DNA of 45,902 bases from a virus. The notes beneath the pieces were generated by a model. The model did not search any database. It was not told the origin of the DNA and saw only the letters and a list, made by a program, of their open reading frames with translations. The stretch covers positions 1 to 45,902 of the IMG/VR virus record IMGVR_UViG_3300021957_004744, one strand, 5' to 3'. The position numbers and the translations under genes were made by a program. This document shows positions 1 to 45,902 of the stretch, in pieces; within the stretch, counting starts at the first letter, position 1, and every line of letters starts with the position of its first letter.

Positions 1-1
1 A

Positions 2-421
2 TGGTTAGATATATGTGAAAAACGTAAAAATAACTCTTTGGTAAAATTTTTAATGGAACAAAAAAATATATCTGGGGTTGGAAACATCTATAAATCTGAA
101 AGTCTTTTTCTAGCAGAACTTGCTCCTCATAGAAAAGTAGGTGATTGTAGTGAAGAAGAAAAGATACGATTATATGAGTCTGTCATAGCAATATTACGAA
201 CTGCGCACGAAGCAGGTGGGGCAACAATAAGAAACTATTCTGATTTACATAATAATTATGGTAAATATGTTTCTTTTCCTTCAAAAGCTACTGAGATGAT
301 GAAAGAAAGAATTGGGGTAATGGTATATTCTCAAACACGAGATCCTCATGGAAACCCTATTGAAAAAGTAGTACTTGATGACAAAAGAACTACTCATTGG
401 TCACCTGAAATTCAAAAATAA
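2..421 (+). CDS. Formamidopyrimidine-DNA glycosylase (Fpg/Nei family), C-terminal part, 5' truncated by window
   Basis: Base-excision repair glycosylase/AP lyase; only the C-terminal part is present and the frame stays open to the window edge. The helix-two-turn-helix signature is clear (MEQKNISGVGNIYKSE, as in the family's DQ..ISGIGNIYADE). The terminal zinc-finger region is recognisable (VYSQTRDPHGNPIEK ... TTHWSPEIQK), but the four cysteines that normally bind zinc are gone: the CxxC pair is shortened to DPHG and the final CxxC reads SPEI. This resembles the zincless finger of NEIL1-type and plant enzymes. An internal TTG at 38 could be mistaken for the start, but family alignment continues upstream of it. 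Function is confident; whether the finger still positions its arginine is inference. Confidence 0.85.
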   Translation, partial: WLDICEKRKNNSLVKFLMEQKNISGVGNIYKSESLFLAELAPHRKVGDCSEEEKIRLYESVIAILRTAHEAGGATIRNYSDLHNNYGKYVSFPSKATEMMKERIGVMVYSQTRDPHGNPIEKVVLDDKRTTHWSPEIQK

Positions 422-423
422 TA

Positions 424-452
424 TTGACAAATAGATAAAAATTTAGTAACAT
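424..452 (+). promoter_or_regulatory. Sigma-70-like promoter for hsp20
   Basis: TTGACA (424-429), 17-base spacer, TAACAT (447-452). It follows directly on the glycosylase stop codon and lies about 70 bases before the hsp20 start. This is the only promoter in the window with a consensus -35; the others have TTGC. Confidence 0.6.
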
Positions 453-524
453 AAAGTATGTTAAAACATTGGTCTGCCGCAAGGGGGCCACAATTTCTTG
501 CTTAAAATAAAAAGGAGATAGAAA

Positions 525-917
525 ATGGGAAATGATATTTTTGACGTTATGGAAAGAGTTATGTTAGGTCATCTTGATCACCTAACTCGTCCAGTAAAGG
601 CATTTCTTCCTTACGATATCGTTAAGGACGAAAAATCAGGTAAAATTGCTGTCAGCATGGCTGTAGCAGGTTACACCAAGGAGAATCTTGCGGTAACATA
701 CCGAGATGGCCTTTTAGAAGTTAACGGAAAAGGACTACCTTATGGTGAAGACTTAAAAGTTGTTTACCAAGGATTGTCAAAGAAAAACTTTCATGTACAG
801 TTTCCAATTTCGCCTATGTATACCGTAGACGAAGTTGAACTCACACACGGAATGTTAACTGTTTCATTTAAGAGAAATCAAGAAGCAATTCAAACTCTTG
901 ATATTAAAACTTCTTAA
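525..917 (+). CDS. hsp20: Small heat shock protein, Hsp20/IbpA family
   Basis: ATP-independent holdase chaperone of 130 residues. The alpha-crystallin domain fills most of the chain: PYDIV near residue 29, the AGYTKENL segment, DGLLEVNGKG in the middle, and a late GMLTVSFKR strand matching the family's G-x-L-x-I/V-x-F/L motif. A strong ribosome site (AAAGGAGATAG) precedes the ATG, and its own promoter lies just upstream. Hsp20 is a frequent accessory gene of T4-like marine cyanophages, where it is thought to help protein folding late in infection; that role is family knowledge. Confidence 0.93.
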   Translation: MGNDIFDVMERVMLGHLDHLTRPVKAFLPYDIVKDEKSGKIAVSMAVAGYTKENLAVTYRDGLLEVNGKGLPYGEDLKVVYQGLSKKNFHVQFPISPMYTVDEVELTHGMLTVSFKRNQEAIQTLDIKTS

Positions 918-934
918 TAGATACAACTTGGCTG

Positions 935-968
935 ATAAAGGGAGTCCTTGCAAGGGGATTCCCTTTAT
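935..968 (+). terminator. Hairpin, probable terminator after hsp20
   Basis: ATAAAGGGAGTCC (935-947) pairs with GGATTCCCTTTAT (956-968), one GU pair, across an eight-base loop. The long stem follows the hsp20 stop codon; there is no clean T-run after it, so it may act as an RNA 3'-end stabiliser rather than an intrinsic terminator. Confidence 0.5.
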
Positions 969-983
969 TACTTTAGGAAATAA

Positions 984-2411
984 ATGATTTTAGGAATTAG
1001 CGCATTACATCACGACAGTGCTGTTTGCCTTACAAAAAATAACGATATTCTTTTTGCCTCTGGAGAAGAGAGATTTTCCAGGGTAAAGAACGATTCTCGT
1101 ATGCCACACAAAGCAATCAAACATATCCTGGATAATTTTGGACAACCAGAAGACGTTATCTTTTATGATAAATTAGATTTTAGGAAAAGAAATGACATTA
1201 AAAGAGAACTTAAATCAAAATACGGATTTACCTCCATTCAGTTTTGCGAGCATCATCGTAGCCACGCTTATAGTGCTATTTTTACTGCTCCTTGGGATGT
1301 TAGGCAATCATGTGCTGTTTTGGTTGTGGACACTGTAGGCGGAAAAAAAGCAACTAGTTTAGGGTATTGGAATGGTAATCATTTAGAGTGGATAAAAACA
1401 TTTAGTTACCCAAACAGTTTAGGATTATTCTATAGTTCTATTACTAGACTTGTAGGATTTAATTCAAACGTAGATGAAAGTAAAACTATGAGTGCCGCTG
1501 CTTTTGGTAATCCTAAATGGAAAGATTATATGAATAATTATTTACTAGAAGCAGATGGTTCAAATTATTATTGTCTACAAAATTTTGAAAGAGGATTAGG
1601 TTTTGGTACTCTTGATTTTGATATTGCTGCAAGTGCTCAAAAAGTATTAGAAGAAGTTATTATTAACCTATGCAATTGGTTACAAAAAGAAACGGGAGTT
1701 ACTCGTCTAGCATATGCCGGAGGAGTAGCCTTAAATTGTGTTGCTAATACTAAGATATTAGAAGAAACCCCTTTTGAGCAAGTATGGACACACCCAGCTG
1801 CAGGAGACGCTGGTGGGGCTATGGGCGCTGCATATTATGCTTGGTCGTATAAACCTAAATGTTTAAAAGGTCTTCCCCCAAAATGGAATAATGCTTACCT
1901 TGGTTATGACGCAGGAGAAAATTTAGATCCAATAGAGGTTGCAAATAAAATAGTTGCTGGCAATATAGTTCCTGTTTTACGAGGAAAAGCTGAGTGGGGA
2001 CCCAGAGCTTTAGGGAATAGAAGTTTTTTAGCGTTACCTAGTAAAATTAATTCTATTAGATTACATGATATAAAAGGTAGAACTAAAGATAGGTGGAGGC
2101 CTTGGGCACCCATATGCTTAAAATCTATAGCACCAAAATATTTTGATATTGTTCAACCATCTTATGAGATGATGTTTGTTTCGTATTCTAAAACAAACAA
2201 GTGGTTTCCATACCCTGATAACACAGCTAGACTACAAGTAGTAGACGAATATAATAACCCTTGGTTAACAGAAGTTCTAAAAAGAACTACAGAAAACGGA
2301 CACCCAATATTAATAAATACTAGCCTAAATATTAAAGGTAAACCTATAGTTAATAATCAAGAAGATTATGAAAAGGAGATAAAAGATGTTTTTGAAAACA
2401 TTGCTAGTTAG
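984..2411 (+). CDS. Carbamoyltransferase, NodU/TobZ (CmcH) family
   Basis: O-carbamoyltransferase of 475 residues that would move a carbamoyl group from carbamoyl phosphate, via carbamoyl-adenylate, to a hydroxyl of a sugar or antibiotic-like acceptor. Family marks seen: ILGISALHHDSAV at the N-terminus; the metal-binding HHRSHAYSA near residue 90; YAGGVALNCVAN near 247; HPAAGDAGGAMGAA near 271; and the C-domain WGPRALGNRSF and INTSLNIKGKPIV motifs. The last stretch is short and merges into the next gene's start (26-base overlap), so the usual family tail after the NTS motif is trimmed. Acceptor unknown; the sugar genes elsewhere in the window suggest glycan decoration (inference). Confidence 0.9.
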   Translation: MILGISALHHDSAVCLTKNNDILFASGEERFSRVKNDSRMPHKAIKHILDNFGQPEDVIFYDKLDFRKRNDIKRELKSKYGFTSIQFCEHHRSHAYSAIFTAPWDVRQSCAVLVVDTVGGKKATSLGYWNGNHLEWIKTFSYPNSLGLFYSSITRLVGFNSNVDESKTMSAAAFGNPKWKDYMNNYLLEADGSNYYCLQNFERGLGFGTLDFDIAASAQKVLEEVIINLCNWLQKETGVTRLAYAGGVALNCVANTKILEETPFEQVWTHPAAGDAGGAMGAAYYAWSYKPKCLKGLPPKWNNAYLGYDAGENLDPIEVANKIVAGNIVPVLRGKAEWGPRALGNRSFLALPSKINSIRLHDIKGRTKDRWRPWAPICLKSIAPKYFDIVQPSYEMMFVSYSKTNKWFPYPDNTARLQVVDEYNNPWLTEVLKRTTENGHPILINTSLNIKGKPIVNNQEDYEKEIKDVFENIAS

Positions 2412-2709
2412 TATTTTTATATTATTTTTTAGTACTAGCGTAAGTGCGCAAGCACCAATGATGACAGTCATACAAGTTACGCATACTTGTTATCCAACAG
2501 AATCCTTATTAGAAACTTGGAAAGAAAATGGAGAATTAATTAGTTATATAGCAAATGTACCAGGTACTCCTGCCAACCCTCCTGGCCAAGCAATAGTAAC
2601 TATTAATAAAGAAAATAAATCTTATACTATAATATATAGTATGCAAATAGAAAATCAACAAGTATCTTGCATTGTTTTACATGGCGACAATTTTATAAAG
2701 GTTAATTAA
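2386..2709 (+). CDS. Small exported protein, unknown function
   Basis: A 107-residue protein with a clear signal peptide (FLKTLLVSIFILFFSTSVSA, cleavage likely after SAQA). The mature part has two cysteines (HTCYP and VSCIV) that could form a disulfide in the periplasm. The start is fixed by AAAAGGAGATAAAAG just upstream, inside the end of the carbamoyltransferase gene. Family not recognised. It sits directly before a cell-wall hydrolase, one base shared, so the two are probably co-translated. Confidence 0.75.
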   Translation: MFLKTLLVSIFILFFSTSVSAQAPMMTVIQVTHTCYPTESLLETWKENGELISYIANVPGTPANPPGQAIVTINKENKSYTIIYSMQIENQQVSCIVLHGDNFIKVN

Positions 2710-3278
2710 TGGTAGAAATAACTTTACCTGCATTTTTAACAATTTTAACTGTATCTAATTCTGTACTAGGGTTTGATACCGAAGCAAATTTTAAAGAAAT
2801 TTATTGTTTAGCAGCTAACTCATATTTTGAAGCTAGAGGAGAGCCTTTTGATGGAAAAATAGCAGTTGCACAAGTGGTTATGAATCGTGTAAAATCAAGT
2901 AAGTATCCTAATACAATTTGTGGAGTAATTACAGAAGGCCCTGTCAGAGAAAGTTGGAAAACTAAAAAAGATCTGACCTTGCCTGCAGAAGAAAGAAAAT
3001 ACTATGCTGTAAGAGACAGGTGTCAATTTAGTTGGTATTGTGATGGTAAATCTGATAATATTCCTTTAAAAAGAAAAAACGGAAAGTGGAATAAAACTAT
3101 TCAAAGAATGTGGAGAGATTGTGTATATGCTGCTTTATTAGTGTATACTAATAAAACAAAAGATTTAGTAAATAACTCGTCTCATTACTATGCATATAAG
3201 AAAGTAACCCCTAGATGGTCTTCTTATATGAAAGAACAAACTAGAATAGGCGACCACAGGTTTATGTCTAATGATTGA
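2709..3278 (+). CDS. Cell wall hydrolase, SleB/CwlJ (Hydrolase_2) family, exported
   Basis: A 189-residue peptidoglycan hydrolase of the SleB type. The domain begins after a hydrophobic N-terminal segment of about 22 residues: CLAANSYFEARGEP with the catalytic glutamate, then AVAQVVMNRVKSSKYPNTIC, and a downstream CQFSWYCDG motif, all hallmarks of the family. The exported form suggests action from the periplasm, in lysis or wall remodelling. A phage lysozyme lies 3 kb downstream, so this would be a second muralytic enzyme. The ATG shares one base with the previous stop codon. Confidence 0.88.
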   Translation: MVEITLPAFLTILTVSNSVLGFDTEANFKEIYCLAANSYFEARGEPFDGKIAVAQVVMNRVKSSKYPNTICGVITEGPVRESWKTKKDLTLPAEERKYYAVRDRCQFSWYCDGKSDNIPLKRKNGKWNKTIQRMWRDCVYAALLVYTNKTKDLVNNSSHYYAYKKVTPRWSSYMKEQTRIGDHRFMSND

Positions 3279-3939
3279 TTATTCTAAAACAGACTCTGTA
3301 TATGCAGAAACTCTAAAAACTGGAAGAACCTATATGACTCCTGACGGAGATTTTCCTAGTATGACTACTATATTAGGGAAAACTTCTGATAACCAGGTTT
3401 GGTTACAAAAATGGAGAGAGCGCGTTGGAGAGGAAGAAGCTGATAGAATATCTAAAGAAGCTACAGATAGGGGTACTCTTGTTCATGAATACGCAGAAAA
3501 ATATTTCAATGGAGAAGACATAAAACCTGATCTTTTAAAAGAAAAATCTGATGTAAGAGAGATGACATATAATCTTATCAAAGCAGGAGAAAGAGGGATT
3601 GACGAAGTGTGGGCACAAGAAATTGCCCTTTGGAGTCCCTCTTTAAAATATGCAGGTAGAGTAGATTTAGTAGGTGTGTGGAAAGGCATACCTACAATAG
3701 TAGACTTTAAAACCTCAAAGAAAAAGAAAAACGTAAAACAGATAAAAGATTATTATGTGCAATGTTGTGGATACGCTTACGCACATAATGAGTTGTTTGG
3801 CACGGACATCAAACAAATAGTTATTTTAATAACTGTTGCAGCCGGAGGAGCACAAATTTTTACTGGAAATATGCAACATTATTTACCAGATTTAAAACAC
3901 AGAGTAAATAAATACCATGAACTATTTCAAAGAAGTTGA
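3271..3939 (+). CDS. PD-(D/E)XK exonuclease (RecB-like nuclease family)
   Basis: A 222-residue nuclease likely acting in DNA recombination, repair or host DNA breakdown. Motifs in order: RGTLVHEYAEKYF (GxxVH motif I) near residue 67, QEIALWS, AGRVDLVG with the metal aspartate near 130, TIVDFKTSKK (the D-x-K core) near 147, and VQCCGYAYA with the QxxxY motif. Size and order match the single-domain exonucleases of T4-like cyanophages. Overlaps the SleB gene by 8 bases and the next gene by 23. Confidence 0.88.
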   Translation: MIDYSKTDSVYAETLKTGRTYMTPDGDFPSMTTILGKTSDNQVWLQKWRERVGEEEADRISKEATDRGTLVHEYAEKYFNGEDIKPDLLKEKSDVREMTYNLIKAGERGIDEVWAQEIALWSPSLKYAGRVDLVGVWKGIPTIVDFKTSKKKKNVKQIKDYYVQCCGYAYAHNELFGTDIKQIVILITVAAGGAQIFTGNMQHYLPDLKHRVNKYHELFQRS

Positions 3940-4365
3940 ATTACCTAACTTTGATAGAAAACTTTTTTACAATGAATTAATTAGACTGAAGCCTCTAATG
4001 AGAGAAAGATATCAGCACGCAAAAGGATGGACAAGTATTGATTTAGTTTCAAAAAACAAATCTCAACTAATTTTATCAACTTGCCCTAGTGTTAAAGAAT
4101 GGTTAGAAAAACAAAATTTTAAAACAGTATATGTGGCAATATTAGAAGCTAAGGATATATTAACTGGCACGCAGACCAAACACACAAAAAAATGTCAGAT
4201 GCAATAAATTTGTATATACGAACCAATACGTTTAGTGTTATAGAGTTTGAGGGAGGTAACATTTGGCAACCTCAAGTTGGAAAAGCATATAAATTTAGGT
4301 CTGATATTAAACATAGAGTTATAAACGCAGGTGATGCAGAAAGAGTTGTGTTAAGTTTATGGTAG
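3917..4365 (+). pseudogene. 2OG-Fe(II) oxygenase (aspartyl/asparaginyl hydroxylase-like), interrupted by a -1 frameshift
   Basis: Two overlapping frames together make one oxygenase of about 150 residues. Frame 1 starts at 3917 (ELPNFDRKLFYNELIRL...GWTSIDL...CPSVKEWL...VYVAILEAKD) and reads to a stop at 4207, but its last 16 residues look meaningless. The -1 frame from about 4156 continues YINWHADQTH (the iron-binding HxD), AINLYIRT, and at the end DIKHRVINAGDAERVVLSL (distal His and 2OG-binding Arg), stopping at 4365. Adding one base near 4156 joins them. Alternatives are a programmed -1 shift, a translated 57-residue ORF starting at 4192, or a sequencing error. The intact gene at 37351 has the same WHxD...HRV.N layout. 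Confidence 0.65.
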
Positions 4366-5429
4366 AATTTGATCATTCTTTAACTAAAAAACATTATGTA
4401 ATTAGTAAGTTATCAAATAAAAAATACTATAGCCAACTGGATTTATTGACAAGTAAAGAAAAATTTAATAATTTAATATTAATTACTGAAGATGGGCAAT
4501 GGAATAATGTTGACTGGACAGAGCCAAAAGAGACTTTTAAAGACTTATGTTTTGAAAGATGTAGACAGCTTAGAGATAAATACGATTGGTTAACGCTTTA
4601 TTTTAGTGGAGGCAGTGATTCAGAAACTGTTTTACAATCTTTTATACAATCTGGAATACATTTGGATGAAGTAGTTACAAATGTATTTAAAGTAAAAGAC
4701 GATGATCCTCCTTTACCGGATGTTGAATTAGCTGTAAGTAAACTTAAAGCTTATTCAGCACTTAGACCAAAAACTAAAATTACAATAAATAATTTATCAA
4801 GAGATGTGTTTTTAAAATTTAATAAAAAACAAATGTGGATTGATTCTACTTTTAACGGAACCATTGGTAATTTTAGACGTACAACATTACCTGTGTTAAA
4901 AGAATTAGGACAAGATGTAATACTTAGGCATACTAATATTGGGCATATATTTGCTGAAACTAAACCACATTTAGTAAAAAAAGATAAAGGTTATTATGCT
5001 TATTGGGGAACTCCGATAGGGGTAGGTCAGTGGGCAGATTGGTTTTTTACTAGTTTAGATTTACCCAAACTACATGTAAAACAGTGCCATATGGTTAAAA
5101 ATTATTTTAAAAAACATAATCATACAGAAACCAATATTTTAGAAGTTGGTGAAGTAAGAGAACAGATAATTCGTGCTTGTAGGTTTGATTTTAATAATGA
5201 TTTTCAACCTATAAAAACCACTGGGCTAATAAATGATTATAAAAATTTACATTCAGAAGACGGTAGAGTTATTGCTCATTTAAAAAAATATGATGAAGAA
5301 TTATTTAATATGTATACAGATGCCACTGTAAAATCTATGGTTAAAGGAGTATCAAATAAAACTTTATTAGATAGAAAGAAGGGAAGTCTGAGAAAAATAA
5401 ATTCAGAAATGTTTTTCTTGGGGGCTTAA
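4359..5429 (+). CDS. PP-loop ATP pyrophosphatase domain protein
   Basis: A 356-residue protein with an N-type ATP pyrophosphatase P-loop, LYFSGGSDSETVL, at about residue 80. This motif adenylates substrates in asparagine synthases, QueC-like and tRNA-thiolation enzymes. The first 75 residues resemble no known glutaminase domain, and the C-terminal half is Lys/Tyr-rich and unassigned, so substrate is unknown. It overlaps the end of the frameshifted oxygenase (ATGGTAG), which suggests a functional pair; a second PP-loop/oxygenase pair lies at 36275-37869. Not a standard AsnB: no Cys-2 glutaminase start. Confidence 0.75.
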   Translation: MVEFDHSLTKKHYVISKLSNKKYYSQLDLLTSKEKFNNLILITEDGQWNNVDWTEPKETFKDLCFERCRQLRDKYDWLTLYFSGGSDSETVLQSFIQSGIHLDEVVTNVFKVKDDDPPLPDVELAVSKLKAYSALRPKTKITINNLSRDVFLKFNKKQMWIDSTFNGTIGNFRRTTLPVLKELGQDVILRHTNIGHIFAETKPHLVKKDKGYYAYWGTPIGVGQWADWFFTSLDLPKLHVKQCHMVKNYFKKHNHTETNILEVGEVREQIIRACRFDFNNDFQPIKTTGLINDYKNLHSEDGRVIAHLKKYDEELFNMYTDATVKSMVKGVSNKTLLDRKKGSLRKINSEMFFLGA

Positions 5430-5432
5430 TAT

Positions 5433-5894
5433 ATGAAAAAATTTAACGAAAAATACTTGAGAAGTTTATCAAAAGTTATTACAATGAGGATAATATTTAC
5501 TTTTGTTCACATTACTAACACTTTTATTGTAACAGGAAGCCTATTGATGGGATTGAAAGTGGCGGGATTAGCGTTTTTTGTAAATCCTGTTTTATATTGG
5601 TTACACGAACGCGGTTGGAATTGGTGGCAATGGGGGCGATATACAGATGATGTTCACAATTTTAAAGAAGGTAATTGGAGAAGTCTAAGTAAGGATATTA
5701 CTTGGAGAGTAGTTATCACAGGATCTAATTTTTTCTTACCATATTTTGTAACAGGAAATTTAAAGTATGGATTAACAATTATGAGTCTAGCTACTTTAGT
5801 AAATATGACTATTTACTTCTGTCACGAAAGAATTTGGAACTTATTTAAATGGGGAAGGGAAACCTTACATGTCAGCAATAAAAATGTGGATTGA
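5433..5894 (+). CDS. DUF2061 membrane protein, two tandem domains
   Basis: A 153-residue membrane protein built from two copies of the DUF2061 unit. Each copy begins RSLSK.IT.R, passes through two hydrophobic helices, and ends in HER.WN..WGR (first at residues 50-67, second at 128-144). Four transmembrane segments are expected. DUF2061 has no known biochemical role but is common in T4-like cyanophages. The gene follows the PP-loop gene by three bases. Confidence 0.85.
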   Translation: MKKFNEKYLRSLSKVITMRIIFTFVHITNTFIVTGSLLMGLKVAGLAFFVNPVLYWLHERGWNWWQWGRYTDDVHNFKEGNWRSLSKDITWRVVITGSNFFLPYFVTGNLKYGLTIMSLATLVNMTIYFCHERIWNLFKWGRETLHVSNKNVD

Positions 5895-6003
5895 TAATAT
5901 AATTTTTGAAATTAAATTTAAGTTGAAGATGAGAAAACTTAAAAAACTTGACCCCTTTGTTTATGGACAAACTGAATATGAAAAAGACGAGAAGAATAAC
6001 TAG
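5869..6003 (+). CDS. Small basic protein, unknown function
   Basis: A 44-residue ORF overlapping the DUF2061 gene by 26 bases. It begins MSAIKMWIDNIIFEIK and contains KLKKLDPFVYG, a motif I associate with short proteins found next to DUF2061 genes in marine T4-like phages (recollection, not checked). Many lysines, one amphipathic helix likely. Supported mainly by the tight stop/start overlaps typical of this genome. Confidence 0.6.
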   Translation: MSAIKMWIDNIIFEIKFKLKMRKLKKLDPFVYGQTEYEKDEKNN

Positions 6004-6157
6004 AAAGTTAGAAGATTTTTTGAGAAAACAGGAATTGAACCGCTCAGAATATGATTTTCTGGTGGGGTGTTTAGACTTTCAACAAAGAATTCCGCAGTTG
6101 ACTTCTCGACAGTGGGATGTTATTATAAAAATCAAGGAAAAATACTCAAATGGGTAA
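5978..6157 (+). CDS. Small basic protein, unknown function
   Basis: About 59 residues from the ATG at 5978 (MKKTRRITRKLEDFLRKQ...). An ATG at 5963 or a TTG at 5948 would lengthen it; I prefer 5978 because the upstream codons are the other-frame coding of the preceding gene. Lys/Arg-rich first half, then a helix and SRQWDVIIKIKEKY. No family recognised. Ends in AATGGGTAA, which overlaps the ATG of the next ORF. Confidence 0.55.
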   Translation: MKKTRRITRKLEDFLRKQELNRSEYDFLVGCLDFQQRIPQLTSRQWDVIIKIKEKYSNG

Positions 6158-6290
6158 AAAAACTTTTAAAGAAGCTGCTAAAGTTTCTAAAGTATATACT
6201 ATAGAACAATTAAAAGAGTTGTTAAAACAAAACGAACATTTTACTGTTCGGGAGCGAACTGCCAAGAGCAGACCTCAAAAAAGTTCCTAA
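6150..6290 (+). CDS. Small protein, unknown function
   Basis: A 46-residue ORF beginning MGKKTFKEAAKVSKVYT, overlapping the previous gene by 8 bases. The middle (TIEQLKELLKQNEHFTV) reads as a helix. Ends 35 bases before the lysozyme gene. No recognised family. Confidence 0.5.
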   Translation: MGKKTFKEAAKVSKVYTIEQLKELLKQNEHFTVRERTAKSRPQKSS

Positions 6291-6325
6291 CGCATAAACT
6301 CAATAGATTTTGAAAGGATATGTAA

Positions 6326-6766
6326 ATGAATATAGAAATGTTAAGAGAGCAATTAGAAATTGATGAAGGGGTTAAGTATGAAATTTATCTTGACCATCTC
6401 GGGTATCCTACTTTTGGTATCGGTCATCTCGTTAGGAAAGACGACCCAGAACATGGACAGGAGGTTGGAACCGCTGTCTCTGCCGATAGAGTCGCTGAAG
6501 CCTTCGAATCAGATCTCGAAGGAGTCTTGTCAGACTGCAGGAAGCTTTACCCAAACATTGACGATTTGCCAGAAGAAGCTCAACAAATAATTGCCAATAT
6601 GATGTTTAATCTAGGTTACCCTAGACTATCAAAGTTTAAAAACATGAAAAGATGTGTTGATGATAGAGATTGGATAAGCGCTGGAGATGAGATGATGGAT
6701 AGTAGATGGTATAATCAAGTTCCAAATCGTGCAGGTCGATTAGTAGATAGGATGAAACTTATTTAA
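6326..6766 (+). CDS. T4-type lysozyme (GH24 endolysin)
   Basis: A 146-residue muramidase that cleaves the glycan strands of peptidoglycan at lysis. Catalytic triad region: EIDEGVKYEIYLDHLGYPTFGIGH, i.e. Glu in DEG, the Asp in YLDHLG and the Thr in YPTFGIGH, spaced as in T4 gpE. The C-terminal helical lobe (MMFNLGYPRLSKFKNM, SRWYNQVPNRAGR) is typical. No signal peptide, so a holin would be needed. AAAGGATATG gives the ribosome site. Spanin genes follow within 200 bases. Confidence 0.93.
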   Translation: MNIEMLREQLEIDEGVKYEIYLDHLGYPTFGIGHLVRKDDPEHGQEVGTAVSADRVAEAFESDLEGVLSDCRKLYPNIDDLPEEAQQIIANMMFNLGYPRLSKFKNMKRCVDDRDWISAGDEMMDSRWYNQVPNRAGRLVDRMKLI

Positions 6767-6933
6767 TGGGTAATAAACCGAACACTACCGAACTAGATCC
6801 AGACAAAAGAGTTTGGGAATATGATGGTGATGGTACAAAAATATACAAACTCGACCAAGGTTATTGTAAAAAGACTCTTTACACCAAAGAACACTATTGG
6901 GGTACTCATTGGTGGAGGGGCAGAGGATTTTAG
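6766..6933 (+). CDS. Small aromatic-rich protein, unknown function
   Basis: A 55-residue ORF sharing one base with the lysozyme stop codon. Begins MGNKPNTTELDPDKRVWEYDGDG and ends HYWGTHWWRGRGF, so it is rich in Trp and Tyr. No transmembrane segment, so not a holin. It lies inside the lysis cassette between lysozyme and i-spanin. Confidence 0.6.
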   Translation: MGNKPNTTELDPDKRVWEYDGDGTKIYKLDQGYCKKTLYTKEHYWGTHWWRGRGF

Positions 6934-6936
6934 GAT

Positions 6937-7422
6937 ATGGGGTTAAAGTTAGCAGGTATTATGATTATTGTTATGGGTGTTTTAGGAGGCATTTTCTACT
7001 GGTATTATAATGATACACAGCAGAAGATGGCCATTCTACATGAAAATAACGCTAAATTAGAAACTGCTATGAAAACACAAAAACAAGCAATTGAGCAATA
7101 TCAAAGCGATATAAAAGCCGTAAAAGCGGAAAAATTAGTAGTGGAAAAACAATTTGCAGAGTCTAGACAATCTGTTTCTGATTTGCAAACCAAATTTAAT
7201 AAAGTTAGTAAATTATTAGGCGCTAGAGATTTAGGTAAAATGGGAGCAGCCAAACCTCGATCAATAGAAAAAATCGTTAACAAAGGTAGTATAAATGTTT
7301 TACGTTGCTTTGAAATCGCAAGCGGTGATAATCTAACAGAAAAGGAAGAAAATGCAATCAAACCTAGCCAGCTTAACAAGTCGTGTCCTGATTTGGCCAA
7401 TCCTAATCATATTAGGCCTTAG
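6937..7422 (+). CDS. i-spanin (Rz-like inner-membrane spanin subunit)
   Basis: A 161-residue protein with one N-terminal transmembrane helix (about residues 4-24, IMIIVMGVLGGIFYWYY), then a long coiled coil from about residue 28 to 95, and a periplasmic tail with two cysteines (LRCFE, NKSCPD). This is the Rz architecture: it ties to an outer-membrane lipoprotein to fuse the two membranes at the last lysis step. Its 3' end overlaps a lipoprotein gene by 71 bases in another frame, the classical overlapping Rz/Rz1 layout. Confidence 0.85.
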   Translation: MGLKLAGIMIIVMGVLGGIFYWYYNDTQQKMAILHENNAKLETAMKTQKQAIEQYQSDIKAVKAEKLVVEKQFAESRQSVSDLQTKFNKVSKLLGARDLGKMGAAKPRSIEKIVNKGSINVLRCFEIASGDNLTEKEENAIKPSQLNKSCPDLANPNHIRP

Positions 7423-7867
7423 CTTATCTGCCTGCGGTACCCCCATTAAAAAAATAGAAGTAGCGACTGCTCCCCTAGAAAGAGTTCCTTTGAACTTACC
7501 TAATGTGGATAAAATTAAGTTGGATGATGTTAGTTGGGTTCTTATAACTCCTAATAATGCAGAAAAGGTTTGGACAGATTTAGAGAAAAAAAAGTATGAC
7601 ATAGTTTTGTTTGGACTTACTGATAAAGGTTATGAAAATCTTAGTGTAAATCTTGCTAAGATAAAACAAATGGTTTTGCAACAAAAATCAGTAATTGCTG
7701 CTTATAAAAATTATTATGAAAAACAATCAACTGAAATTGAAAAGCAGCAAGAAAAATTAGAAAATATTAAACAAGAAGCTGCAAAGAAAAATAAAGAAGC
7801 AGACAAAGAAAACAATAAAAGTCTAACAGATAAGTTAGGGAAAGGAATAGCAAACATCTTTAAGTAG
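7352..7867 (+). CDS. o-spanin (Rz1-like outer-membrane lipoprotein)
   Basis: A 171-residue lipoprotein. The signal sequence ends in a lipobox, LSLSACG (Cys about residue 28). The mature start is proline- and hydrophobic-rich, followed by a domain with SWVLITPNNAEKVW and LFGLTDKGYENLSVNLA, seen in many longer phage Rz1-type proteins, and a charged C-terminal coiled coil. Larger than lambda Rz1. The start codon lies within the i-spanin gene. Confidence 0.82.
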   Translation: MQSNLASLTSRVLIWPILIILGLSLSACGTPIKKIEVATAPLERVPLNLPNVDKIKLDDVSWVLITPNNAEKVWTDLEKKKYDIVLFGLTDKGYENLSVNLAKIKQMVLQQKSVIAAYKNYYEKQSTEIEKQQEKLENIKQEAAKKNKEADKENNKSLTDKLGKGIANIFK

Positions 7868-7879
7868 GGGCCGATCACG

Positions 7880-7898
7880 GGTTGAATAAACTTCAACC
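7880..7898 (+). other. Perfect hairpin before the 7918 gene
   Basis: GGTTGAA (7880-7886), loop TAAAC, TTCAACC (7892-7898), followed within 20 bases by AAAGGAGA and the ATG at 7918. No T-run, so not a terminator; it may protect the mRNA 5' end or shield the ribosome site after processing. Confidence 0.45.
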
Positions 7899-7917
7899 AC
7901 TCAAAGGAGAAAGAACA

Positions 7918-8460
7918 ATGAATAGAGGGAGTGTAATAATTTTAACAATTTTTACGCTTTTTTTTGCGTCCACAGCATATGGGCAAACTAATACCGTTAC
8001 TTCTACCACTAGTGGTACAGTAACTGTAGATAAAACACCACCTACAGCTTCTGCCCCAAGTGTTGTAGTTAATAATTCGGACGTTTGTAAAAGCGCGTAC
8101 AGTGCAGGAGTTCAAACACAAATATTAGGTATTGCTTCTGGAGTAACGGTTACGGATAAAAATTGTGAAAGATTAAAATTAGCAAGGTCTTTGTATGGGA
8201 TGGGCATGAAAGTAGCCGCAGTTTCTACACTATGTCAAGATGTAAGAATATTTGATGCTATGGTTATGGCAGGAACACCCTGTCCTTATAAAGGCAAAAT
8301 AGGTAGTGACGCTTTATCAGCTTGGAAAGAAAATATAAAAGATGTACCGGAAGGATCTAAATACGTTAAAGTAGAAAAGACTAAGGATACTGAAACAGAA
8401 GAAGAGGAGGACCACTCGGGTAATACGAATGACCCTTTTTTAATGGAGAGTACGGAGTAG
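7918..8460 (+). CDS. Exported protein, unknown function (conserved cysteines)
   Basis: A 180-residue protein starting at the ATG after AAAGGAGAAAGAAC; the longer frame from 7882 runs through an RNA hairpin and is not used. Signal peptide about 23 residues (ILTIFTLFFASTAYG). Mature chain: Thr/Ser-rich start, DKTPPTASAPSVVVNNSD, then a compact part with four cysteines (DVCKS, KNCER, TLCQD, TPCPY) and an acidic tail (DTETEEEEDH). I have the impression that similar exported proteins occur in T4-like marine phages. A periplasmic or virion role is possible; not known. Confidence 0.7.
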   Translation: MNRGSVIILTIFTLFFASTAYGQTNTVTSTTSGTVTVDKTPPTASAPSVVVNNSDVCKSAYSAGVQTQILGIASGVTVTDKNCERLKLARSLYGMGMKVAAVSTLCQDVRIFDAMVMAGTPCPYKGKIGSDALSAWKENIKDVPEGSKYVKVEKTKDTETEEEEDHSGNTNDPFLMESTE

Positions 8461-10161
8461 ATGAGAGCGAAATCGAAGATAATACCATTCCTCTTACCGT
8501 ACTCGGGGTTGGGGCGCTCGCAGTTGGCTGCTACTTTACTGGTGGTCTCTTGTGTCTTGGTATACCCTTCTTATTCTAACGCTCAAGATGTAGGACCTAA
8601 CGGCGGCACTATAATATCTGAAGAAACTGAAATAGAAAATCTCGGTAACGGATTAGAGAAACACACTACAACTACCGTTGAGCAAACAGAAACAGAAAAC
8701 GGCACAGTAACTACTCCTCAGATGTTAAAAAATCGAGGTTTTGAGTCTTCTACAAATACTACCACTGTTCCTGATTGGACTACCAGCGGTTCAGTAAAGG
8801 TGTGTGATACGTGCGGACCTTTTGGAGGCAATGCTTTACAGACTGGTCCCGAAACCGCAGGAGGTACTGCCAGTCAAACAATTGATCTCTTTGACAAAAT
8901 GAATCAACAAGAAATCAATAAAGGTTTCACAATGAACTACGGTGCGCACGTGTTCTCTCATCAATCAAATGCAACGGTTCCAGCGTGTGATTCTACCCCC
9001 GCGAACGGTCCTGATTGTAGAGACACTTTTAGCATAACACTTGACATTAAAGATTCAAGTGGTACACTACTTCATAAGTTTGAGCATAAATTTGAAGAAA
9101 TTACTTTTACTGGGTGGGATACAACTAATTTTTTCTTTGAATCATCAATTCCTAAAAATGAATATACTAGTGCTCTCGCAACTCTTGAATTATTTGGCAT
9201 AGATTCTGGATTTCCTTCAGGCACTTTTGGGCCAGCTTTTGATAATGTTACTCTTACCGCAACTCATACTGATATTATCATCCAACAGATTACTACAATC
9301 ACAGAAGAATTAATTCAGACGGCTATTAATACTACTACTGAAGACACTATTACTCCAATAACCGAGGTTGAAGTAATAGAAACAGAACTAGAGCCTGAGA
9401 CAGAACAATCTTTTGAAATTACAATAAGTGATGGGCTGGGAGATACAATAGAAAGTTTTGAAATTAGTATAGATGCTAATATGGAAGTTACTATTGAACC
9501 TATTAGCACGGACACAGGAGCAGATGCTGCTCCTGAAATAGAAACAACTGTGGCAGAAGTTGAAAGTCAAATTGAAGCAGAAATTCAAACTGCAGAAGCA
9601 CAACCAGAGCCTGAAGCAGCTCCTGAATCTACTGAAACAGAATCTAGCACAGAGTCTAATACAGAACCTACTGAATCTGAGCCTGAGTCTACAGAATCGA
9701 CTAATAATGAAACAGAAACGGAAACAACACAAGAAACTACGGAGGAAAGTAAAGATGATGGGAATGGTGGTGATAAGAATAATGGAGACGGAGAACAGGA
9801 ACCAAAAAAGGACACTAAGCCCTCTAAACCTAAATCTTCTAAGTCAGATAAAAAACCCACTAAATCTAAAACAACAAAAGAAAAATCTAAAGAAGAAAAA
9901 AAGAAAGAAATTGCCACTAAAGTAGTTACAAAAATAATTGAAAAGTTGGGAACCGATGCCGCTTCTCAGGCCACACAATTAGCGTTAATGAACGCTATTG
10001 GAGCAAACATTGCTGCACAAACACCAAAACTTCAAGATGCTTCTAAGTGGTATTCCTCAAAAACTATTTATACAACAGAACTAAAAGACCCTACTGCAGT
10101 ATTGTTTACACAAGCGCAAGGAGCATTACATAATCAACTGATGGACAGTCAGTATAAATAA
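8461..10161 (+). CDS. Large exported modular protein, low-complexity linker
   Basis: 566 residues, directly abutting the previous stop codon. An N-terminal hydrophobic segment (LAATLLVVSCVLVYPSYSNA) looks like a signal peptide. Residues about 100-275 form a beta-rich domain beginning LKNRGFESSTNTTTVPDWT, which resembles carbohydrate-binding jelly-roll starts, with four cysteines. Then come about 150 residues dominated by Glu, Thr, Pro and Ser, about 60 residues of Lys/Ser, and an Ala-rich C-terminal helix region. The composition suggests a stalked or fibrous exported protein; function unknown. Several long frames on both strands here are artefacts of this composition. Confidence 0.72.
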   Translation: MRAKSKIIPFLLPYSGLGRSQLAATLLVVSCVLVYPSYSNAQDVGPNGGTIISEETEIENLGNGLEKHTTTTVEQTETENGTVTTPQMLKNRGFESSTNTTTVPDWTTSGSVKVCDTCGPFGGNALQTGPETAGGTASQTIDLFDKMNQQEINKGFTMNYGAHVFSHQSNATVPACDSTPANGPDCRDTFSITLDIKDSSGTLLHKFEHKFEEITFTGWDTTNFFFESSIPKNEYTSALATLELFGIDSGFPSGTFGPAFDNVTLTATHTDIIIQQITTITEELIQTAINTTTEDTITPITEVEVIETELEPETEQSFEITISDGLGDTIESFEISIDANMEVTIEPISTDTGADAAPEIETTVAEVESQIEAEIQTAEAQPEPEAAPESTETESSTESNTEPTESEPESTESTNNETETETTQETTEESKDDGNGGDKNNGDGEQEPKKDTKPSKPKSSKSDKKPTKSKTTKEKSKEEKKKEIATKVVTKIIEKLGTDAASQATQLALMNAIGANIAAQTPKLQDASKWYSSKTIYTTELKDPTAVLFTQAQGALHNQLMDSQYK

Positions 10162-10173
10162 AGGAGAAACATA

Positions 10174-10680
10174 ATGGCCGAAGTAGAAATTGCCGGAGCA
10201 AAAATTAAAGGAGGTAAGATACTATTAATACTTCCAATTTTAGGTACGTTAGGAGGAGGCTTGTGGGGAGGCTTTGAGTTTTATAAAGATTACATGAATA
10301 TGAGGGAAAAGATTGAGGAGTATAGTGCTCCTGATTTATCTGGATTTGATAAGAAATTAGCTGTGCTAGAGGAAGAGATGTCGTCTTTAAAGAAAGAGAC
10401 GGAGATATTTGAAAAACTAGAAGCTAACATACAATTAATGGCCGAATCTGCTCGTGACGAAGCAAGAGAAATCAAACGTGATTTAAAACGTGAAATGGAT
10501 CATATTGAAAAGACTACTGACAATACTGAAGGAAGAGTAAAAGAGGATAGTCGAGAGTTTGGACAAACAATTCGTGCTTTAGAAAAAGATACAGATAAGC
10601 GACTAAAACAAATGGAAAAAGACTTAGACCTTAAAATTAAAAAGGCGTTAAGTAACCCGCTTAGTGCACTAAACAAATGA
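10174..10680 (+). CDS. Membrane-anchored coiled-coil protein
   Basis: 168 residues. One transmembrane helix at about residues 16-35 (ILLILPILGTLGGGLWGG), then heptad-rich, highly charged coiled coil to the C-terminus (KLAVLEEEMSSLKKE, ALEKDTDKRLKQMEKDL). No lipobox. Good ribosome site AAAGGAGAAAC. Location after the spanins and among exported proteins suggests an envelope or tail-associated role; not assignable. Confidence 0.72.
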   Translation: MAEVEIAGAKIKGGKILLILPILGTLGGGLWGGFEFYKDYMNMREKIEEYSAPDLSGFDKKLAVLEEEMSSLKKETEIFEKLEANIQLMAESARDEAREIKRDLKREMDHIEKTTDNTEGRVKEDSREFGQTIRALEKDTDKRLKQMEKDLDLKIKKALSNPLSALNK

Positions 10681-10701
10681 TCTTGAAGAAAGGAAAATAA
10701 A

Positions 10702-10968
10702 ATGTGGTTTTGGTTATTATCATCTATTGCAGGGAGTATTATAGGTTCTGCCACCGAATCTTGGTTTAGAGATACTAAATTAGGTATTTGGTTTTACACT
10801 AAAATGGATCAACTATACACTTGGGCAAGTAAAAGATATGGAATAAAAATACTTACAGATGAGGAAGAACGAATGAAAAAATTTCCTCAACTAAGTAAAA
10901 AATTAAATGATCTTGAAGAAAGGATTAAAAAATTAGAAAAAAGAATAAAAGATTTGGAGGAAAAATAA
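10702..10968 (+). CDS. Small membrane protein with C-terminal coiled coil
   Basis: 88 residues. Hydrophobic start (WFWLLSSIAGSIIGSA), a Trp-rich middle (LGIWFYTKMDQLYTWASKR) and a regular C-terminal coiled coil (LSKKLNDLEERIKKLEKR). The same design as the preceding gene in shorter form. Its 5' flank GATCTTGAAGAAAGGA recurs inside its own coding 3' end (about 10910), probably by shared codons for LEER. Confidence 0.65.
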   Translation: MWFWLLSSIAGSIIGSATESWFRDTKLGIWFYTKMDQLYTWASKRYGIKILTDEEERMKKFPQLSKKLNDLEERIKKLEKRIKDLEEK

Positions 10969-10969
10969 T

Positions 10970-11728
10970 ATGCCTATTCAATTTCCCTCAGAAGGTCGAG
11001 AAGGAAGAACCGAAGCTTTTTGGTTACAGGTAGCAAGAGATCATGTAAAAGGACATGATAGAGTTCATAAATTTGGGGCAGTTCCTAGTATGAGTATTAA
11101 TACTACTGGAACTATTTGGGATGTAAATGACACACTTTACCCTTGGACAGCACTAGATACTCCCGCAGTTGTGAATGTAGAGCGTAACAATGCTAGTGAT
11201 AACGGACTGACCATAACAGTACAAGGGTTAGATGAAAACTACAAAGTTGCTGAAGATACAATAGAAATTACAGGTGCGGACCAAGTTGGCACACAACTAT
11301 TCCGCAGAGTAAATAGAGCATTTGTTACAGACGGTGCTAGTACAAATGTAGGCAATATAGATATTGAAGCAGGAGCTGCAGGGGGAGCTACTGTTGCTCG
11401 TATAACTGCGGGCCTAGGACAAACACTAATGGCAGTTTATACTGTTCCTGCAAACTACACAGCTTATATATTAAAAGGAACTATGAGTGCTCAATCAGGG
11501 GCGGATGCTACGGGAAATATGTTTGTTAGATTTTTTGGCCAAGACACTTTTAGAATTGCTCACTCTTTTGAGGTTGTAGGGAATGGAGGTGCATATGTAT
11601 ATGAATTTGCAATTGCAAATCCTGTCACAGAAAAAAGCGATATTGATATAAGAGCTTCCGTAAGATCTAACAATGGTAGGTATACAGCAGCTTGGGATAT
11701 GGTTTTAATTAAAAACGAAGCATCTTAA
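10970..11728 (+). CDS. Probable virion structural protein
   Basis: 252 residues, no signal peptide, beta-rich. Begins MPIQFPSEGREGRTEAFWLQVARDHVKGHDRVHKFG split over two helices, then strands rich in Thr/Asn/Gly (NGLTITVQGLDENYK, DTIEITGADQVGTQLF, GNMFVRFFGQDTFRIAH). The look is that of marine-phage decoration or structural proteins. No enzymatic motif seen. Placed in one operon with the coiled-coil proteins (two-base gap). Confidence 0.55.
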   Translation: MPIQFPSEGREGRTEAFWLQVARDHVKGHDRVHKFGAVPSMSINTTGTIWDVNDTLYPWTALDTPAVVNVERNNASDNGLTITVQGLDENYKVAEDTIEITGADQVGTQLFRRVNRAFVTDGASTNVGNIDIEAGAAGGATVARITAGLGQTLMAVYTVPANYTAYILKGTMSAQSGADATGNMFVRFFGQDTFRIAHSFEVVGNGGAYVYEFAIANPVTEKSDIDIRASVRSNNGRYTAAWDMVLIKNEAS

Positions 11729-11742
11729 TAAGGAGAATTAAT

Positions 11743-12162
11743 ATGAAAAAATTATTATTAGCATCTTTACTAGTTTTAGCATCTACATCAGCTTATGCTT
11801 TTGAAATTGAGCAAAGAGAATTTAGAGGTAACGTTTGTTATGATGGAGATACCTGCTACATTGAAGTACCTGAATTTCCTGAAAATTTAAGAAAGATGAG
11901 TATTAGAATTTTGGGAATTGATACTCCAGAGATAAGAGGTAAATGCGCAGAAGAAAAAGAATTAGCTCTTAAGGCAAGAATTTTCGCAAACAAAGCTTTT
12001 AGAAGTGCGAATAAAATTGAATTTAAAAACTTGCAGTGGGGAAAATATGGTGGTAGACTATTATCAGATGTTTATTTAGATGATAAACTTTATTATAAAA
12101 TGATAATTGATGAAGGTTTAGCAAGACCCTATGATGGAAAAACTAAAAAAGGTTGGTGCTAA
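11743..12162 (+). CDS. Exported thermonuclease-like protein (SNase family)
   Basis: 139 residues with a clean signal peptide (KKLLLASLLVLASTSAYA). SNase/OB-fold marks: VCYDGDTCYIEV with the metal-binding Asp, IRILGIDTPEIRGKC, LLSDVYLD and MIIDEGLARPYDG. The normal active-site Arg-Glu-Arg region is partly visible (DTPEIRG; GGRLLSDV). It would cut DNA or RNA in the periplasm, perhaps for entry, exclusion of rivals or nucleotide scavenging (inference). Cysteines in the mature chain fit an oxidising compartment. Confidence 0.85.
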   Translation: MKKLLLASLLVLASTSAYAFEIEQREFRGNVCYDGDTCYIEVPEFPENLRKMSIRILGIDTPEIRGKCAEEKELALKARIFANKAFRSANKIEFKNLQWGKYGGRLLSDVYLDDKLYYKMIIDEGLARPYDGKTKKGWC

Positions 12163-12196
12163 AAGTAATTAAGAGGGGCATGAAAAGGAGATTTTT

Positions 12197-12559
12197 ATGG
12201 CTGAAGAAGAAAAGCCAGAAGAGGCTAAAAAAATTACAGTAGATACTGCCCCACATTTAGAGGGGGCAGACGCTAACGGTGATGGGCATATTTCTCAAAA
12301 AGAGTTGGAAATGCACCTAGAATATAAGAAGAAAGAATTAGAGGATCAAGACGCAATGAGAGACGCGCAACGTAATATGGCATGGTTTGCCCTGGCGGGA
12401 ATGTTATTATATCCGTCTTTAGTAGTTTTAGCGTATCTTGTTGGATTAGATCAGGCTGGCAAAGTACTAGGGGATATGGCAGCTACTTATTTTGTTTCAG
12501 TAGCGGCAATCGTTGCTGCTTTTTATGGTAAGGAAGCTCTTATCAAAAAATCCAAATAA
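12197..12559 (+). CDS. EF-hand protein with two transmembrane segments
   Basis: 120 residues. An EF-hand loop DANGDGHISQKE (about residues 25-36) has Asp/Asn/Asp and Glu at the calcium positions. After a charged helix come two transmembrane helices (FALAGMLLYPSLVVLAYLVG and MAATYFVSVAAIVAAFYG). Short, two helices, Lys-rich end, close to a lysis block: a holin is possible, but the EF-hand is unusual for one. Role unknown. Confidence 0.72.
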   Translation: MAEEEKPEEAKKITVDTAPHLEGADANGDGHISQKELEMHLEYKKKELEDQDAMRDAQRNMAWFALAGMLLYPSLVVLAYLVGLDQAGKVLGDMAATYFVSVAAIVAAFYGKEALIKKSK

Positions 12560-12573
12560 GGAGGTTAATTCAT

Positions 12574-12738
12574 ATGGTAGATTGGATTAAAAATCGAGTT
12601 ATGGAAAGGACTTCTTGGGATGGGGGCGCACTTATTGCGGTCGGTCTTATAGTTCTATTCTTAGGTCCTTTTGCGAAATGGGCAGCTTATGCTGCTATTT
12701 TATGGGGTATTTGGACCATTTGGAAAAAAGAAGACTAA
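12574..12738 (+). CDS. Small membrane protein
   Basis: 54 residues preceded by AAGGAGG. Starts MVDWIKNRVMERTSWDGG, then one long or two short hydrophobic helices (ALIAVGLIVLFLG, WAAYAAILWGIWTIW) and KKED. Single-pass membrane peptides like this occur in the lysis regions of marine phages; it could be a holin or pinholin partner of the preceding gene. Directly followed by a strong terminator, so it ends the exported-protein operon. Confidence 0.65.
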   Translation: MVDWIKNRVMERTSWDGGALIAVGLIVLFLGPFAKWAAYAAILWGIWTIWKKED

Positions 12739-12742
12739 ATTA

Positions 12743-12771
12743 CTAGGGGCGCTTGTCGCCCCTAGTTTTTT
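12743..12771 (+). terminator. Strong rho-independent terminator
   Basis: CTAGGGGCG (12743-12751), loop CTTGT, CGCCCCTAG (12757-12765), then six T. Nine perfect GC-rich pairs. It closes the block from the lysozyme gene to the small membrane protein. Confidence 0.9.
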
Positions 12772-12787
12772 AAGGAGAATTACAAAA

Positions 12788-13528
12788 GTGTATATTAATG
12801 ACATTTCTTTAAGAAAAGCAGAGTGGTTTGCAACATTATCCGCGTTAGCATATAAAAACGAAAAAACTCATAAACAATTTTTTGAATCAGAGGGAATTGG
12901 TACTTTTAAAAGTTTAGATAAAGATGGAACTCAAGCTATTATGTATTATAACGGCGGGGAAATAGGTATTGTATTTAGAGGTACTGAACCTACTGAGTTT
13001 AAAGATATTCTAGCCGATATGGATATCAGAAAAAAGAAAGCAAAAAAAGATGATGGGTTTGTTCACTCAGGTTTTCAAGAATCTCTTGACGATTTGTGGG
13101 AAGATATTGTATCATTTATAAATAATTACGATAATTATACTAGGTTATATTTTGCAGGGCATTCTTTAGGTGCTGCTTTAGCAGTATTAGCAGCAGCTAG
13201 GATTAATAAATGCACTGTGTATACTTTTGGCTGCCCAAGAGTAGGCGGTAGAAAGTTTGTAAAACAAAACAAAAACATATTACATTGGAGATTTGTTAAT
13301 AATAATGATATTGTTACTAGAATTCCTACTTTTATAAGGTGGAAACACCACGGATATAGAGTTTATATAGATAGAAGAGGCAAGGTAAGTTCTGCAGTTG
13401 GTTTATATTTGTTTGTGGATTTAATATTAGGACATCTATCGTCTTGGGCAAAATTAAAACCTTTTGATAGTTTTTCTGATCATAGTATTTTAAAATATGT
13501 AAAACATATTAAAGCATCTACTACATAA
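12788..13528 (+). CDS. Lipase class 3 family protein (alpha/beta hydrolase)
   Basis: 246 residues from the GTG at 12788, placed 7 bases after TAAGGAGAAT; the longer frame from 12671 runs back through the terminator and is rejected. Serine-hydrolase signature LYFAGHSLGAALAVLAAARI (nucleophile Ser about residue 127), then YTFGCPRVGG, a class-3 lipase hallmark, NNDIVTRIPT supplying the Asp, and a late His (HHGY or DHSIL). Predicted to hydrolyse acylglycerols or phospholipids; no signal peptide, so cytoplasmic until lysis. Possible role in membrane disruption (inference). Confidence 0.85.
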   Translation: MYINDISLRKAEWFATLSALAYKNEKTHKQFFESEGIGTFKSLDKDGTQAIMYYNGGEIGIVFRGTEPTEFKDILADMDIRKKKAKKDDGFVHSGFQESLDDLWEDIVSFINNYDNYTRLYFAGHSLGAALAVLAAARINKCTVYTFGCPRVGGRKFVKQNKNILHWRFVNNNDIVTRIPTFIRWKHHGYRVYIDRRGKVSSAVGLYLFVDLILGHLSSWAKLKPFDSFSDHSILKYVKHIKASTT

Positions 13529-13533
13529 AAGTT

Positions 13534-13562
13534 CTTGCACGTTGCTATTTTTTTCCGTATAA
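13534..13562 (+). promoter_or_regulatory. TTGC-type promoter for the 13594 operon
   Basis: TTGCAC (13534-13539), 17 bases, TATAAT (13557-13562). Lies directly after the lipase stop codon; the transcript would start near 13569 with an ATG 25 bases later and a good ribosome site (AGAAAGGA). Confidence 0.75.
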
Positions 13563-13593
13563 TACATTATAACTTAAACAGAAAGGAAAAATT

Positions 13594-13986
13594 ATGGCAC
13601 GAAAAAAAGGAGGCAAAAGTAAAGGTAATGTCTCAAAAGGGCAACGACGTAACGTAAGTCGCTGGACGCGTAACGCTATGCGTCGAGAGCATAAAGAAAA
13701 TCCGTCGGTAGCTTCTCTGATGCAGGCTAGAACTCATCGGTCTAGGGTTATTAGTAGTCCTCAAAATGCTAAAGAACGGGAACTAAAAGAAAAGTATCTA
13801 CGTGAACGAGGTGTTGAGATACGATGTGACGATTTGCTTAAACAATTTGAAAGTGTCGGTCTCACCCGTGCAGGGGCAATTCACGCAATTAAAACTGACC
13901 GAGTTTCAGAATTGTCTGAAAAGTGGCGCGGTAAAAAATCTGCAAAAGTTAATAACAATAAACAGAAAGAAAAAGCACATGGCTAA
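13594..13986 (+). CDS. Basic protein, unknown function
   Basis: 130 residues, about one third Lys+Arg at both ends (ARKKGGKSKGNVSKGQRR at the start, RGKKSAKVNNNKQKEKAHG at the end). The middle has a short helical unit (LTRAGAIHAIKTDRVSEL). Composition suggests nucleic-acid binding; no family recognised. First gene of an operon with its own promoter. Codon use is more GC-rich than its neighbours. Confidence 0.65.
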   Translation: MARKKGGKSKGNVSKGQRRNVSRWTRNAMRREHKENPSVASLMQARTHRSRVISSPQNAKERELKEKYLRERGVEIRCDDLLKQFESVGLTRAGAIHAIKTDRVSELSEKWRGKKSAKVNNNKQKEKAHG

Positions 13987-14185
13987 GAAGGATAAATTAG
14001 ATATTCCTAAAGCAGTAATGCGAGAAGAGATTGCAAAAGCTACTAAAGAATATTTGGATAACGGTGGAAAAATTACTCGTTATGAGAAGTGGGGAAAAGT
14101 TACTATCCTAAAACAAACTTTAGATGGTGAGTTAAAGGAGACTGATTGGTTCGATACGGTGGAGGCATATAAAAACTCGCTATGA
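13979..14185 (+). CDS. Small protein, unknown function
   Basis: 68 residues from the ATG at 13979, which overlaps the previous gene by 8 bases; the same frame continues upstream only as shadow. Begins MAKKDKLDIPKAVMREE, contains a predicted beta pair (KWGKVTILKQTLDGELKETDWF). Not recognised. Ends overlapping the next ATG by 4 bases. Confidence 0.6.
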   Translation: MAKKDKLDIPKAVMREEIAKATKEYLDNGGKITRYEKWGKVTILKQTLDGELKETDWFDTVEAYKNSL

Positions 14186-14748
14186 TTTTAGATGCTTCTA
14201 CTAAACAAGCTTGGAATCTTTTTGTATCACAACATGCCCGAGAAATGGAAGAATTTATCCAGACTTGGGATCACAAAGGTTGCGCCCAATTTAAATTAGA
14301 AAAAATTCGTTGCGATTGGAACCCCTCTAGACAGGCGTCTAGAGGAGGTCTTTATACGTCTAAAGGAATCAAAACTCCTGGTATTAGTATTGCTATGGCT
14401 AGATATATTCCTAGATATGGTGATCCGGTAAGACATTATGAATATAAATCTTTTGACGCAGATAAATTTATTGGAGGTTTTTATACCGATAACATGGAAC
14501 ACCCTTTATTAGCGGTAATTGCTCATGAAGTAGCTCATGCTATTCAGTTTTGGTTGTGGTGGTATAATAGTACAGCTTACGGAAAACCACATGGTAAAGA
14601 GTTTAAAAAACATTACGCTAAACTTCGTGCTGTGTTTATTAATCCACTTCTTCCTGATCAAGATGTTATGGGGAAAGAGTATCGTAAACATAAAAATATA
14701 GTTGTGAACGAAGCTTTTTTTAGTCACGTAAAAGTAGGGATGCACTAA
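14182..14748 (+). CDS. SprT-like zinc metalloprotease
   Basis: 188 residues with AVIAHEVAHAIQFW (HExxH, about residue 115) and a third zinc ligand in KPHGKEFKKHYAKLR, the SprT arrangement. The usual C-terminal zinc ribbon is missing. Relatives (SprT, Spartan) act on DNA-bound proteins, but phage forms are uncharacterised. A second, shorter SprT-like gene is at 25526. Overlaps the previous gene by 4 bases. Confidence 0.82.
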   Translation: MILDASTKQAWNLFVSQHAREMEEFIQTWDHKGCAQFKLEKIRCDWNPSRQASRGGLYTSKGIKTPGISIAMARYIPRYGDPVRHYEYKSFDADKFIGGFYTDNMEHPLLAVIAHEVAHAIQFWLWWYNSTAYGKPHGKEFKKHYAKLRAVFINPLLPDQDVMGKEYRKHKNIVVNEAFFSHVKVGMH

Positions 14749-14901
14749 ATGAGTGGTTGGTATGAACGATATATTGAGTTAGAAAGAGAAAATGCTTTGT
14801 TAAGAAACTCTGTTTCAGATTTGCAAGATCAAGTACAAAAGAGTTATATTAGAATTGCAGAATTGAGAAAGGAATTAGATGAAAAAAATAGTAATAGTTA
14901 G
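14749..14901 (+). CDS. Small coiled-coil protein
   Basis: 50 residues, MSGWYERYIELERENALLRN followed by heptads to the end (SDLQDQVQKSY, IAELRKELDEK). Overlaps the next gene by 23 bases; the ATG of that gene lies in this gene's last codons. Probably a short helical scaffold or adaptor; no family. Confidence 0.55.
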   Translation: MSGWYERYIELERENALLRNSVSDLQDQVQKSYIRIAELRKELDEKNSNS

Positions 14902-15652
14902 TGGAGGATTTGACCCACTACACTCTGGACATTTAGATTATTTTAAATACGCTAAAAAGTTAGGAGACAAACTAGTCGTAGGCATTAATTCTGATCAGTG
15001 GTTAACAGAAAAAAAGGGTAAAAACTTTTTACCCTTTGAGGAACGACTAGCTCTAGTAGAATCTATTAAAGAGGTAGATGAGGTCCTAGCTTTTAACGAT
15101 GAAGACATGTCTGCTATTAACTTAATTAAAATAGTTTCTTGTAAATATAAGAATGATATGATTATTTTTGCTAACGGAGGGGATAGAAGTTATGGTAATG
15201 TTCCAGAGCTTTCCTATTACGATGATGACAAACGTATAAAATTTGTGTTCGGAGTTGGTGGAGAAAATAAAAGAAATTCAAGTTCTGAGATACTAAAAGC
15301 TTGGGACGCTAGAAAAACTATTAGACCTTGGGGAACATATAAGACTCTTAATTCTGGAAGTTCTTTTAAAGTTAAAGAATTACTAGTAGGTCCTGAATCT
15401 ATGTTAAGTATGCAAAGGCATAATCATAGATCCGAACATTGGGTTGTTGTAGAAGGAAAAATATTTGTAAATACAATTAGAGGACCCTCTAGTGATTTTG
15501 AAAGAGATAGGGTTTTAGTGTCTGGACAAAGTTTTTATGTTAAAAAAGGTGACTGGCATCAGATTGAGAACCCAACGAAAACACCTGCTAAAATTATTGA
15601 AACTTGGATTGGTGATTATTTAGATGAGGATGACATAATTAGACATGATTAA
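14879..15652 (+). CDS. Nucleotidyltransferase-cupin fusion protein
   Basis: 257 residues in two domains. Residues 1-135 are a cytidylyltransferase-type fold: VIVSGGFDPLHSGHLDYF has the HxGH motif, and NSSSEILK is a late ISSS-like motif, as in glycerol-3-phosphate cytidylyltransferase and the ADP-heptose synthase half of HldE. Residues about 140-250 are a type-II mannose-6-phosphate-isomerase cupin (RPWGTYKTL, VKELLVGPESMLSMQRHNHR, SEHWVVVEGKIFV, KGDWHQIENP), as in the tail of ManC. I know no standard enzyme with this pairing. A sugar-nucleotide activating role is inferred. Confidence 0.8.
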   Translation: MKKIVIVSGGFDPLHSGHLDYFKYAKKLGDKLVVGINSDQWLTEKKGKNFLPFEERLALVESIKEVDEVLAFNDEDMSAINLIKIVSCKYKNDMIIFANGGDRSYGNVPELSYYDDDKRIKFVFGVGGENKRNSSSEILKAWDARKTIRPWGTYKTLNSGSSFKVKELLVGPESMLSMQRHNHRSEHWVVVEGKIFVNTIRGPSSDFERDRVLVSGQSFYVKKGDWHQIENPTKTPAKIIETWIGDYLDEDDIIRHD

Positions 15653-16061
15653 ACACGAACCACTATTTGATACTGACAAGGTTTGCGAACTCTATTCTAA
15701 GAAGGATGGTGTTCCCATTACATATGTGTGTACCAGTGCGCTAGGACACGAAACACAGGCAATGGATATCTTTTACAGAGAGACTCTACACCCTGAGTTT
15801 GGTAATCGTTATTTTGGGCTGTATCATAATTATTTCTCAGGCGGTATTGTTATTGCTAATGCTGACAAGATTGAACAAGCAGAGTTTGGTCTTGTAGAAG
15901 ATGATGATGGTAATCTACAGTACAGCGCTCATCGCCACGATTATAAACGGTTTGAGAACGGCAATATGATCGACGGCGGTCGTGCTTATATTAAGTCAAG
16001 TATGTGTAAAGTTAAACTTTACACTGTACGTAACGGTGAAATGGTGAAAGAAAATGACTGA
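15645..16061 (+). CDS. Hypothetical protein
   Basis: 138 residues, 8-base overlap with the fusion gene. Contains ITYVCTSALGHETQAMDIFY, RYFGLYHNYFSGGIVIANAD and CKVKLYTVRNGEMV. Mixed alpha/beta, no signal peptide, no catalytic motif I can name. GC content and codon choice are higher than in the glycan genes, similar to the next four small genes. Confidence 0.65.
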   Translation: MIKHEPLFDTDKVCELYSKKDGVPITYVCTSALGHETQAMDIFYRETLHPEFGNRYFGLYHNYFSGGIVIANADKIEQAEFGLVEDDDGNLQYSAHRHDYKRFENGNMIDGGRAYIKSSMCKVKLYTVRNGEMVKEND

Positions 16062-16287
16062 AGATTACTATGAAGAAGTACTGCTTCTTCGCAAAAAGGT
16101 TGAGAAGTACGAGACTATTCTGAAACATGCAATGGCTGAAAAAACTGGTGTGTTCTTCATCTGTGGAGAAGCAGGCGAGAAGGACAGCATGGGTTTACCT
16201 GAGAAGATTATGATTTGCCCAACATACGGACTAGATGGTTTTGCATCTTATAAGAAGGACAGAGACTACGATGCACCAGGGTGGTAA
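16054..16287 (+). CDS. Hypothetical protein
   Basis: 77 residues with an N-terminal coiled-coil stretch (YYEEVLLLRKKVEKYETILKHAM), then a beta-rich part (GVFFICGEAGEKDSMGLPE, ICPTYGLDGFASY). 8-base overlap with the preceding gene. No recognised family. Confidence 0.6.
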   Translation: MTEDYYEEVLLLRKKVEKYETILKHAMAEKTGVFFICGEAGEKDSMGLPEKIMICPTYGLDGFASYKKDRDYDAPGW

Positions 16288-16468
16288 ATGGGCAATTAAA
16301 GTTCCTATCCTCTGTGATGTGCAAGATAAGGATAACTGGCTCTATGTTGTACAAGGTGATTCCAAATTCCATTTGGAGCCTGTAACATATGGCACGTTTG
16401 AGGAAGCTGATGAAGCCGGAAAAATTTGGGAAATATATGAAGTGGTATTATTTGATGGAGAAGAATGA
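16271..16468 (+). CDS. Hypothetical protein
   Basis: 65 residues from the ATG at 16271, within the end of the previous gene (17-base overlap). Contains WAIKVPILCDVQDKDNWLYV and GTFEEADEAGKIWEIYEVV, an alpha/beta arrangement often seen in short phage proteins. Not assignable. Confidence 0.55.
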   Translation: MHQGGKWAIKVPILCDVQDKDNWLYVVQGDSKFHLEPVTYGTFEEADEAGKIWEIYEVVLFDGEE

Positions 16469-16722
16469 TGAATAAATTTACAGTAGAACTTGAGTGGGAT
16501 GCGGTTGATAGCATCGTCATACAAGCTTTAAAGAATCAGTATAATGGTCTCAAAGAGTGTCTTGACAGTAGGTTAAACGACAAAGAAACTTTGGGTATCT
16601 TTAGCAGTGATAAGGAAGAAGACATTGCTGAAATCCAAAAACATTTAGATTCGATTAAAACCGTGTTGTCGTATAACATGCACCATGAATATTTTGAGGA
16701 ATGGAAGAATGAAAATCTTTGA
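16465..16722 (+). CDS. Hypothetical protein (TVELEWDAVDSIV family)
   Basis: 85 residues; the start could be 16465 or the second ATG at 16468. Begins KFTVELEWDAVDSIVIQALK and ends HHEYFEEWKNENL. Mostly helical. I associate this opening with small proteins of T4-like cyanophages, role unknown. A truncated relic of a paralogue lies at 16942. Confidence 0.65.
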   Translation: MMNKFTVELEWDAVDSIVIQALKNQYNGLKECLDSRLNDKETLGIFSSDKEEDIAEIQKHLDSIKTVLSYNMHHEYFEEWKNENL

Positions 16723-16945
16723 TCTTGAGCAGGAGATCATGAAGGCTTGGCATGTCGTAGATGACATTCAGCTTCTCAATGAGAATGTTATGGAAAAAAA
16801 TATGTCTCGTGATGAGATTGCTAAGGCACTTGTTGGTTTAGAAAGTATATACAATATGAGATTTGAAAAGGTCTTTAGTCTGTTTGAAGAAGTCTGCAAA
16901 GAATTTCATGCAATGAGGAAAGAAGCTAATGGAGAAAACAGATGA
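16709..16945 (+). CDS. Hypothetical helical protein
   Basis: 78 residues from the ATG at 16709 after GAGGAATGGAAG. Begins MKIFDLEQEIMKAWHVVDDI; all-helical, acidic, 14-base overlap with the previous gene. Resembles short conserved T4-like cyanophage proteins in my memory; function unknown. Confidence 0.65.
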   Translation: MKIFDLEQEIMKAWHVVDDIQLLNENVMEKNMSRDEIAKALVGLESIYNMRFEKVFSLFEEVCKEFHAMRKEANGENR

Positions 16946-16989
16946 GTAAACTTACAGTAGAGCTTGAGGAATGGAAGAATGGATTCTAA
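16942..16989 (+). pseudogene. Deletion relic of a paralogue of the 16465 gene
   Basis: A 15-residue micro-ORF, MSKLTVELEEWKNGF, that joins a copy of the 5' end of the 16465 gene to a copy of its 3' end. Bases 16941-16968 match 16467-16494 at 25 of 28 positions, and TTGAGGAATGGAAGAATG at 16964-16981 is identical to 16694-16711. The middle of the paralogue is gone. The retained 3' piece now supplies the ribosome site (GAGGAATGGAAG) for glyA. Confidence 0.65.
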
Positions 16990-18124
16990 AGTTAAAGTAA
17001 TACTAGAACGAGAAATCGATAGGCAAGAAACCACAGTAGAGCTTATAGCAAGTGAAAACTTTGCTAGTCAAGCCGTCATGGATTTAGCAGGTTCAGTTTT
17101 TACAAACAAGTATGCCGAAGGTTATCCTGGCAAGCGTTACTACAACGGTTGCGAACATATGGATGAGATTGAAACACTTGCTATTGACACACTATGCAAA
17201 TTATACGGAGCAAAGTTTGCGAATGTACAGCCGCATTGTGGTGCTAACGCTAACACAGCAGTATATCAAGCACTAATGAAACCTGGCGATAAACTGTTGG
17301 GCATGGATTTAGCCAGTGGCGGACATCTATCGCATGGCAGTGCTCCTAACATTTCTGGCAAGATTTATGATGCATATCACTATGGTGTAAATGCAGATGG
17401 ATTTTTAGACTATGATGAGATTGCACGGCAAGCATTTGAAGTAAGGCCGCACGTTATTGTAGCGGGTGCTAGTGCATATCCACGTGAAATTGATTGGGCA
17501 AAGTTTCGTGCTATTGCTGACACAGTAGATGCATATCTAGTAGTGGATATGGCACACTACTCAGGCTTAATTGCAGGAGGTGCTTATCCTAGCCCTATTA
17601 AATATGCTGACGTTGTTACAAGTACCACACACAAAACTCTACGTGGGCCACGAGGCGGGATTATTCTTTGGAACAATGAAGAATATACAAAGAAAATTAA
17701 TTCAGCAATTTTTCCTGGTACACAGGGCGGCCCACTAATGAATATCATTGCTGCAAAAGCACAGGCGTTTATTGAAGCAAGCACACCAGAGTTTGCAGAT
17801 TACGCTCGTCGTGTAGTAGAAAATGCACAAGCAATGTGTGAAGTTTTTATCACAAATGGATTCAAAGTTCTAACTGGTGGGACAGATTCGCACATTATCC
17901 TAATGGATTTGAGTGAATCTAAATACAGCGGTCGTGAAGCCGCAGACCTACTAGAAGAAAATGGTATTACAGTAAATAAAAATGGCGTACCAAATGATCC
18001 ACGTAGTTTTGTAGAAACTAGTGGTATTAGAATCGGTACTGCCGCAGAAACAACACGAGGTCACTATGCAGAATGGTTTAGAGACCTCGCTAACAAGATT
18101 TGTGACATATTAGAGTTAAGATGA
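16979..18124 (+). CDS. glyA: Serine hydroxymethyltransferase
   Basis: 381-residue PLP enzyme converting serine and tetrahydrofolate to glycine and methylene-THF, the one-carbon donor for thymidylate or hydroxymethyl-pyrimidine synthesis. Seen: LIASENFAS near the start, YPGKRYYNGCE, GGHLSHG, VVDMAHYSGLIAGG, and the PLP lysine in TSTTHKTLRGPRGG (about residue 220), then AIFPGTQGG. The start is the ATG at 16979; a TTG at 16964 in frame belongs to the duplicated leader. About 30-40 residues shorter than typical GlyA, trimmed at the C-terminus. Its GC content is higher than its flanks, which may indicate a separate origin. Confidence 0.93.
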   Translation: MDSKVKVILEREIDRQETTVELIASENFASQAVMDLAGSVFTNKYAEGYPGKRYYNGCEHMDEIETLAIDTLCKLYGAKFANVQPHCGANANTAVYQALMKPGDKLLGMDLASGGHLSHGSAPNISGKIYDAYHYGVNADGFLDYDEIARQAFEVRPHVIVAGASAYPREIDWAKFRAIADTVDAYLVVDMAHYSGLIAGGAYPSPIKYADVVTSTTHKTLRGPRGGIILWNNEEYTKKINSAIFPGTQGGPLMNIIAAKAQAFIEASTPEFADYARRVVENAQAMCEVFITNGFKVLTGGTDSHIILMDLSESKYSGREAADLLEENGITVNKNGVPNDPRSFVETSGIRIGTAAETTRGHYAEWFRDLANKICDILELR

Positions 18125-19251
18125 TTGATAAAAACACTTTTTGTACCCGTCCTTGGAACGAGTTACATATTGAAGAAGACGGAAGAATCACTCCTTGTTG
18201 TGTGATGCCGTCTAATAGTGGGTTTATGGCTCCAAAAGGTATAAAAAACTATTTACAGTCTAATGAATTGAAAAGCCTTAAAGATAATCTAAAAAAAGGA
18301 ATTAAAGATGATTCTTGTAAAACTTGTTGGATGCAAGAAAATTTAGGATATAATTCACATAGAAAAACAACTTTAGCAACTGATGAAAAGTTAGATAGAA
18401 TAGAGGCAGTACATATTAGAAGCACTAATGTTTGCAACTTTAAGTGTAGAATTTGTGTCCCAGAACTAAGTTCTACTTGGGTAGCGGAAAATAAAAAACA
18501 TCATCTATTTAAAAACAAAGTAGAAATAGTGGACAATCTGTTAGATGATGAAAAGTATGCAGAAGAGTTATTTTCAATATTAAAAAGAGTAAAACAAATT
18601 TGGATAAGTGGGGGCGAGCCTTTGGCTTCCTCCACTACTTTGCGTTTTTTCGAGTTAGCAAAAAAACACGGTATTAATGATACTAACATTGCTTTTAATA
18701 CTAATTTATCGACACTAAGTTATAAAAATCATTATTGGTTAGACGAGTTTAAAGGGCATAAAGTAACTCTGACAGTAAGTTGGGATGGGTTTGGTAAGCA
18801 AATGGAATATCACAGAACAGGAATGAATTGGAAAAAAAGTTTACAAAACTTTAAAGACTCTATTGATTGGATTTTTAATATTAATTGTGTGGCATCTATC
18901 TATTCAGTATACTCAATTCCTAGACTAATTCATTTTTGTGATAAAGTGGACAAATCTTTAGAGATTAACCCTATTGCGGGTAAAGACTATATCAGTCTTC
19001 AATCTTTGCCTATCACAGAAAAAGATAAAATTAAACAATACTATGAAAAGTTTTTTAAAAACAAAGACACACAACATTTACAAGATGTTGCTTGGCAATC
19101 GGTTATCGAACCTATGTATAAAAAACAACTAGACCCACACCTAAATTCGGGGTTTAAACAGTATAACATTTTATTAGACAAATATAGGAAGACAAATTTT
19201 GTGAATGTATATCCAGAGTATGAAGAATGGTGGAACTCAATAAAATCCTAG
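18121..19251 (+). CDS. Radical SAM protein with N-terminal SPASM/twitch-like cysteines
   Basis: 376 residues. The radical SAM motif is CNFKCRIC (about residue 104) followed by WISGGEPL. Before it, residues 7-60 carry CTRPWNELHIEEDG, TPCCVM and CKTCW, a SPASM/twitch-type auxiliary cluster that in most enzymes lies after the SAM domain. This N-terminal arrangement is typical of the twitch-domain radical SAM proteins of marine phages. Reaction unknown; many SPASM enzymes modify peptides. Overlaps glyA by 4 bases and the next gene by 25. Confidence 0.87.
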   Translation: MIDKNTFCTRPWNELHIEEDGRITPCCVMPSNSGFMAPKGIKNYLQSNELKSLKDNLKKGIKDDSCKTCWMQENLGYNSHRKTTLATDEKLDRIEAVHIRSTNVCNFKCRICVPELSSTWVAENKKHHLFKNKVEIVDNLLDDEKYAEELFSILKRVKQIWISGGEPLASSTTLRFFELAKKHGINDTNIAFNTNLSTLSYKNHYWLDEFKGHKVTLTVSWDGFGKQMEYHRTGMNWKKSLQNFKDSIDWIFNINCVASIYSVYSIPRLIHFCDKVDKSLEINPIAGKDYISLQSLPITEKDKIKQYYEKFFKNKDTQHLQDVAWQSVIEPMYKKQLDPHLNSGFKQYNILLDKYRKTNFVNVYPEYEEWWNSIKS

Positions 19252-20006
19252 AATCAAAAAAATATATTTTTGCTAACGGTTGCTCTCATACTGCGGGAGC
19301 AGAAATGGAATTTACTTTTCAAAACACTTGTTATGAAAAAGCATGGCCCGCTGTAATGGCGCAGTTACTAGACAAAGAATCAATAAACCTTGCAGTTTCT
19401 GGGGGATCTTCTAAACGAATTGTAAGAACTACAATGTTATATTTTGGAAACTATCCCCAGAGATTAAAAGATAGTTTTGTAATTATTGGATGGCCCGGAC
19501 CTCATAGATCAGAAATTAGAACAGGGCATAGAGTTAATCGAAATATTCCAAAAGAAGTAACAAAAGATACTGATGACGAGTATTGGTTTCATATGGCCCC
19601 TGGAAATGATGAGTCTTTTAGAGAGCGTATGAAGCAGGGTAATATTGATAAAAATTTATACAATTATTATAGATTACACTATGCGCTGACAACTGAAAGA
19701 CAATTCTGGATAGAATATTTTGTGCATTTGATTTCTTTGCAAAATTATCTTAAAACTCTCCAAGTTCCTTATTTATTTTATAATGCGACTAGCACGTTGC
19801 ACGTTGATAGTATATTTTATAATTTGCGTAAACAAATTGATACTCGATATTGGTTAGGAAACATTCATGCGCACGAAGATTCTTATGGAAGACAGGTGCA
19901 AGCAGCGGGGTTTGTCTATCCTGAGTGGAGTGAAACCAATCATTATGGAGAAGATGGGCATGCTTGGTGGGCAGAGCGGTTAATTGACTATATCGCAAAT
20001 CACTAA
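19227..20006 (+). CDS. SGNH/GDSL-like hydrolase
   Basis: 259 residues. Block I is IFANGCSHTAGAE (Ser nucleophile in GCSHTxG), followed by NLAVSGGSSKRIVRT (the Gly/Asn oxyanion blocks) and a late GEDGHAWWAERL giving the D-x-x-H pair. Phage homologues often sit beside radical SAM and sugar genes. It may deacylate a glycan or lipid; substrate not visible. Last gene before the intergenic RNA region at 20015. Confidence 0.75.
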   Translation: MVELNKILESKKYIFANGCSHTAGAEMEFTFQNTCYEKAWPAVMAQLLDKESINLAVSGGSSKRIVRTTMLYFGNYPQRLKDSFVIIGWPGPHRSEIRTGHRVNRNIPKEVTKDTDDEYWFHMAPGNDESFRERMKQGNIDKNLYNYYRLHYALTTERQFWIEYFVHLISLQNYLKTLQVPYLFYNATSTLHVDSIFYNLRKQIDTRYWLGNIHAHEDSYGRQVQAAGFVYPEWSETNHYGEDGHAWWAERLIDYIANH

Positions 20007-20014
20007 TTTTTTAC

Positions 20015-20043
20015 TTGCCCTATGGTGAGTTTTGTGATATCAT
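20015..20043 (+). promoter_or_regulatory. TTGC-type promoter (RNA family), RNA X
   Basis: TTGCCC (20015-20020), 17-base spacer containing GGTGAGT, TATCAT (20038-20043), preceded by a T-tract (TTTTTTAC). It matches the promoters of the 33-35 kb RNA array in all parts. Confidence 0.75.
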
Positions 20044-20049
20044 TATTTA

Positions 20050-20300
20050 TACAGTGAGAAGCGGTGTTAGTAACTTAATACTGTGACACTTTAAGTTGCA
20101 AGGGATTGTCGGAGTCACAGCCCTCCCCGAACAAAATGCTGCTTCACTAATTAATTGGGTATACACCCATATATGCAGTTTCTCATACTTAAAAACAATG
20201 ATCAGGCAATCCTACTCGATGCGCAGTTGTAAACGATTGTCAGGTGATAACAGTTAAAATTAAGAGAAACAAGGGAGAGGGCGTAACTGCCCTCTCCTGC
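20050..20300 (+). ncRNA. Structured non-coding RNA X
   Basis: About 250 bases without a credible ORF between the SGNH gene and the 20323 gene. Predicted helices, all perfect or with one GU pair: GTGAGAA (20054) with TTCTCAT (20180), closing the first domain; CTGTGAC (20081) with GTCACAG (20114); TGGGT/ACCCA with loop ATAC (20156-20169); and a 9-bp GC-rich hairpin GGAGAGGGC/GCCCTCTCC (20274-20297). The 5' end AGTGAG resembles the TTGAG start of the RNAs at 33-35 kb. It may be a free RNA or the leader of the 20323 gene; the last hairpin lacks a good T-run. Confidence 0.65.
20274..20297 (+). terminator. GC-rich hairpin at the end of RNA X
   Basis: GGAGAGGGC, loop GTAACT, GCCCTCTCC. A nine-pair stem followed by TGCTTATCTTT, a poor T-run. 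It may end RNA X or partly attenuate transcription into the 20323 gene. Confidence 0.5.
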
Positions 20301-20322
20301 TTATCTTTAAAGGAGATAATAA

Positions 20323-20604
20323 ATGCCTATTAAATTTACTATTATCACTTCTGGTGGCTCTGATTATCCTTACAAGCTAGCTAAATCTTGGGGTTATACG
20401 TTTGATGATTCTACTCTTAGTAAGAATGTATTAGAAGCAAATACAGAAACTGGTTATACAAGCGTTAAATATTTTGCTGATGAAGCTGCGCTAACAACTT
20501 ATAGATCAGATAATGAAACTGTTATTGCGGCAATTAATGTGCAAAAAACAGCAAACTCATTAACAGTTACACGTACATCAGAAACTGTAGACTCTATTCC
20601 TTAA
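20323..20604 (+). CDS. Small protein, unknown function
   Basis: 93 residues after AAAGGAGATAATAA. Begins MPIKFTIITSGGSDYPYKLA; acidic, Thr-rich, ends LTVTRTSETVDSIP. No signal peptide or membrane segment. High ribosome-site strength and an isolated position suggest strong expression, possibly a minor virion protein; unproven. Confidence 0.65.
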   Translation: MPIKFTIITSGGSDYPYKLAKSWGYTFDDSTLSKNVLEANTETGYTSVKYFADEAALTTYRSDNETVIAAINVQKTANSLTVTRTSETVDSIP

Positions 20605-20637
20605 ACGTTGCACTGGCGAAATCTAAAAATTTTAGAT

Positions 20638-20666
20638 TTGCAAAATCACAAAAAATATGCTACTAT
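20638..20666 (+). promoter_or_regulatory. TTGC-type promoter next to a palindrome
   Basis: TTGCAA (20638-20643), 17 bases, TACTAT (20661-20666). The -35 overlaps the right arm of the palindrome AAATCTAAAAATTTTAGATTT (20619-20639), which could be an operator or the end hairpin of the previous gene. Confidence 0.65.
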
Positions 20667-20672
20667 AAGTGC

Positions 20673-20796
20673 ATAGCTTGTGAACAACGTTAACACGGAG
20701 TGTGAATAGTTATGGGACATCGGAACACATTGGACACAACGTATATAATATTGTCTCGGAGAGACACAACGCCCACTTTAATTAGTGGGCCTTTTT
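20673..20796 (+). ncRNA. Short RNA or terminated leader (attenuator candidate)
   Basis: About 120 bases from the promoter at 20638 to an intrinsic terminator. Contains TGTCTC/GAGACA with loop GGA just before the terminator. The next gene starts 70 bases beyond with no promoter seen between, so the RNA is either an independent small RNA or the 5' leader of that gene, with expression depending on read-through. A further hairpin TTCGAC/GTCGAA (loop GAA) follows at about 20815. Confidence 0.6.
20771..20796 (+). terminator. Rho-independent terminator inside the 5' leader
   Basis: GCCCACT (20771-20777), loop TTAATT, AGTGGGC (20784-20790), C, then five T. It stands between promoter and gene start, as in transcription attenuation. 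Confidence 0.85.
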
Positions 20797-20867
20797 GCGC
20801 CTACAAAAGAGTATTCGACGAAGTCGAACAACGCATGGCTCTTTATGAGGCAAGGGAGAACTATAAA

Positions 20868-21239
20868 ATGACTAAGACAATCTTAGCAGGGAGCCTAGCT
20901 TTACTACTTACAACAACTGCTAGCGCAACAGAAGTTAAAAAGGTAACTAGTATGCCTAAACTTGATTTAGCAATTGTTTCTGACACAGAATATAATACAG
21001 AGCTAGAAACAACTGAGACCGAATTTGGTGCAGAGGTAGGGTTTAAAAACTTTACTGCTACTGCCCTTCCCAACTGGTCTTGGGATGATACGGAAATGAA
21101 TAACCTTCAATTCGGTTTACGTTATGACTGGAAGATTGAAGATAAGATCACGATCTCGCCTTATGGAGAGGTAAATCTTGACAACGATCTTGAAGAGAAG
21201 AATAAGATTATTGGTTTAAAAACAAGAATGTCTTTCTAA
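20868..21239 (+). CDS. Exported beta-barrel-like protein
   Basis: 123 residues from the ATG at 20868; the frame extending to 20712 runs through a terminator and is not used. Signal peptide TKTILAGSLALLLTTTASA. The mature part alternates polar and hydrophobic residues (FGAEVGFKNFTATALP, NLQFGLRYDWKIEDKITISP, IGLKTRMSF) and ends in an aromatic residue, like small outer-membrane porin-type barrels. May insert in the host outer membrane (inference). Confidence 0.75.
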   Translation: MTKTILAGSLALLLTTTASATEVKKVTSMPKLDLAIVSDTEYNTELETTETEFGAEVGFKNFTATALPNWSWDDTEMNNLQFGLRYDWKIEDKITISPYGEVNLDNDLEEKNKIIGLKTRMSF

Positions 21240-21261
21240 TTTATTAATTAGAGATAGGAAT

Positions 21262-21304
21262 AGAGAGCTAGTTACAAGTTAATTCTTGCTAGCTCTCTTT
21301 TTTT
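21262..21304 (+). terminator. Terminator that overlaps a promoter
   Basis: AGAGAGCTAG (21262-21271) pairs perfectly with CTAGCTCTCT (21289-21298), followed by seven T (21298-21304). Ends transcription of the barrel gene. Confidence 0.88.
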
Positions 21305-21314
21305 ATGTTATATT
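21286..21314 (+). promoter_or_regulatory. TTGC-type promoter embedded in the terminator
   Basis: TTGCTA (21286-21291) lies at the loop/3' arm of the terminator hairpin; the spacer of 17 bases is the rest of the arm plus the T-run; -10 is TATATT (21309-21314). Drives the gene at 21343. Confidence 0.75.
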
Positions 21315-21342
21315 AAAAAGAAAACTTAGAAAGGAAAATAAT

Positions 21343-21579
21343 ATGAGTAATAATAAAGTAAATTGGAATATCCAAGTAGAACGAGGTAGCTATGATGAAG
21401 ATGGTTATTTTGAATCACAAATTCGTTTTACAGACGATGATGAGTTGTCTAGTTTAAATAGACTTCGCAGGTTTGTAGGCTATCTTATAGAAGAGGGTGT
21501 TATCTCTGATAGTTATGATGAGGATGACACTAATTGGAGCGAAGACGAAGATGAAGATTATGACAGCGACGAGGATTAA
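21343..21579 (+). CDS. Acidic small protein
   Basis: 78 residues from the ATG at 21343 after AGAAAGGAAAATAAT; the longer frame from 21286 crosses the promoter. First part NNKVNWNIQVERGSYDEDGY and RFVGYLIEEGVI suggest a small fold; the last 20 residues are almost all Asp/Glu/Ser. Such tails occur in DNA-mimic proteins, but nothing else supports that. Confidence 0.65.
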   Translation: MSNNKVNWNIQVERGSYDEDGYFESQIRFTDDDELSSLNRLRRFVGYLIEEGVISDSYDEDDTNWSEDEDEDYDSDED

Positions 21580-21581
21580 TA

Positions 21582-21944
21582 ATGAGACAATTTGTGTATG
21601 ATGCTTGGAATAGTGTTATGGATGCCAAGCATAATCCTTTGAGGCACATACCTGACATGCAGGTGAGACACATGGTTATGCAGCTGCTTGCTTTTATGTG
21701 GTGCGCAGCTTTTGCGGTCATGGTCGGTGATTTTATGTTTTTTGGTATGTCCCTTTTAGGACACATGCTGTTAATAGTGGCTGTAGTAGTTACGGTTGCA
21801 ACCTTTGAAACAGCAAAACGTAAACCAGCAGCTTTTAATTTTATTAAGGGTTATCATAGTATGGGTCGTAGTCGTGGTAGTATCTGGGTAAACGGAAAGC
21901 GTGTTAGGCTTCCTCAAGGGGACCCTGGAGGAGAACACGAATAG
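21582..21944 (+). CDS. Membrane protein, unknown function
   Basis: 120 residues. Amphipathic start (RQFVYDAWNSVMDAKHNPLRH), two transmembrane helices (MQLLAFMWCAAFAVMVGDF, MSLLGHMLLIVAVVVTVATF), and a basic cytoplasmic tail (SMGRSRGSIWVNGKRVRLPQ). No family named. Co-transcribed with the acidic protein, two bases between them. Confidence 0.7.
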   Translation: MRQFVYDAWNSVMDAKHNPLRHIPDMQVRHMVMQLLAFMWCAAFAVMVGDFMFFGMSLLGHMLLIVAVVVTVATFETAKRKPAAFNFIKGYHSMGRSRGSIWVNGKRVRLPQGDPGGEHE

Positions 21945-21948
21945 TACT

Positions 21949-22773
21949 TTGCTGTATAGAAACGTAATATGCGCACCTATGACTCAAGTAAGTGATGCTG
22001 CTCTAGCAATTGCTGCAGACAAAGCAGGAATAGTGGGCAGCATTTCTTGTCCTGGAAGAGACTTTATTTGGGCAGAGAATGAAATAAAAAAATTTATCAA
22101 AGAGAGAAAGCACTGTAATTTTGTTTTAGCCATTGCTAAACTTGATAATACAGATAGGCCGCATGTGTTACTGATTAAAAAATATAGACCTAAATATGTA
22201 GTTTTTTTAACGACACATGAAGAGAACCCTGAAAAACTTAAAAAAAGTATATCATGGGTAAGAGAATATGGTGGAAAAGTTATTTTTCGTATTAATAATA
22301 TTGATTTAATTAACAAAAAGATATTACCTGATTACTATACTATTAAAGGACACGACAGTGCGGGCAGACATCACAGTAGTTTAACAACTATACAAATGGC
22401 TGAGGTATTTAAAGAAAGATTTCCGGGCATAGATTTTATTTGCACCGGAGGTTTATATACTAGAGAAGACGTAGAAAAATGTTTTGATATAGGCGCCTCT
22501 GCTGTAGAAATAGGCACTCCTTTTGCTACTAGTAAAGAGTCTTCGATAGGGGAAAAAACTAAACTTTCTATGCTAAATAATTCAAAACATCTTATTCATA
22601 CGATTAAAGATAGAATAGAAAGAATACATAGTCCTAATAATATATATGACCTTGGGTCTGGAGTAAAAGATATTAACAAAGGTCATGTGTTTATAGGAAA
22701 AAGAGCAAATGAATTACCTAAAACCCTAAGATCAGTAGAAGAAATTGCAAAAGTTTTATTGCCAAATCCTTAG
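21949..22773 (+). CDS. Nitronate monooxygenase-like / FMN-binding TIM-barrel protein
   Basis: About 274 residues from the TTG at 21949 (GTG at 21901 also possible). NMO/FabK-like marks: NVICAPMTQVSDAALAIAAD with GIVGSIS at the start, KGHDSAGRHHSS at the flavin/active-site His segment, and FICTGGLYTREDVEKC then IGASAVEIGTPFATSKES at the phosphate-binding end. Shorter than typical NMO (about 350). Reaction in a phage unknown. The ribosome site GGAGGAG (21927) is 15 bases before TTG, so the start is uncertain. Confidence 0.7.
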   Translation: MLYRNVICAPMTQVSDAALAIAADKAGIVGSISCPGRDFIWAENEIKKFIKERKHCNFVLAIAKLDNTDRPHVLLIKKYRPKYVVFLTTHEENPEKLKKSISWVREYGGKVIFRINNIDLINKKILPDYYTIKGHDSAGRHHSSLTTIQMAEVFKERFPGIDFICTGGLYTREDVEKCFDIGASAVEIGTPFATSKESSIGEKTKLSMLNNSKHLIHTIKDRIERIHSPNNIYDLGSGVKDINKGHVFIGKRANELPKTLRSVEEIAKVLLPNP

Positions 22774-22787
22774 ATTTCTCGTATAAT
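22759..22787 (+). promoter_or_regulatory. TTGC-type promoter for a leaderless gene
   Basis: TTGCCA (22759-22764), 17 bases, TATAAT (22782-22787). It spans the NMO-like stop codon. The next ATG begins at 22795, the expected +1 position. Confidence 0.78.
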
Positions 22788-22794
22788 AGTTATT

Positions 22795-23046
22795 ATGATA
22801 GACAAAATTACAATAAACCCCATCGGGTCTCCTACCGTAGTTACTTTTCCTAATTGGAAAGTAAAACATACGGGAGGTACTGACTCCTATGTGGTATTAA
22901 TAGGAACCCTTTCAGACGGTTTCTCTGCTCACGGACCTTTTTATAATTATGAATCGGCCTGTAGATTTGCAGACACGTATGATGAAATGGCATGGATAAT
23001 GGAGATGCACAATGCAGAACCCCCTAAAAAACCTTCTTTGGGTTAA
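22795..23046 (+). CDS. Small protein, apparently leaderless mRNA
   Basis: 83 residues, beginning MIDKITINPIGSPTVVTF, with VVLIGTLSDGFSAHGPFYNY and SACRFADTYDEMAWIMEM. Alpha/beta, no recognised family. Only seven bases separate the -10 box from the ATG and there is no ribosome site, so translation probably starts at the mRNA 5' end. Overlaps the next gene by 35 bases. Confidence 0.65.
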   Translation: MIDKITINPIGSPTVVTFPNWKVKHTGGTDSYVVLIGTLSDGFSAHGPFYNYESACRFADTYDEMAWIMEMHNAEPPKKPSLG

Positions 23047-23281
23047 CAAAGAAGTAACTTTCTATGTTCCTTCCGCGAGCGTAGATGATCTAAAAGAACT
23101 AGGAAAAGTAGTGTCAGTTGATGACACAGGACCACAAGTTAGAAGTTATGTGGACGGCTATGTGCACGATCTCTTGTTCGAAGATGTGGTAAAATTCAAA
23201 AATAAAGGATTAAATTCAATATGGCAAACAAAGACAACTTTAAAGCCCTCAAAGTTATTCAAAAAGTTCAAGAGGAAGTAA
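23012..23281 (+). CDS. Hypothetical protein
   Basis: 89 residues. EVTFYVPSASVDDLKELGKV and SYVDGYVHDLLFEDVVKF suggest a beta-rich fold of the kind that binds nucleotides or RNA, but no family is recognised. The basic end (KPSKLFKKFKRK) overlaps the start of the next gene by 61 bases in another frame; the true stop is clear. Confidence 0.55.
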   Translation: MQNPLKNLLWVNKEVTFYVPSASVDDLKELGKVVSVDDTGPQVRSYVDGYVHDLLFEDVVKFKNKGLNSIWQTKTTLKPSKLFKKFKRK

Positions 23282-23496
23282 CACCGATTGTTAAAGAATA
23301 TGCAACTAGTGAACAAGCATCTTTAGCAGTAGCTTCTGCGTTACTAGGAACTTTTGTACCCTTGTACCAAGATTCTTTTGGTACTGAACGAACAGCTGTT
23401 ATGTTGTACAAAGTAGCTGATGATCTTGCTTGTGAAGTCCCTCCTAAAATTAATATTAGGAAAAAAAGAATTCCAACAAGAAAAAGAAAAAAATGA
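23221..23496 (+). CDS. Small helical protein with basic tail
   Basis: 91 residues. Helices with ALKVIQKVQEEVTPIVKEYA, SEQASLAVASALLGTFVP and AVMLYKVADDLACEV, then a basic tail (RKKRIPTRKRKK) suited to nucleic-acid contact. No family. Overlaps the next ATG by 4 bases. Confidence 0.6.
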   Translation: MANKDNFKALKVIQKVQEEVTPIVKEYATSEQASLAVASALLGTFVPLYQDSFGTERTAVMLYKVADDLACEVPPKINIRKKRIPTRKRKK

Positions 23497-24167
23497 AAAT
23501 AGCAATTATGCAACCCTATGTATTTCCATACATGGGGTATTTTCAGTTATATAACTCAGTAGATTTGTTTGTATCTCTAGAAGATGTAAATTACATTAAG
23601 GGAGGTTGGATTAATCGTAATAAAATTATGATTAATAACACACCTACCTATCTTACATTTCCAATTAAAGACGTAAGTCAAAACAGACTTATTAATCAAC
23701 ATTACATTTATTGGGACGATATTTGGCCTAAAAAGATGTTGAAGAAGATTAGGCACGCTTACAGTAATTCTAAACATTTTGATGATGTTTACCCAGAAAT
23801 AGAAATACTATTCCATAGAAGGGGCGCAGATTGTGTAGCCTCTTTTGCAATGATTGCGTTAACTCATTTAAGTGATTTATTAGGAATTAAAACAGAAACT
23901 CAATGGTCTTTGCGATATGCAAAAGATAGACTAAAAGGACAAGACCGTTTGATAGACATTTGTAAACAATCAGGAGCAACTACTTATGTAAATGCTATTG
24001 GAGGCATGGAGATGTATAATCAAGAGTCTTTTGGTGATATAGATTTACGATTCATTAAAAGATTGGACGAAGAAAATAATTTATCAATTATTGATATTTT
24101 AATGAGAAGAGGTTGGACTGAAACCTCTAAGTTAATAAACCAATATGAGTTAATAGAAGGAAAGTGA
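23493..24167 (+). CDS. WbqC-like family protein
   Basis: 224 residues. N-terminus IAIMQPYVFPYMGYFQLYN, then VDLFVSLEDVNYIKGGWINR, the WbqC pattern (qP.yfP..GYf ... D.fv..d.v.y.k..w.nRn). Later SGATTYVNAIGG and IDLRFIKR. WbqC proteins occur in O-antigen and other sugar gene clusters with unclear chemistry. Marks the left end of the glycan-related genes. Confidence 0.85.
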   Translation: MKIAIMQPYVFPYMGYFQLYNSVDLFVSLEDVNYIKGGWINRNKIMINNTPTYLTFPIKDVSQNRLINQHYIYWDDIWPKKMLKKIRHAYSNSKHFDDVYPEIEILFHRRGADCVASFAMIALTHLSDLLGIKTETQWSLRYAKDRLKGQDRLIDICKQSGATTYVNAIGGMEMYNQESFGDIDLRFIKRLDEENNLSIIDILMRRGWTETSKLINQYELIEGK

Positions 24168-24173
24168 GAAGAC

Positions 24174-24701
24174 ATGGGTATTGAAGAGTATGAAAAAGCA
24201 AAAGAAGCTTTAGAAGGAAAACGAGATGATGTATATCCTTGTAGAGAGGATGTTCCCGCAGAGTTGTGGGGTAAGCCTATTCCAAAAGTAGGAAATTATG
24301 ACGATAGTAATTCTCGTTTTCACATGGCTACAGGTGCTGGATATGATGATTTTCATCCAGAACTAGCTAAAGAAAAAGATGATGCAATTTCTGCTAATAG
24401 ATCAAATTGGTGGGTGAACGATATAAAGGCTATAGATTATAAATATAATGAGGCAGATATTTTAGATGAAATACAAAATTATATTGATTCTACTTACGAT
24501 AGTCACTATTCTAGAGACAAATTTCAAGCTACGGAGTTTATATTAGATGGTGGGCATGGTGCTGGTTTTTGTATTGGAAATATCTTAAAATACGCACAAC
24601 GATACGGGAAAAAGGGAACAGCTGATGATGCGAGAAAAGACTTGCTAAAAGTTATTCATTATGCTATAATAGCTTTATATAACCATGATGATAGAACCTA
24701 A
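24174..24701 (+). CDS. DUF3310 domain protein
   Basis: 175 residues; the last 60 (EFILDGGHGAGFCIGNILKY, AQRYGKKGTADDARKDLLKV) are the DUF3310 domain found in phage proteins including those annotated as T7 gp1.7-like nucleotide kinases. Residues 1-110 are acidic and variable (DDFHPELAKEKDDAIS). A role in nucleotide metabolism is possible. Its 3' end contains the promoter for the next gene. Confidence 0.78.
   Translation: MGIEEYEKAKEALEGKRDDVYPCREDVPAELWGKPIPKVGNYDDSNSRFHMATGAGYDDFHPELAKEKDDAISANRSNWWVNDIKAIDYKYNEADILDEIQNYIDSTYDSHYSRDKFQATEFILDGGHGAGFCIGNILKYAQRYGKKGTADDARKDLLKVIHYAIIALYNHDDRT
24642..24670 (+). promoter_or_regulatory. TTGC-type promoter inside the DUF3310 gene
   Basis: TTGCTA (24642-24647), 17 bases, TATAAT (24665-24670), inside coding DNA. 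The predicted start near 24677-24678 leaves a leader of only 7-8 bases before the ATG at 24685. Confidence 0.7.
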
Positions 24702-24870
24702 AAGAGATGATGATGATTTTATAGGGGTTTATCATCCTTATCCAAAAGAAGCCCCTATACATTGGAAACGTGCGCAGGCTGCAGAAGAAGTAAGACAGAG
24801 AGCACAAGACCCGTGGTTCAAACAATATTGGAAAAATGTAAGAGATTACTGTAGAAGAAAGTTAAACTAA
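24685..24870 (+). CDS. Small protein, near-leaderless
   Basis: 61 residues, MIEPKRDDDDFIGVYHPYP then HWKRAQAAEEVRQRAQDPW and YWKNVRDYCRRKLN. Overlaps DUF3310 by 17 bases and shares one base with the next gene. Charged and Trp-rich; no family. The promoter just upstream may serve the whole glycan island that follows. Confidence 0.6.
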   Translation: MMIEPKRDDDDFIGVYHPYPKEAPIHWKRAQAAEEVRQRAQDPWFKQYWKNVRDYCRRKLN

Positions 24871-25526
24871 TGGCAAAAGTAGTAATATTTGGGACAAAAG
24901 ATACTGCCCAACTAGCTGATTATTATATAAATAGAGATACAGAGCATGAAGTAGTGGCTTTTACTGTAAATTACAGTGAGATACCCTCTGGTGCTCTTTT
25001 TTGTGGTAAACCTGTAGTTCCTTGGGAAGAAGTAGAAAACGCATATACTCCTAGAGAGAATATGCTATTTATTCCTATGACCGGCAGAGAAATGAATAAA
25101 CTTAGAGAAAGACTATATTGGCAAGGAAAAGCAAAGGGATATCATTATATTTCTTATGTAAGTCCTCATGCCACTGTTTGTGGTAATGAAATAGGAGAAA
25201 ATTGCTTTATTCAAGAAGATAATACTTTACAACCTTTTACTAAAATAGGAAATAATGTTGTAATGTGGGCGGGAAATCATATTGGACATCATGGTGTTAT
25301 TCATGATCATGTTTTCTTTACCAGTCATGTAGTTCTTAGTGGACATTGTGATGTTGGAGCCTTTAGCTGGTTTGGAGTTAATTCTACAATTAGAGACGGA
25401 CTCACAATAGGAGAAGGAACTTTTGTAGCAGCAGGTGCTTTGGTTACAAAAGATACGACTCAGTGGAGAGGACAATTAGGGGCGCCTGCAAGAGAGTTTA
25501 AAGATTCTTTGGAGTTAAATCCTTAA
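24870..25526 (+). CDS. Sugar O/N-acetyltransferase, NeuD/PglD-like
   Basis: 218 residues. N-terminal Rossmann-like part (AKVVIFGTKDTAQLADYYIN) binding the sugar nucleotide, then a left-handed beta-helix with hexapeptide turns (ISYVSPHATVCGN, IGENCFIQEDNTLQPFTKIG, GNHIGHHGVIHDH with the catalytic His). Transfers acetyl from acetyl-CoA to a nucleotide sugar. Start of a tight run with the protease, propeller, oxygenase and sugar genes. Confidence 0.88.
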   Translation: MAKVVIFGTKDTAQLADYYINRDTEHEVVAFTVNYSEIPSGALFCGKPVVPWEEVENAYTPRENMLFIPMTGREMNKLRERLYWQGKAKGYHYISYVSPHATVCGNEIGENCFIQEDNTLQPFTKIGNNVVMWAGNHIGHHGVIHDHVFFTSHVVLSGHCDVGAFSWFGVNSTIRDGLTIGEGTFVAAGALVTKDTTQWRGQLGAPAREFKDSLELNP

Positions 25527-25855
25527 TGATAAAAACTAATTTAAATACTTGTTACAAAACTGCTAACTATTTTAATAAGATGTTTTTTGAAATTCCAAGA
25601 AAACACATTAATTTTATTTTAGTAGATATACCTGAATGGGGTAATTTTTGTGAAGATAATGGGGATGTCTGGATTGAGATGGGTAAAACCTACCCCAACT
25701 ACAATTTATTTAAGAATGTATTAGTGCATGAGTTAGTTCATATGTACCAGTGGTTATACCCTGACCCTACAGACAAAAGTGATCATGGGCCTTCTTTCTT
25801 TAAGTGGAACAAGCAATTAACAGATTATGGAGTTGTTTTAGAGGAAACATACTAA
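25526..25855 (+). CDS. SprT-like metalloprotease, short form
   Basis: 109 residues: VLVHELVHMYQWLYPD (HExxH about residue 72) and SDHGPSFFKW with the third zinc ligand. No zinc ribbon. Second SprT-like gene of the window (first at 14182), but not close in sequence. Overlaps both neighbours by one base. Target unknown. Confidence 0.78.
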   Translation: MIKTNLNTCYKTANYFNKMFFEIPRKHINFILVDIPEWGNFCEDNGDVWIEMGKTYPNYNLFKNVLVHELVHMYQWLYPDPTDKSDHGPSFFKWNKQLTDYGVVLEETY

Positions 25856-26784
25856 TGTGGAAAAGACAAGGTAAATTTTTTGATGGAATTGATGGGAGAG
25901 CACAGTGTCCTGTAGTAGATATTTTAAATGACGGATTTTGGAGAATTTATTTTTCTCATAGAGATGGTAATGATCACAGTTACACTTCTTATATTGATGT
26001 TGAAGAAGGAAATCCAGAAAATGTACTCCGTAGTAGTGAAGTCCCTGTATTATCTCCTGGGCCGTTAGGTTCCGTAGATCAAGCAGGTGCTATGGCTACT
26101 TCTATAATTAGCAATGGCGCAACTAAATATTTATATTATATAGGATGGTCGCAGAGACTTGATGTGCCTTATTTTAACACAACTTGTGTGTCAGCAGCTT
26201 CTATGGAAGGTAATAACTGGTATAAAATCGGACCTATTTTAAGCCCTGATAGAATTGATGACGGGTATTCTGGAACTTTTTATCCTGTCATAAATCACTC
26301 AAAAACTAGGTGGACTGGTATTTATTTGTCTTGTTTTGAGTGGGTAAAAATTGATGGGCGTATTGAGCCTAGATATAACTTAAAAAGAGCCGAATCTCAA
26401 GACGGCACTAACTGGACGAAAACTGGAGATACTGTGATTGATATCGAAACTGGACAGGGGGGAGCTTCTCAAATGACTGTATGGTATAATCATATGAAAA
26501 GCATGTATCAAGGGTGGTATTCTTTAAGAGATGCTAAAAATTATAGAGATAACGCGGAATATTCTTATAGAATACGTTACGCGGAAAGTTTTGACTTAAC
26601 TAAATGGGAATATGAGTTTGTGAGTTTAGAAAATTGTTTATATCCAACAGGAGATCCCAATGATTGGGATGGTATAATGTGTTGTTATCCTTGTGTAGTG
26701 ACACATGAAAATAGATTATATATGTTTTATAACGGTAATGGTTTTGGACAAACAGGAATAGGATACGCAACATGGGAACTATAA
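25855..26784 (+). CDS. Five-bladed beta-propeller glycosidase-like protein
   Basis: 309 residues from the ATG at 25855. Repeated blades with W-x-I-Y-F-S and Y-x-Y-Y-I-G strands (FWRIYFSHRDG, KYLYYIGWSQ, YSGTFYPVINHS, RLYMFYNGNGFG), the pattern of GH43/GH32-like propellers. The final G.GYA motif is typical. A catalytic acid set is not certain, so it may be a binding or a hydrolytic protein acting on host or phage glycans. Confidence 0.68.
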   Translation: MWKRQGKFFDGIDGRAQCPVVDILNDGFWRIYFSHRDGNDHSYTSYIDVEEGNPENVLRSSEVPVLSPGPLGSVDQAGAMATSIISNGATKYLYYIGWSQRLDVPYFNTTCVSAASMEGNNWYKIGPILSPDRIDDGYSGTFYPVINHSKTRWTGIYLSCFEWVKIDGRIEPRYNLKRAESQDGTNWTKTGDTVIDIETGQGGASQMTVWYNHMKSMYQGWYSLRDAKNYRDNAEYSYRIRYAESFDLTKWEYEFVSLENCLYPTGDPNDWDGIMCCYPCVVTHENRLYMFYNGNGFGQTGIGYATWEL

Positions 26785-27575
26785 ATAGTTTAAATAATTA
26801 CTCAGCTAACCAAAGGTTTGAAGAGCAAGGGTACATGATAGTAAAAAATATGTTTAATCCTACCCACATAACCAATATTTTAACAGAAATTCAAAGTATT
26901 TTTATGATTCAAGCGAAAAATAATGGGGTTAGTACTGGTGAAGTAGATTCTAGTATGTATAATCTTTTCAATAGTCATAGAAAAATTTTTAAAAACTGCG
27001 GAAAACAAGCTCAACATTTAATAGATGTTTGGAGTTTATCCTGTGACGGTAACTTAATAGATAATTTAATAAATGTTTGTGGACTAAAATTTCCAAATAT
27101 ATGTACTAGACCTGTTACTATGTTTAACTCAATGTCTTTAGCAAGTAATGAAGGATACCATACTTTATCCGCCCATCAAGACAGTGTTTCGATGAGGGGG
27201 TCAGATAATTCTATAGTTATTTGGTTACCTTTAGTGGAAATATCGCAAGAATTAGGTCCTTTACAAATAATACCTTCCAGCCATTTACAAGGTAATTTTG
27301 TTGACGATATTGATGAATTTGGATTCGGGGTAGTGCCTGATACTATGTTTAAAGATGAAGATTTTGTTAGCATTGATAATGTGGTACCAGGAGATGCTTT
27401 ATTTTTTAATTCACGATTAGTACATCGTTCTGGAAAATTGTGGTCTGAAAAAGGAATACGGTGGACTTTACAATTTAGATATAATGATTTATTAGATAAA
27501 AAGTTTATAGAAGAAGGATTTACTAATCCTTATGTTTATAGGCCTATGACAGAAAAAGAATTAAAAAATGAATGA
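26772..27575 (+). CDS. PhyH-type 2OG-Fe(II) dioxygenase
   Basis: 267 residues of the phytanoyl-CoA dioxygenase family. EQGYMIVKNMFNP at the start, iron ligands in SAHQDSVSM (HxD) and RLVHRSG, and the 2OG-binding arginine in GIRWTLQFRY; IPSSHLQGNF is the family's typical PGSH-like segment. Hydroxylates small molecules; in this island a sugar or lipid is plausible. Third 2OG oxygenase of the window. Overlaps both neighbours by 8-13 bases. Confidence 0.85.
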   Translation: MGTINSLNNYSANQRFEEQGYMIVKNMFNPTHITNILTEIQSIFMIQAKNNGVSTGEVDSSMYNLFNSHRKIFKNCGKQAQHLIDVWSLSCDGNLIDNLINVCGLKFPNICTRPVTMFNSMSLASNEGYHTLSAHQDSVSMRGSDNSIVIWLPLVEISQELGPLQIIPSSHLQGNFVDDIDEFGFGVVPDTMFKDEDFVSIDNVVPGDALFFNSRLVHRSGKLWSEKGIRWTLQFRYNDLLDKKFIEEGFTNPYVYRPMTEKELKNE

Positions 27576-28353
27576 TAAACCAATACAAGTATATTTTAGA
27601 ACACTAGAAAGAGTTGAGGAAAATACCCCTCAAAGGCCTGAGTGGTTTTCTTATGAGAAATGTTTTAGTAATCTATTACAAACTATGAACCCAGAGTTAG
27701 TAGATTTGAATGTTATTATAGATAAACCCTCTATAGAACCTTCAGAAGATATAGATTATAGAGTAGAAACCATCAACTCAGATGAAAGACTTGAATCTTT
27801 ATTAAAAGAGTATGAAAATAACCAAGTTACTTATACTGACAGAAATGAAGCAGGTGAGGAGATTGTAAAAAGAGAAGAGCCGCCTGATAATGAAAAAGCT
27901 GCGGGTCAACTTTTATATGAAATTATTGAATCAGATAATTTAAGTTCTGACAAAATGGTTTATATTGTAGAAGATGATTACTTACATCTTCCACATTGGG
28001 CAGAAACCATATTTGGATTTTATAGAACTCATAATGGTCCTCATTATATTTCTTTGTACGATCATGGAGATAAATACACCCAAAGATATGAAGGACTTCA
28101 ATCTCAAATTATTGTAAGCCCAAACGCTCATTGGAGAACTATTCCTAGTACTTGTGGTACTTGGGCAGCTCCTGCTGTAGCACTAAAAGAAGATTATGAC
28201 ATTCACCATGATCGACTAGGGGACCACAATAAATGGATGAAACTTGCTGAAAAAAACAGAGCAGTACTAAGTTGTATTCCGGGTAGGGCTACTCATTGTA
28301 TGGAAAACTATTTATCTCCTTGTATAGATTGGGGAGCTATATGCGAGTCTTAA
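27568..28353 (+). CDS. Glycosyltransferase-like protein
   Basis: 261 residues. Contains KMVYIVEDDYLHLPHW, an acidic EDD motif preceded by a hydrophobic strand as in GT-A enzymes, HGPHYISLYDHGD-like segments, and HWRTIPSTCGTWAAP. The insertion with EENNQVTYTD-type charged residues is phage-specific. Donor and acceptor unknown. Overlaps the epimerase gene by 13 bases. Confidence 0.62.
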   Translation: MNDKPIQVYFRTLERVEENTPQRPEWFSYEKCFSNLLQTMNPELVDLNVIIDKPSIEPSEDIDYRVETINSDERLESLLKEYENNQVTYTDRNEAGEEIVKREEPPDNEKAAGQLLYEIIESDNLSSDKMVYIVEDDYLHLPHWAETIFGFYRTHNGPHYISLYDHGDKYTQRYEGLQSQIIVSPNAHWRTIPSTCGTWAAPAVALKEDYDIHHDRLGDHNKWMKLAEKNRAVLSCIPGRATHCMENYLSPCIDWGAICES

Positions 28354-29321
28354 TTACAGGAGGTGCGGGATTTATTGGTTCTCATTTAGTAGATTTCTTT
28401 TCTAATAGATGGGGTTCTTATGAAGATAATGAGATAATCATACTTGATAACATGGGATATGCCTCTAGTTATGAAAATATTTCAGAAGCATTAGAAAAAC
28501 CCAATGTGCGTTTTGTTTTAGCAGACATTTGTAATTATGCTATATATGATAAATTCATGGAAGGCGTAGATTTAGTAATACATACTGCTGCGGAAAGTCA
28601 TGTGGACAATTCTTTTTATGATCCTACTAGGTTTGTAAAATCAAACATAGAAGGAACTCAAGTTTTGCTTCATGCTTGTAAAGAATATAAAGTACAAAAG
28701 ATTATTCATTTTAGCACTGATGAAGTTTACGGAGGTAGTACAGACGGAACTATATTTAGTGAGAAAGACGGATTAAATCCTACTAATCCATATTCCGCGT
28801 CAAAAGCTGCTGCCGAGATGTTAGTTAACAGTTATATTAAATCTTTTAAATTACCTATAATTATAGTTAGACCTAATAATGTATATGGGGTTTCGCAACA
28901 TTGCGAAAAATTAATCCCAACTTGTTGTTATCATTTACAAAAAGAATTACCTATCCCTATTCATGGTTATGGTTTAGCTGAAAGAGACTATTTATCAGTC
29001 AAAGATTTGTGTCAAGCAATAGGACTATTAGTTGAGAAAGGCAGAGAAGGTGAGGTGTATAACATTGGAATAGATGACTCTTACAGAGTAATTGATGTTG
29101 CTCATATGTTTAGTCGAATTGCTGATGTAAATTGTAATGATGCGGTAAGTTATATTCGCGATAGATTGCATAATGATGCGAAATACCCTGTGTGGTCAGA
29201 AAAAATTTATTATGATACGGGATGGACTCCTAAACATAAATTATCAGAAGATGCGATTGAATTGTGGGATTGGTTTACTGCTAAAGAATTGCCTTTTGCT
29301 CATGGGTGGTTTGAAAAATGA
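28341..29321 (+). CDS. NAD-dependent epimerase/dehydratase (dTDP-glucose 4,6-dehydratase-like)
   Basis: 326 residues from the ATG at 28341. NAD-binding GGAGFIGSHLVDFF, AAESHVDNSFYDP, catalytic TDEVYGG and YSASKAAAEM (YxxxK), and RPNNVYG. These are close to RmlB: TDEVYG and SHVD are its hallmarks. Produces a 4-keto-6-deoxy sugar, the usual substrate of DegT aminotransferases such as the one at 29554. The frame from 28296 belongs to the preceding gene region. Confidence 0.9.
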   Translation: MRVLITGGAGFIGSHLVDFFSNRWGSYEDNEIIILDNMGYASSYENISEALEKPNVRFVLADICNYAIYDKFMEGVDLVIHTAAESHVDNSFYDPTRFVKSNIEGTQVLLHACKEYKVQKIIHFSTDEVYGGSTDGTIFSEKDGLNPTNPYSASKAAAEMLVNSYIKSFKLPIIIVRPNNVYGVSQHCEKLIPTCCYHLQKELPIPIHGYGLAERDYLSVKDLCQAIGLLVEKGREGEVYNIGIDDSYRVIDVAHMFSRIADVNCNDAVSYIRDRLHNDAKYPVWSEKIYYDTGWTPKHKLSEDAIELWDWFTAKELPFAHGWFEK

Positions 29322-29557
29322 TTAAAATTATGTTAGTAGCATTAATGATGTCATCCTCTAACCCTTTAGAGGACGATGCTTATGTGTTTACCGAACCTTA
29401 CTTTAGTTCAATATCTGAGTGTCAAGCCTATGCTAATTTTAATATTGAGATCATTTCAAAACACTTAAATATAATTTTTGGGGGTAGAAAAATAAACAAT
29501 ATTTATTGCATCCCAGAAAAACAATTACAACAATTTATTGAGAATACAAATATATGA
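29318..29557 (+). CDS. Small exported or membrane-linked protein
   Basis: 79 residues with a short hydrophobic start (IKIMLVALMM) and two cysteines (SECQAY, IYCIPE) typical of a small disulfide-linked domain. SISECQAYANFN resembles short exported phage proteins, and the 42958 ORF has a similar layout. Sits between the epimerase and aminotransferase genes with 4-base overlaps. Confidence 0.6.
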   Translation: MIKIMLVALMMSSSNPLEDDAYVFTEPYFSSISECQAYANFNIEIISKHLNIIFGGRKINNIYCIPEKQLQQFIENTNI

Positions 29558-30654
29558 AACTACCTTTTGTGAAATGTAAATATCCTACAGACGATAAGTT
29601 TATGGGAGATTTAAAAAGACTATTAGAAACCGGACCTTGGTCAAACAATGGTGTTTATCACCAATTATTTGAAAAAGAATTAGAAAAATTACTCAATACC
29701 CACGTAGCACTAGTAGATCATGGAGAATCTGCGTTGTTATTGATGTTAGCAGCATTAGAAATTAAAAATAAGTATATCATAGTTCCTAGTTATACTTTTG
29801 TAGGAACAGTCGCTGCTATCGTATGGTCGGGTAATAAACCTATTTTTTGTGATGTTAAGTCTACTACTTATCCTCTAATTGACGTAAATAAATGTAAAGA
29901 ATTACTAGAGGAAGATGGTTATGGACAAATTGGAGCCATCGTAGGGGTTGATTTATATGGATTACCTTGTGAATATAAAGAACTAAATAAAATAAGTAAA
30001 GACTACAATATTCCCGTAGTTATAGATTCTGCTCAATCTTTTGGAACAAAATTAAACAATAGATTGGTAGGCAATAACTGTTTAATGCACTCTTTTAGCT
30101 TTCACACTACAAAAGCTTTTCCTACTCTAGAGGGAGGGTTTGTTTCTTCAAACGATGAACATCTTATTGAGAAAATAAAGAGACTTAGAAACTTTGGAAT
30201 TAATCCTGTTAGCCGCCCTGACTGCACAGAAATCGGGCTTAACTGTAAGATGAATGAAGTACAAGCGTTAATTGGGCTACATACTTTAGATAATATAGAA
30301 ACAGTATTTGATTGCAAAAGAGTATTGTTTTCTGAATATATTAGTTTATTGAGAAGTAAAAACATTACTACACTAACTATTCCCAAAAATTCTAACCCTA
30401 TAACTAATATAATGCCTATATTTATGACTGAAAGAAATTTAATTCAAAAAGTATTGAAAGATAACGATGTATCTTCAGAATTATATTGGAAACTTCCTGT
30501 CCACAAGATGTCTGCATATAAAAAATATTATAATGAAGAAGACTTGTTTGTAACAAATAAAGTTTCCAAAAAGGCGTTAGCGTTGCCTTTTTACAACAAT
30601 ATGAAATATAAAGAAATAAACTTTATTGTAGATAAAATAAAGGAAATAATATAA
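29554..30654 (+). CDS. DegT/DnrJ/EryC1 family sugar aminotransferase
   Basis: 366-residue PLP enzyme. VDHGESALLLMLAAL, VPSYTFVGTVAAI, DVDLYG-type loop (VGVDLYGLPCE), VIDSAQSFG and the PLP lysine in SFHTTKAFPTLEGGFV (about residue 188), then LNCKMNEVQALIG. Transfers an amino group to a keto-sugar nucleotide, likely the product of the epimerase upstream. Together they would make an amino-deoxy sugar that the NeuD-like enzyme could acetylate. Confidence 0.9.
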   Translation: MKLPFVKCKYPTDDKFMGDLKRLLETGPWSNNGVYHQLFEKELEKLLNTHVALVDHGESALLLMLAALEIKNKYIIVPSYTFVGTVAAIVWSGNKPIFCDVKSTTYPLIDVNKCKELLEEDGYGQIGAIVGVDLYGLPCEYKELNKISKDYNIPVVIDSAQSFGTKLNNRLVGNNCLMHSFSFHTTKAFPTLEGGFVSSNDEHLIEKIKRLRNFGINPVSRPDCTEIGLNCKMNEVQALIGLHTLDNIETVFDCKRVLFSEYISLLRSKNITTLTIPKNSNPITNIMPIFMTERNLIQKVLKDNDVSSELYWKLPVHKMSAYKKYYNEEDLFVTNKVSKKALALPFYNNMKYKEINFIVDKIKEII

Positions 30655-30761
30655 TGGAACTGTTGTTGAGTATCGTTTTCGCGATTTTTTTGTTCGTAGT
30701 GTTCATTTTACCTATTGGACTTTTCGCAAGTCGTGTTACCAGAAAACTATTTGATGATTAG
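30654..30761 (+). CDS. Very small membrane protein
   Basis: 35 residues: MELLLSIVFAIFLFVVFILP, then IGLFASRVTRKLFDD. One transmembrane helix and a basic end. Shares one base with the aminotransferase stop codon. Possibly a small lysis or envelope peptide; no family. Confidence 0.5.
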   Translation: MELLLSIVFAIFLFVVFILPIGLFASRVTRKLFDD

Positions 30762-30827
30762 ATATGCAAAAATTGCATAACTGATATGAAATGACGGAGT
30801 TTTGTTGCAGTGCAAAAAGATTAAAGG

Positions 30828-30856
30828 TTGCATCCCCTTAGTTTTTATTGTATAAT
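30828..30856 (+). promoter_or_regulatory. TTGC-type promoter for the 30918 gene
   Basis: TTGCAT (30828-30833), 17 bases, TATAAT (30851-30856). Two small TTGCA inverted repeats lie upstream (30765-30778 ATGCAA-AAA-TTGCAT and about 30804-30815), which may be operator sites. Confidence 0.75.
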
Positions 30857-30862
30857 ACTTAC

Positions 30863-30891
30863 ATAATCAAACGCCGAGAGGGTTTGGTTAT
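30863..30891 (+). other. 5' UTR hairpin at the transcript start
   Basis: ATAATCAAAC (30863-30872) pairs with GTTTGGTTAT (30882-30891), one GU pair, loop GCCGAGAGG. It begins at the predicted +1, so the mRNA would start with a hairpin, which can protect it from decay. Confidence 0.55.
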
Positions 30892-30917
30892 TATTTTATG
30901 AAAAGGAGATTTAACTA

Positions 30918-31115
30918 ATGACAACTATGACTCAAATTAGTCACTTTACTTGTGACGTATGTGATCATATTGCTAGTTTTTTTATTAAAGTTGGACAGTA
31001 TCTTGCAAAAGCTGGACAATATCGAGCTAATTCGGAACTAAGAAGACTGGGATATTTAAACGAAGATGGCACGTTTAATGACGTAAAATTTGGTTTCGGA
31101 AAGTGGGAAGGTTAA
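30918..31115 (+). CDS. Small protein with CxxC motif
   Basis: 65 residues after AAAAGGAGATTTAACT. MTTMTQISHFTCDVCDHIAS has a CxxC pair, then a repeat-like stretch (KVGQYLAKAGQYRANSELRR) and GYLNEDGTFND. Possible single-metal or redox site. Strong promoter, 5' hairpin and ribosome site suggest abundant expression. Not recognised. Confidence 0.65.
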   Translation: MTTMTQISHFTCDVCDHIASFFIKVGQYLAKAGQYRANSELRRLGYLNEDGTFNDVKFGFGKWEG

Positions 31116-31117
31116 TT

Positions 31118-31258
31118 ATGTTTAAAAGATTACTTGATTATGTGACACTCTGTTACAAAATGAATGAAATCGTAGGTTATGATGAGCCTATGACAGACGC
31201 ACAAAAAACTAAAATTCTTAATCTTTTAGGACATCACCCATATAAACTACTAGATTGA
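31118..31258 (+). CDS. Small protein, unknown function
   Basis: 46 residues: MFKRLLDYVTLCYKMNEIVG, then PMTDAQKTKILNLLGHHPYK. Two helices, 2 bases after the previous gene and 1 base before the next. No family. Confidence 0.5.
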   Translation: MFKRLLDYVTLCYKMNEIVGYDEPMTDAQKTKILNLLGHHPYKLLD

Positions 31259-31259
31259 T

Positions 31260-32186
31260 ATGCCGGCCCTAAACTACGACTTCACTAAGTTTGAAGCCTA
31301 TAGGAACTTAAACATTGATGATGTTATTATTCCCACGACAGATGATGCTGCGTGGGAATATTTTTGTGAGCATCGTTGGATTTATGATAAATTATTATTA
31401 GCTGATGTAAATGATATTTCTTGTGGGCCTCATGGAGTATATCCTACGGATTATCCTGTAATAGTAAAACCTATTGTAAATTTAATGGGCGGAGGATACG
31501 GGAGCAAGAAAGTAAATAATGAAAAAGATTTGAAAAGGTATTTACTACCAGAACTTTTTTGGATGAAATACTTTAAGGGAGAGCATTTGTCTTACGACTG
31601 TGTTGTGAAAGACGGTCGTATGTTATACATGGAAATATTTAAAGGCCATGTTTTACGTGATGGGATGTTTGACTTTTGGGAAACAGTTACTCATGAGGTG
31701 GGCAGTGCTCAAATTAACAACATTGTAAATTGGACAGCAGCTAACCTGTCTGGTTATACTGGTTGTTCGTGTTATGAAACTATTAGTGATAACATGATTG
31801 AAGCACATTTGCGCATGGGAGATATAGATAGATTTATGAATCGTACTCTCATGCAAAGCATTGTGAAACTGTATAGGGATGGTTCTTGGGAATACCAAGA
31901 GAAAGAATATAGAAAATATTATTTGTTCGCTGTATTCGCTCCTTATACTCAAGAAGTAAATATAAATAAAAAACTACTTGATCAAGCAGAAAAAGATTGT
32001 GTATTTTTTCAACTTGATTCTTCTGATGGAGAGTTAGCTAATCCACCAGCCGGAAAAAGAATATTTGCTCTTGGCACCTGGGATCGAGACGTTGGTGTAA
32101 GAATAAGAAATAAGTTAATAAACAACATCAACCCACCAATTCCAGATGAGTATGTTTTACCTTTGTATGGCTACAAATCTGATTAA
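31260..32186 (+). CDS. ATP-grasp-like protein
   Basis: 308 residues. YPVIVKPIVNLMGGGYGSKK is a good ATP-grasp glycine-rich nucleotide segment, followed by MKYFKGEHLSYDCVVKDGRM and MEIFKGHVLRDG, matching the family's G-E-x-x-x-D-x-V strand pair. The C-terminal 100 residues (KYYLFAVFAPYTQEVNINK, GTWDRDVGVR) do not fit standard catalytic loops. Would ligate an acid to an amine or thiol if active; substrate unknown. Confidence 0.55.
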   Translation: MPALNYDFTKFEAYRNLNIDDVIIPTTDDAAWEYFCEHRWIYDKLLLADVNDISCGPHGVYPTDYPVIVKPIVNLMGGGYGSKKVNNEKDLKRYLLPELFWMKYFKGEHLSYDCVVKDGRMLYMEIFKGHVLRDGMFDFWETVTHEVGSAQINNIVNWTAANLSGYTGCSCYETISDNMIEAHLRMGDIDRFMNRTLMQSIVKLYRDGSWEYQEKEYRKYYLFAVFAPYTQEVNINKKLLDQAEKDCVFFQLDSSDGELANPPAGKRIFALGTWDRDVGVRIRNKLINNINPPIPDEYVLPLYGYKSD

Positions 32187-32189
32187 ATC

Positions 32190-32218
32190 TTGCCAGTTGT
32201 TTAATTTTCTGGTAATAT
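32190..32218 (+). promoter_or_regulatory. TTGC-type promoter before the 32251 gene
   Basis: TTGCCA (32190-32195), spacer with GTTTAAT, TAATAT (32213-32218). Immediately after the ATP-grasp-like stop codon. Confidence 0.72.
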
Positions 32219-32250
32219 ATAAAAATCATGAAGGAAACATACGAGGAGTT

Positions 32251-32448
32251 ATGTCTATGAGAACTATAAGTCTTCGTCCTTACGCAAAACGTCGTATGAA
32301 TATGAGAAAGAAAATACATTGGCCCAAATATAAATGGGATGGTGGTTATATTCGTAAGATGGACTTGAAGGACTATATAACCTTCTTTAAGCTTTTATTT
32401 TTACATGGAAGTGATGGAGTTAAAAAGATTAAACATGTTGATAGATAA
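32251..32448 (+). CDS. Small basic protein
   Basis: 65 residues from the ATG at 32251 after GAGGAGTT. MSMRTISLRPYAKRRMNMRK is strongly basic; then HWPKYKWDGGYIRKMDLKDY and a hydrophobic helix FFKLLFLHG. May bind nucleic acid or membrane. No family. Confidence 0.55.
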   Translation: MSMRTISLRPYAKRRMNMRKKIHWPKYKWDGGYIRKMDLKDYITFFKLLFLHGSDGVKKIKHVDR

Positions 32449-32650
32449 TACTATTCAAATGGCACTTGATGCAGGTAAAAAAGGCTACGATGTAGTTGAT
32501 TATACTATGTATCAAGTGCCTTCTTCTTCCAGACAGGAAGTAGAAAGTGCGTATAGAATTAAAACAGAGGAACTAATTTATGCCAGAAGAAAAACACACA
32601 ATGACCGAGGCCGAGGTAAGAAACGCCCTCGTTCAATGGCTGTACGATGA
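32405..32650 (+). CDS. Small protein, unknown function
   Basis: 81 residues, starting inside the previous gene (44-base overlap). MEVMELKRLNMLIDNTIQMA, then GYDVVDYTMYQVPSSSRQEV. The last 24 residues, very basic, overlap a second ORF in another frame; one of the two may be spurious there, but the first 57 residues are unshared and look coding. Confidence 0.5.
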   Translation: MEVMELKRLNMLIDNTIQMALDAGKKGYDVVDYTMYQVPSSSRQEVESAYRIKTEELIYARRKTHNDRGRGKKRPRSMAVR

Positions 32651-32747
32651 AGATCGTACTGATTTAACAGACGGATCAGCGGAGATTACTATTTTTGAAG
32701 ATCAGTCTGCTGAAGTGGTTATATGTACAGATACATCAGTACACTGA
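32580..32747 (+). CDS. Small acidic protein
   Basis: 55 residues: MPEEKHTMTEAEVRNALVQW, LYDEDRTDLTDGSAEITIFE, ending VVICTDTSVH. Reads like a short alpha/beta protein. Its stop overlaps the next ATG (TGATG), the usual coupling here, which supports it over the competing frame. Confidence 0.52.
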   Translation: MPEEKHTMTEAEVRNALVQWLYDEDRTDLTDGSAEITIFEDQSAEVVICTDTSVH

Positions 32748-33040
32748 TGTCTGATACATATGTAGTGCGTAAAACACGCAAAAAAGATGCTTGGGATATT
32801 TCTAAGTTTAGTGACTATAAAGACGCTGACTCTATGTTCACAGTATCTAAACGGGGTAACACATACTCATGTGATTGCCCAGGGTTCTGGCGGCAAAAAG
32901 ATAAGTCAGAGCACAAACATTGTAAGATTGTCAAGTTTTGGAAAGAAAACTTAGAAGAGACTGACGGTTATGCTTTTTGGATTGAAGGCGACGATATAGA
33001 ATACAATCATTTTATGCCGACCAATGCTTTTTCCAAATAA
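32747..33040 (+). CDS. SWIM-zinc-finger-like protein
   Basis: 97 residues from the ATG at 32747. NTYSCDCPGFWRQKDKSEHK is followed by HCKIVKFW: a CxC pair then H-x-H-C, close to the SWIM CxCx(n)CxH pattern with ligand order altered. SWIM domains bind DNA or proteins. Last gene before the 2.7-kb gene-free stretch. Confidence 0.65.
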   Translation: MSDTYVVRKTRKKDAWDISKFSDYKDADSMFTVSKRGNTYSCDCPGFWRQKDKSEHKHCKIVKFWKENLEETDGYAFWIEGDDIEYNHFMPTNAFSK

Positions 33041-33049
33041 ATTTTTGAC

Positions 33050-33078
33050 TTGCCTAATGGATAAATTTTCTGTAATAT
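33050..33078 (+). promoter_or_regulatory. RNA-array promoter A
   Basis: TTGCCT (33050-33055), spacer 17 with GGATAAA, TAATAT (33073-33078). Preceded by a T-tract. Confidence 0.78.
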
Positions 33079-33084
33079 ATAATT

Positions 33085-33230
33085 ACACGTTGAGCAATAA
33101 AGCTTGACGATAACCAAAAGGTAAATCCTTTGACTATGGTGCCATCGCACCGAAAGTATTGGTTAGTAGGTGGACTAGATACCACCATAACTCAAAGGTA
33201 GTAGCTTAGGGAGCGGGCGACTCAATAAAA
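33085..33230 (+). ncRNA. Structured RNA A (compact, three-way junction)
   Basis: About 145 bases. TAACCAA (33111-33117) pairs with TTGGTTA (33159-33165) and encloses two hairpins: AAGG/CCTT (33118-33130) and GGTGC/GCACC with loop CATC (33138-33151). A fourth hairpin GGTGG/CCACC follows (33169-33186). The 5' GTTGAG (33089) could pair with CTCAA at 33191 or 33221, closing the molecule. No start codon with ribosome site. Role unknown. Confidence 0.7.
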
Positions 33231-33282
33231 TAAACTTCTTGCAGTTTGATCGTTCTTCACAGTAAAAACAATCATTTTTCTC

Positions 33283-33311
33283 TTGCAAAGACCTATACTT
33301 TTTGCTATTAT
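33283..33311 (+). promoter_or_regulatory. RNA-array promoter B
   Basis: TTGCAA (33283-33288), 17 bases, TATTAT (33306-33311). The spacer lacks a good GGTTAAA element; T-tract upstream. Confidence 0.7.
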
Positions 33312-33317
33312 AGAGAA

Positions 33318-33445
33318 TAAGAAATTTCTAGAGTTGTTATTCTTATAACTTTAGACGCTGGGCCGTTATCACCGCGTTAGTCGGCGGGTACGGGGTTACC
33401 TAGGGACTTAATTCTAAGAATTAAGCATAATCCTTCCTAAAAACC
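33318..33445 (+). ncRNA. Structured RNA B
   Basis: About 125 bases. ATAAGAA (33317-33323) pairs with TTCTTAT (33340-33346) at the 5' end; GCCG/CGGC and GGTA/TACC short stems lie in the middle; CTTAATTC/GAATTAAG with loop TAA (33407-33425) is a perfect 8-pair hairpin near the 3' end. Its 5' sequence does not share the TTGAG start, so it may be a distinct member. No ORF. Confidence 0.55.
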
Positions 33446-33456
33446 TCACTTTATTC

Positions 33457-33485
33457 TTGCTAAAAGGTTAAATTTTTAGTATTAT
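33457..33485 (+). promoter_or_regulatory. RNA-array promoter C
   Basis: TTGCTA (33457-33462), spacer AAAGGTTAAATTTTTAG (17), TATTAT (33480-33485). Confidence 0.8.
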
Positions 33486-33491
33486 ATATAA

Positions 33492-33650
33492 AGTAAGTCG
33501 AAGCTCCGAGACATTAAACAGGAGAGTCAATAGAAAGATTTTGTTTTACTTTCGTGATTGACCTAGTTTTTAGCCGTCGTATATCGGAGCAATCCGCGAC
33601 GGGGGTTGTTACCAAATAAACACGCGAGAGGTCACGGTTAATCTCTCAAC
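33492..33650 (+). ncRNA. Structured RNA C (pseudoknotted)
   Basis: About 160 bases. GCTCCGA (33503-33509) pairs with TCGGAGC (33584-33590), which lies in the loop of a second perfect helix CCGTCG/CGACGG (33574-33579 with 33597-33602): an H-type pseudoknot. Between the partners is a long arm GTCAAT/ATTGAC (33526-33531, 33557-33562) topped by GAAAG/CTTTC. A last hairpin GAGAG/CTCTC lies at 33626-33647. No ORF. Confidence 0.7.
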
Positions 33651-33662
33651 TTAACTTTATAC

Positions 33663-33691
33663 TTGCCAAGAGGTTAAATTCTTGATATACT
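33663..33691 (+). promoter_or_regulatory. RNA-array promoter D
   Basis: TTGCCA (33663-33668), spacer AGAGGTTAAATTCTTGA (17), TATACT (33686-33691). Confidence 0.8.
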
Positions 33692-33697
33692 GTATAA

Positions 33698-33825
33698 AGA
33701 AATTGAGGGAAACCTCAAGGTTGGATAGACTAAGTCCAATTGCTTTGCAGAAGACTAAGTCTGGTAGGATAACAAAGGGTTATCATCGTATTTAAGCGGA
33801 TAGTTGGCGGGGCTTAATTACACTT
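33698..33825 (+). ncRNA. Structured RNA D
   Basis: About 120 bases. Starts GAAATTGAGG (33699-33708); its TTGAGG forms a perfect hairpin with CCTCAA around a GAAA tetraloop (33703-33718). Next TTGGA/TCCAA (33721-33739), a repeat of AGACTAAGTC at 33727 and 33752, and GATAAC/GTTATC (33768-33784). First 16 transcript-region bases (33693-33708) are identical to those of RNA E (33861-33876). Confidence 0.68.
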
Positions 33826-33830
33826 TTTTC

Positions 33831-33859
33831 TTGCTAAGAAGTTATTTTTTAGCTATAAT
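33831..33859 (+). promoter_or_regulatory. RNA-array promoter E
   Basis: TTGCTA (33831-33836), spacer AGAAGTTATTTTTTAGC (17), TATAAT (33854-33859), T6 upstream. The best -10 in the array. Confidence 0.82.
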
Positions 33860-33865
33860 ATATAA

Positions 33866-34197
33866 AGAAATTGAGGAAAACAACCTCTCTAAAAAATGTA
33901 AGGAAAGATTGATAAAGTTTAGGCAATAGAGCCGAGGTGGAGTTCAATCACGGTGTAGGCGGGTGACGGGGCCATACACAGGACAAGAGTTTCTAACGGC
34001 ACATTCGTGCCGACATCACTCTGCTACTCGGAGCAAAGGTTTTGTCCACGCCTTACTCCACACGGGTCGTTTAATGCAGAGGGTCCGCCGCAATACGTGC
34101 GCGGTGCCAGATGAGAGTAGAGCGCAGTCGAGCATCCTATGCAAATAGTTGATCTCCTCGCTCCTCTCTCTGGATAGACAAGGACAAACGAATTTAA
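33866..34197 (+). ncRNA. Structured RNA E
   Basis: About 330 bases, visibly more GC-rich than the coding DNA around it. 5' hairpin GAGG/CCTC; a long arm made of GGACAA (33981) with TTGTCC (34042), AGAGT with ACTCT (34018), and a tip CGGCAC/GTGCCG with loop ATTC (33997-34012); plus GTA-GGCG with CGCC-TTAC enclosing the arm. A 61-codon open frame (33963-34148) crosses these helices and has no ribosome site, so I do not call it a gene. Confidence 0.68.
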
Positions 34198-34205
34198 CTT
34201 TTTTC

Positions 34206-34234
34206 TTGCTTGATGGTTAAAAATCATGTAAGAT
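34206..34234 (+). promoter_or_regulatory. RNA-array promoter F
   Basis: TTGCTT (34206-34211), spacer GATGGTTAAAAATCATG (17), TAAGAT (34229-34234). Confidence 0.8.
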
Positions 34235-34240
34235 ATATAA

Positions 34241-34970
34241 AGAAATCGGGAAGTAGCACAGAGTTCGCCAAGGCTTGTAGTCAGTCAAGCACCGCAATAT
34301 AATAAAAGGCTGGCACGTTAATAAGTGCCTATGTAACAAACGAAAGGGTCGGTTATTATAAATTGCTACAGATCAATCATCAAGTTATCCTGTAGATCAG
34401 AATTAAAGAAGAGATAATGATGCTTTAATTCGAGTAGCAAGGTAAGGTTCTAGCTGGTAAACCGCAAGGGATATAGTAGAAAGTAGAACCATTGTGTATA
34501 GCGGGTTTGGGGGCTATATGCCTAGATTCAGATGAATAGGGATCATCCTGTGGGCTTAATTGGAAGTTCAGTCTAACATTTCGGTGTTACGCTGACCTGA
34601 TCGAGCAAGCTAAAGTTAAAACCACTTAATGATCCAACGGAGATACGGAATGCGTCTCACCCTATTCAACCCACAACCAACTGGATACTGCTACCTATTA
34701 CTGCGTGGTAATGTTGTCGAGAGTTATCAAAGACCTAACGATAACCATTAAAAGAGACAACTACGATTATAGGAGAGTCGCAAGTCCAGTCAAGATAGTA
34801 AGACGTGAGGCTATCATCACCTTTTGGGTGCGATACGGTTAGGCTGTATCGGGATTAGATTTACAAAGTGGGAAAGTAAATCCATCCTCTCAGAAATCAT
34901 GAATGGAAATTTCCAGAAATGGTTAGAGGGGGTTGGTAGGGAGACTGTTGAAAAACACTCCCTACCACCA
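34241..34970 (+). ncRNA. Large structured RNA F (about 730 bases)
   Basis: No coding frame; dense perfect helices: GCTTG/CAAGC (34273-34290); GGCAC/GTGCC (34312-34329); a junction closed by TTGCTAC (34363) and GTAGCAA (34434) with GAATTAAAG/CTTTAATTC inside (34400-34431); GGTTCTA/TAGAACC (34446-34490) holding CC-GCAA-GG; AACAT-TTCG-GTGTT (about 34577); GTTATC/GATAAC (about 34724); GATTTAC/GTAAATC (34858-34882); and a 10-pair 3' hairpin TGGTAGGGAG/CTCCCTACCA (34934-34967). Size and ornament recall GOLLD and ROOL RNAs, but I see no proof of kinship. Confidence 0.75.
34934..34967 (+). terminator. 3' hairpin of RNA F, possible terminator
   Basis: TGGTAGGGAG (34934-34943), 14-base loop, CTCCCTACCA (34958-34967). 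The T-run (T7) comes 18 bases later and belongs to the next promoter, so termination would be imperfect. Confidence 0.5.
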
Positions 34971-34992
34971 TAAATAGGAATTCATTTTTTTC

Positions 34993-35021
34993 TTGCTTGA
35001 TGGTTAAAAATTTGGTAAGAT
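34993..35021 (+). promoter_or_regulatory. RNA-array promoter G
   Basis: TTGCTT (34993-34998), spacer GATGGTTAAAAATTTGG (17), TAAGAT (35016-35021). From -35 through -10 it differs from promoter F in only a few spacer bases. Confidence 0.8.
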
Positions 35022-35027
35022 AATAAA

Positions 35028-35727
35028 TACATTGAGAAACAAAAGTTGTCTAACTAACATCTCTGATTTCTCCGCCAGTAGAGGGGCGTTAAAAGTTCTA
35101 CAAAGAGGATGGGAAAATAACCTCTTACCAGAAAAAATAACCCATACTCGCTTCCCCTGTTATAGCGAAAAATAAATTAAGACTGGGTGTGAGAGATGCT
35201 CCATAACACATAAACATCTGGATTGCTGTGTAATCCTTCCCCACATTAAACGGGTAAGGACGAGAAGCTAAACAGTCGTAAGAATAAAGTACCGCAACTA
35301 TCTGATGAAGCGGTTTATCAAAGAGTCAGAGGGCAGGAAAGGCACTACAAACCCGCTGATCTCGTAAAGATTATCTAGCATAGCAGATTATTGACTATGC
35401 CGTGTAAAGAGGCACACGTATTAGCACCTCGGTCTAACCAAAGGAACGACGTAAAATTGACCTTGTGAGGGCAAGACAGTCCAAGACACCACAAGAGGCT
35501 AGTAACCTCAAGTCTAGAAATGGTCGACATTTCGATATCCGAGGATAAGATTGTTATTTCACTGACAATCGTGGATATGGCGCCCCTTGATACGGGACTT
35601 TATGAAATAGTGTTAAAGCTGTTTTGTATCGGAGAGGGCCATAACAGTTACTAGCGGAGGTGGTGCTAGTTACACAAGTGATTTTATAAAAAGCTACATA
35701 CCTTTGGTGGGGTTTGTGGCTTTTTTT
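35028..35727 (+). ncRNA. Large structured RNA G (about 700 bases)
   Basis: Begins with ATTGAG (35031). Perfect helices include AAGAGG/CCTCTT (about 35102), GGATT/AATCC (about 35220), ACCGC/GCGGT (about 35291), GCATAG/CTATGC (about 35378), CGTGT/ACACG (about 35402), GAGG/CCTC (about 35495), GATTGT/ACAATC nested inside ATATCC/GGATAT (about 35536-35578), and ACTAGC/GCTAGT (about 35650). Ends at a true intrinsic terminator. No ORF with a ribosome site. Confidence 0.75.
35690..35727 (+). terminator. Rho-independent terminator closing the RNA array
   Basis: AAAGCTACA (35690-35698) pairs with TGTGGCTTT (35715-35723), one GU pair, and the stem runs into seven T (35721-35727). Confidence 0.85.
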
Positions 35728-35730
35728 GTG

Positions 35731-35759
35731 TTTACAGCTCGCCAAGAAAATGTTATAAT
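35731..35759 (+). promoter_or_regulatory. Promoter of the lipoprotein gene
   Basis: TTTACA (35731-35736), 17 bases, TATAAT (35754-35759), starting four bases after the array terminator. The ATG at 35765 is only five bases beyond the -10. Confidence 0.72.
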
Positions 35760-35764
35760 ATGCT

Positions 35765-36085
35765 ATGAAAAAGATTATTGGAATACCTATTATTTGTTTT
35801 TCAGTTTCTGGTTGTGCCGGAGGTGCGGTAACTTTTGTGGACGCAGTTCTTACTACCCTTAGTGGTGCAGATTTTATTACTAGAACAACAACAGATAAAG
35901 GTATAGTGGACCACGGTTTGGACGAGGTAACAGGAAAAAACTGTAAAGTTTCAAACATAATTAAAGACAAAAAGATTTGTGAAGATAAACTAATAAAACA
36001 AATGGAAGAATTAAATTGTGACACATTCAGCTTTGACAAAGACGGAAATGTATACTGCGTCGAAAAAACAAAAGAATACAAGTAA
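35765..36085 (+). CDS. Small lipoprotein, apparently leaderless
   Basis: 106 residues. Signal KKIIGIPIICFSVSGCAG with lipobox VSGC (Cys 17). Mature: TTTDKGIVDHGLDEVTGKNC, VSNIIKDKKICED, NCDTFSFDKDGNVYCVE; the layout (kgi.D...e.tG.nC ... iC.d) resembles small lipoproteins of alphaproteobacteria, which would hint at the host (weak). The ATG lies 5 bases after the -10, leaving no room for a ribosome site. An alternative is a GTG/ATG further in, but that would lose the signal peptide. Confidence 0.72.
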   Translation: MKKIIGIPIICFSVSGCAGGAVTFVDAVLTTLSGADFITRTTTDKGIVDHGLDEVTGKNCKVSNIIKDKKICEDKLIKQMEELNCDTFSFDKDGNVYCVEKTKEYK

Positions 36086-36278
36086 CCTAACTACAAATTA
36101 CAATACTAACTATTGTAGAGTTTGTGGAAATGAGTTTAGTGAAAAAAGAGCTACTCTAGGGTACGAAACGTGTTTGCTGCATGGAGAAACAGAACGAGAA
36201 TTTACTGTTGCTCCTGCATACAATAAAGGAGCATATCAAGTTATTAGCAGACAAAACGTAAAAGATATTGGACGATGA
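36048..36278 (+). CDS. Zinc-ribbon-like small protein
   Basis: 76 residues from the ATG at 36048 (the frame is open from 36018, but that is lipoprotein overlap). NYCRVCGNEFSEKRATLGYE then TCLLHGE gives Cys-Cys...Cys-His ligands of a small zinc finger, and FTVAPAYNKGAYQVIS follows. I associate such proteins with T4-like cyanophages. Overlaps the lipoprotein gene by 38 bases and the next by 4. Confidence 0.68.
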   Translation: MYTASKKQKNTSNLTTNYNTNYCRVCGNEFSEKRATLGYETCLLHGETEREFTVAPAYNKGAYQVISRQNVKDIGR

Positions 36279-37354
36279 AAGACGATTATTTTAATAGTCG
36301 TCCTTTATTTTATTCAGAAGAACACGACTTTTATAGTAGTCATCTTATGGATTTTGCTAAGTACCGCTGTCCTTTGTCTAAGACTTACAGAAGGTGGATT
36401 TCTAGCGATACGTGGAGGATGTCTACAGATGTCTTAAAGATAGCACCTATAGATGCACATTCATCTATCATTGAAGGAGTTAGTTGTGTAAACCCAATTC
36501 CTAAAATACCAGTAATAGATCCTATTGATTATGATAGTTGGAAAATACTATTAAAAAAAGTTTTAGTAAATCAAATAAAACAACTTGATAATCCTTTATT
36601 TTTATTATCTGGAGGTGTAGATAGTTACTTACTTTTTTGTTTATTAGTGGATAATAAAATACCTTTCACAGCTTTATACTTATATAAAAACAAAGATTCT
36701 GAGTTTGAAGCTATCAGCCGTCTAGCTAACTCTGAAGTATGTAGTTACGAGATAATTTTTTATAATTACTCAAATATAAAACTAAATGACAGGATGTACA
36801 ATCCTCCTTTTACTACTTTTGGTGTAAAGATAGATTCTTTTTTATGTGATGTTTTATTGGATTCAAGATTTAAAAAATATTCTACTGTTTTAACAGGTTT
36901 TGACGCAGAGATGGCTTTAGGACAAACAAAATGGGGTCTTTATGGATTTTACAAAAATTTTGATATACCTAATCATAAATATGGAAAATATATTACTTAT
37001 GAGTATGATGAAGAAGAAAATTTAGAGTTAGAGAATTATGGAGGGTGGCGTACGAGAGCAGCTAAAAAATCACAACAATCTAGAGATTATTTATTGTTAG
37101 AGTTCGTTACTGGTAAAAAATTTATTTCTCCTTATTTGGATAAAGAACTATTTATCTCTGCTGCAAATTTAGATGCTGAAGCAACTATAAAAAATGTTTA
37201 CAAATTACCACAATTAGATTTAATAGAAGAAACAGGAAGGAATACATCTAACATGAAAAAATACCCTACCCATATAACAAGAGGGTTTCTTGGAACTGCC
37301 AGGGAAAAACATAAAGACTGGACGATACTTTACATGAGGAAATATTTTACATGA
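36275..37354 (+). CDS. PP-loop ATP pyrophosphatase domain protein (second)
   Basis: 359 residues. PLFLLSGGVDSYLLFCLLVD (SGGxDS) at about residue 110 is the adenylating loop; VLTGFDAEMALGQTKWGLYG and KKFISPYLDKELFI correspond to later asparagine-synthase-like elements (the final resembles the P-x-L/Y-D segment). No N-terminal glutaminase Cys. Distinct from the 4359 protein. Overlaps the next gene, a 2OG oxygenase, by 4 bases, repeating the gene pairing seen at 3917-5429. Confidence 0.78.
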   Translation: MKDDYFNSRPLFYSEEHDFYSSHLMDFAKYRCPLSKTYRRWISSDTWRMSTDVLKIAPIDAHSSIIEGVSCVNPIPKIPVIDPIDYDSWKILLKKVLVNQIKQLDNPLFLLSGGVDSYLLFCLLVDNKIPFTALYLYKNKDSEFEAISRLANSEVCSYEIIFYNYSNIKLNDRMYNPPFTTFGVKIDSFLCDVLLDSRFKKYSTVLTGFDAEMALGQTKWGLYGFYKNFDIPNHKYGKYITYEYDEEENLELENYGGWRTRAAKKSQQSRDYLLLEFVTGKKFISPYLDKELFISAANLDAEATIKNVYKLPQLDLIEETGRNTSNMKKYPTHITRGFLGTAREKHKDWTILYMRKYFT

Positions 37355-37869
37355 ATAAAATGTGGGCTGAGTTGCCCGATTTAAAACTCGATTACAATAC
37401 ACTACCCCGCGCTGATGCTAGTGAAATTAAGCCAAATAAATATGGTTTACAAAACATCTATGTTGGTGATGATTATATGTCTTATCTTCGTAGAACGTTA
37501 TTAACTAAGATTGATAACGCCTTCGTAGGTATATTTTTTAAGAATAGTTGGTTTAATTGGCATAAAGACGGAAGACGCACTTGTGCTATTAATGTACTGC
37601 TGACTCCTGAAGATGAGAATTCGTATTGCGAAATGATATGCCCTGACACAAATGAAGTGCATCGAGTACCATATAGACAAAACGTACCTATGCTATTCAA
37701 TGCGCTTAACATTCATAGAGTTATGAATACAACAGAAAAAGATAGAAAAATCTTAAGCATTTCTTTTTATGATAAAGCCAATGATGGTAGTGGGTTTTTC
37801 TTTGACGAGATTTTAATGTTATATGATAAAGGATTGATGATAAATGACATGGACATCTACCAGATCTGA
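37351..37869 (+). CDS. 2OG-Fe(II) oxygenase-like protein
   Basis: 172 residues with iron ligands in SWFNWHKDGRRTCAINVLL (HxD, about residue 70) and NALNIHRVMN, and a 2OG arginine in DRKILSISFYD. This is the double-stranded beta-helix layout of aspartyl/asparaginyl hydroxylase-like phage proteins. Likely partner of the PP-loop enzyme. It provides the intact model for the broken gene at 3917. The end overlaps the next gene by 26 bases. Confidence 0.75.
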   Translation: MNKMWAELPDLKLDYNTLPRADASEIKPNKYGLQNIYVGDDYMSYLRRTLLTKIDNAFVGIFFKNSWFNWHKDGRRTCAINVLLTPEDENSYCEMICPDTNEVHRVPYRQNVPMLFNALNIHRVMNTTEKDRKILSISFYDKANDGSGFFFDEILMLYDKGLMINDMDIYQI

Positions 37870-38995
37870 TCAAAATTGGATTCTTGATAACTTTTTAAAG
37901 TTAAGCGAAAACGAGGATACGCTCCACCCAGGTGTTCTAGCCCAACGGTTAGAGCGAGGTTACAAATATAGTGATCTACAAGAAGTGTATAGTAAAATCA
38001 TCGGTCGTAGGTCTTATTCTAAGAGCTGGGCTAAGCAAGGCCGGAAGCTAGAACTACTTGCAGAGCAAGCTACATCATCACAATCAAGAGCCGAATTTTA
38101 TCATCGCGCAGCGATGTGTTATGGTAGGGCTCAACACACTATTAAGGGAAAAGACCATCCACAGAAGATAGAATACTACCATCAGATGGGAGTGTGTTGG
38201 AAACTATTTGAAGAGAACCATAAATCTATACGTACTGTTGAAGGACCTAATCATTCATATGTTGTAATGGAGCAGAAGGAGGATGATGCCCCTGTAGTTG
38301 TTGTTATTCCCGGCATGGATCAATTCAAAGAAGAGGTATTATTTCCATATAATAATCCGTGGTTTAATAGAGGATTTACAGTTGTAGTCATGGAAGGGCC
38401 GGGGCATGTTAGTCAGTTAATGAAAGGTAATTATATAGATGCTGATAATATGTCAGATGCTGTTGTAGAGGTTGTTAGCAGTTTAAGTTTACCTGGAAAA
38501 AATGTTAGTACTGTGTTGTTCGGCATGAGTTTTGGTACTAGATGGGTTATTGAAGCCGCAGCGCGGATTGGGCGCCCTAAGATAGCGGCTTGTATAGGCC
38601 AAATGGCTAATGTTGGCAGCTCTAAAATCATATTTAAACAAGCACAACCAAACTTTAGACGTATTTTTATGGAGATGGCTAACATAAGTGATGAAGATAA
38701 GTTTGACAAATACTGTGATAAGATTGACAGACAACTAGTCAAACGAGCCAAACAAATTCATTTTCCCTACCTTATGGTTGCAGGTGAAATGGATGAATTG
38801 TGCCCCCCAGAGCAAACAATTGAGTTTATACGAGAGAACATACCACACGGCGAAGTATGGATGTATGAAGATTGTTTCCATGTAATGGGAGAGGTGTGTG
38901 GTAACATTTATGGCCCGATTGCAGACTGGGCTAGACACGTAGTAGAAGGACATTGGGAGCCAAAAGAAGAAACCATAATGTGGGTTACCAATTAG
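37844..38995 (+). CDS. Alpha/beta hydrolase, FrsA/pseudooxynicotine-hydrolase-like
   Basis: 383 residues. An N-terminal helical cap domain (AEFYHRAAMCYGRAQHTIKG, IEYYHQMGVCWKLF) precedes the hydrolase fold: VVVIPGMDQFKEE, VVMEGPGHV, nucleophile in LFGMSFGTRW, Asp in GEMDELCPPEQT and His in YEDCFHVMGE. Cap plus core as in 2,6-dihydroxypseudooxynicotine hydrolase and FrsA. Substrate unknown. Higher GC than the preceding three genes, like the glyA gene. Confidence 0.82.
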   Translation: MTWTSTRSDQNWILDNFLKLSENEDTLHPGVLAQRLERGYKYSDLQEVYSKIIGRRSYSKSWAKQGRKLELLAEQATSSQSRAEFYHRAAMCYGRAQHTIKGKDHPQKIEYYHQMGVCWKLFEENHKSIRTVEGPNHSYVVMEQKEDDAPVVVVIPGMDQFKEEVLFPYNNPWFNRGFTVVVMEGPGHVSQLMKGNYIDADNMSDAVVEVVSSLSLPGKNVSTVLFGMSFGTRWVIEAAARIGRPKIAACIGQMANVGSSKIIFKQAQPNFRRIFMEMANISDEDKFDKYCDKIDRQLVKRAKQIHFPYLMVAGEMDELCPPEQTIEFIRENIPHGEVWMYEDCFHVMGEVCGNIYGPIADWARHVVEGHWEPKEETIMWVTN

Positions 38996-39007
38996 GAGAA
39001 ATTAATT

Positions 39008-39081
39008 GCGGGTATAGTATAAAGGCATTATTACAGCCTTCCAAGCTGAAGATGAGAGTTCGATTCTCTCTACCCGCTCCA
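39008..39081 (+). tRNA. tRNA-Gly (anticodon UCC)
   Basis: Acceptor GCGGGTA/TACCCGC, T-arm GAGAG-TTCGATT-CTCTC, anticodon loop CTTCCAA, encoded CCA at 39079-39081. Reads GGA, a codon enriched in AT-rich genes. One mismatch at the top of the anticodon stem. Confidence 0.9.
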
Positions 39082-39122
39082 AATTGTGTGGACTGTTACA
39101 GGAATTGAAAGTAACTATTTAG

Positions 39123-39151
39123 TTGCATGAATGTTAGTTTTCCTGTAATAT
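39123..39151 (+). promoter_or_regulatory. TTGC-type promoter for the 39193 gene
   Basis: TTGCAT (39123-39128), 17 bases, TAATAT (39146-39151). Confidence 0.72.
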
Positions 39152-39192
39152 ATAAAAATAATGAAAACAAACAAACAAAGAGGAAATTCAAT

Positions 39193-39426
39193 ATGAACAT
39201 TGAAAATATGACACGAGATGAGTTAGTTGCTGCTCTGGAACAAGAAACTGCTAAAAACGAAAAGCAGCTTGTTGTGAAGGTTAGCCCAAAAGGCTGTGTA
39301 CAGGTAAACGGCATTCGTCGGTTCCCCGTCACCTTCTACAAGGATGAGTGGGCGCAGATTTTCGGTCTTAAAGATCGGATTGAATCGTTCATTCAAGAAA
39401 ACGATTCCGCTCTTGCTTCTAAGTAA
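39193..39426 (+). CDS. Conserved small protein, unknown function
   Basis: 77 residues from the ATG at 39193 after AGAGGAAATTCA. Begins MNIENMTRDELVAALEQETA, a helix, then KQLVVKVSPKGCVQVNGI and RFPVTFYKDEWAQIF. I recall close relatives in many T4-like cyanophages (SPKG...GRFPVTLYK pattern); role unknown. Twelve bases before the ligase gene. Confidence 0.72.
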   Translation: MNIENMTRDELVAALEQETAKNEKQLVVKVSPKGCVQVNGIRRFPVTFYKDEWAQIFGLKDRIESFIQENDSALASK

Positions 39427-39438
39427 GGAATAATCGTT

Positions 39439-41172
39439 GTGACATACAATGAACTTAAAGAACTTGTGCAGCATCACTGTCACTTATATTATGACGTAAA
39501 CCGTCCCGAGATAAGTGATGAAGAGTTTGACCGTATATATGGCCAGCTTGAAAAAGTAGAAAAAGCACAAGGGTGGAGTGACGCAGACTCTCCTACTCTA
39601 CTTGTAGGTGGAGAAGGCGGAAAAGTAAGACACCCACACAAACTCTATTCACTAAACAAAGTTTATGATGAAGCAGAGATTGGCAAAGAGTTTATTGTAG
39701 AAGCACCTAAACTTGACGGGGCAAACCTAACCCTCATTTATGAGGAAGGAAAGCTTCAGATGGCTCTTACACGGGGGGATGGAGAATTCGGTGAGAATGT
39801 AACCCACCTTATTCCCGCCCTACGAGGTGTCCCTAAATACGCAAAAGACTGTATAGTAAACGGGGAATGCGTAACAGACAATGAGGTTGACAATTTTAGA
39901 AACTATGTTAGCGGTGCGCTAGGCTTACTAGAGGTGAGCGAATTCCGTTCACGTAACATTAGATTTATTGCGCACGAACTTCTTGGGGTTCAAATGAACT
40001 ACACTGCCAAAATGAAAGTCTTAACAAATGCAGGATTTCATACAGTGTTCGATGAAGAACTTTGTTCTAAGTATCCTCAAGATGGATTAGTTTATAGAAT
40101 TAACGATTGGCAAACTTGTGAACGTTTAGGATATACTTCTAAATATCCAAGATTCGCCATTGCGCTTAAAGAAAGAAATTCTTTAGTCGCTACAACTACA
40201 TTAAAAGAAGTGCTATGGACTGTAGGCAGAACTGGCGCTGTAAATCCGACTGGACTCGTCGAGCCTGTTGTACTCGATGGAGCCACGGTAAGTCGTGTAA
40301 CTTTGCACAATATGGAATTTATATTAGGCCATGACTTGGGCCTTGGCGACCTCATACAGATAGAACGCGCAGGGGGAGTAATTCCAAAGTTCAATGAAGT
40401 TATCCAGCATTCTAGCCACAATCTAAAAATTGAACAAAGACATGCCGAAGCCGCTGTTGGTCATACGCTTCGAAGGGTCGGCCCAAGACTTTACTGTGAA
40501 GATGGGTCGCAGCATGATACAGTAAAGCTACTTGAATATTTTATTAAGACTCTTGATATCAAGGGTCTAGGTCCAGCGTCCGTGACCAAGATGCAGCTGA
40601 AACATCCGGCTGATTTATATCAGTCTCACGATTGGAGTAAGCTCGGGGCAAATGGAATAAAAGTTCAAGACGAAATAGAACGTAGCAAGACAAAACCTTA
40701 CGAGGTAGTACTTGCATCATTCGGTGCCCCTGGTGTTGGTAAATCTATGGCTAAAAAGATAGTACAACACATACCTTCGTTCAATCGGTTGCGAGAGATT
40801 GAAACGGTGCATATTACAGGAATTGGCCCAAAGCGCATTGAACAAATCTTAACTTGGCTTGATGTAAATGAAGACTGGATTAAGAAAATGCCATTACAAC
40901 TGGAACAGGATCAGAGCATAGATTCCGTGATCAATTCCGACGGAATTAGGAAGATATGCATAACAGGGAAACTAGATATGTCCCGTTCTGAACTGGCCTC
41001 TCATTTAGAGGAGAAGGGATTTACGGTCACTAGCACAGTCACAAAAGACTGCTATGCCCTGATTTCTGGGGGTGATACTACCAGTTCAAAATATAGGAAA
41101 GCTAGTAGTCAAGGAACAAATGTAATTGACTATTGGGAAAACCGAAATGACATACTTCAAGGAATAGTTTAG
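39439..41172 (+). CDS. ligA: NAD-dependent DNA ligase with degenerate zinc finger
   Basis: 577 residues, GTG start. Domain Ia (LVQHHCHLYYDVNRPEISDE), adenylation motif EAPKLDGANL with the nucleophilic Lys about residue 90, TRGDGEFGENVTHLI, OB fold (LVATTTLKEVLWTVGRTGAV), zinc-finger region with only one cysteine left (GPRLYCEDGSQHD), helix-hairpin-helix units (LDIKGLGPASVTKM, ITGIGPKRIEQIL) and a C-terminal BRCT domain (RKICITGKLDMSRSELASHL). About 90 residues shorter than bacterial LigA. Seals nicks in replication; the missing zinc site parallels the glycosylase at position 2. Confidence 0.93.
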   Translation: MTYNELKELVQHHCHLYYDVNRPEISDEEFDRIYGQLEKVEKAQGWSDADSPTLLVGGEGGKVRHPHKLYSLNKVYDEAEIGKEFIVEAPKLDGANLTLIYEEGKLQMALTRGDGEFGENVTHLIPALRGVPKYAKDCIVNGECVTDNEVDNFRNYVSGALGLLEVSEFRSRNIRFIAHELLGVQMNYTAKMKVLTNAGFHTVFDEELCSKYPQDGLVYRINDWQTCERLGYTSKYPRFAIALKERNSLVATTTLKEVLWTVGRTGAVNPTGLVEPVVLDGATVSRVTLHNMEFILGHDLGLGDLIQIERAGGVIPKFNEVIQHSSHNLKIEQRHAEAAVGHTLRRVGPRLYCEDGSQHDTVKLLEYFIKTLDIKGLGPASVTKMQLKHPADLYQSHDWSKLGANGIKVQDEIERSKTKPYEVVLASFGAPGVGKSMAKKIVQHIPSFNRLREIETVHITGIGPKRIEQILTWLDVNEDWIKKMPLQLEQDQSIDSVINSDGIRKICITGKLDMSRSELASHLEEKGFTVTSTVTKDCYALISGGDTTSSKYRKASSQGTNVIDYWENRNDILQGIV

Positions 41173-41197
41173 TTTTTTGAAGGAATGAAATTAAGAA

Positions 41198-41223
41198 GGG
41201 GCTTGCTTGCAAGTCCCTTTTTT
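41198..41223 (+). terminator. Terminator overlapping a promoter
   Basis: GGGGCTTG (41198-41205), loop CTTG, CAAGTCCC (41210-41217), then six T. Ends ligA. Confidence 0.87.
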
Positions 41224-41231
41224 GTTATAAT
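41203..41231 (+). promoter_or_regulatory. TTGC-type promoter embedded in the ligA terminator
   Basis: TTGCTT (41203-41208) is the hairpin apex; the 17-base spacer is the 3' arm and T-run; TATAAT (41226-41231) follows. Feeds the genes from 41267. Confidence 0.78.
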
Positions 41232-41266
41232 ATTTATAATGAAAAATTTAACAAAAGGAAAAAACT

Positions 41267-41470
41267 ATGTTTGGACAAGGTATTTTTGCTATTGACAATG
41301 TTCGCATTGAGAACGGCAAGCTTATGCTTGATTGTGTGGATCGTGATAAAATAGAGGGTACTCGTACCATTTCTATGACCGCGACTGAGGCACAAGCACT
41401 AGTAGATGAAATTTGGCATACTGCCACAGACTATCAAAATAAGTTGAGGAGGGAACTACAAAGTGTTTAA
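41267..41470 (+). CDS. Small protein, unknown function
   Basis: 67 residues after AAAAGGAAAAAACT. MFGQGIFAIDNVRIENGKLM, RTISMTATEAQALVDEIWHT. A beta pair plus a helix. No family. First of a run of short, coupled genes to 42863. Confidence 0.6.
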   Translation: MFGQGIFAIDNVRIENGKLMLDCVDRDKIEGTRTISMTATEAQALVDEIWHTATDYQNKLRRELQSV

Positions 41471-41633
41471 AAAGAAAACAGTTATTTGGATGACATTTAT
41501 TCTCACACTTTTATCAGGTCTTCTCATTGAATATGGAGAAGGTATATCTATTATGGCATTAGTCTGGATGATACCTGTACTAAGTGTATTTGTTTATATG
41601 CTTATGATGCAAGATTGGAAAGAAAATGGCTGA
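41463..41633 (+). CDS. Small two-helix membrane protein
   Basis: 56 residues, GTG start inside the previous gene's end. MFKKKTVIWMTFILTLLSGL, short loop LIEYGEG, then a second hydrophobic helix (MALVWMIPVLSVFVYMLMM) and QDWKENG. A holin-like topology, but only by shape. Overlaps the next ATG by 8 bases. Confidence 0.55.
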   Translation: MFKKKTVIWMTFILTLLSGLLIEYGEGISIMALVWMIPVLSVFVYMLMMQDWKENG

Positions 41634-41919
41634 TTGGAAAACCCTTACAGATTGGGAAGACAACAACAAAGTTGCCGCTATTTTGGTAGTGGGCGTCGAT
41701 GACGTAAAAGATTATTGGATCGATATCTGTGATGAACCAGAAAAACTAGAAGGTCTCACAGACGAACTAATTTATGACGGCTTGCGACACGTAAGTCGAA
41801 AGATTGATTTGGGAGAATACTATCAAGAGATTTATACTTGGGCTACAGATAAAGCTGAAGAGTATCGCTTGATGGAACAAACAGAATCAGAAATGTTGGA
41901 GGATAATTCCGATGGCTAG
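41626..41919 (+). CDS. Acidic small protein
   Basis: 97 residues: MADWKTLTDWEDNNKVAAIL, DDVKDYWIDICDEPEKLEGL, GLRHVSRKIDLGEYYQEIYT, acidic end. Mixed helices and strands. No family recognised. Confidence 0.6.
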   Translation: MADWKTLTDWEDNNKVAAILVVGVDDVKDYWIDICDEPEKLEGLTDELIYDGLRHVSRKIDLGEYYQEIYTWATDKAEEYRLMEQTESEMLEDNSDG

Positions 41920-42073
41920 GCCCAAGATATATGAACGTAACCCCGATACTGGCGTAATTCGTTGGAGGTATCTTGGAGAAAACCCTAATGACTATGGTTG
42001 GCCTAACTATGGAAACATTTTGTCTGAAGATGAAAATATAAACATAAAAGAAGAGGATAATTCAGATGCCTAA
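41912..42073 (+). CDS. Small protein, unknown function
   Basis: 53 residues: MARPKIYERNPDTGVIRWRY, LGENPNDYGWPNYG, acidic tail. The RNPDTGxIRWR opening resembles short phage proteins that carry a charged turn. 8-base overlaps on both sides. Confidence 0.52.
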   Translation: MARPKIYERNPDTGVIRWRYLGENPNDYGWPNYGNILSEDENINIKEEDNSDA

Positions 42074-42242
42074 GTTTAGAATTTATGAACAGTGTTACGT
42101 TGACGTAATCTATGAAGTAGAGGCTGAGTCTATAGAGGCAGCTAGAAAACTTTGGGACGAAGGTGCTTATGACCTTCTTAATCATGTTGGAGACTCTGAT
42201 TATGAGGGAACTGGTGAAATTGATATAGAGGAGTGGGATTAA
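42066..42242 (+). CDS. Small acidic protein
   Basis: 58 residues: MPKFRIYEQCYVDVIYEVEA, then SIEAARKLWDEGAYDL and an acidic end. The strand-helix pattern VIYEVEAESIEAARKL is typical of short phage proteins of the same fold. Shares one base with the next ATG. Confidence 0.55.
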   Translation: MPKFRIYEQCYVDVIYEVEAESIEAARKLWDEGAYDLLNHVGDSDYEGTGEIDIEEWD

Positions 42243-42685
42243 TGCCTAATTGGTGTGAAAATCGTGTCAGTGTTCATGGAGAACCTGATCAAGTAAAAGA
42301 CTTTATTAAGCTAGTTCGAGGAGAGGGTAAAGAGGGAGACTTTAGTTTTCAGTCTATCGACCCTTGCCCACAAGAACTAATAGACACTCCAGCATCTTTT
42401 GGGAATGAAGAGGACAAGCCTCGTCACGAAGAGATGCTAGAAAAATATGGTTATGCTAATTGGTATGATCGTAACGTCGCTAAGTGGGGAACAAAGTGGG
42501 ATGTCGGTGAGACAGACTACTATGACGCAGACGATGATGGATATGTGCAGTATGAGTTTATGACTGCTTGGGGTCCTCCCGATGGTATCTATGATACTCT
42601 AGTTGAGAAGTTTCCTGATCTTAGTATTTCGTGGTTCTATCACGAGCCAGGATGTGAGCTAGCAGGGTATCTCGGTAATGACTGA
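42242..42685 (+). CDS. YubB/Api92-like (DUF1281-type) protein
   Basis: 147 residues from the ATG at 42242. MPNWCENRVSVHGEPDQVKD is the family's opening, followed by DFSFQSIDPCPQEL, KYGYANWYDRNVAKWGTKWD and FMTAWGPPDGIYDTLVEKFP. These ferredoxin-like-fold proteins are common on plasmids and phages; function unknown. Overlaps the next gene by 8 bases. Confidence 0.82.
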   Translation: MPNWCENRVSVHGEPDQVKDFIKLVRGEGKEGDFSFQSIDPCPQELIDTPASFGNEEDKPRHEEMLEKYGYANWYDRNVAKWGTKWDVGETDYYDADDDGYVQYEFMTAWGPPDGIYDTLVEKFPDLSISWFYHEPGCELAGYLGND

Positions 42686-42863
42686 TGAAGGGTTTACTGT
42701 TTTCAATAATAGAGAACTTAAACTGTTAAAAGCATACATGGGTCATCATGGCTGGAAAGATTTGATGGTAGGCATGTCTTGTGAAACTGAAGAACAGTTG
42801 CACAATAAATTTAAGATGACTGACATCGAAATTAATGTGTTTAGGAGTAAACTGGGTATATAA
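42678..42863 (+). CDS. Small protein, unknown function
   Basis: 61 residues: MTDEGFTVFNNRELKLLKAY, HHGWKDLMVGMSCETEEQLH, ending FRSKLGI. Helical. Its stop codon is immediately followed by a tRNA gene with no spacer. Confidence 0.58.
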   Translation: MTDEGFTVFNNRELKLLKAYMGHHGWKDLMVGMSCETEEQLHNKFKMTDIEINVFRSKLGI

Positions 42864-42939
<76 letters not shown>

Positions 42940-42957
42940 GAAAAAATAGAGAAGATT

Positions 42958-43167
42958 ATGGAAATAATTTGGGTACTTTATTTAATAGTGTGTAACAATA
43001 CACAATGTGTTAAACAGGTTGTGGATACTCATGATACATTAGCTTTATGCGAAGAAGGACAAGTTTTTTATAAACAAATGCCTTTGGATAGTAATAGTAT
43101 GTGGAAAACTGTAGAGTATAAATGTGTGTCTGTGACTCCTTCTGGTTATGAAGGTACAGATGCATGA
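42958..43167 (+). CDS. Small exported-like protein
   Basis: 69 residues. Short hydrophobic start (EIIWVLYLIVCNN), then QCVKQVVDTHDTLALCEEG and EYKCVSVTPSGYEG: four cysteines for disulfides. A layout like the 29318 ORF. Overlaps the next gene by 4 bases. Not recognised. Confidence 0.55.
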   Translation: MEIIWVLYLIVCNNTQCVKQVVDTHDTLALCEEGQVFYKQMPLDSNSMWKTVEYKCVSVTPSGYEGTDA

Positions 43168-43598
43168 TTAAAAAATTAATTCAATTTCTCGGAATAAAAC
43201 TATTAAAATATAACGGCAGGTCATGCAACCAATGCGTGGGCTGCTGTTATGCGTTTTACATAAACGATGGAGAAGTTAAAAAGAAGGTTGGAGAATTATG
43301 TCCTAAATTAGATACTACAGATACGTTTATTTCTTCTGCGACTCGGGGACTTTGTACAATATATAGAAAGAGGCCCAAGACTTGTAGTAAATATTGGTGT
43401 TTATGGAGACTAGGTTTTGGGGCTGAGAAAGACTGGCCCATGAAATCTGGACTAGTTTTTTCTTCTCACCCAAATGGAACAATTCATGTAAATGAGCTAT
43501 TTAATGGTAGATATACTACTTCAAAAGACACTATAGATAGAATGAAAGTAGCAACAAAGAAAAAGTTTTTTGTAAAAGGTAATGGAGGATTGATATGA
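43164..43598 (+). CDS. YkgJ-type cysteine-cluster protein
   Basis: 144 residues with CNQCVGCCYAF near residue 21 and GLCTIYRKRPKTCSKYWCLW near 74, the YkgJ/CxxCxxCC metal-binding cluster pattern (zinc or iron-sulfur). Function of the family is poorly known; one idea is metal-site maturation. Overlaps the cupin gene by 4 bases. Confidence 0.75.
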   Translation: MIKKLIQFLGIKLLKYNGRSCNQCVGCCYAFYINDGEVKKKVGELCPKLDTTDTFISSATRGLCTIYRKRPKTCSKYWCLWRLGFGAEKDWPMKSGLVFSSHPNGTIHVNELFNGRYTTSKDTIDRMKVATKKKFFVKGNGGLI

Positions 43599-43927
43599 TA
43601 AAAGTTAAGCTAACAGATATACAAGGTGAAACAGTAAAAGAAGATAATCGTTACACAGTTAAAGATAATACTCTTCTTAATAATCTTGTGTTAAGTTCTA
43701 CTAATTTACACAAAAACAAAAGCACTACAGGGCATAAACATGCTGGACAAGAAGAAATATATATGTTTTTACAAGGTAGTGGTAAAATGGAACTAGGCTC
43801 TTACGGAACCTTTGATGTTAGTGCCGGAGATATAGTTCAAATTGAAGATGGAGAATTTCACCGCGTACATGCAGGATCAGAAGGTTGTTATTTTGTTTGC
43901 GTGTTTGATGGCCGGAGGACTAAGTGA
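43595..43927 (+). CDS. Cupin-2 domain protein
   Basis: 110 residues. TTGHKHAGQEEIYMFLQGSG (two His and Glu metal ligands) and VSAGDIVQIEDGEFHRVHAG (second cupin motif with the fourth His). Small single cupins bind metals and sugars or act as isomerases; substrate unknown. Coupled to the YkgJ-like and deaminase genes. Confidence 0.83.
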   Translation: MIKVKLTDIQGETVKEDNRYTVKDNTLLNNLVLSSTNLHKNKSTTGHKHAGQEEIYMFLQGSGKMELGSYGTFDVSAGDIVQIEDGEFHRVHAGSEGCYFVCVFDGRRTK

Positions 43928-44307
43928 AAGATAGATTTTTTGAAGCTGCTAAAGCAGCAGCTTTAGTATCAGAAGGCGTGGGCAAACGTAAAAGTTTTAA
44001 GCACGGAGCAGTAATTGTAAAAAAGAATCAAGTGCTTGCAAGTGGGCATAATTCATATAAAACCCACCCTCTTATGGCAAAGTATACAGCATTTCCACAC
44101 CTACATGCAGAACAAAAAGCGATTATTAATCTTGGACTAGATAACTGTCATGGATTGGATTTGTATGTGGTTAGAATAAATAAACAAAAAAACTTTATGA
44201 TGAGTAAACCGTGTTCAGTATGTAGAATACTTATTGACAAGGTCGGTATTCGTAATGTATACTATACAGACAATAAAGGAAAAACTGCCCTTAGCTCAGC
44301 TGGATAG
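43924..44307 (+). CDS. Cytidine/deoxycytidylate deaminase-like protein
   Basis: 127 residues. Zinc site: FPHLHAEQKAIINLG (HxE) about residue 59 and SKPCSVCRILIDK (PCxxC) about 97; KHGAVIVKKNQVLASGHN is the typical N-terminal strand pair. Likely a dCMP, cytidine or related base deaminase. The last eight codons read into the tRNA-Arg gene (from 44285), so the natural end may have been displaced by the tRNA insertion, or the overlap is real. Confidence 0.82.
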   Translation: MKDRFFEAAKAAALVSEGVGKRKSFKHGAVIVKKNQVLASGHNSYKTHPLMAKYTAFPHLHAEQKAIINLGLDNCHGLDLYVVRINKQKNFMMSKPCSVCRILIDKVGIRNVYYTDNKGKTALSSAG

Positions 44308-44361
44308 AGCAACAGCCTTCTAAGCTGTAGGTCGTAGGTTCGACTCCTACAGGGCAGGCCA
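44285..44361 (+). tRNA. tRNA-Arg (anticodon UCU)
   Basis: Acceptor CTGCCCT/AGGGCAG, D-arm GCTC...GAGC, anticodon loop CTTCTAA between ACAGC and GCTGT, T-loop TTCGACT, encoded CCA (44359-44361). Reads AGA. Its first 23 bases are also the end of the deaminase gene. Confidence 0.92.
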
Positions 44362-44363
44362 AT

Positions 44364-44447
44364 GCGACCGTGGTGAAATAGGTAAACACAACAGACTTAA
44401 AATCTGTCGCTTCTAGCTTCCCAGTTCGAGTCTGGGCGGTCGCACCA
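44364..44447 (+). tRNA. tRNA-Leu (anticodon UAA)
   Basis: Acceptor GCGACCG/CGGTCGC, anticodon stem ACAGA/TCTGT with loop CTTAAAA, variable arm of class II type, T-loop TTCGAGT, encoded CCA (44445-44447). Reads TTA, the main leucine codon in this AT-rich genome. Confidence 0.93.
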
Positions 44448-44448
44448 A

Positions 44449-44542
44449 GGTCCTGTAGTTTAATGGTAAAACACCCGACTTATATTCGGCATAGTCTCCA
44501 GATTAGAGAGCGATACAGGTTCGAATCCTGTCAGGACTACCA
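44449..44542 (+). tRNA. tRNA with UAU anticodon (Ile type) and long variable arm
   Basis: Acceptor GGTCCTG/CAGGACT (GU first pair), D-arm GTTT/AAAC, anticodon stem CCGA/TCGG around loop CTTATAT, T-arm ACAGG-TTCGAAT-CCTGT, encoded CCA (44540-44542). The variable region is about 24 bases with a TCTC/GAGA stem, a class II feature expected only for Leu, Ser or bacterial Tyr. The anticodon UAU would read ATA. Amino acid identity is therefore uncertain. Confidence 0.75.
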
Positions 44543-44561
44543 AATTAAAAGGAACAAAACA

Positions 44562-45083
44562 ATGGACATAATATTTGATATAGATGGGACTCTTTTAGAT
44601 ATTAATCACAGATTAAGACATATCAAAAAGACTCCCAAAGATTGGAAAGCCTTTCGCGATCCAAAAGAAAAGGTATTTGATGTGCCTATCATGTCAGTAA
44701 TTAGGATAGCAACTGCACTAATGCACGCACCCTACCCTAAAAATAGAATAATCTTTGCTTCTGGACGTTCAGAATCAGAAAGAGCTGATACTGTTCGTGC
44801 ATTGAATAAGTGGTTTTTACTCGATGGATGGCAGGATATATATAATCCAAAAGATTTTGGAGAAGGCTATACTCTTGAGAACACTCCTACCGCTCCTTTC
44901 TACCTGAGGGCAGAAAAAGATTTTCGTGCTGACACCGTTGTCAAACGGGAAATGTATGAGCAAATGCTAGAAGATGGGTATGATCCCAAATTAGTGTTTG
45001 ATGATCGTCCTTCGGTTCTCAGAATGTGGAGAGAAATTGATGGACTCAAAGTAGTTGATGTTGGACACGGAGTAGAGTTCTAA
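44562..45083 (+). CDS. HAD-family phosphatase (PseT-like 3' phosphatase)
   Basis: 173 residues from the ATG at 44562 after AAAAGGAACAAAAC; the longer frame from 44463 translates the tRNA. DIIFDIDGTLLDINHR is HAD motif I, IIFASGRSESERADTV motif II, VVKREMYEQM and LVFDDRPSVLRMWREI motifs III-IV. Closest in layout to the 3'-phosphatase half of T4 polynucleotide kinase, fitting RNA or DNA end repair. Confidence 0.83.
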   Translation: MDIIFDIDGTLLDINHRLRHIKKTPKDWKAFRDPKEKVFDVPIMSVIRIATALMHAPYPKNRIIFASGRSESERADTVRALNKWFLLDGWQDIYNPKDFGEGYTLENTPTAPFYLRAEKDFRADTVVKREMYEQMLEDGYDPKLVFDDRPSVLRMWREIDGLKVVDVGHGVEF

Positions 45084-45095
45084 CTCACTTTTATC

Positions 45096-45124
45096 TTGCG
45101 TCATGCTTAAAATTAGAGTATTAT
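45096..45124 (+). promoter_or_regulatory. TTGC-type promoter for the 45159 gene
   Basis: TTGCGT (45096-45101), spacer CATGCTTAAAATTAGAG (17), TATTAT (45119-45124); T-tract upstream. Belongs to the group with the spacer element. Confidence 0.75.
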
Positions 45125-45158
45125 GAATTTATTAAATCAAACAGAGAAAGGAAAGCAA

Positions 45159-45470
45159 ATGGCAAAGACTGCAAATTACACTGACGAGCAAATCGACACC
45201 ATCGCCGCTATGTACCAAGAACTTGGTAATGACGGTCTTGACGAGATTGCTTCTGAAGTTGGTAAAACAGTTCGCTCTGTTCGCGCCAAGTTGGTCCGTG
45301 AGGGAGTTTATGTAGCTCCTGACAAGACCACGACTCGCAAAGATGGTCCCACGAAGAAGGAGCTTCTCCGTGAACTGGAAATTGCGGTTGGTGAGGACAT
45401 CGATGTAACCAACTTTATGGGTGCGACAAAGCAGGGTATCCAGTTCTTGGTAAATACCCTTCGCGACTAG
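45159..45470 (+). CDS. Small helix-turn-helix-like protein
   Basis: 103 residues from the ATG at 45159 after AGAAAGGAAAGC. YTDEQIDTIAAMYQELGNDG then EIASEVGKTVRSVRAKLVRE is a helix-turn-helix of the SANT/homeodomain-like type, followed by a Thr/Lys hinge and an acidic C-terminal helix. Could be a DNA-binding regulator. Similar short proteins occur in marine T4-like phages. Confidence 0.72.
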   Translation: MAKTANYTDEQIDTIAAMYQELGNDGLDEIASEVGKTVRSVRAKLVREGVYVAPDKTTTRKDGPTKKELLRELEIAVGEDIDVTNFMGATKQGIQFLVNTLRD

Positions 45471-45492
45471 ACATCGTGCATATTTATTAAAA

Positions 45493-45519
45493 AACCTCTT
45501 GGCAACAAGGGGTTTTTTT
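45493..45519 (+). terminator. Terminator overlapping a promoter
   Basis: AACCTCTTG (45493-45501), loop GCAA, CAAGGGGTT (45506-45514), then T-run to 45519. Ends the 45159 gene. Confidence 0.87.
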
Positions 45520-45527
45520 GTTATAAT
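45499..45527 (+). promoter_or_regulatory. Promoter embedded in the terminator
   Basis: TTGGCA (45499-45504) at the hairpin apex, spacer of 17 made of the 3' arm and T-run, TATAAT (45522-45527). Drives the DUF932 gene. Confidence 0.75.
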
Positions 45528-45567
45528 GTTTTATGATAAAAATTTACAACAAAGGAGATGCAATTTA

Positions 45568-45902
45568 ATGGCACATGAAGTTGAAACAATGGCTTACGCG
45601 GGAGCAGTTCCGTGGCATGGTCTAGGGTTTAAGGTTAATGACGACCTATCACCCCAAGAGATGATGCAAGCCGCAAAGTGTGATTGGCGAGTGGAAAAAC
45701 TTCCTCTTACCTATACCGCACAAGATAAAACCCTAACAGTTCCTAATAAATGGGCGCTAGTCCGTGATAGTGATGGAACGTATTTCGATTCAGTCGGAAA
45801 TGGTTGGGAACCTCTACAAAATGAAGATGCATTCGCATTTTTCAAGGATTTTGTAGCTAAAGGTGATATGCAGATGCATACTGCTGGGTCACTTCGTGGA
45901 GG
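45568..45902 (+). CDS. DUF932 phage/plasmid-like protein, 3' truncated by window
   Basis: At least 111 residues, continuing beyond the window. Strong ribosome site AAAGGAGATG. Opening MAHEVETMAYAGAVPWHGLG is the DUF932 / TIGR03299 signature, followed by DWRVEKLPLTYTAQDKTLTV and NGWEPLQNEDAFAFF. Family present on phages and plasmids; function unknown. Confidence 0.85.
   Translation, partial: MAHEVETMAYAGAVPWHGLGFKVNDDLSPQEMMQAAKCDWRVEKLPLTYTAQDKTLTVPNKWALVRDSDGTYFDSVGNGWEPLQNEDAFAFFKDFVAKGDMQMHTAGSLRG

Follow-up and report, generated by a model that had tools for sequence, protein, structure and literature searches.

What does a phage make of 2.7 kb of its DNA in which no credible protein is encoded? 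The question is raised by positions 33041-35735 of an uncultured virus record of 45,902 bases, the whole of which is called the window below. On both strands of this array no open reading frame (ORF) exceeds 67 aa, a length at chance level, as the longest ORF of the shuffled array sequence had a mean of 82 aa (range 50-186). Every 2.7-kb segment tested elsewhere that did not overlap the array contained an ORF of at least 150 aa, and segments partly overlapping it contained ORFs of 105 aa. The ORF-less stretch, whose existence and coordinates a sequence-only reading had given correctly, lies between a gene stop at 33040 and the next gene start at 35765. The gene before it is the following:

32723-33040, plus strand: upstream gene for a small protein with a SWIM-like Cys-Cys-His-His pattern, matching nothing in Pfam or PHROG

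ARAGORN and Rfam revealed no tRNA or tmRNA inside 33041-35760; the tRNAs of the window are found at 39008, 42864 and 44285-44542, 3.3-9 kb from the array. The host of this tailed phage is probably an alphaproteobacterium, judging from the permuted alpha-type tmRNA encoded by its relatives G001 and G002.

Seven promoters of the form TTGNNN-17-TANNNT (at 33050, 33283, 33457, 33663, 33831, 34206 and 34993) precede what we call the RNA units U1 to U7, and a terminator follows the last of them:

33049-33087, plus strand: promoter 1 of U1 (CTTGC-N18-TAATAT), rank 3, with a homologous promoter in G001
33282-33320, plus strand: promoter 2 of U2, the weakest of the seven, rank 12, 17.2 bits, above all shuffles
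33456-33494, plus strand: promoter 3 of U3, rank 1, 39.8 bits
33662-33700, plus strand: promoter 4 of U4, rank 6
33830-33868, plus strand: promoter 5 of U5, rank 7, identical in G001 from TTCTTGC to TATAAT
34205-34243, plus strand: promoter 6 of U6, rank 2
34992-35030, plus strand: promoter 7 of U7, rank 4
35688-35727, plus strand: intrinsic terminator ending the array, a long hairpin followed by TTTTTTT

A scan with the generic sigma-70 consensus was uninformative, as its 37 sites against 29.9 expected are not significant alone, and a comparative matrix was therefore built, from which the significance derives. This 39-nt matrix was constructed from 24 promoters located 5′ of array units in other phages, none of them from the window, and the ranks listed above refer to its scores over both strands of the 45.9-kb window. 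Six of the seven array promoters fall within the top seven sites of the window, and even the lowest-scoring one exceeds the maximum (11.9 bits) reached in 200 dinucleotide shuffles of the array. Conversely, when a matrix was made from the seven promoters of the window, the sites that it ranked highest in the relatives were their array promoters. Conservation extends to the spacer, the full signature being CTTGC, a 17-nt spacer with GTTAAAATT, and TATAAT. Promoters of the same class are also found 5′ of some protein genes of the window (32189, 45095), so that this looks like the ordinary vegetative-type promoter of the phage rather than an RNA-specific one. The seven promoters with 17-base spacers and the single closing terminator claimed from the letters alone are thus all present.

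The units that these promoters delimit, and the conserved modules of the largest, are as follows:

33084-33270, plus strand: U1 RNA, ~190 nt, fold z=-2.0, conserved core 33128-33197
33317-33445, plus strand: U2 RNA, ~130 nt, fold z=-2.3, its 3′ end being the conserved CATAATCCTTCCTAAAAA
33491-33650, plus strand: U3 RNA, ~160 nt, fold z=-1.1, hairpins at 33504-33562 and a terminator-like 3′ module at 33603-33647
33697-33825, plus strand: U4 RNA, ~130 nt, fold z=-2.7
33865-34190, plus strand: U5 RNA, ~330 nt, fold z=-2.0
34240-34975, plus strand: U6, a giant structured RNA of ~740 nt, fold z=-4.3, with three conserved modules (M1, M2, M4)
34298-34360, plus strand: module M1 of U6, AGGCTG-hairpin-TATGTAACAAACGARAGGGTCGG within a closing stem
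34446-34521, plus strand: module M2 of U6, CTGGTAAACCGCAAGG ... GTATAGCGGGTTTGGGGGCTATA
34537-34664, plus strand: module M4 of U6, junction GATCATCC ... TTAATGATCCAACGGAG
35027-35735, plus strand: U7, a giant RNA of ~700 nt, fold z=-3.0

An abundance of perfect hairpins had been described throughout the region; most units do fold strongly, but unevenly so, U6 being the extreme and U3 the weakest case. A homologue search with U4, U5 and U7 found none, so that the argument for their structure is one of fold energy. A candidate general motif, GCGGG-N-GGGG, was looked for in all units (six matches against 1.15 expected, with a maximum of six, in mononucleotide shuffles); it is not claimed here, being convincing only for a hairpin common to U6 and G019.

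Comparable arrays occur in other uncultured phages. A protein search with the upstream SWIM-like gene led to G001 (IMGVR_UViG_3300009481_002868), which is syntenic with the window and whose contig ends within the array. A profile of an Fpg/Nei-like glycosylase yielded 80 loci from the broader group of phages, and when the array DNA was compared with the records of these loci, arrays emerged in G019, G031, G033 and G034; G040, G042 and G056 were added by an M4-based search. ORF-poor arrays with several promoters are carried by G001, G019, G031, G033, G034, G040 and G042, and where intact reading frames were looked for, the relatives proved to be likewise ORF-less at the array. Homologues of the SWIM-like gene are situated immediately 5′ of array RNAs in G001 and G019 and near the array in G040. 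The syntenic G019 (36 kb) shows the order SWIM-like gene, one promoted RNA, two protein genes, then three promoted RNAs. The arrays of G031 (173.5 kb), G033 and G034 are ~66-78% alike, have four to five promoters each and lie 3′ of a PhoH-like gene and 5′ of another gene with a SWIM-like Cys-His pattern, as read from its translation. Promoters and RNA modules are thus common to the relatives, whereas genomic context, unit number and unit order vary. L003/G002 and L004 have flanking genes in common with the window, but these genes are not accompanied by an array. In cultured phages, BLASTN revealed no match to the array, and M1 and the G034 array gave nothing there or short chance-like or promoter-like matches. 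A search with the strict promoter pattern retrieved G001 only, and matches to a U3 pattern besides the one in G001 were, as far as inspected, chance matches in coding sequence.

These relatives allow the predicted helices to be examined for compensatory change, several of the tests comprising two or three sequences each (those of M2, U1, U3 and the U3 end being two-sequence compensations). Homology of U1 was detected with nhmmer (E=0.0016), and between U1 and the first array RNA of G019 five compensatory pairs are located in the closing helices of the conserved core. The stem at 33526-33562 of U3 reads GTCAAT/ATTGAC where G001 has CCTATT/AATAGG (four compensatory changes), and L070/L072/L073 contain the 3′ module of U3 in the form of a terminator-type hairpin, with three compensatory pairs. 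The signal is weaker for U2, a homologue of which is found in G001 (nhmmer E=0.0027); its weak three-sequence consensus has six pairs changed on both sides. The most extensive comparison concerns M1, aligned after hand-trimming to its closing stem: among eight distinct sequences both sides changed in 11 of 13 pairs, 95% of cells were paired (30-47% with the partner slid), and the covariation score was 0.90, against 0.27 when shuffled. M1 is present in 14 viral contigs and was found in none of 84,980 GTDB genomes. M2 shares 83% identity with unit three of the later array in G019, with three compensatory pairs. M4, which occurs in G031, G033, G034, G040, G042 and G056, was aligned after its variable inner hairpin had been cut out; across six phages both sides changed in 5 of 14 pairs, with 98.8% pairing compared with 11-46% when slid. 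Within the G031/G033/G034 group, both sides changed in 13 pairs of unit 1 and four pairs of unit 2. Taken together, the conserved promoters, the homologous arrays in other phages and the compensatory base changes support the region as a real noncoding-RNA locus. The proposal that it makes a family of noncoding RNAs is supported as to the RNAs and their covariation in homologues (U1, U3 and U6, with U2 behind), but "family" is too narrow a word, as modules have been exchanged and reshuffled between phages and do not form one sequence family.

None of the window RNAs belongs to an Rfam family: full scans of the array matched no family, and the low-ranking hits to an S4-Flavobacteria leader and SAM-II (E=1 and 2.5) are attributable to chance. 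The phi29 packaging RNA (pRNA) family had no match in the array, and neither ROOL nor OLE matched the window or those arrays of relatives that were scanned. Two known families do appear among the relatives. GOLLD (Rfam RF02032) is the middle one of the three later units of G019 (166.3 bits, E=3.5e-45), and a tRNA-like gene is embedded in its linker; in G025 and G002 it is found (205 bits) in tRNA islands behind array-type promoters and is followed by another promoted RNA. The RF02032 covariance model was also applied to the window, where it found no match at gathering or at E<=5 or E<=1; a hidden GOLLD, for instance in U7, is thus unsupported, and U6 and U7 are not filed under this family. The manA RNA (RF01745), which has no match in the window, is located in G040 3′ of M4 within one unit (61.3 bits, above the cut-off), and a manA-like match below the cut-off (40.5 bits, E=2.8e-7) begins at the predicted transcript start of unit 4 in G031. 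Both lie within ORF-less array units and not in the 5′ UTR of a metabolic gene.

What such RNAs might do is suggested by GOLLD and ROOL. GOLLD folds into a closed oligomer, reported to be a hollow RNA cage, and has been reported to bind ribosomes, and the phage-associated ROOL RNA, often encoded near tRNA islands, likewise forms closed cages (PMC12286853). In a result quoted in PMC7567579, phage production from a Lactobacillus brevis prophage was reported not to require the GOLLD RNA encoded there. Our preferred reading, held with moderate confidence, is that the locus is a cassette of seven independently promoted phage noncoding RNAs of the "ornate large RNA" kind, probably acting on parts of the translation apparatus. 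Each vegetative-type promoter would give one structured RNA (~130-330 nt for U1 to U5, in addition to the giants U6 and U7), strongly transcribed by the host RNA polymerase during infection. The products would be stable and would work in trans, forming particles or scaffolds in the manner of GOLLD and ROOL; the giants U6 and U7 probably correspond to GOLLD in function. The locus evolves through module swapping between units. By analogy with the GOLLD and ROOL cages and with the ribosome binding reported for GOLLD, the most likely job of these RNAs would be to sequester or protect tRNAs, ribosomes or further components of translation while the host is taken over. The lack of a GOLLD match in the window and the dispensable GOLLD of the L. 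brevis prophage count against this reading.

The main rival to a scaffolding role in translation is that the RNAs are decoys or inhibitors that counter host proteins of defence or RNA processing (nucleases, RNA-sensing defence, toxin-antitoxin systems), a varied, reshuffled and separately promoted set being able to titrate or block several targets. Unit diversity, module shuffling and separate promoters would fit such an arms race, as would the presence of a tRNA inside the G019 GOLLD unit; we nevertheless judge this explanation rather unlikely, since there is no direct sign of any target and the cores M1 and M4 show more conservation than one would expect of fast-evolving decoys. Base-pairing regulators (sponges or antisense RNAs acting on phage or host mRNAs), structured for stability only, appear improbable. 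U1 to U5 are sRNA-sized, and several phages and satellites make regulatory noncoding RNAs (PMC7567579), but what is conserved here are structured cores with compensatory stems, and units of ~700 nt are far above typical sRNA size.

Two further explanations are less likely still. A riboswitch-like series of cis-regulatory leaders controlling neighbour genes would agree with the filing of manA as cis-regulatory in Rfam and with solo M1 copies that are sometimes situated just 5′ of a gene. We give this idea little credence, as solo M1 does not regularly precede a gene of its own orientation, flanking genes vary between relatives, and seven promoters succeed one another before the first ORF at 35765, itself preceded by a promoter-like site at 35731 behind the terminator. 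A DNA-level element (replication origin, packaging or recombination site) or a decayed coding region could account for repeats at intervals without an ORF. Either is very improbable, given that pairs are kept through compensatory and G-U changes, that relatives carry the RNA modules at different genomic places, again without ORFs, and that known RNA families are found inside the same arrays; moreover, the sense strand of U6 folds better than its antisense (-216.1 versus -184.0 kcal/mol), which argues against a DNA-level element.

The preferred reading of a cassette of ornate RNAs can be extended, tentatively and at somewhat less than even chances, to large uncultured phages in general. In these, as many as seven ornate RNAs, each with its own promoter, would make up a modular array in which GOLLD and manA are just two of the interchangeable members, U6 and U7 would represent new classes of self-assembling giants, and M1 would be a new portable motif, used solo or within giants. 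The promoter signature together with M1, M2 and M4 provides search handles for further arrays, and GOLLD as an exchangeable array unit beside non-Rfam families offers a genomic context for seeking partners and functions. The observations also suggest that certain marine-phage RNAs listed as "riboswitch candidates", among them manA and perhaps wcaG, act as RNAs in their own right.

Few bacterial or phage RNAs are as large as those of the GOLLD and ROOL types. Large phage noncoding RNAs are known singly, from GOLLD and ROOL to those of ICP1 and phage K, and a search of openly licensed papers found no phage noncoding-RNA array, no tandem of large RNAs with a promoter each, and no paper placing GOLLD in tandem with other promoted RNAs. 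The impression that no such layout had been described therefore stands for the array, but not wholly for the kind of RNA, as the arrays of relatives include the known GOLLD and manA. In ICP1 and phage K, ORF-less regions of ~0.6-1.2 kb give rise to very abundant phage transcripts (PMC7567579, PMC9241854); these regions resemble the present one in lacking ORFs, whereas their RNAs were reported as separate noncoding RNAs and not as a tandem array. The structured marine-phage RNAs manA and wcaG (RF01745, RF01761) have been described as cis-regulatory candidates (PMC2864571), while manA in the arrays starts an independent transcript, as predicted, or sits within a larger RNA. The annotation of cyanophage S-CREM1 places wcaG, manA and abiF RNA amid tRNA genes and no more than 0.9 kb apart, an arrangement that resembles a cluster of the present type, by comparison and not by a homology test. 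ROOL and OLE are large and elaborately folded, as U6 and U7 are predicted to be. The closest parallel is with GOLLD. It is encoded near tRNA genes; the nearest tRNA of the window is 3.3 kb from the array. The window units do not match its model; nevertheless, it is a unit of the homologous G019 array, is preceded by array-class promoters in G025 and G002 and, like U6 (~740 nt) and U7 (~700 nt), is a phage-borne, structured RNA of more than 600 nt without an ORF, its own length exceeding 700 nt.

Several of the arrays of RNA units are adjoined by genes with a SWIM-like Cys-His pattern (window 32723-33040; L133; L142 6151-6400). Such a gene lies upstream of the array in the window and in the related uncultured phages G001 and G019, and near the array in G040, and a different SWIM-like Cys-His gene is found downstream of the array in G033/G034; the product is possibly an RNA or DNA binding partner.

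The covarying hairpin module M1 of the ~740-nt array RNA also occurs outside the arrays, as solo copies in unrelated-looking phage contigs (L150, L152, L155-L163) in which its closing stem covaries, and it is followed by a member of one gene family in L150, L152 and L157. M1 is a candidate new phage RNA family.

The large Rfam RNA GOLLD is contained in large tRNA islands of G002 (L029 2877-6539) and G025 (L143 3402-7633), with 18 tRNAs in either stretch. The GOLLD linker of G019 holds a tRNA-like gene (L139 6606-6680), the anticodon of which is called as an odd four-base tttg.

A permuted tmRNA of alphaproteobacterial type is encoded by G001 and G002 (Rfam alpha_tmRNA and tmRNA_permuted), and because of this type an alphaproteobacterial host is indicated:

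L025 66-551, minus strand, permuted alpha-type tmRNA (Rfam)
L030 6433-6677, plus strand, permuted alpha-type tmRNA (Rfam)

Other genes of the window phage are the following:

984-2411, carbamoyltransferase
16964-18124, serine hydroxymethyltransferase
18121-19251, radical-SAM-like

In cyanophage S-CREM1, wcaG, manA and abiF RNA are interspersed with tRNAs (L185 2746-3568; OP535465 9745-10567), a position that is not the 5′ UTR of metabolic genes.
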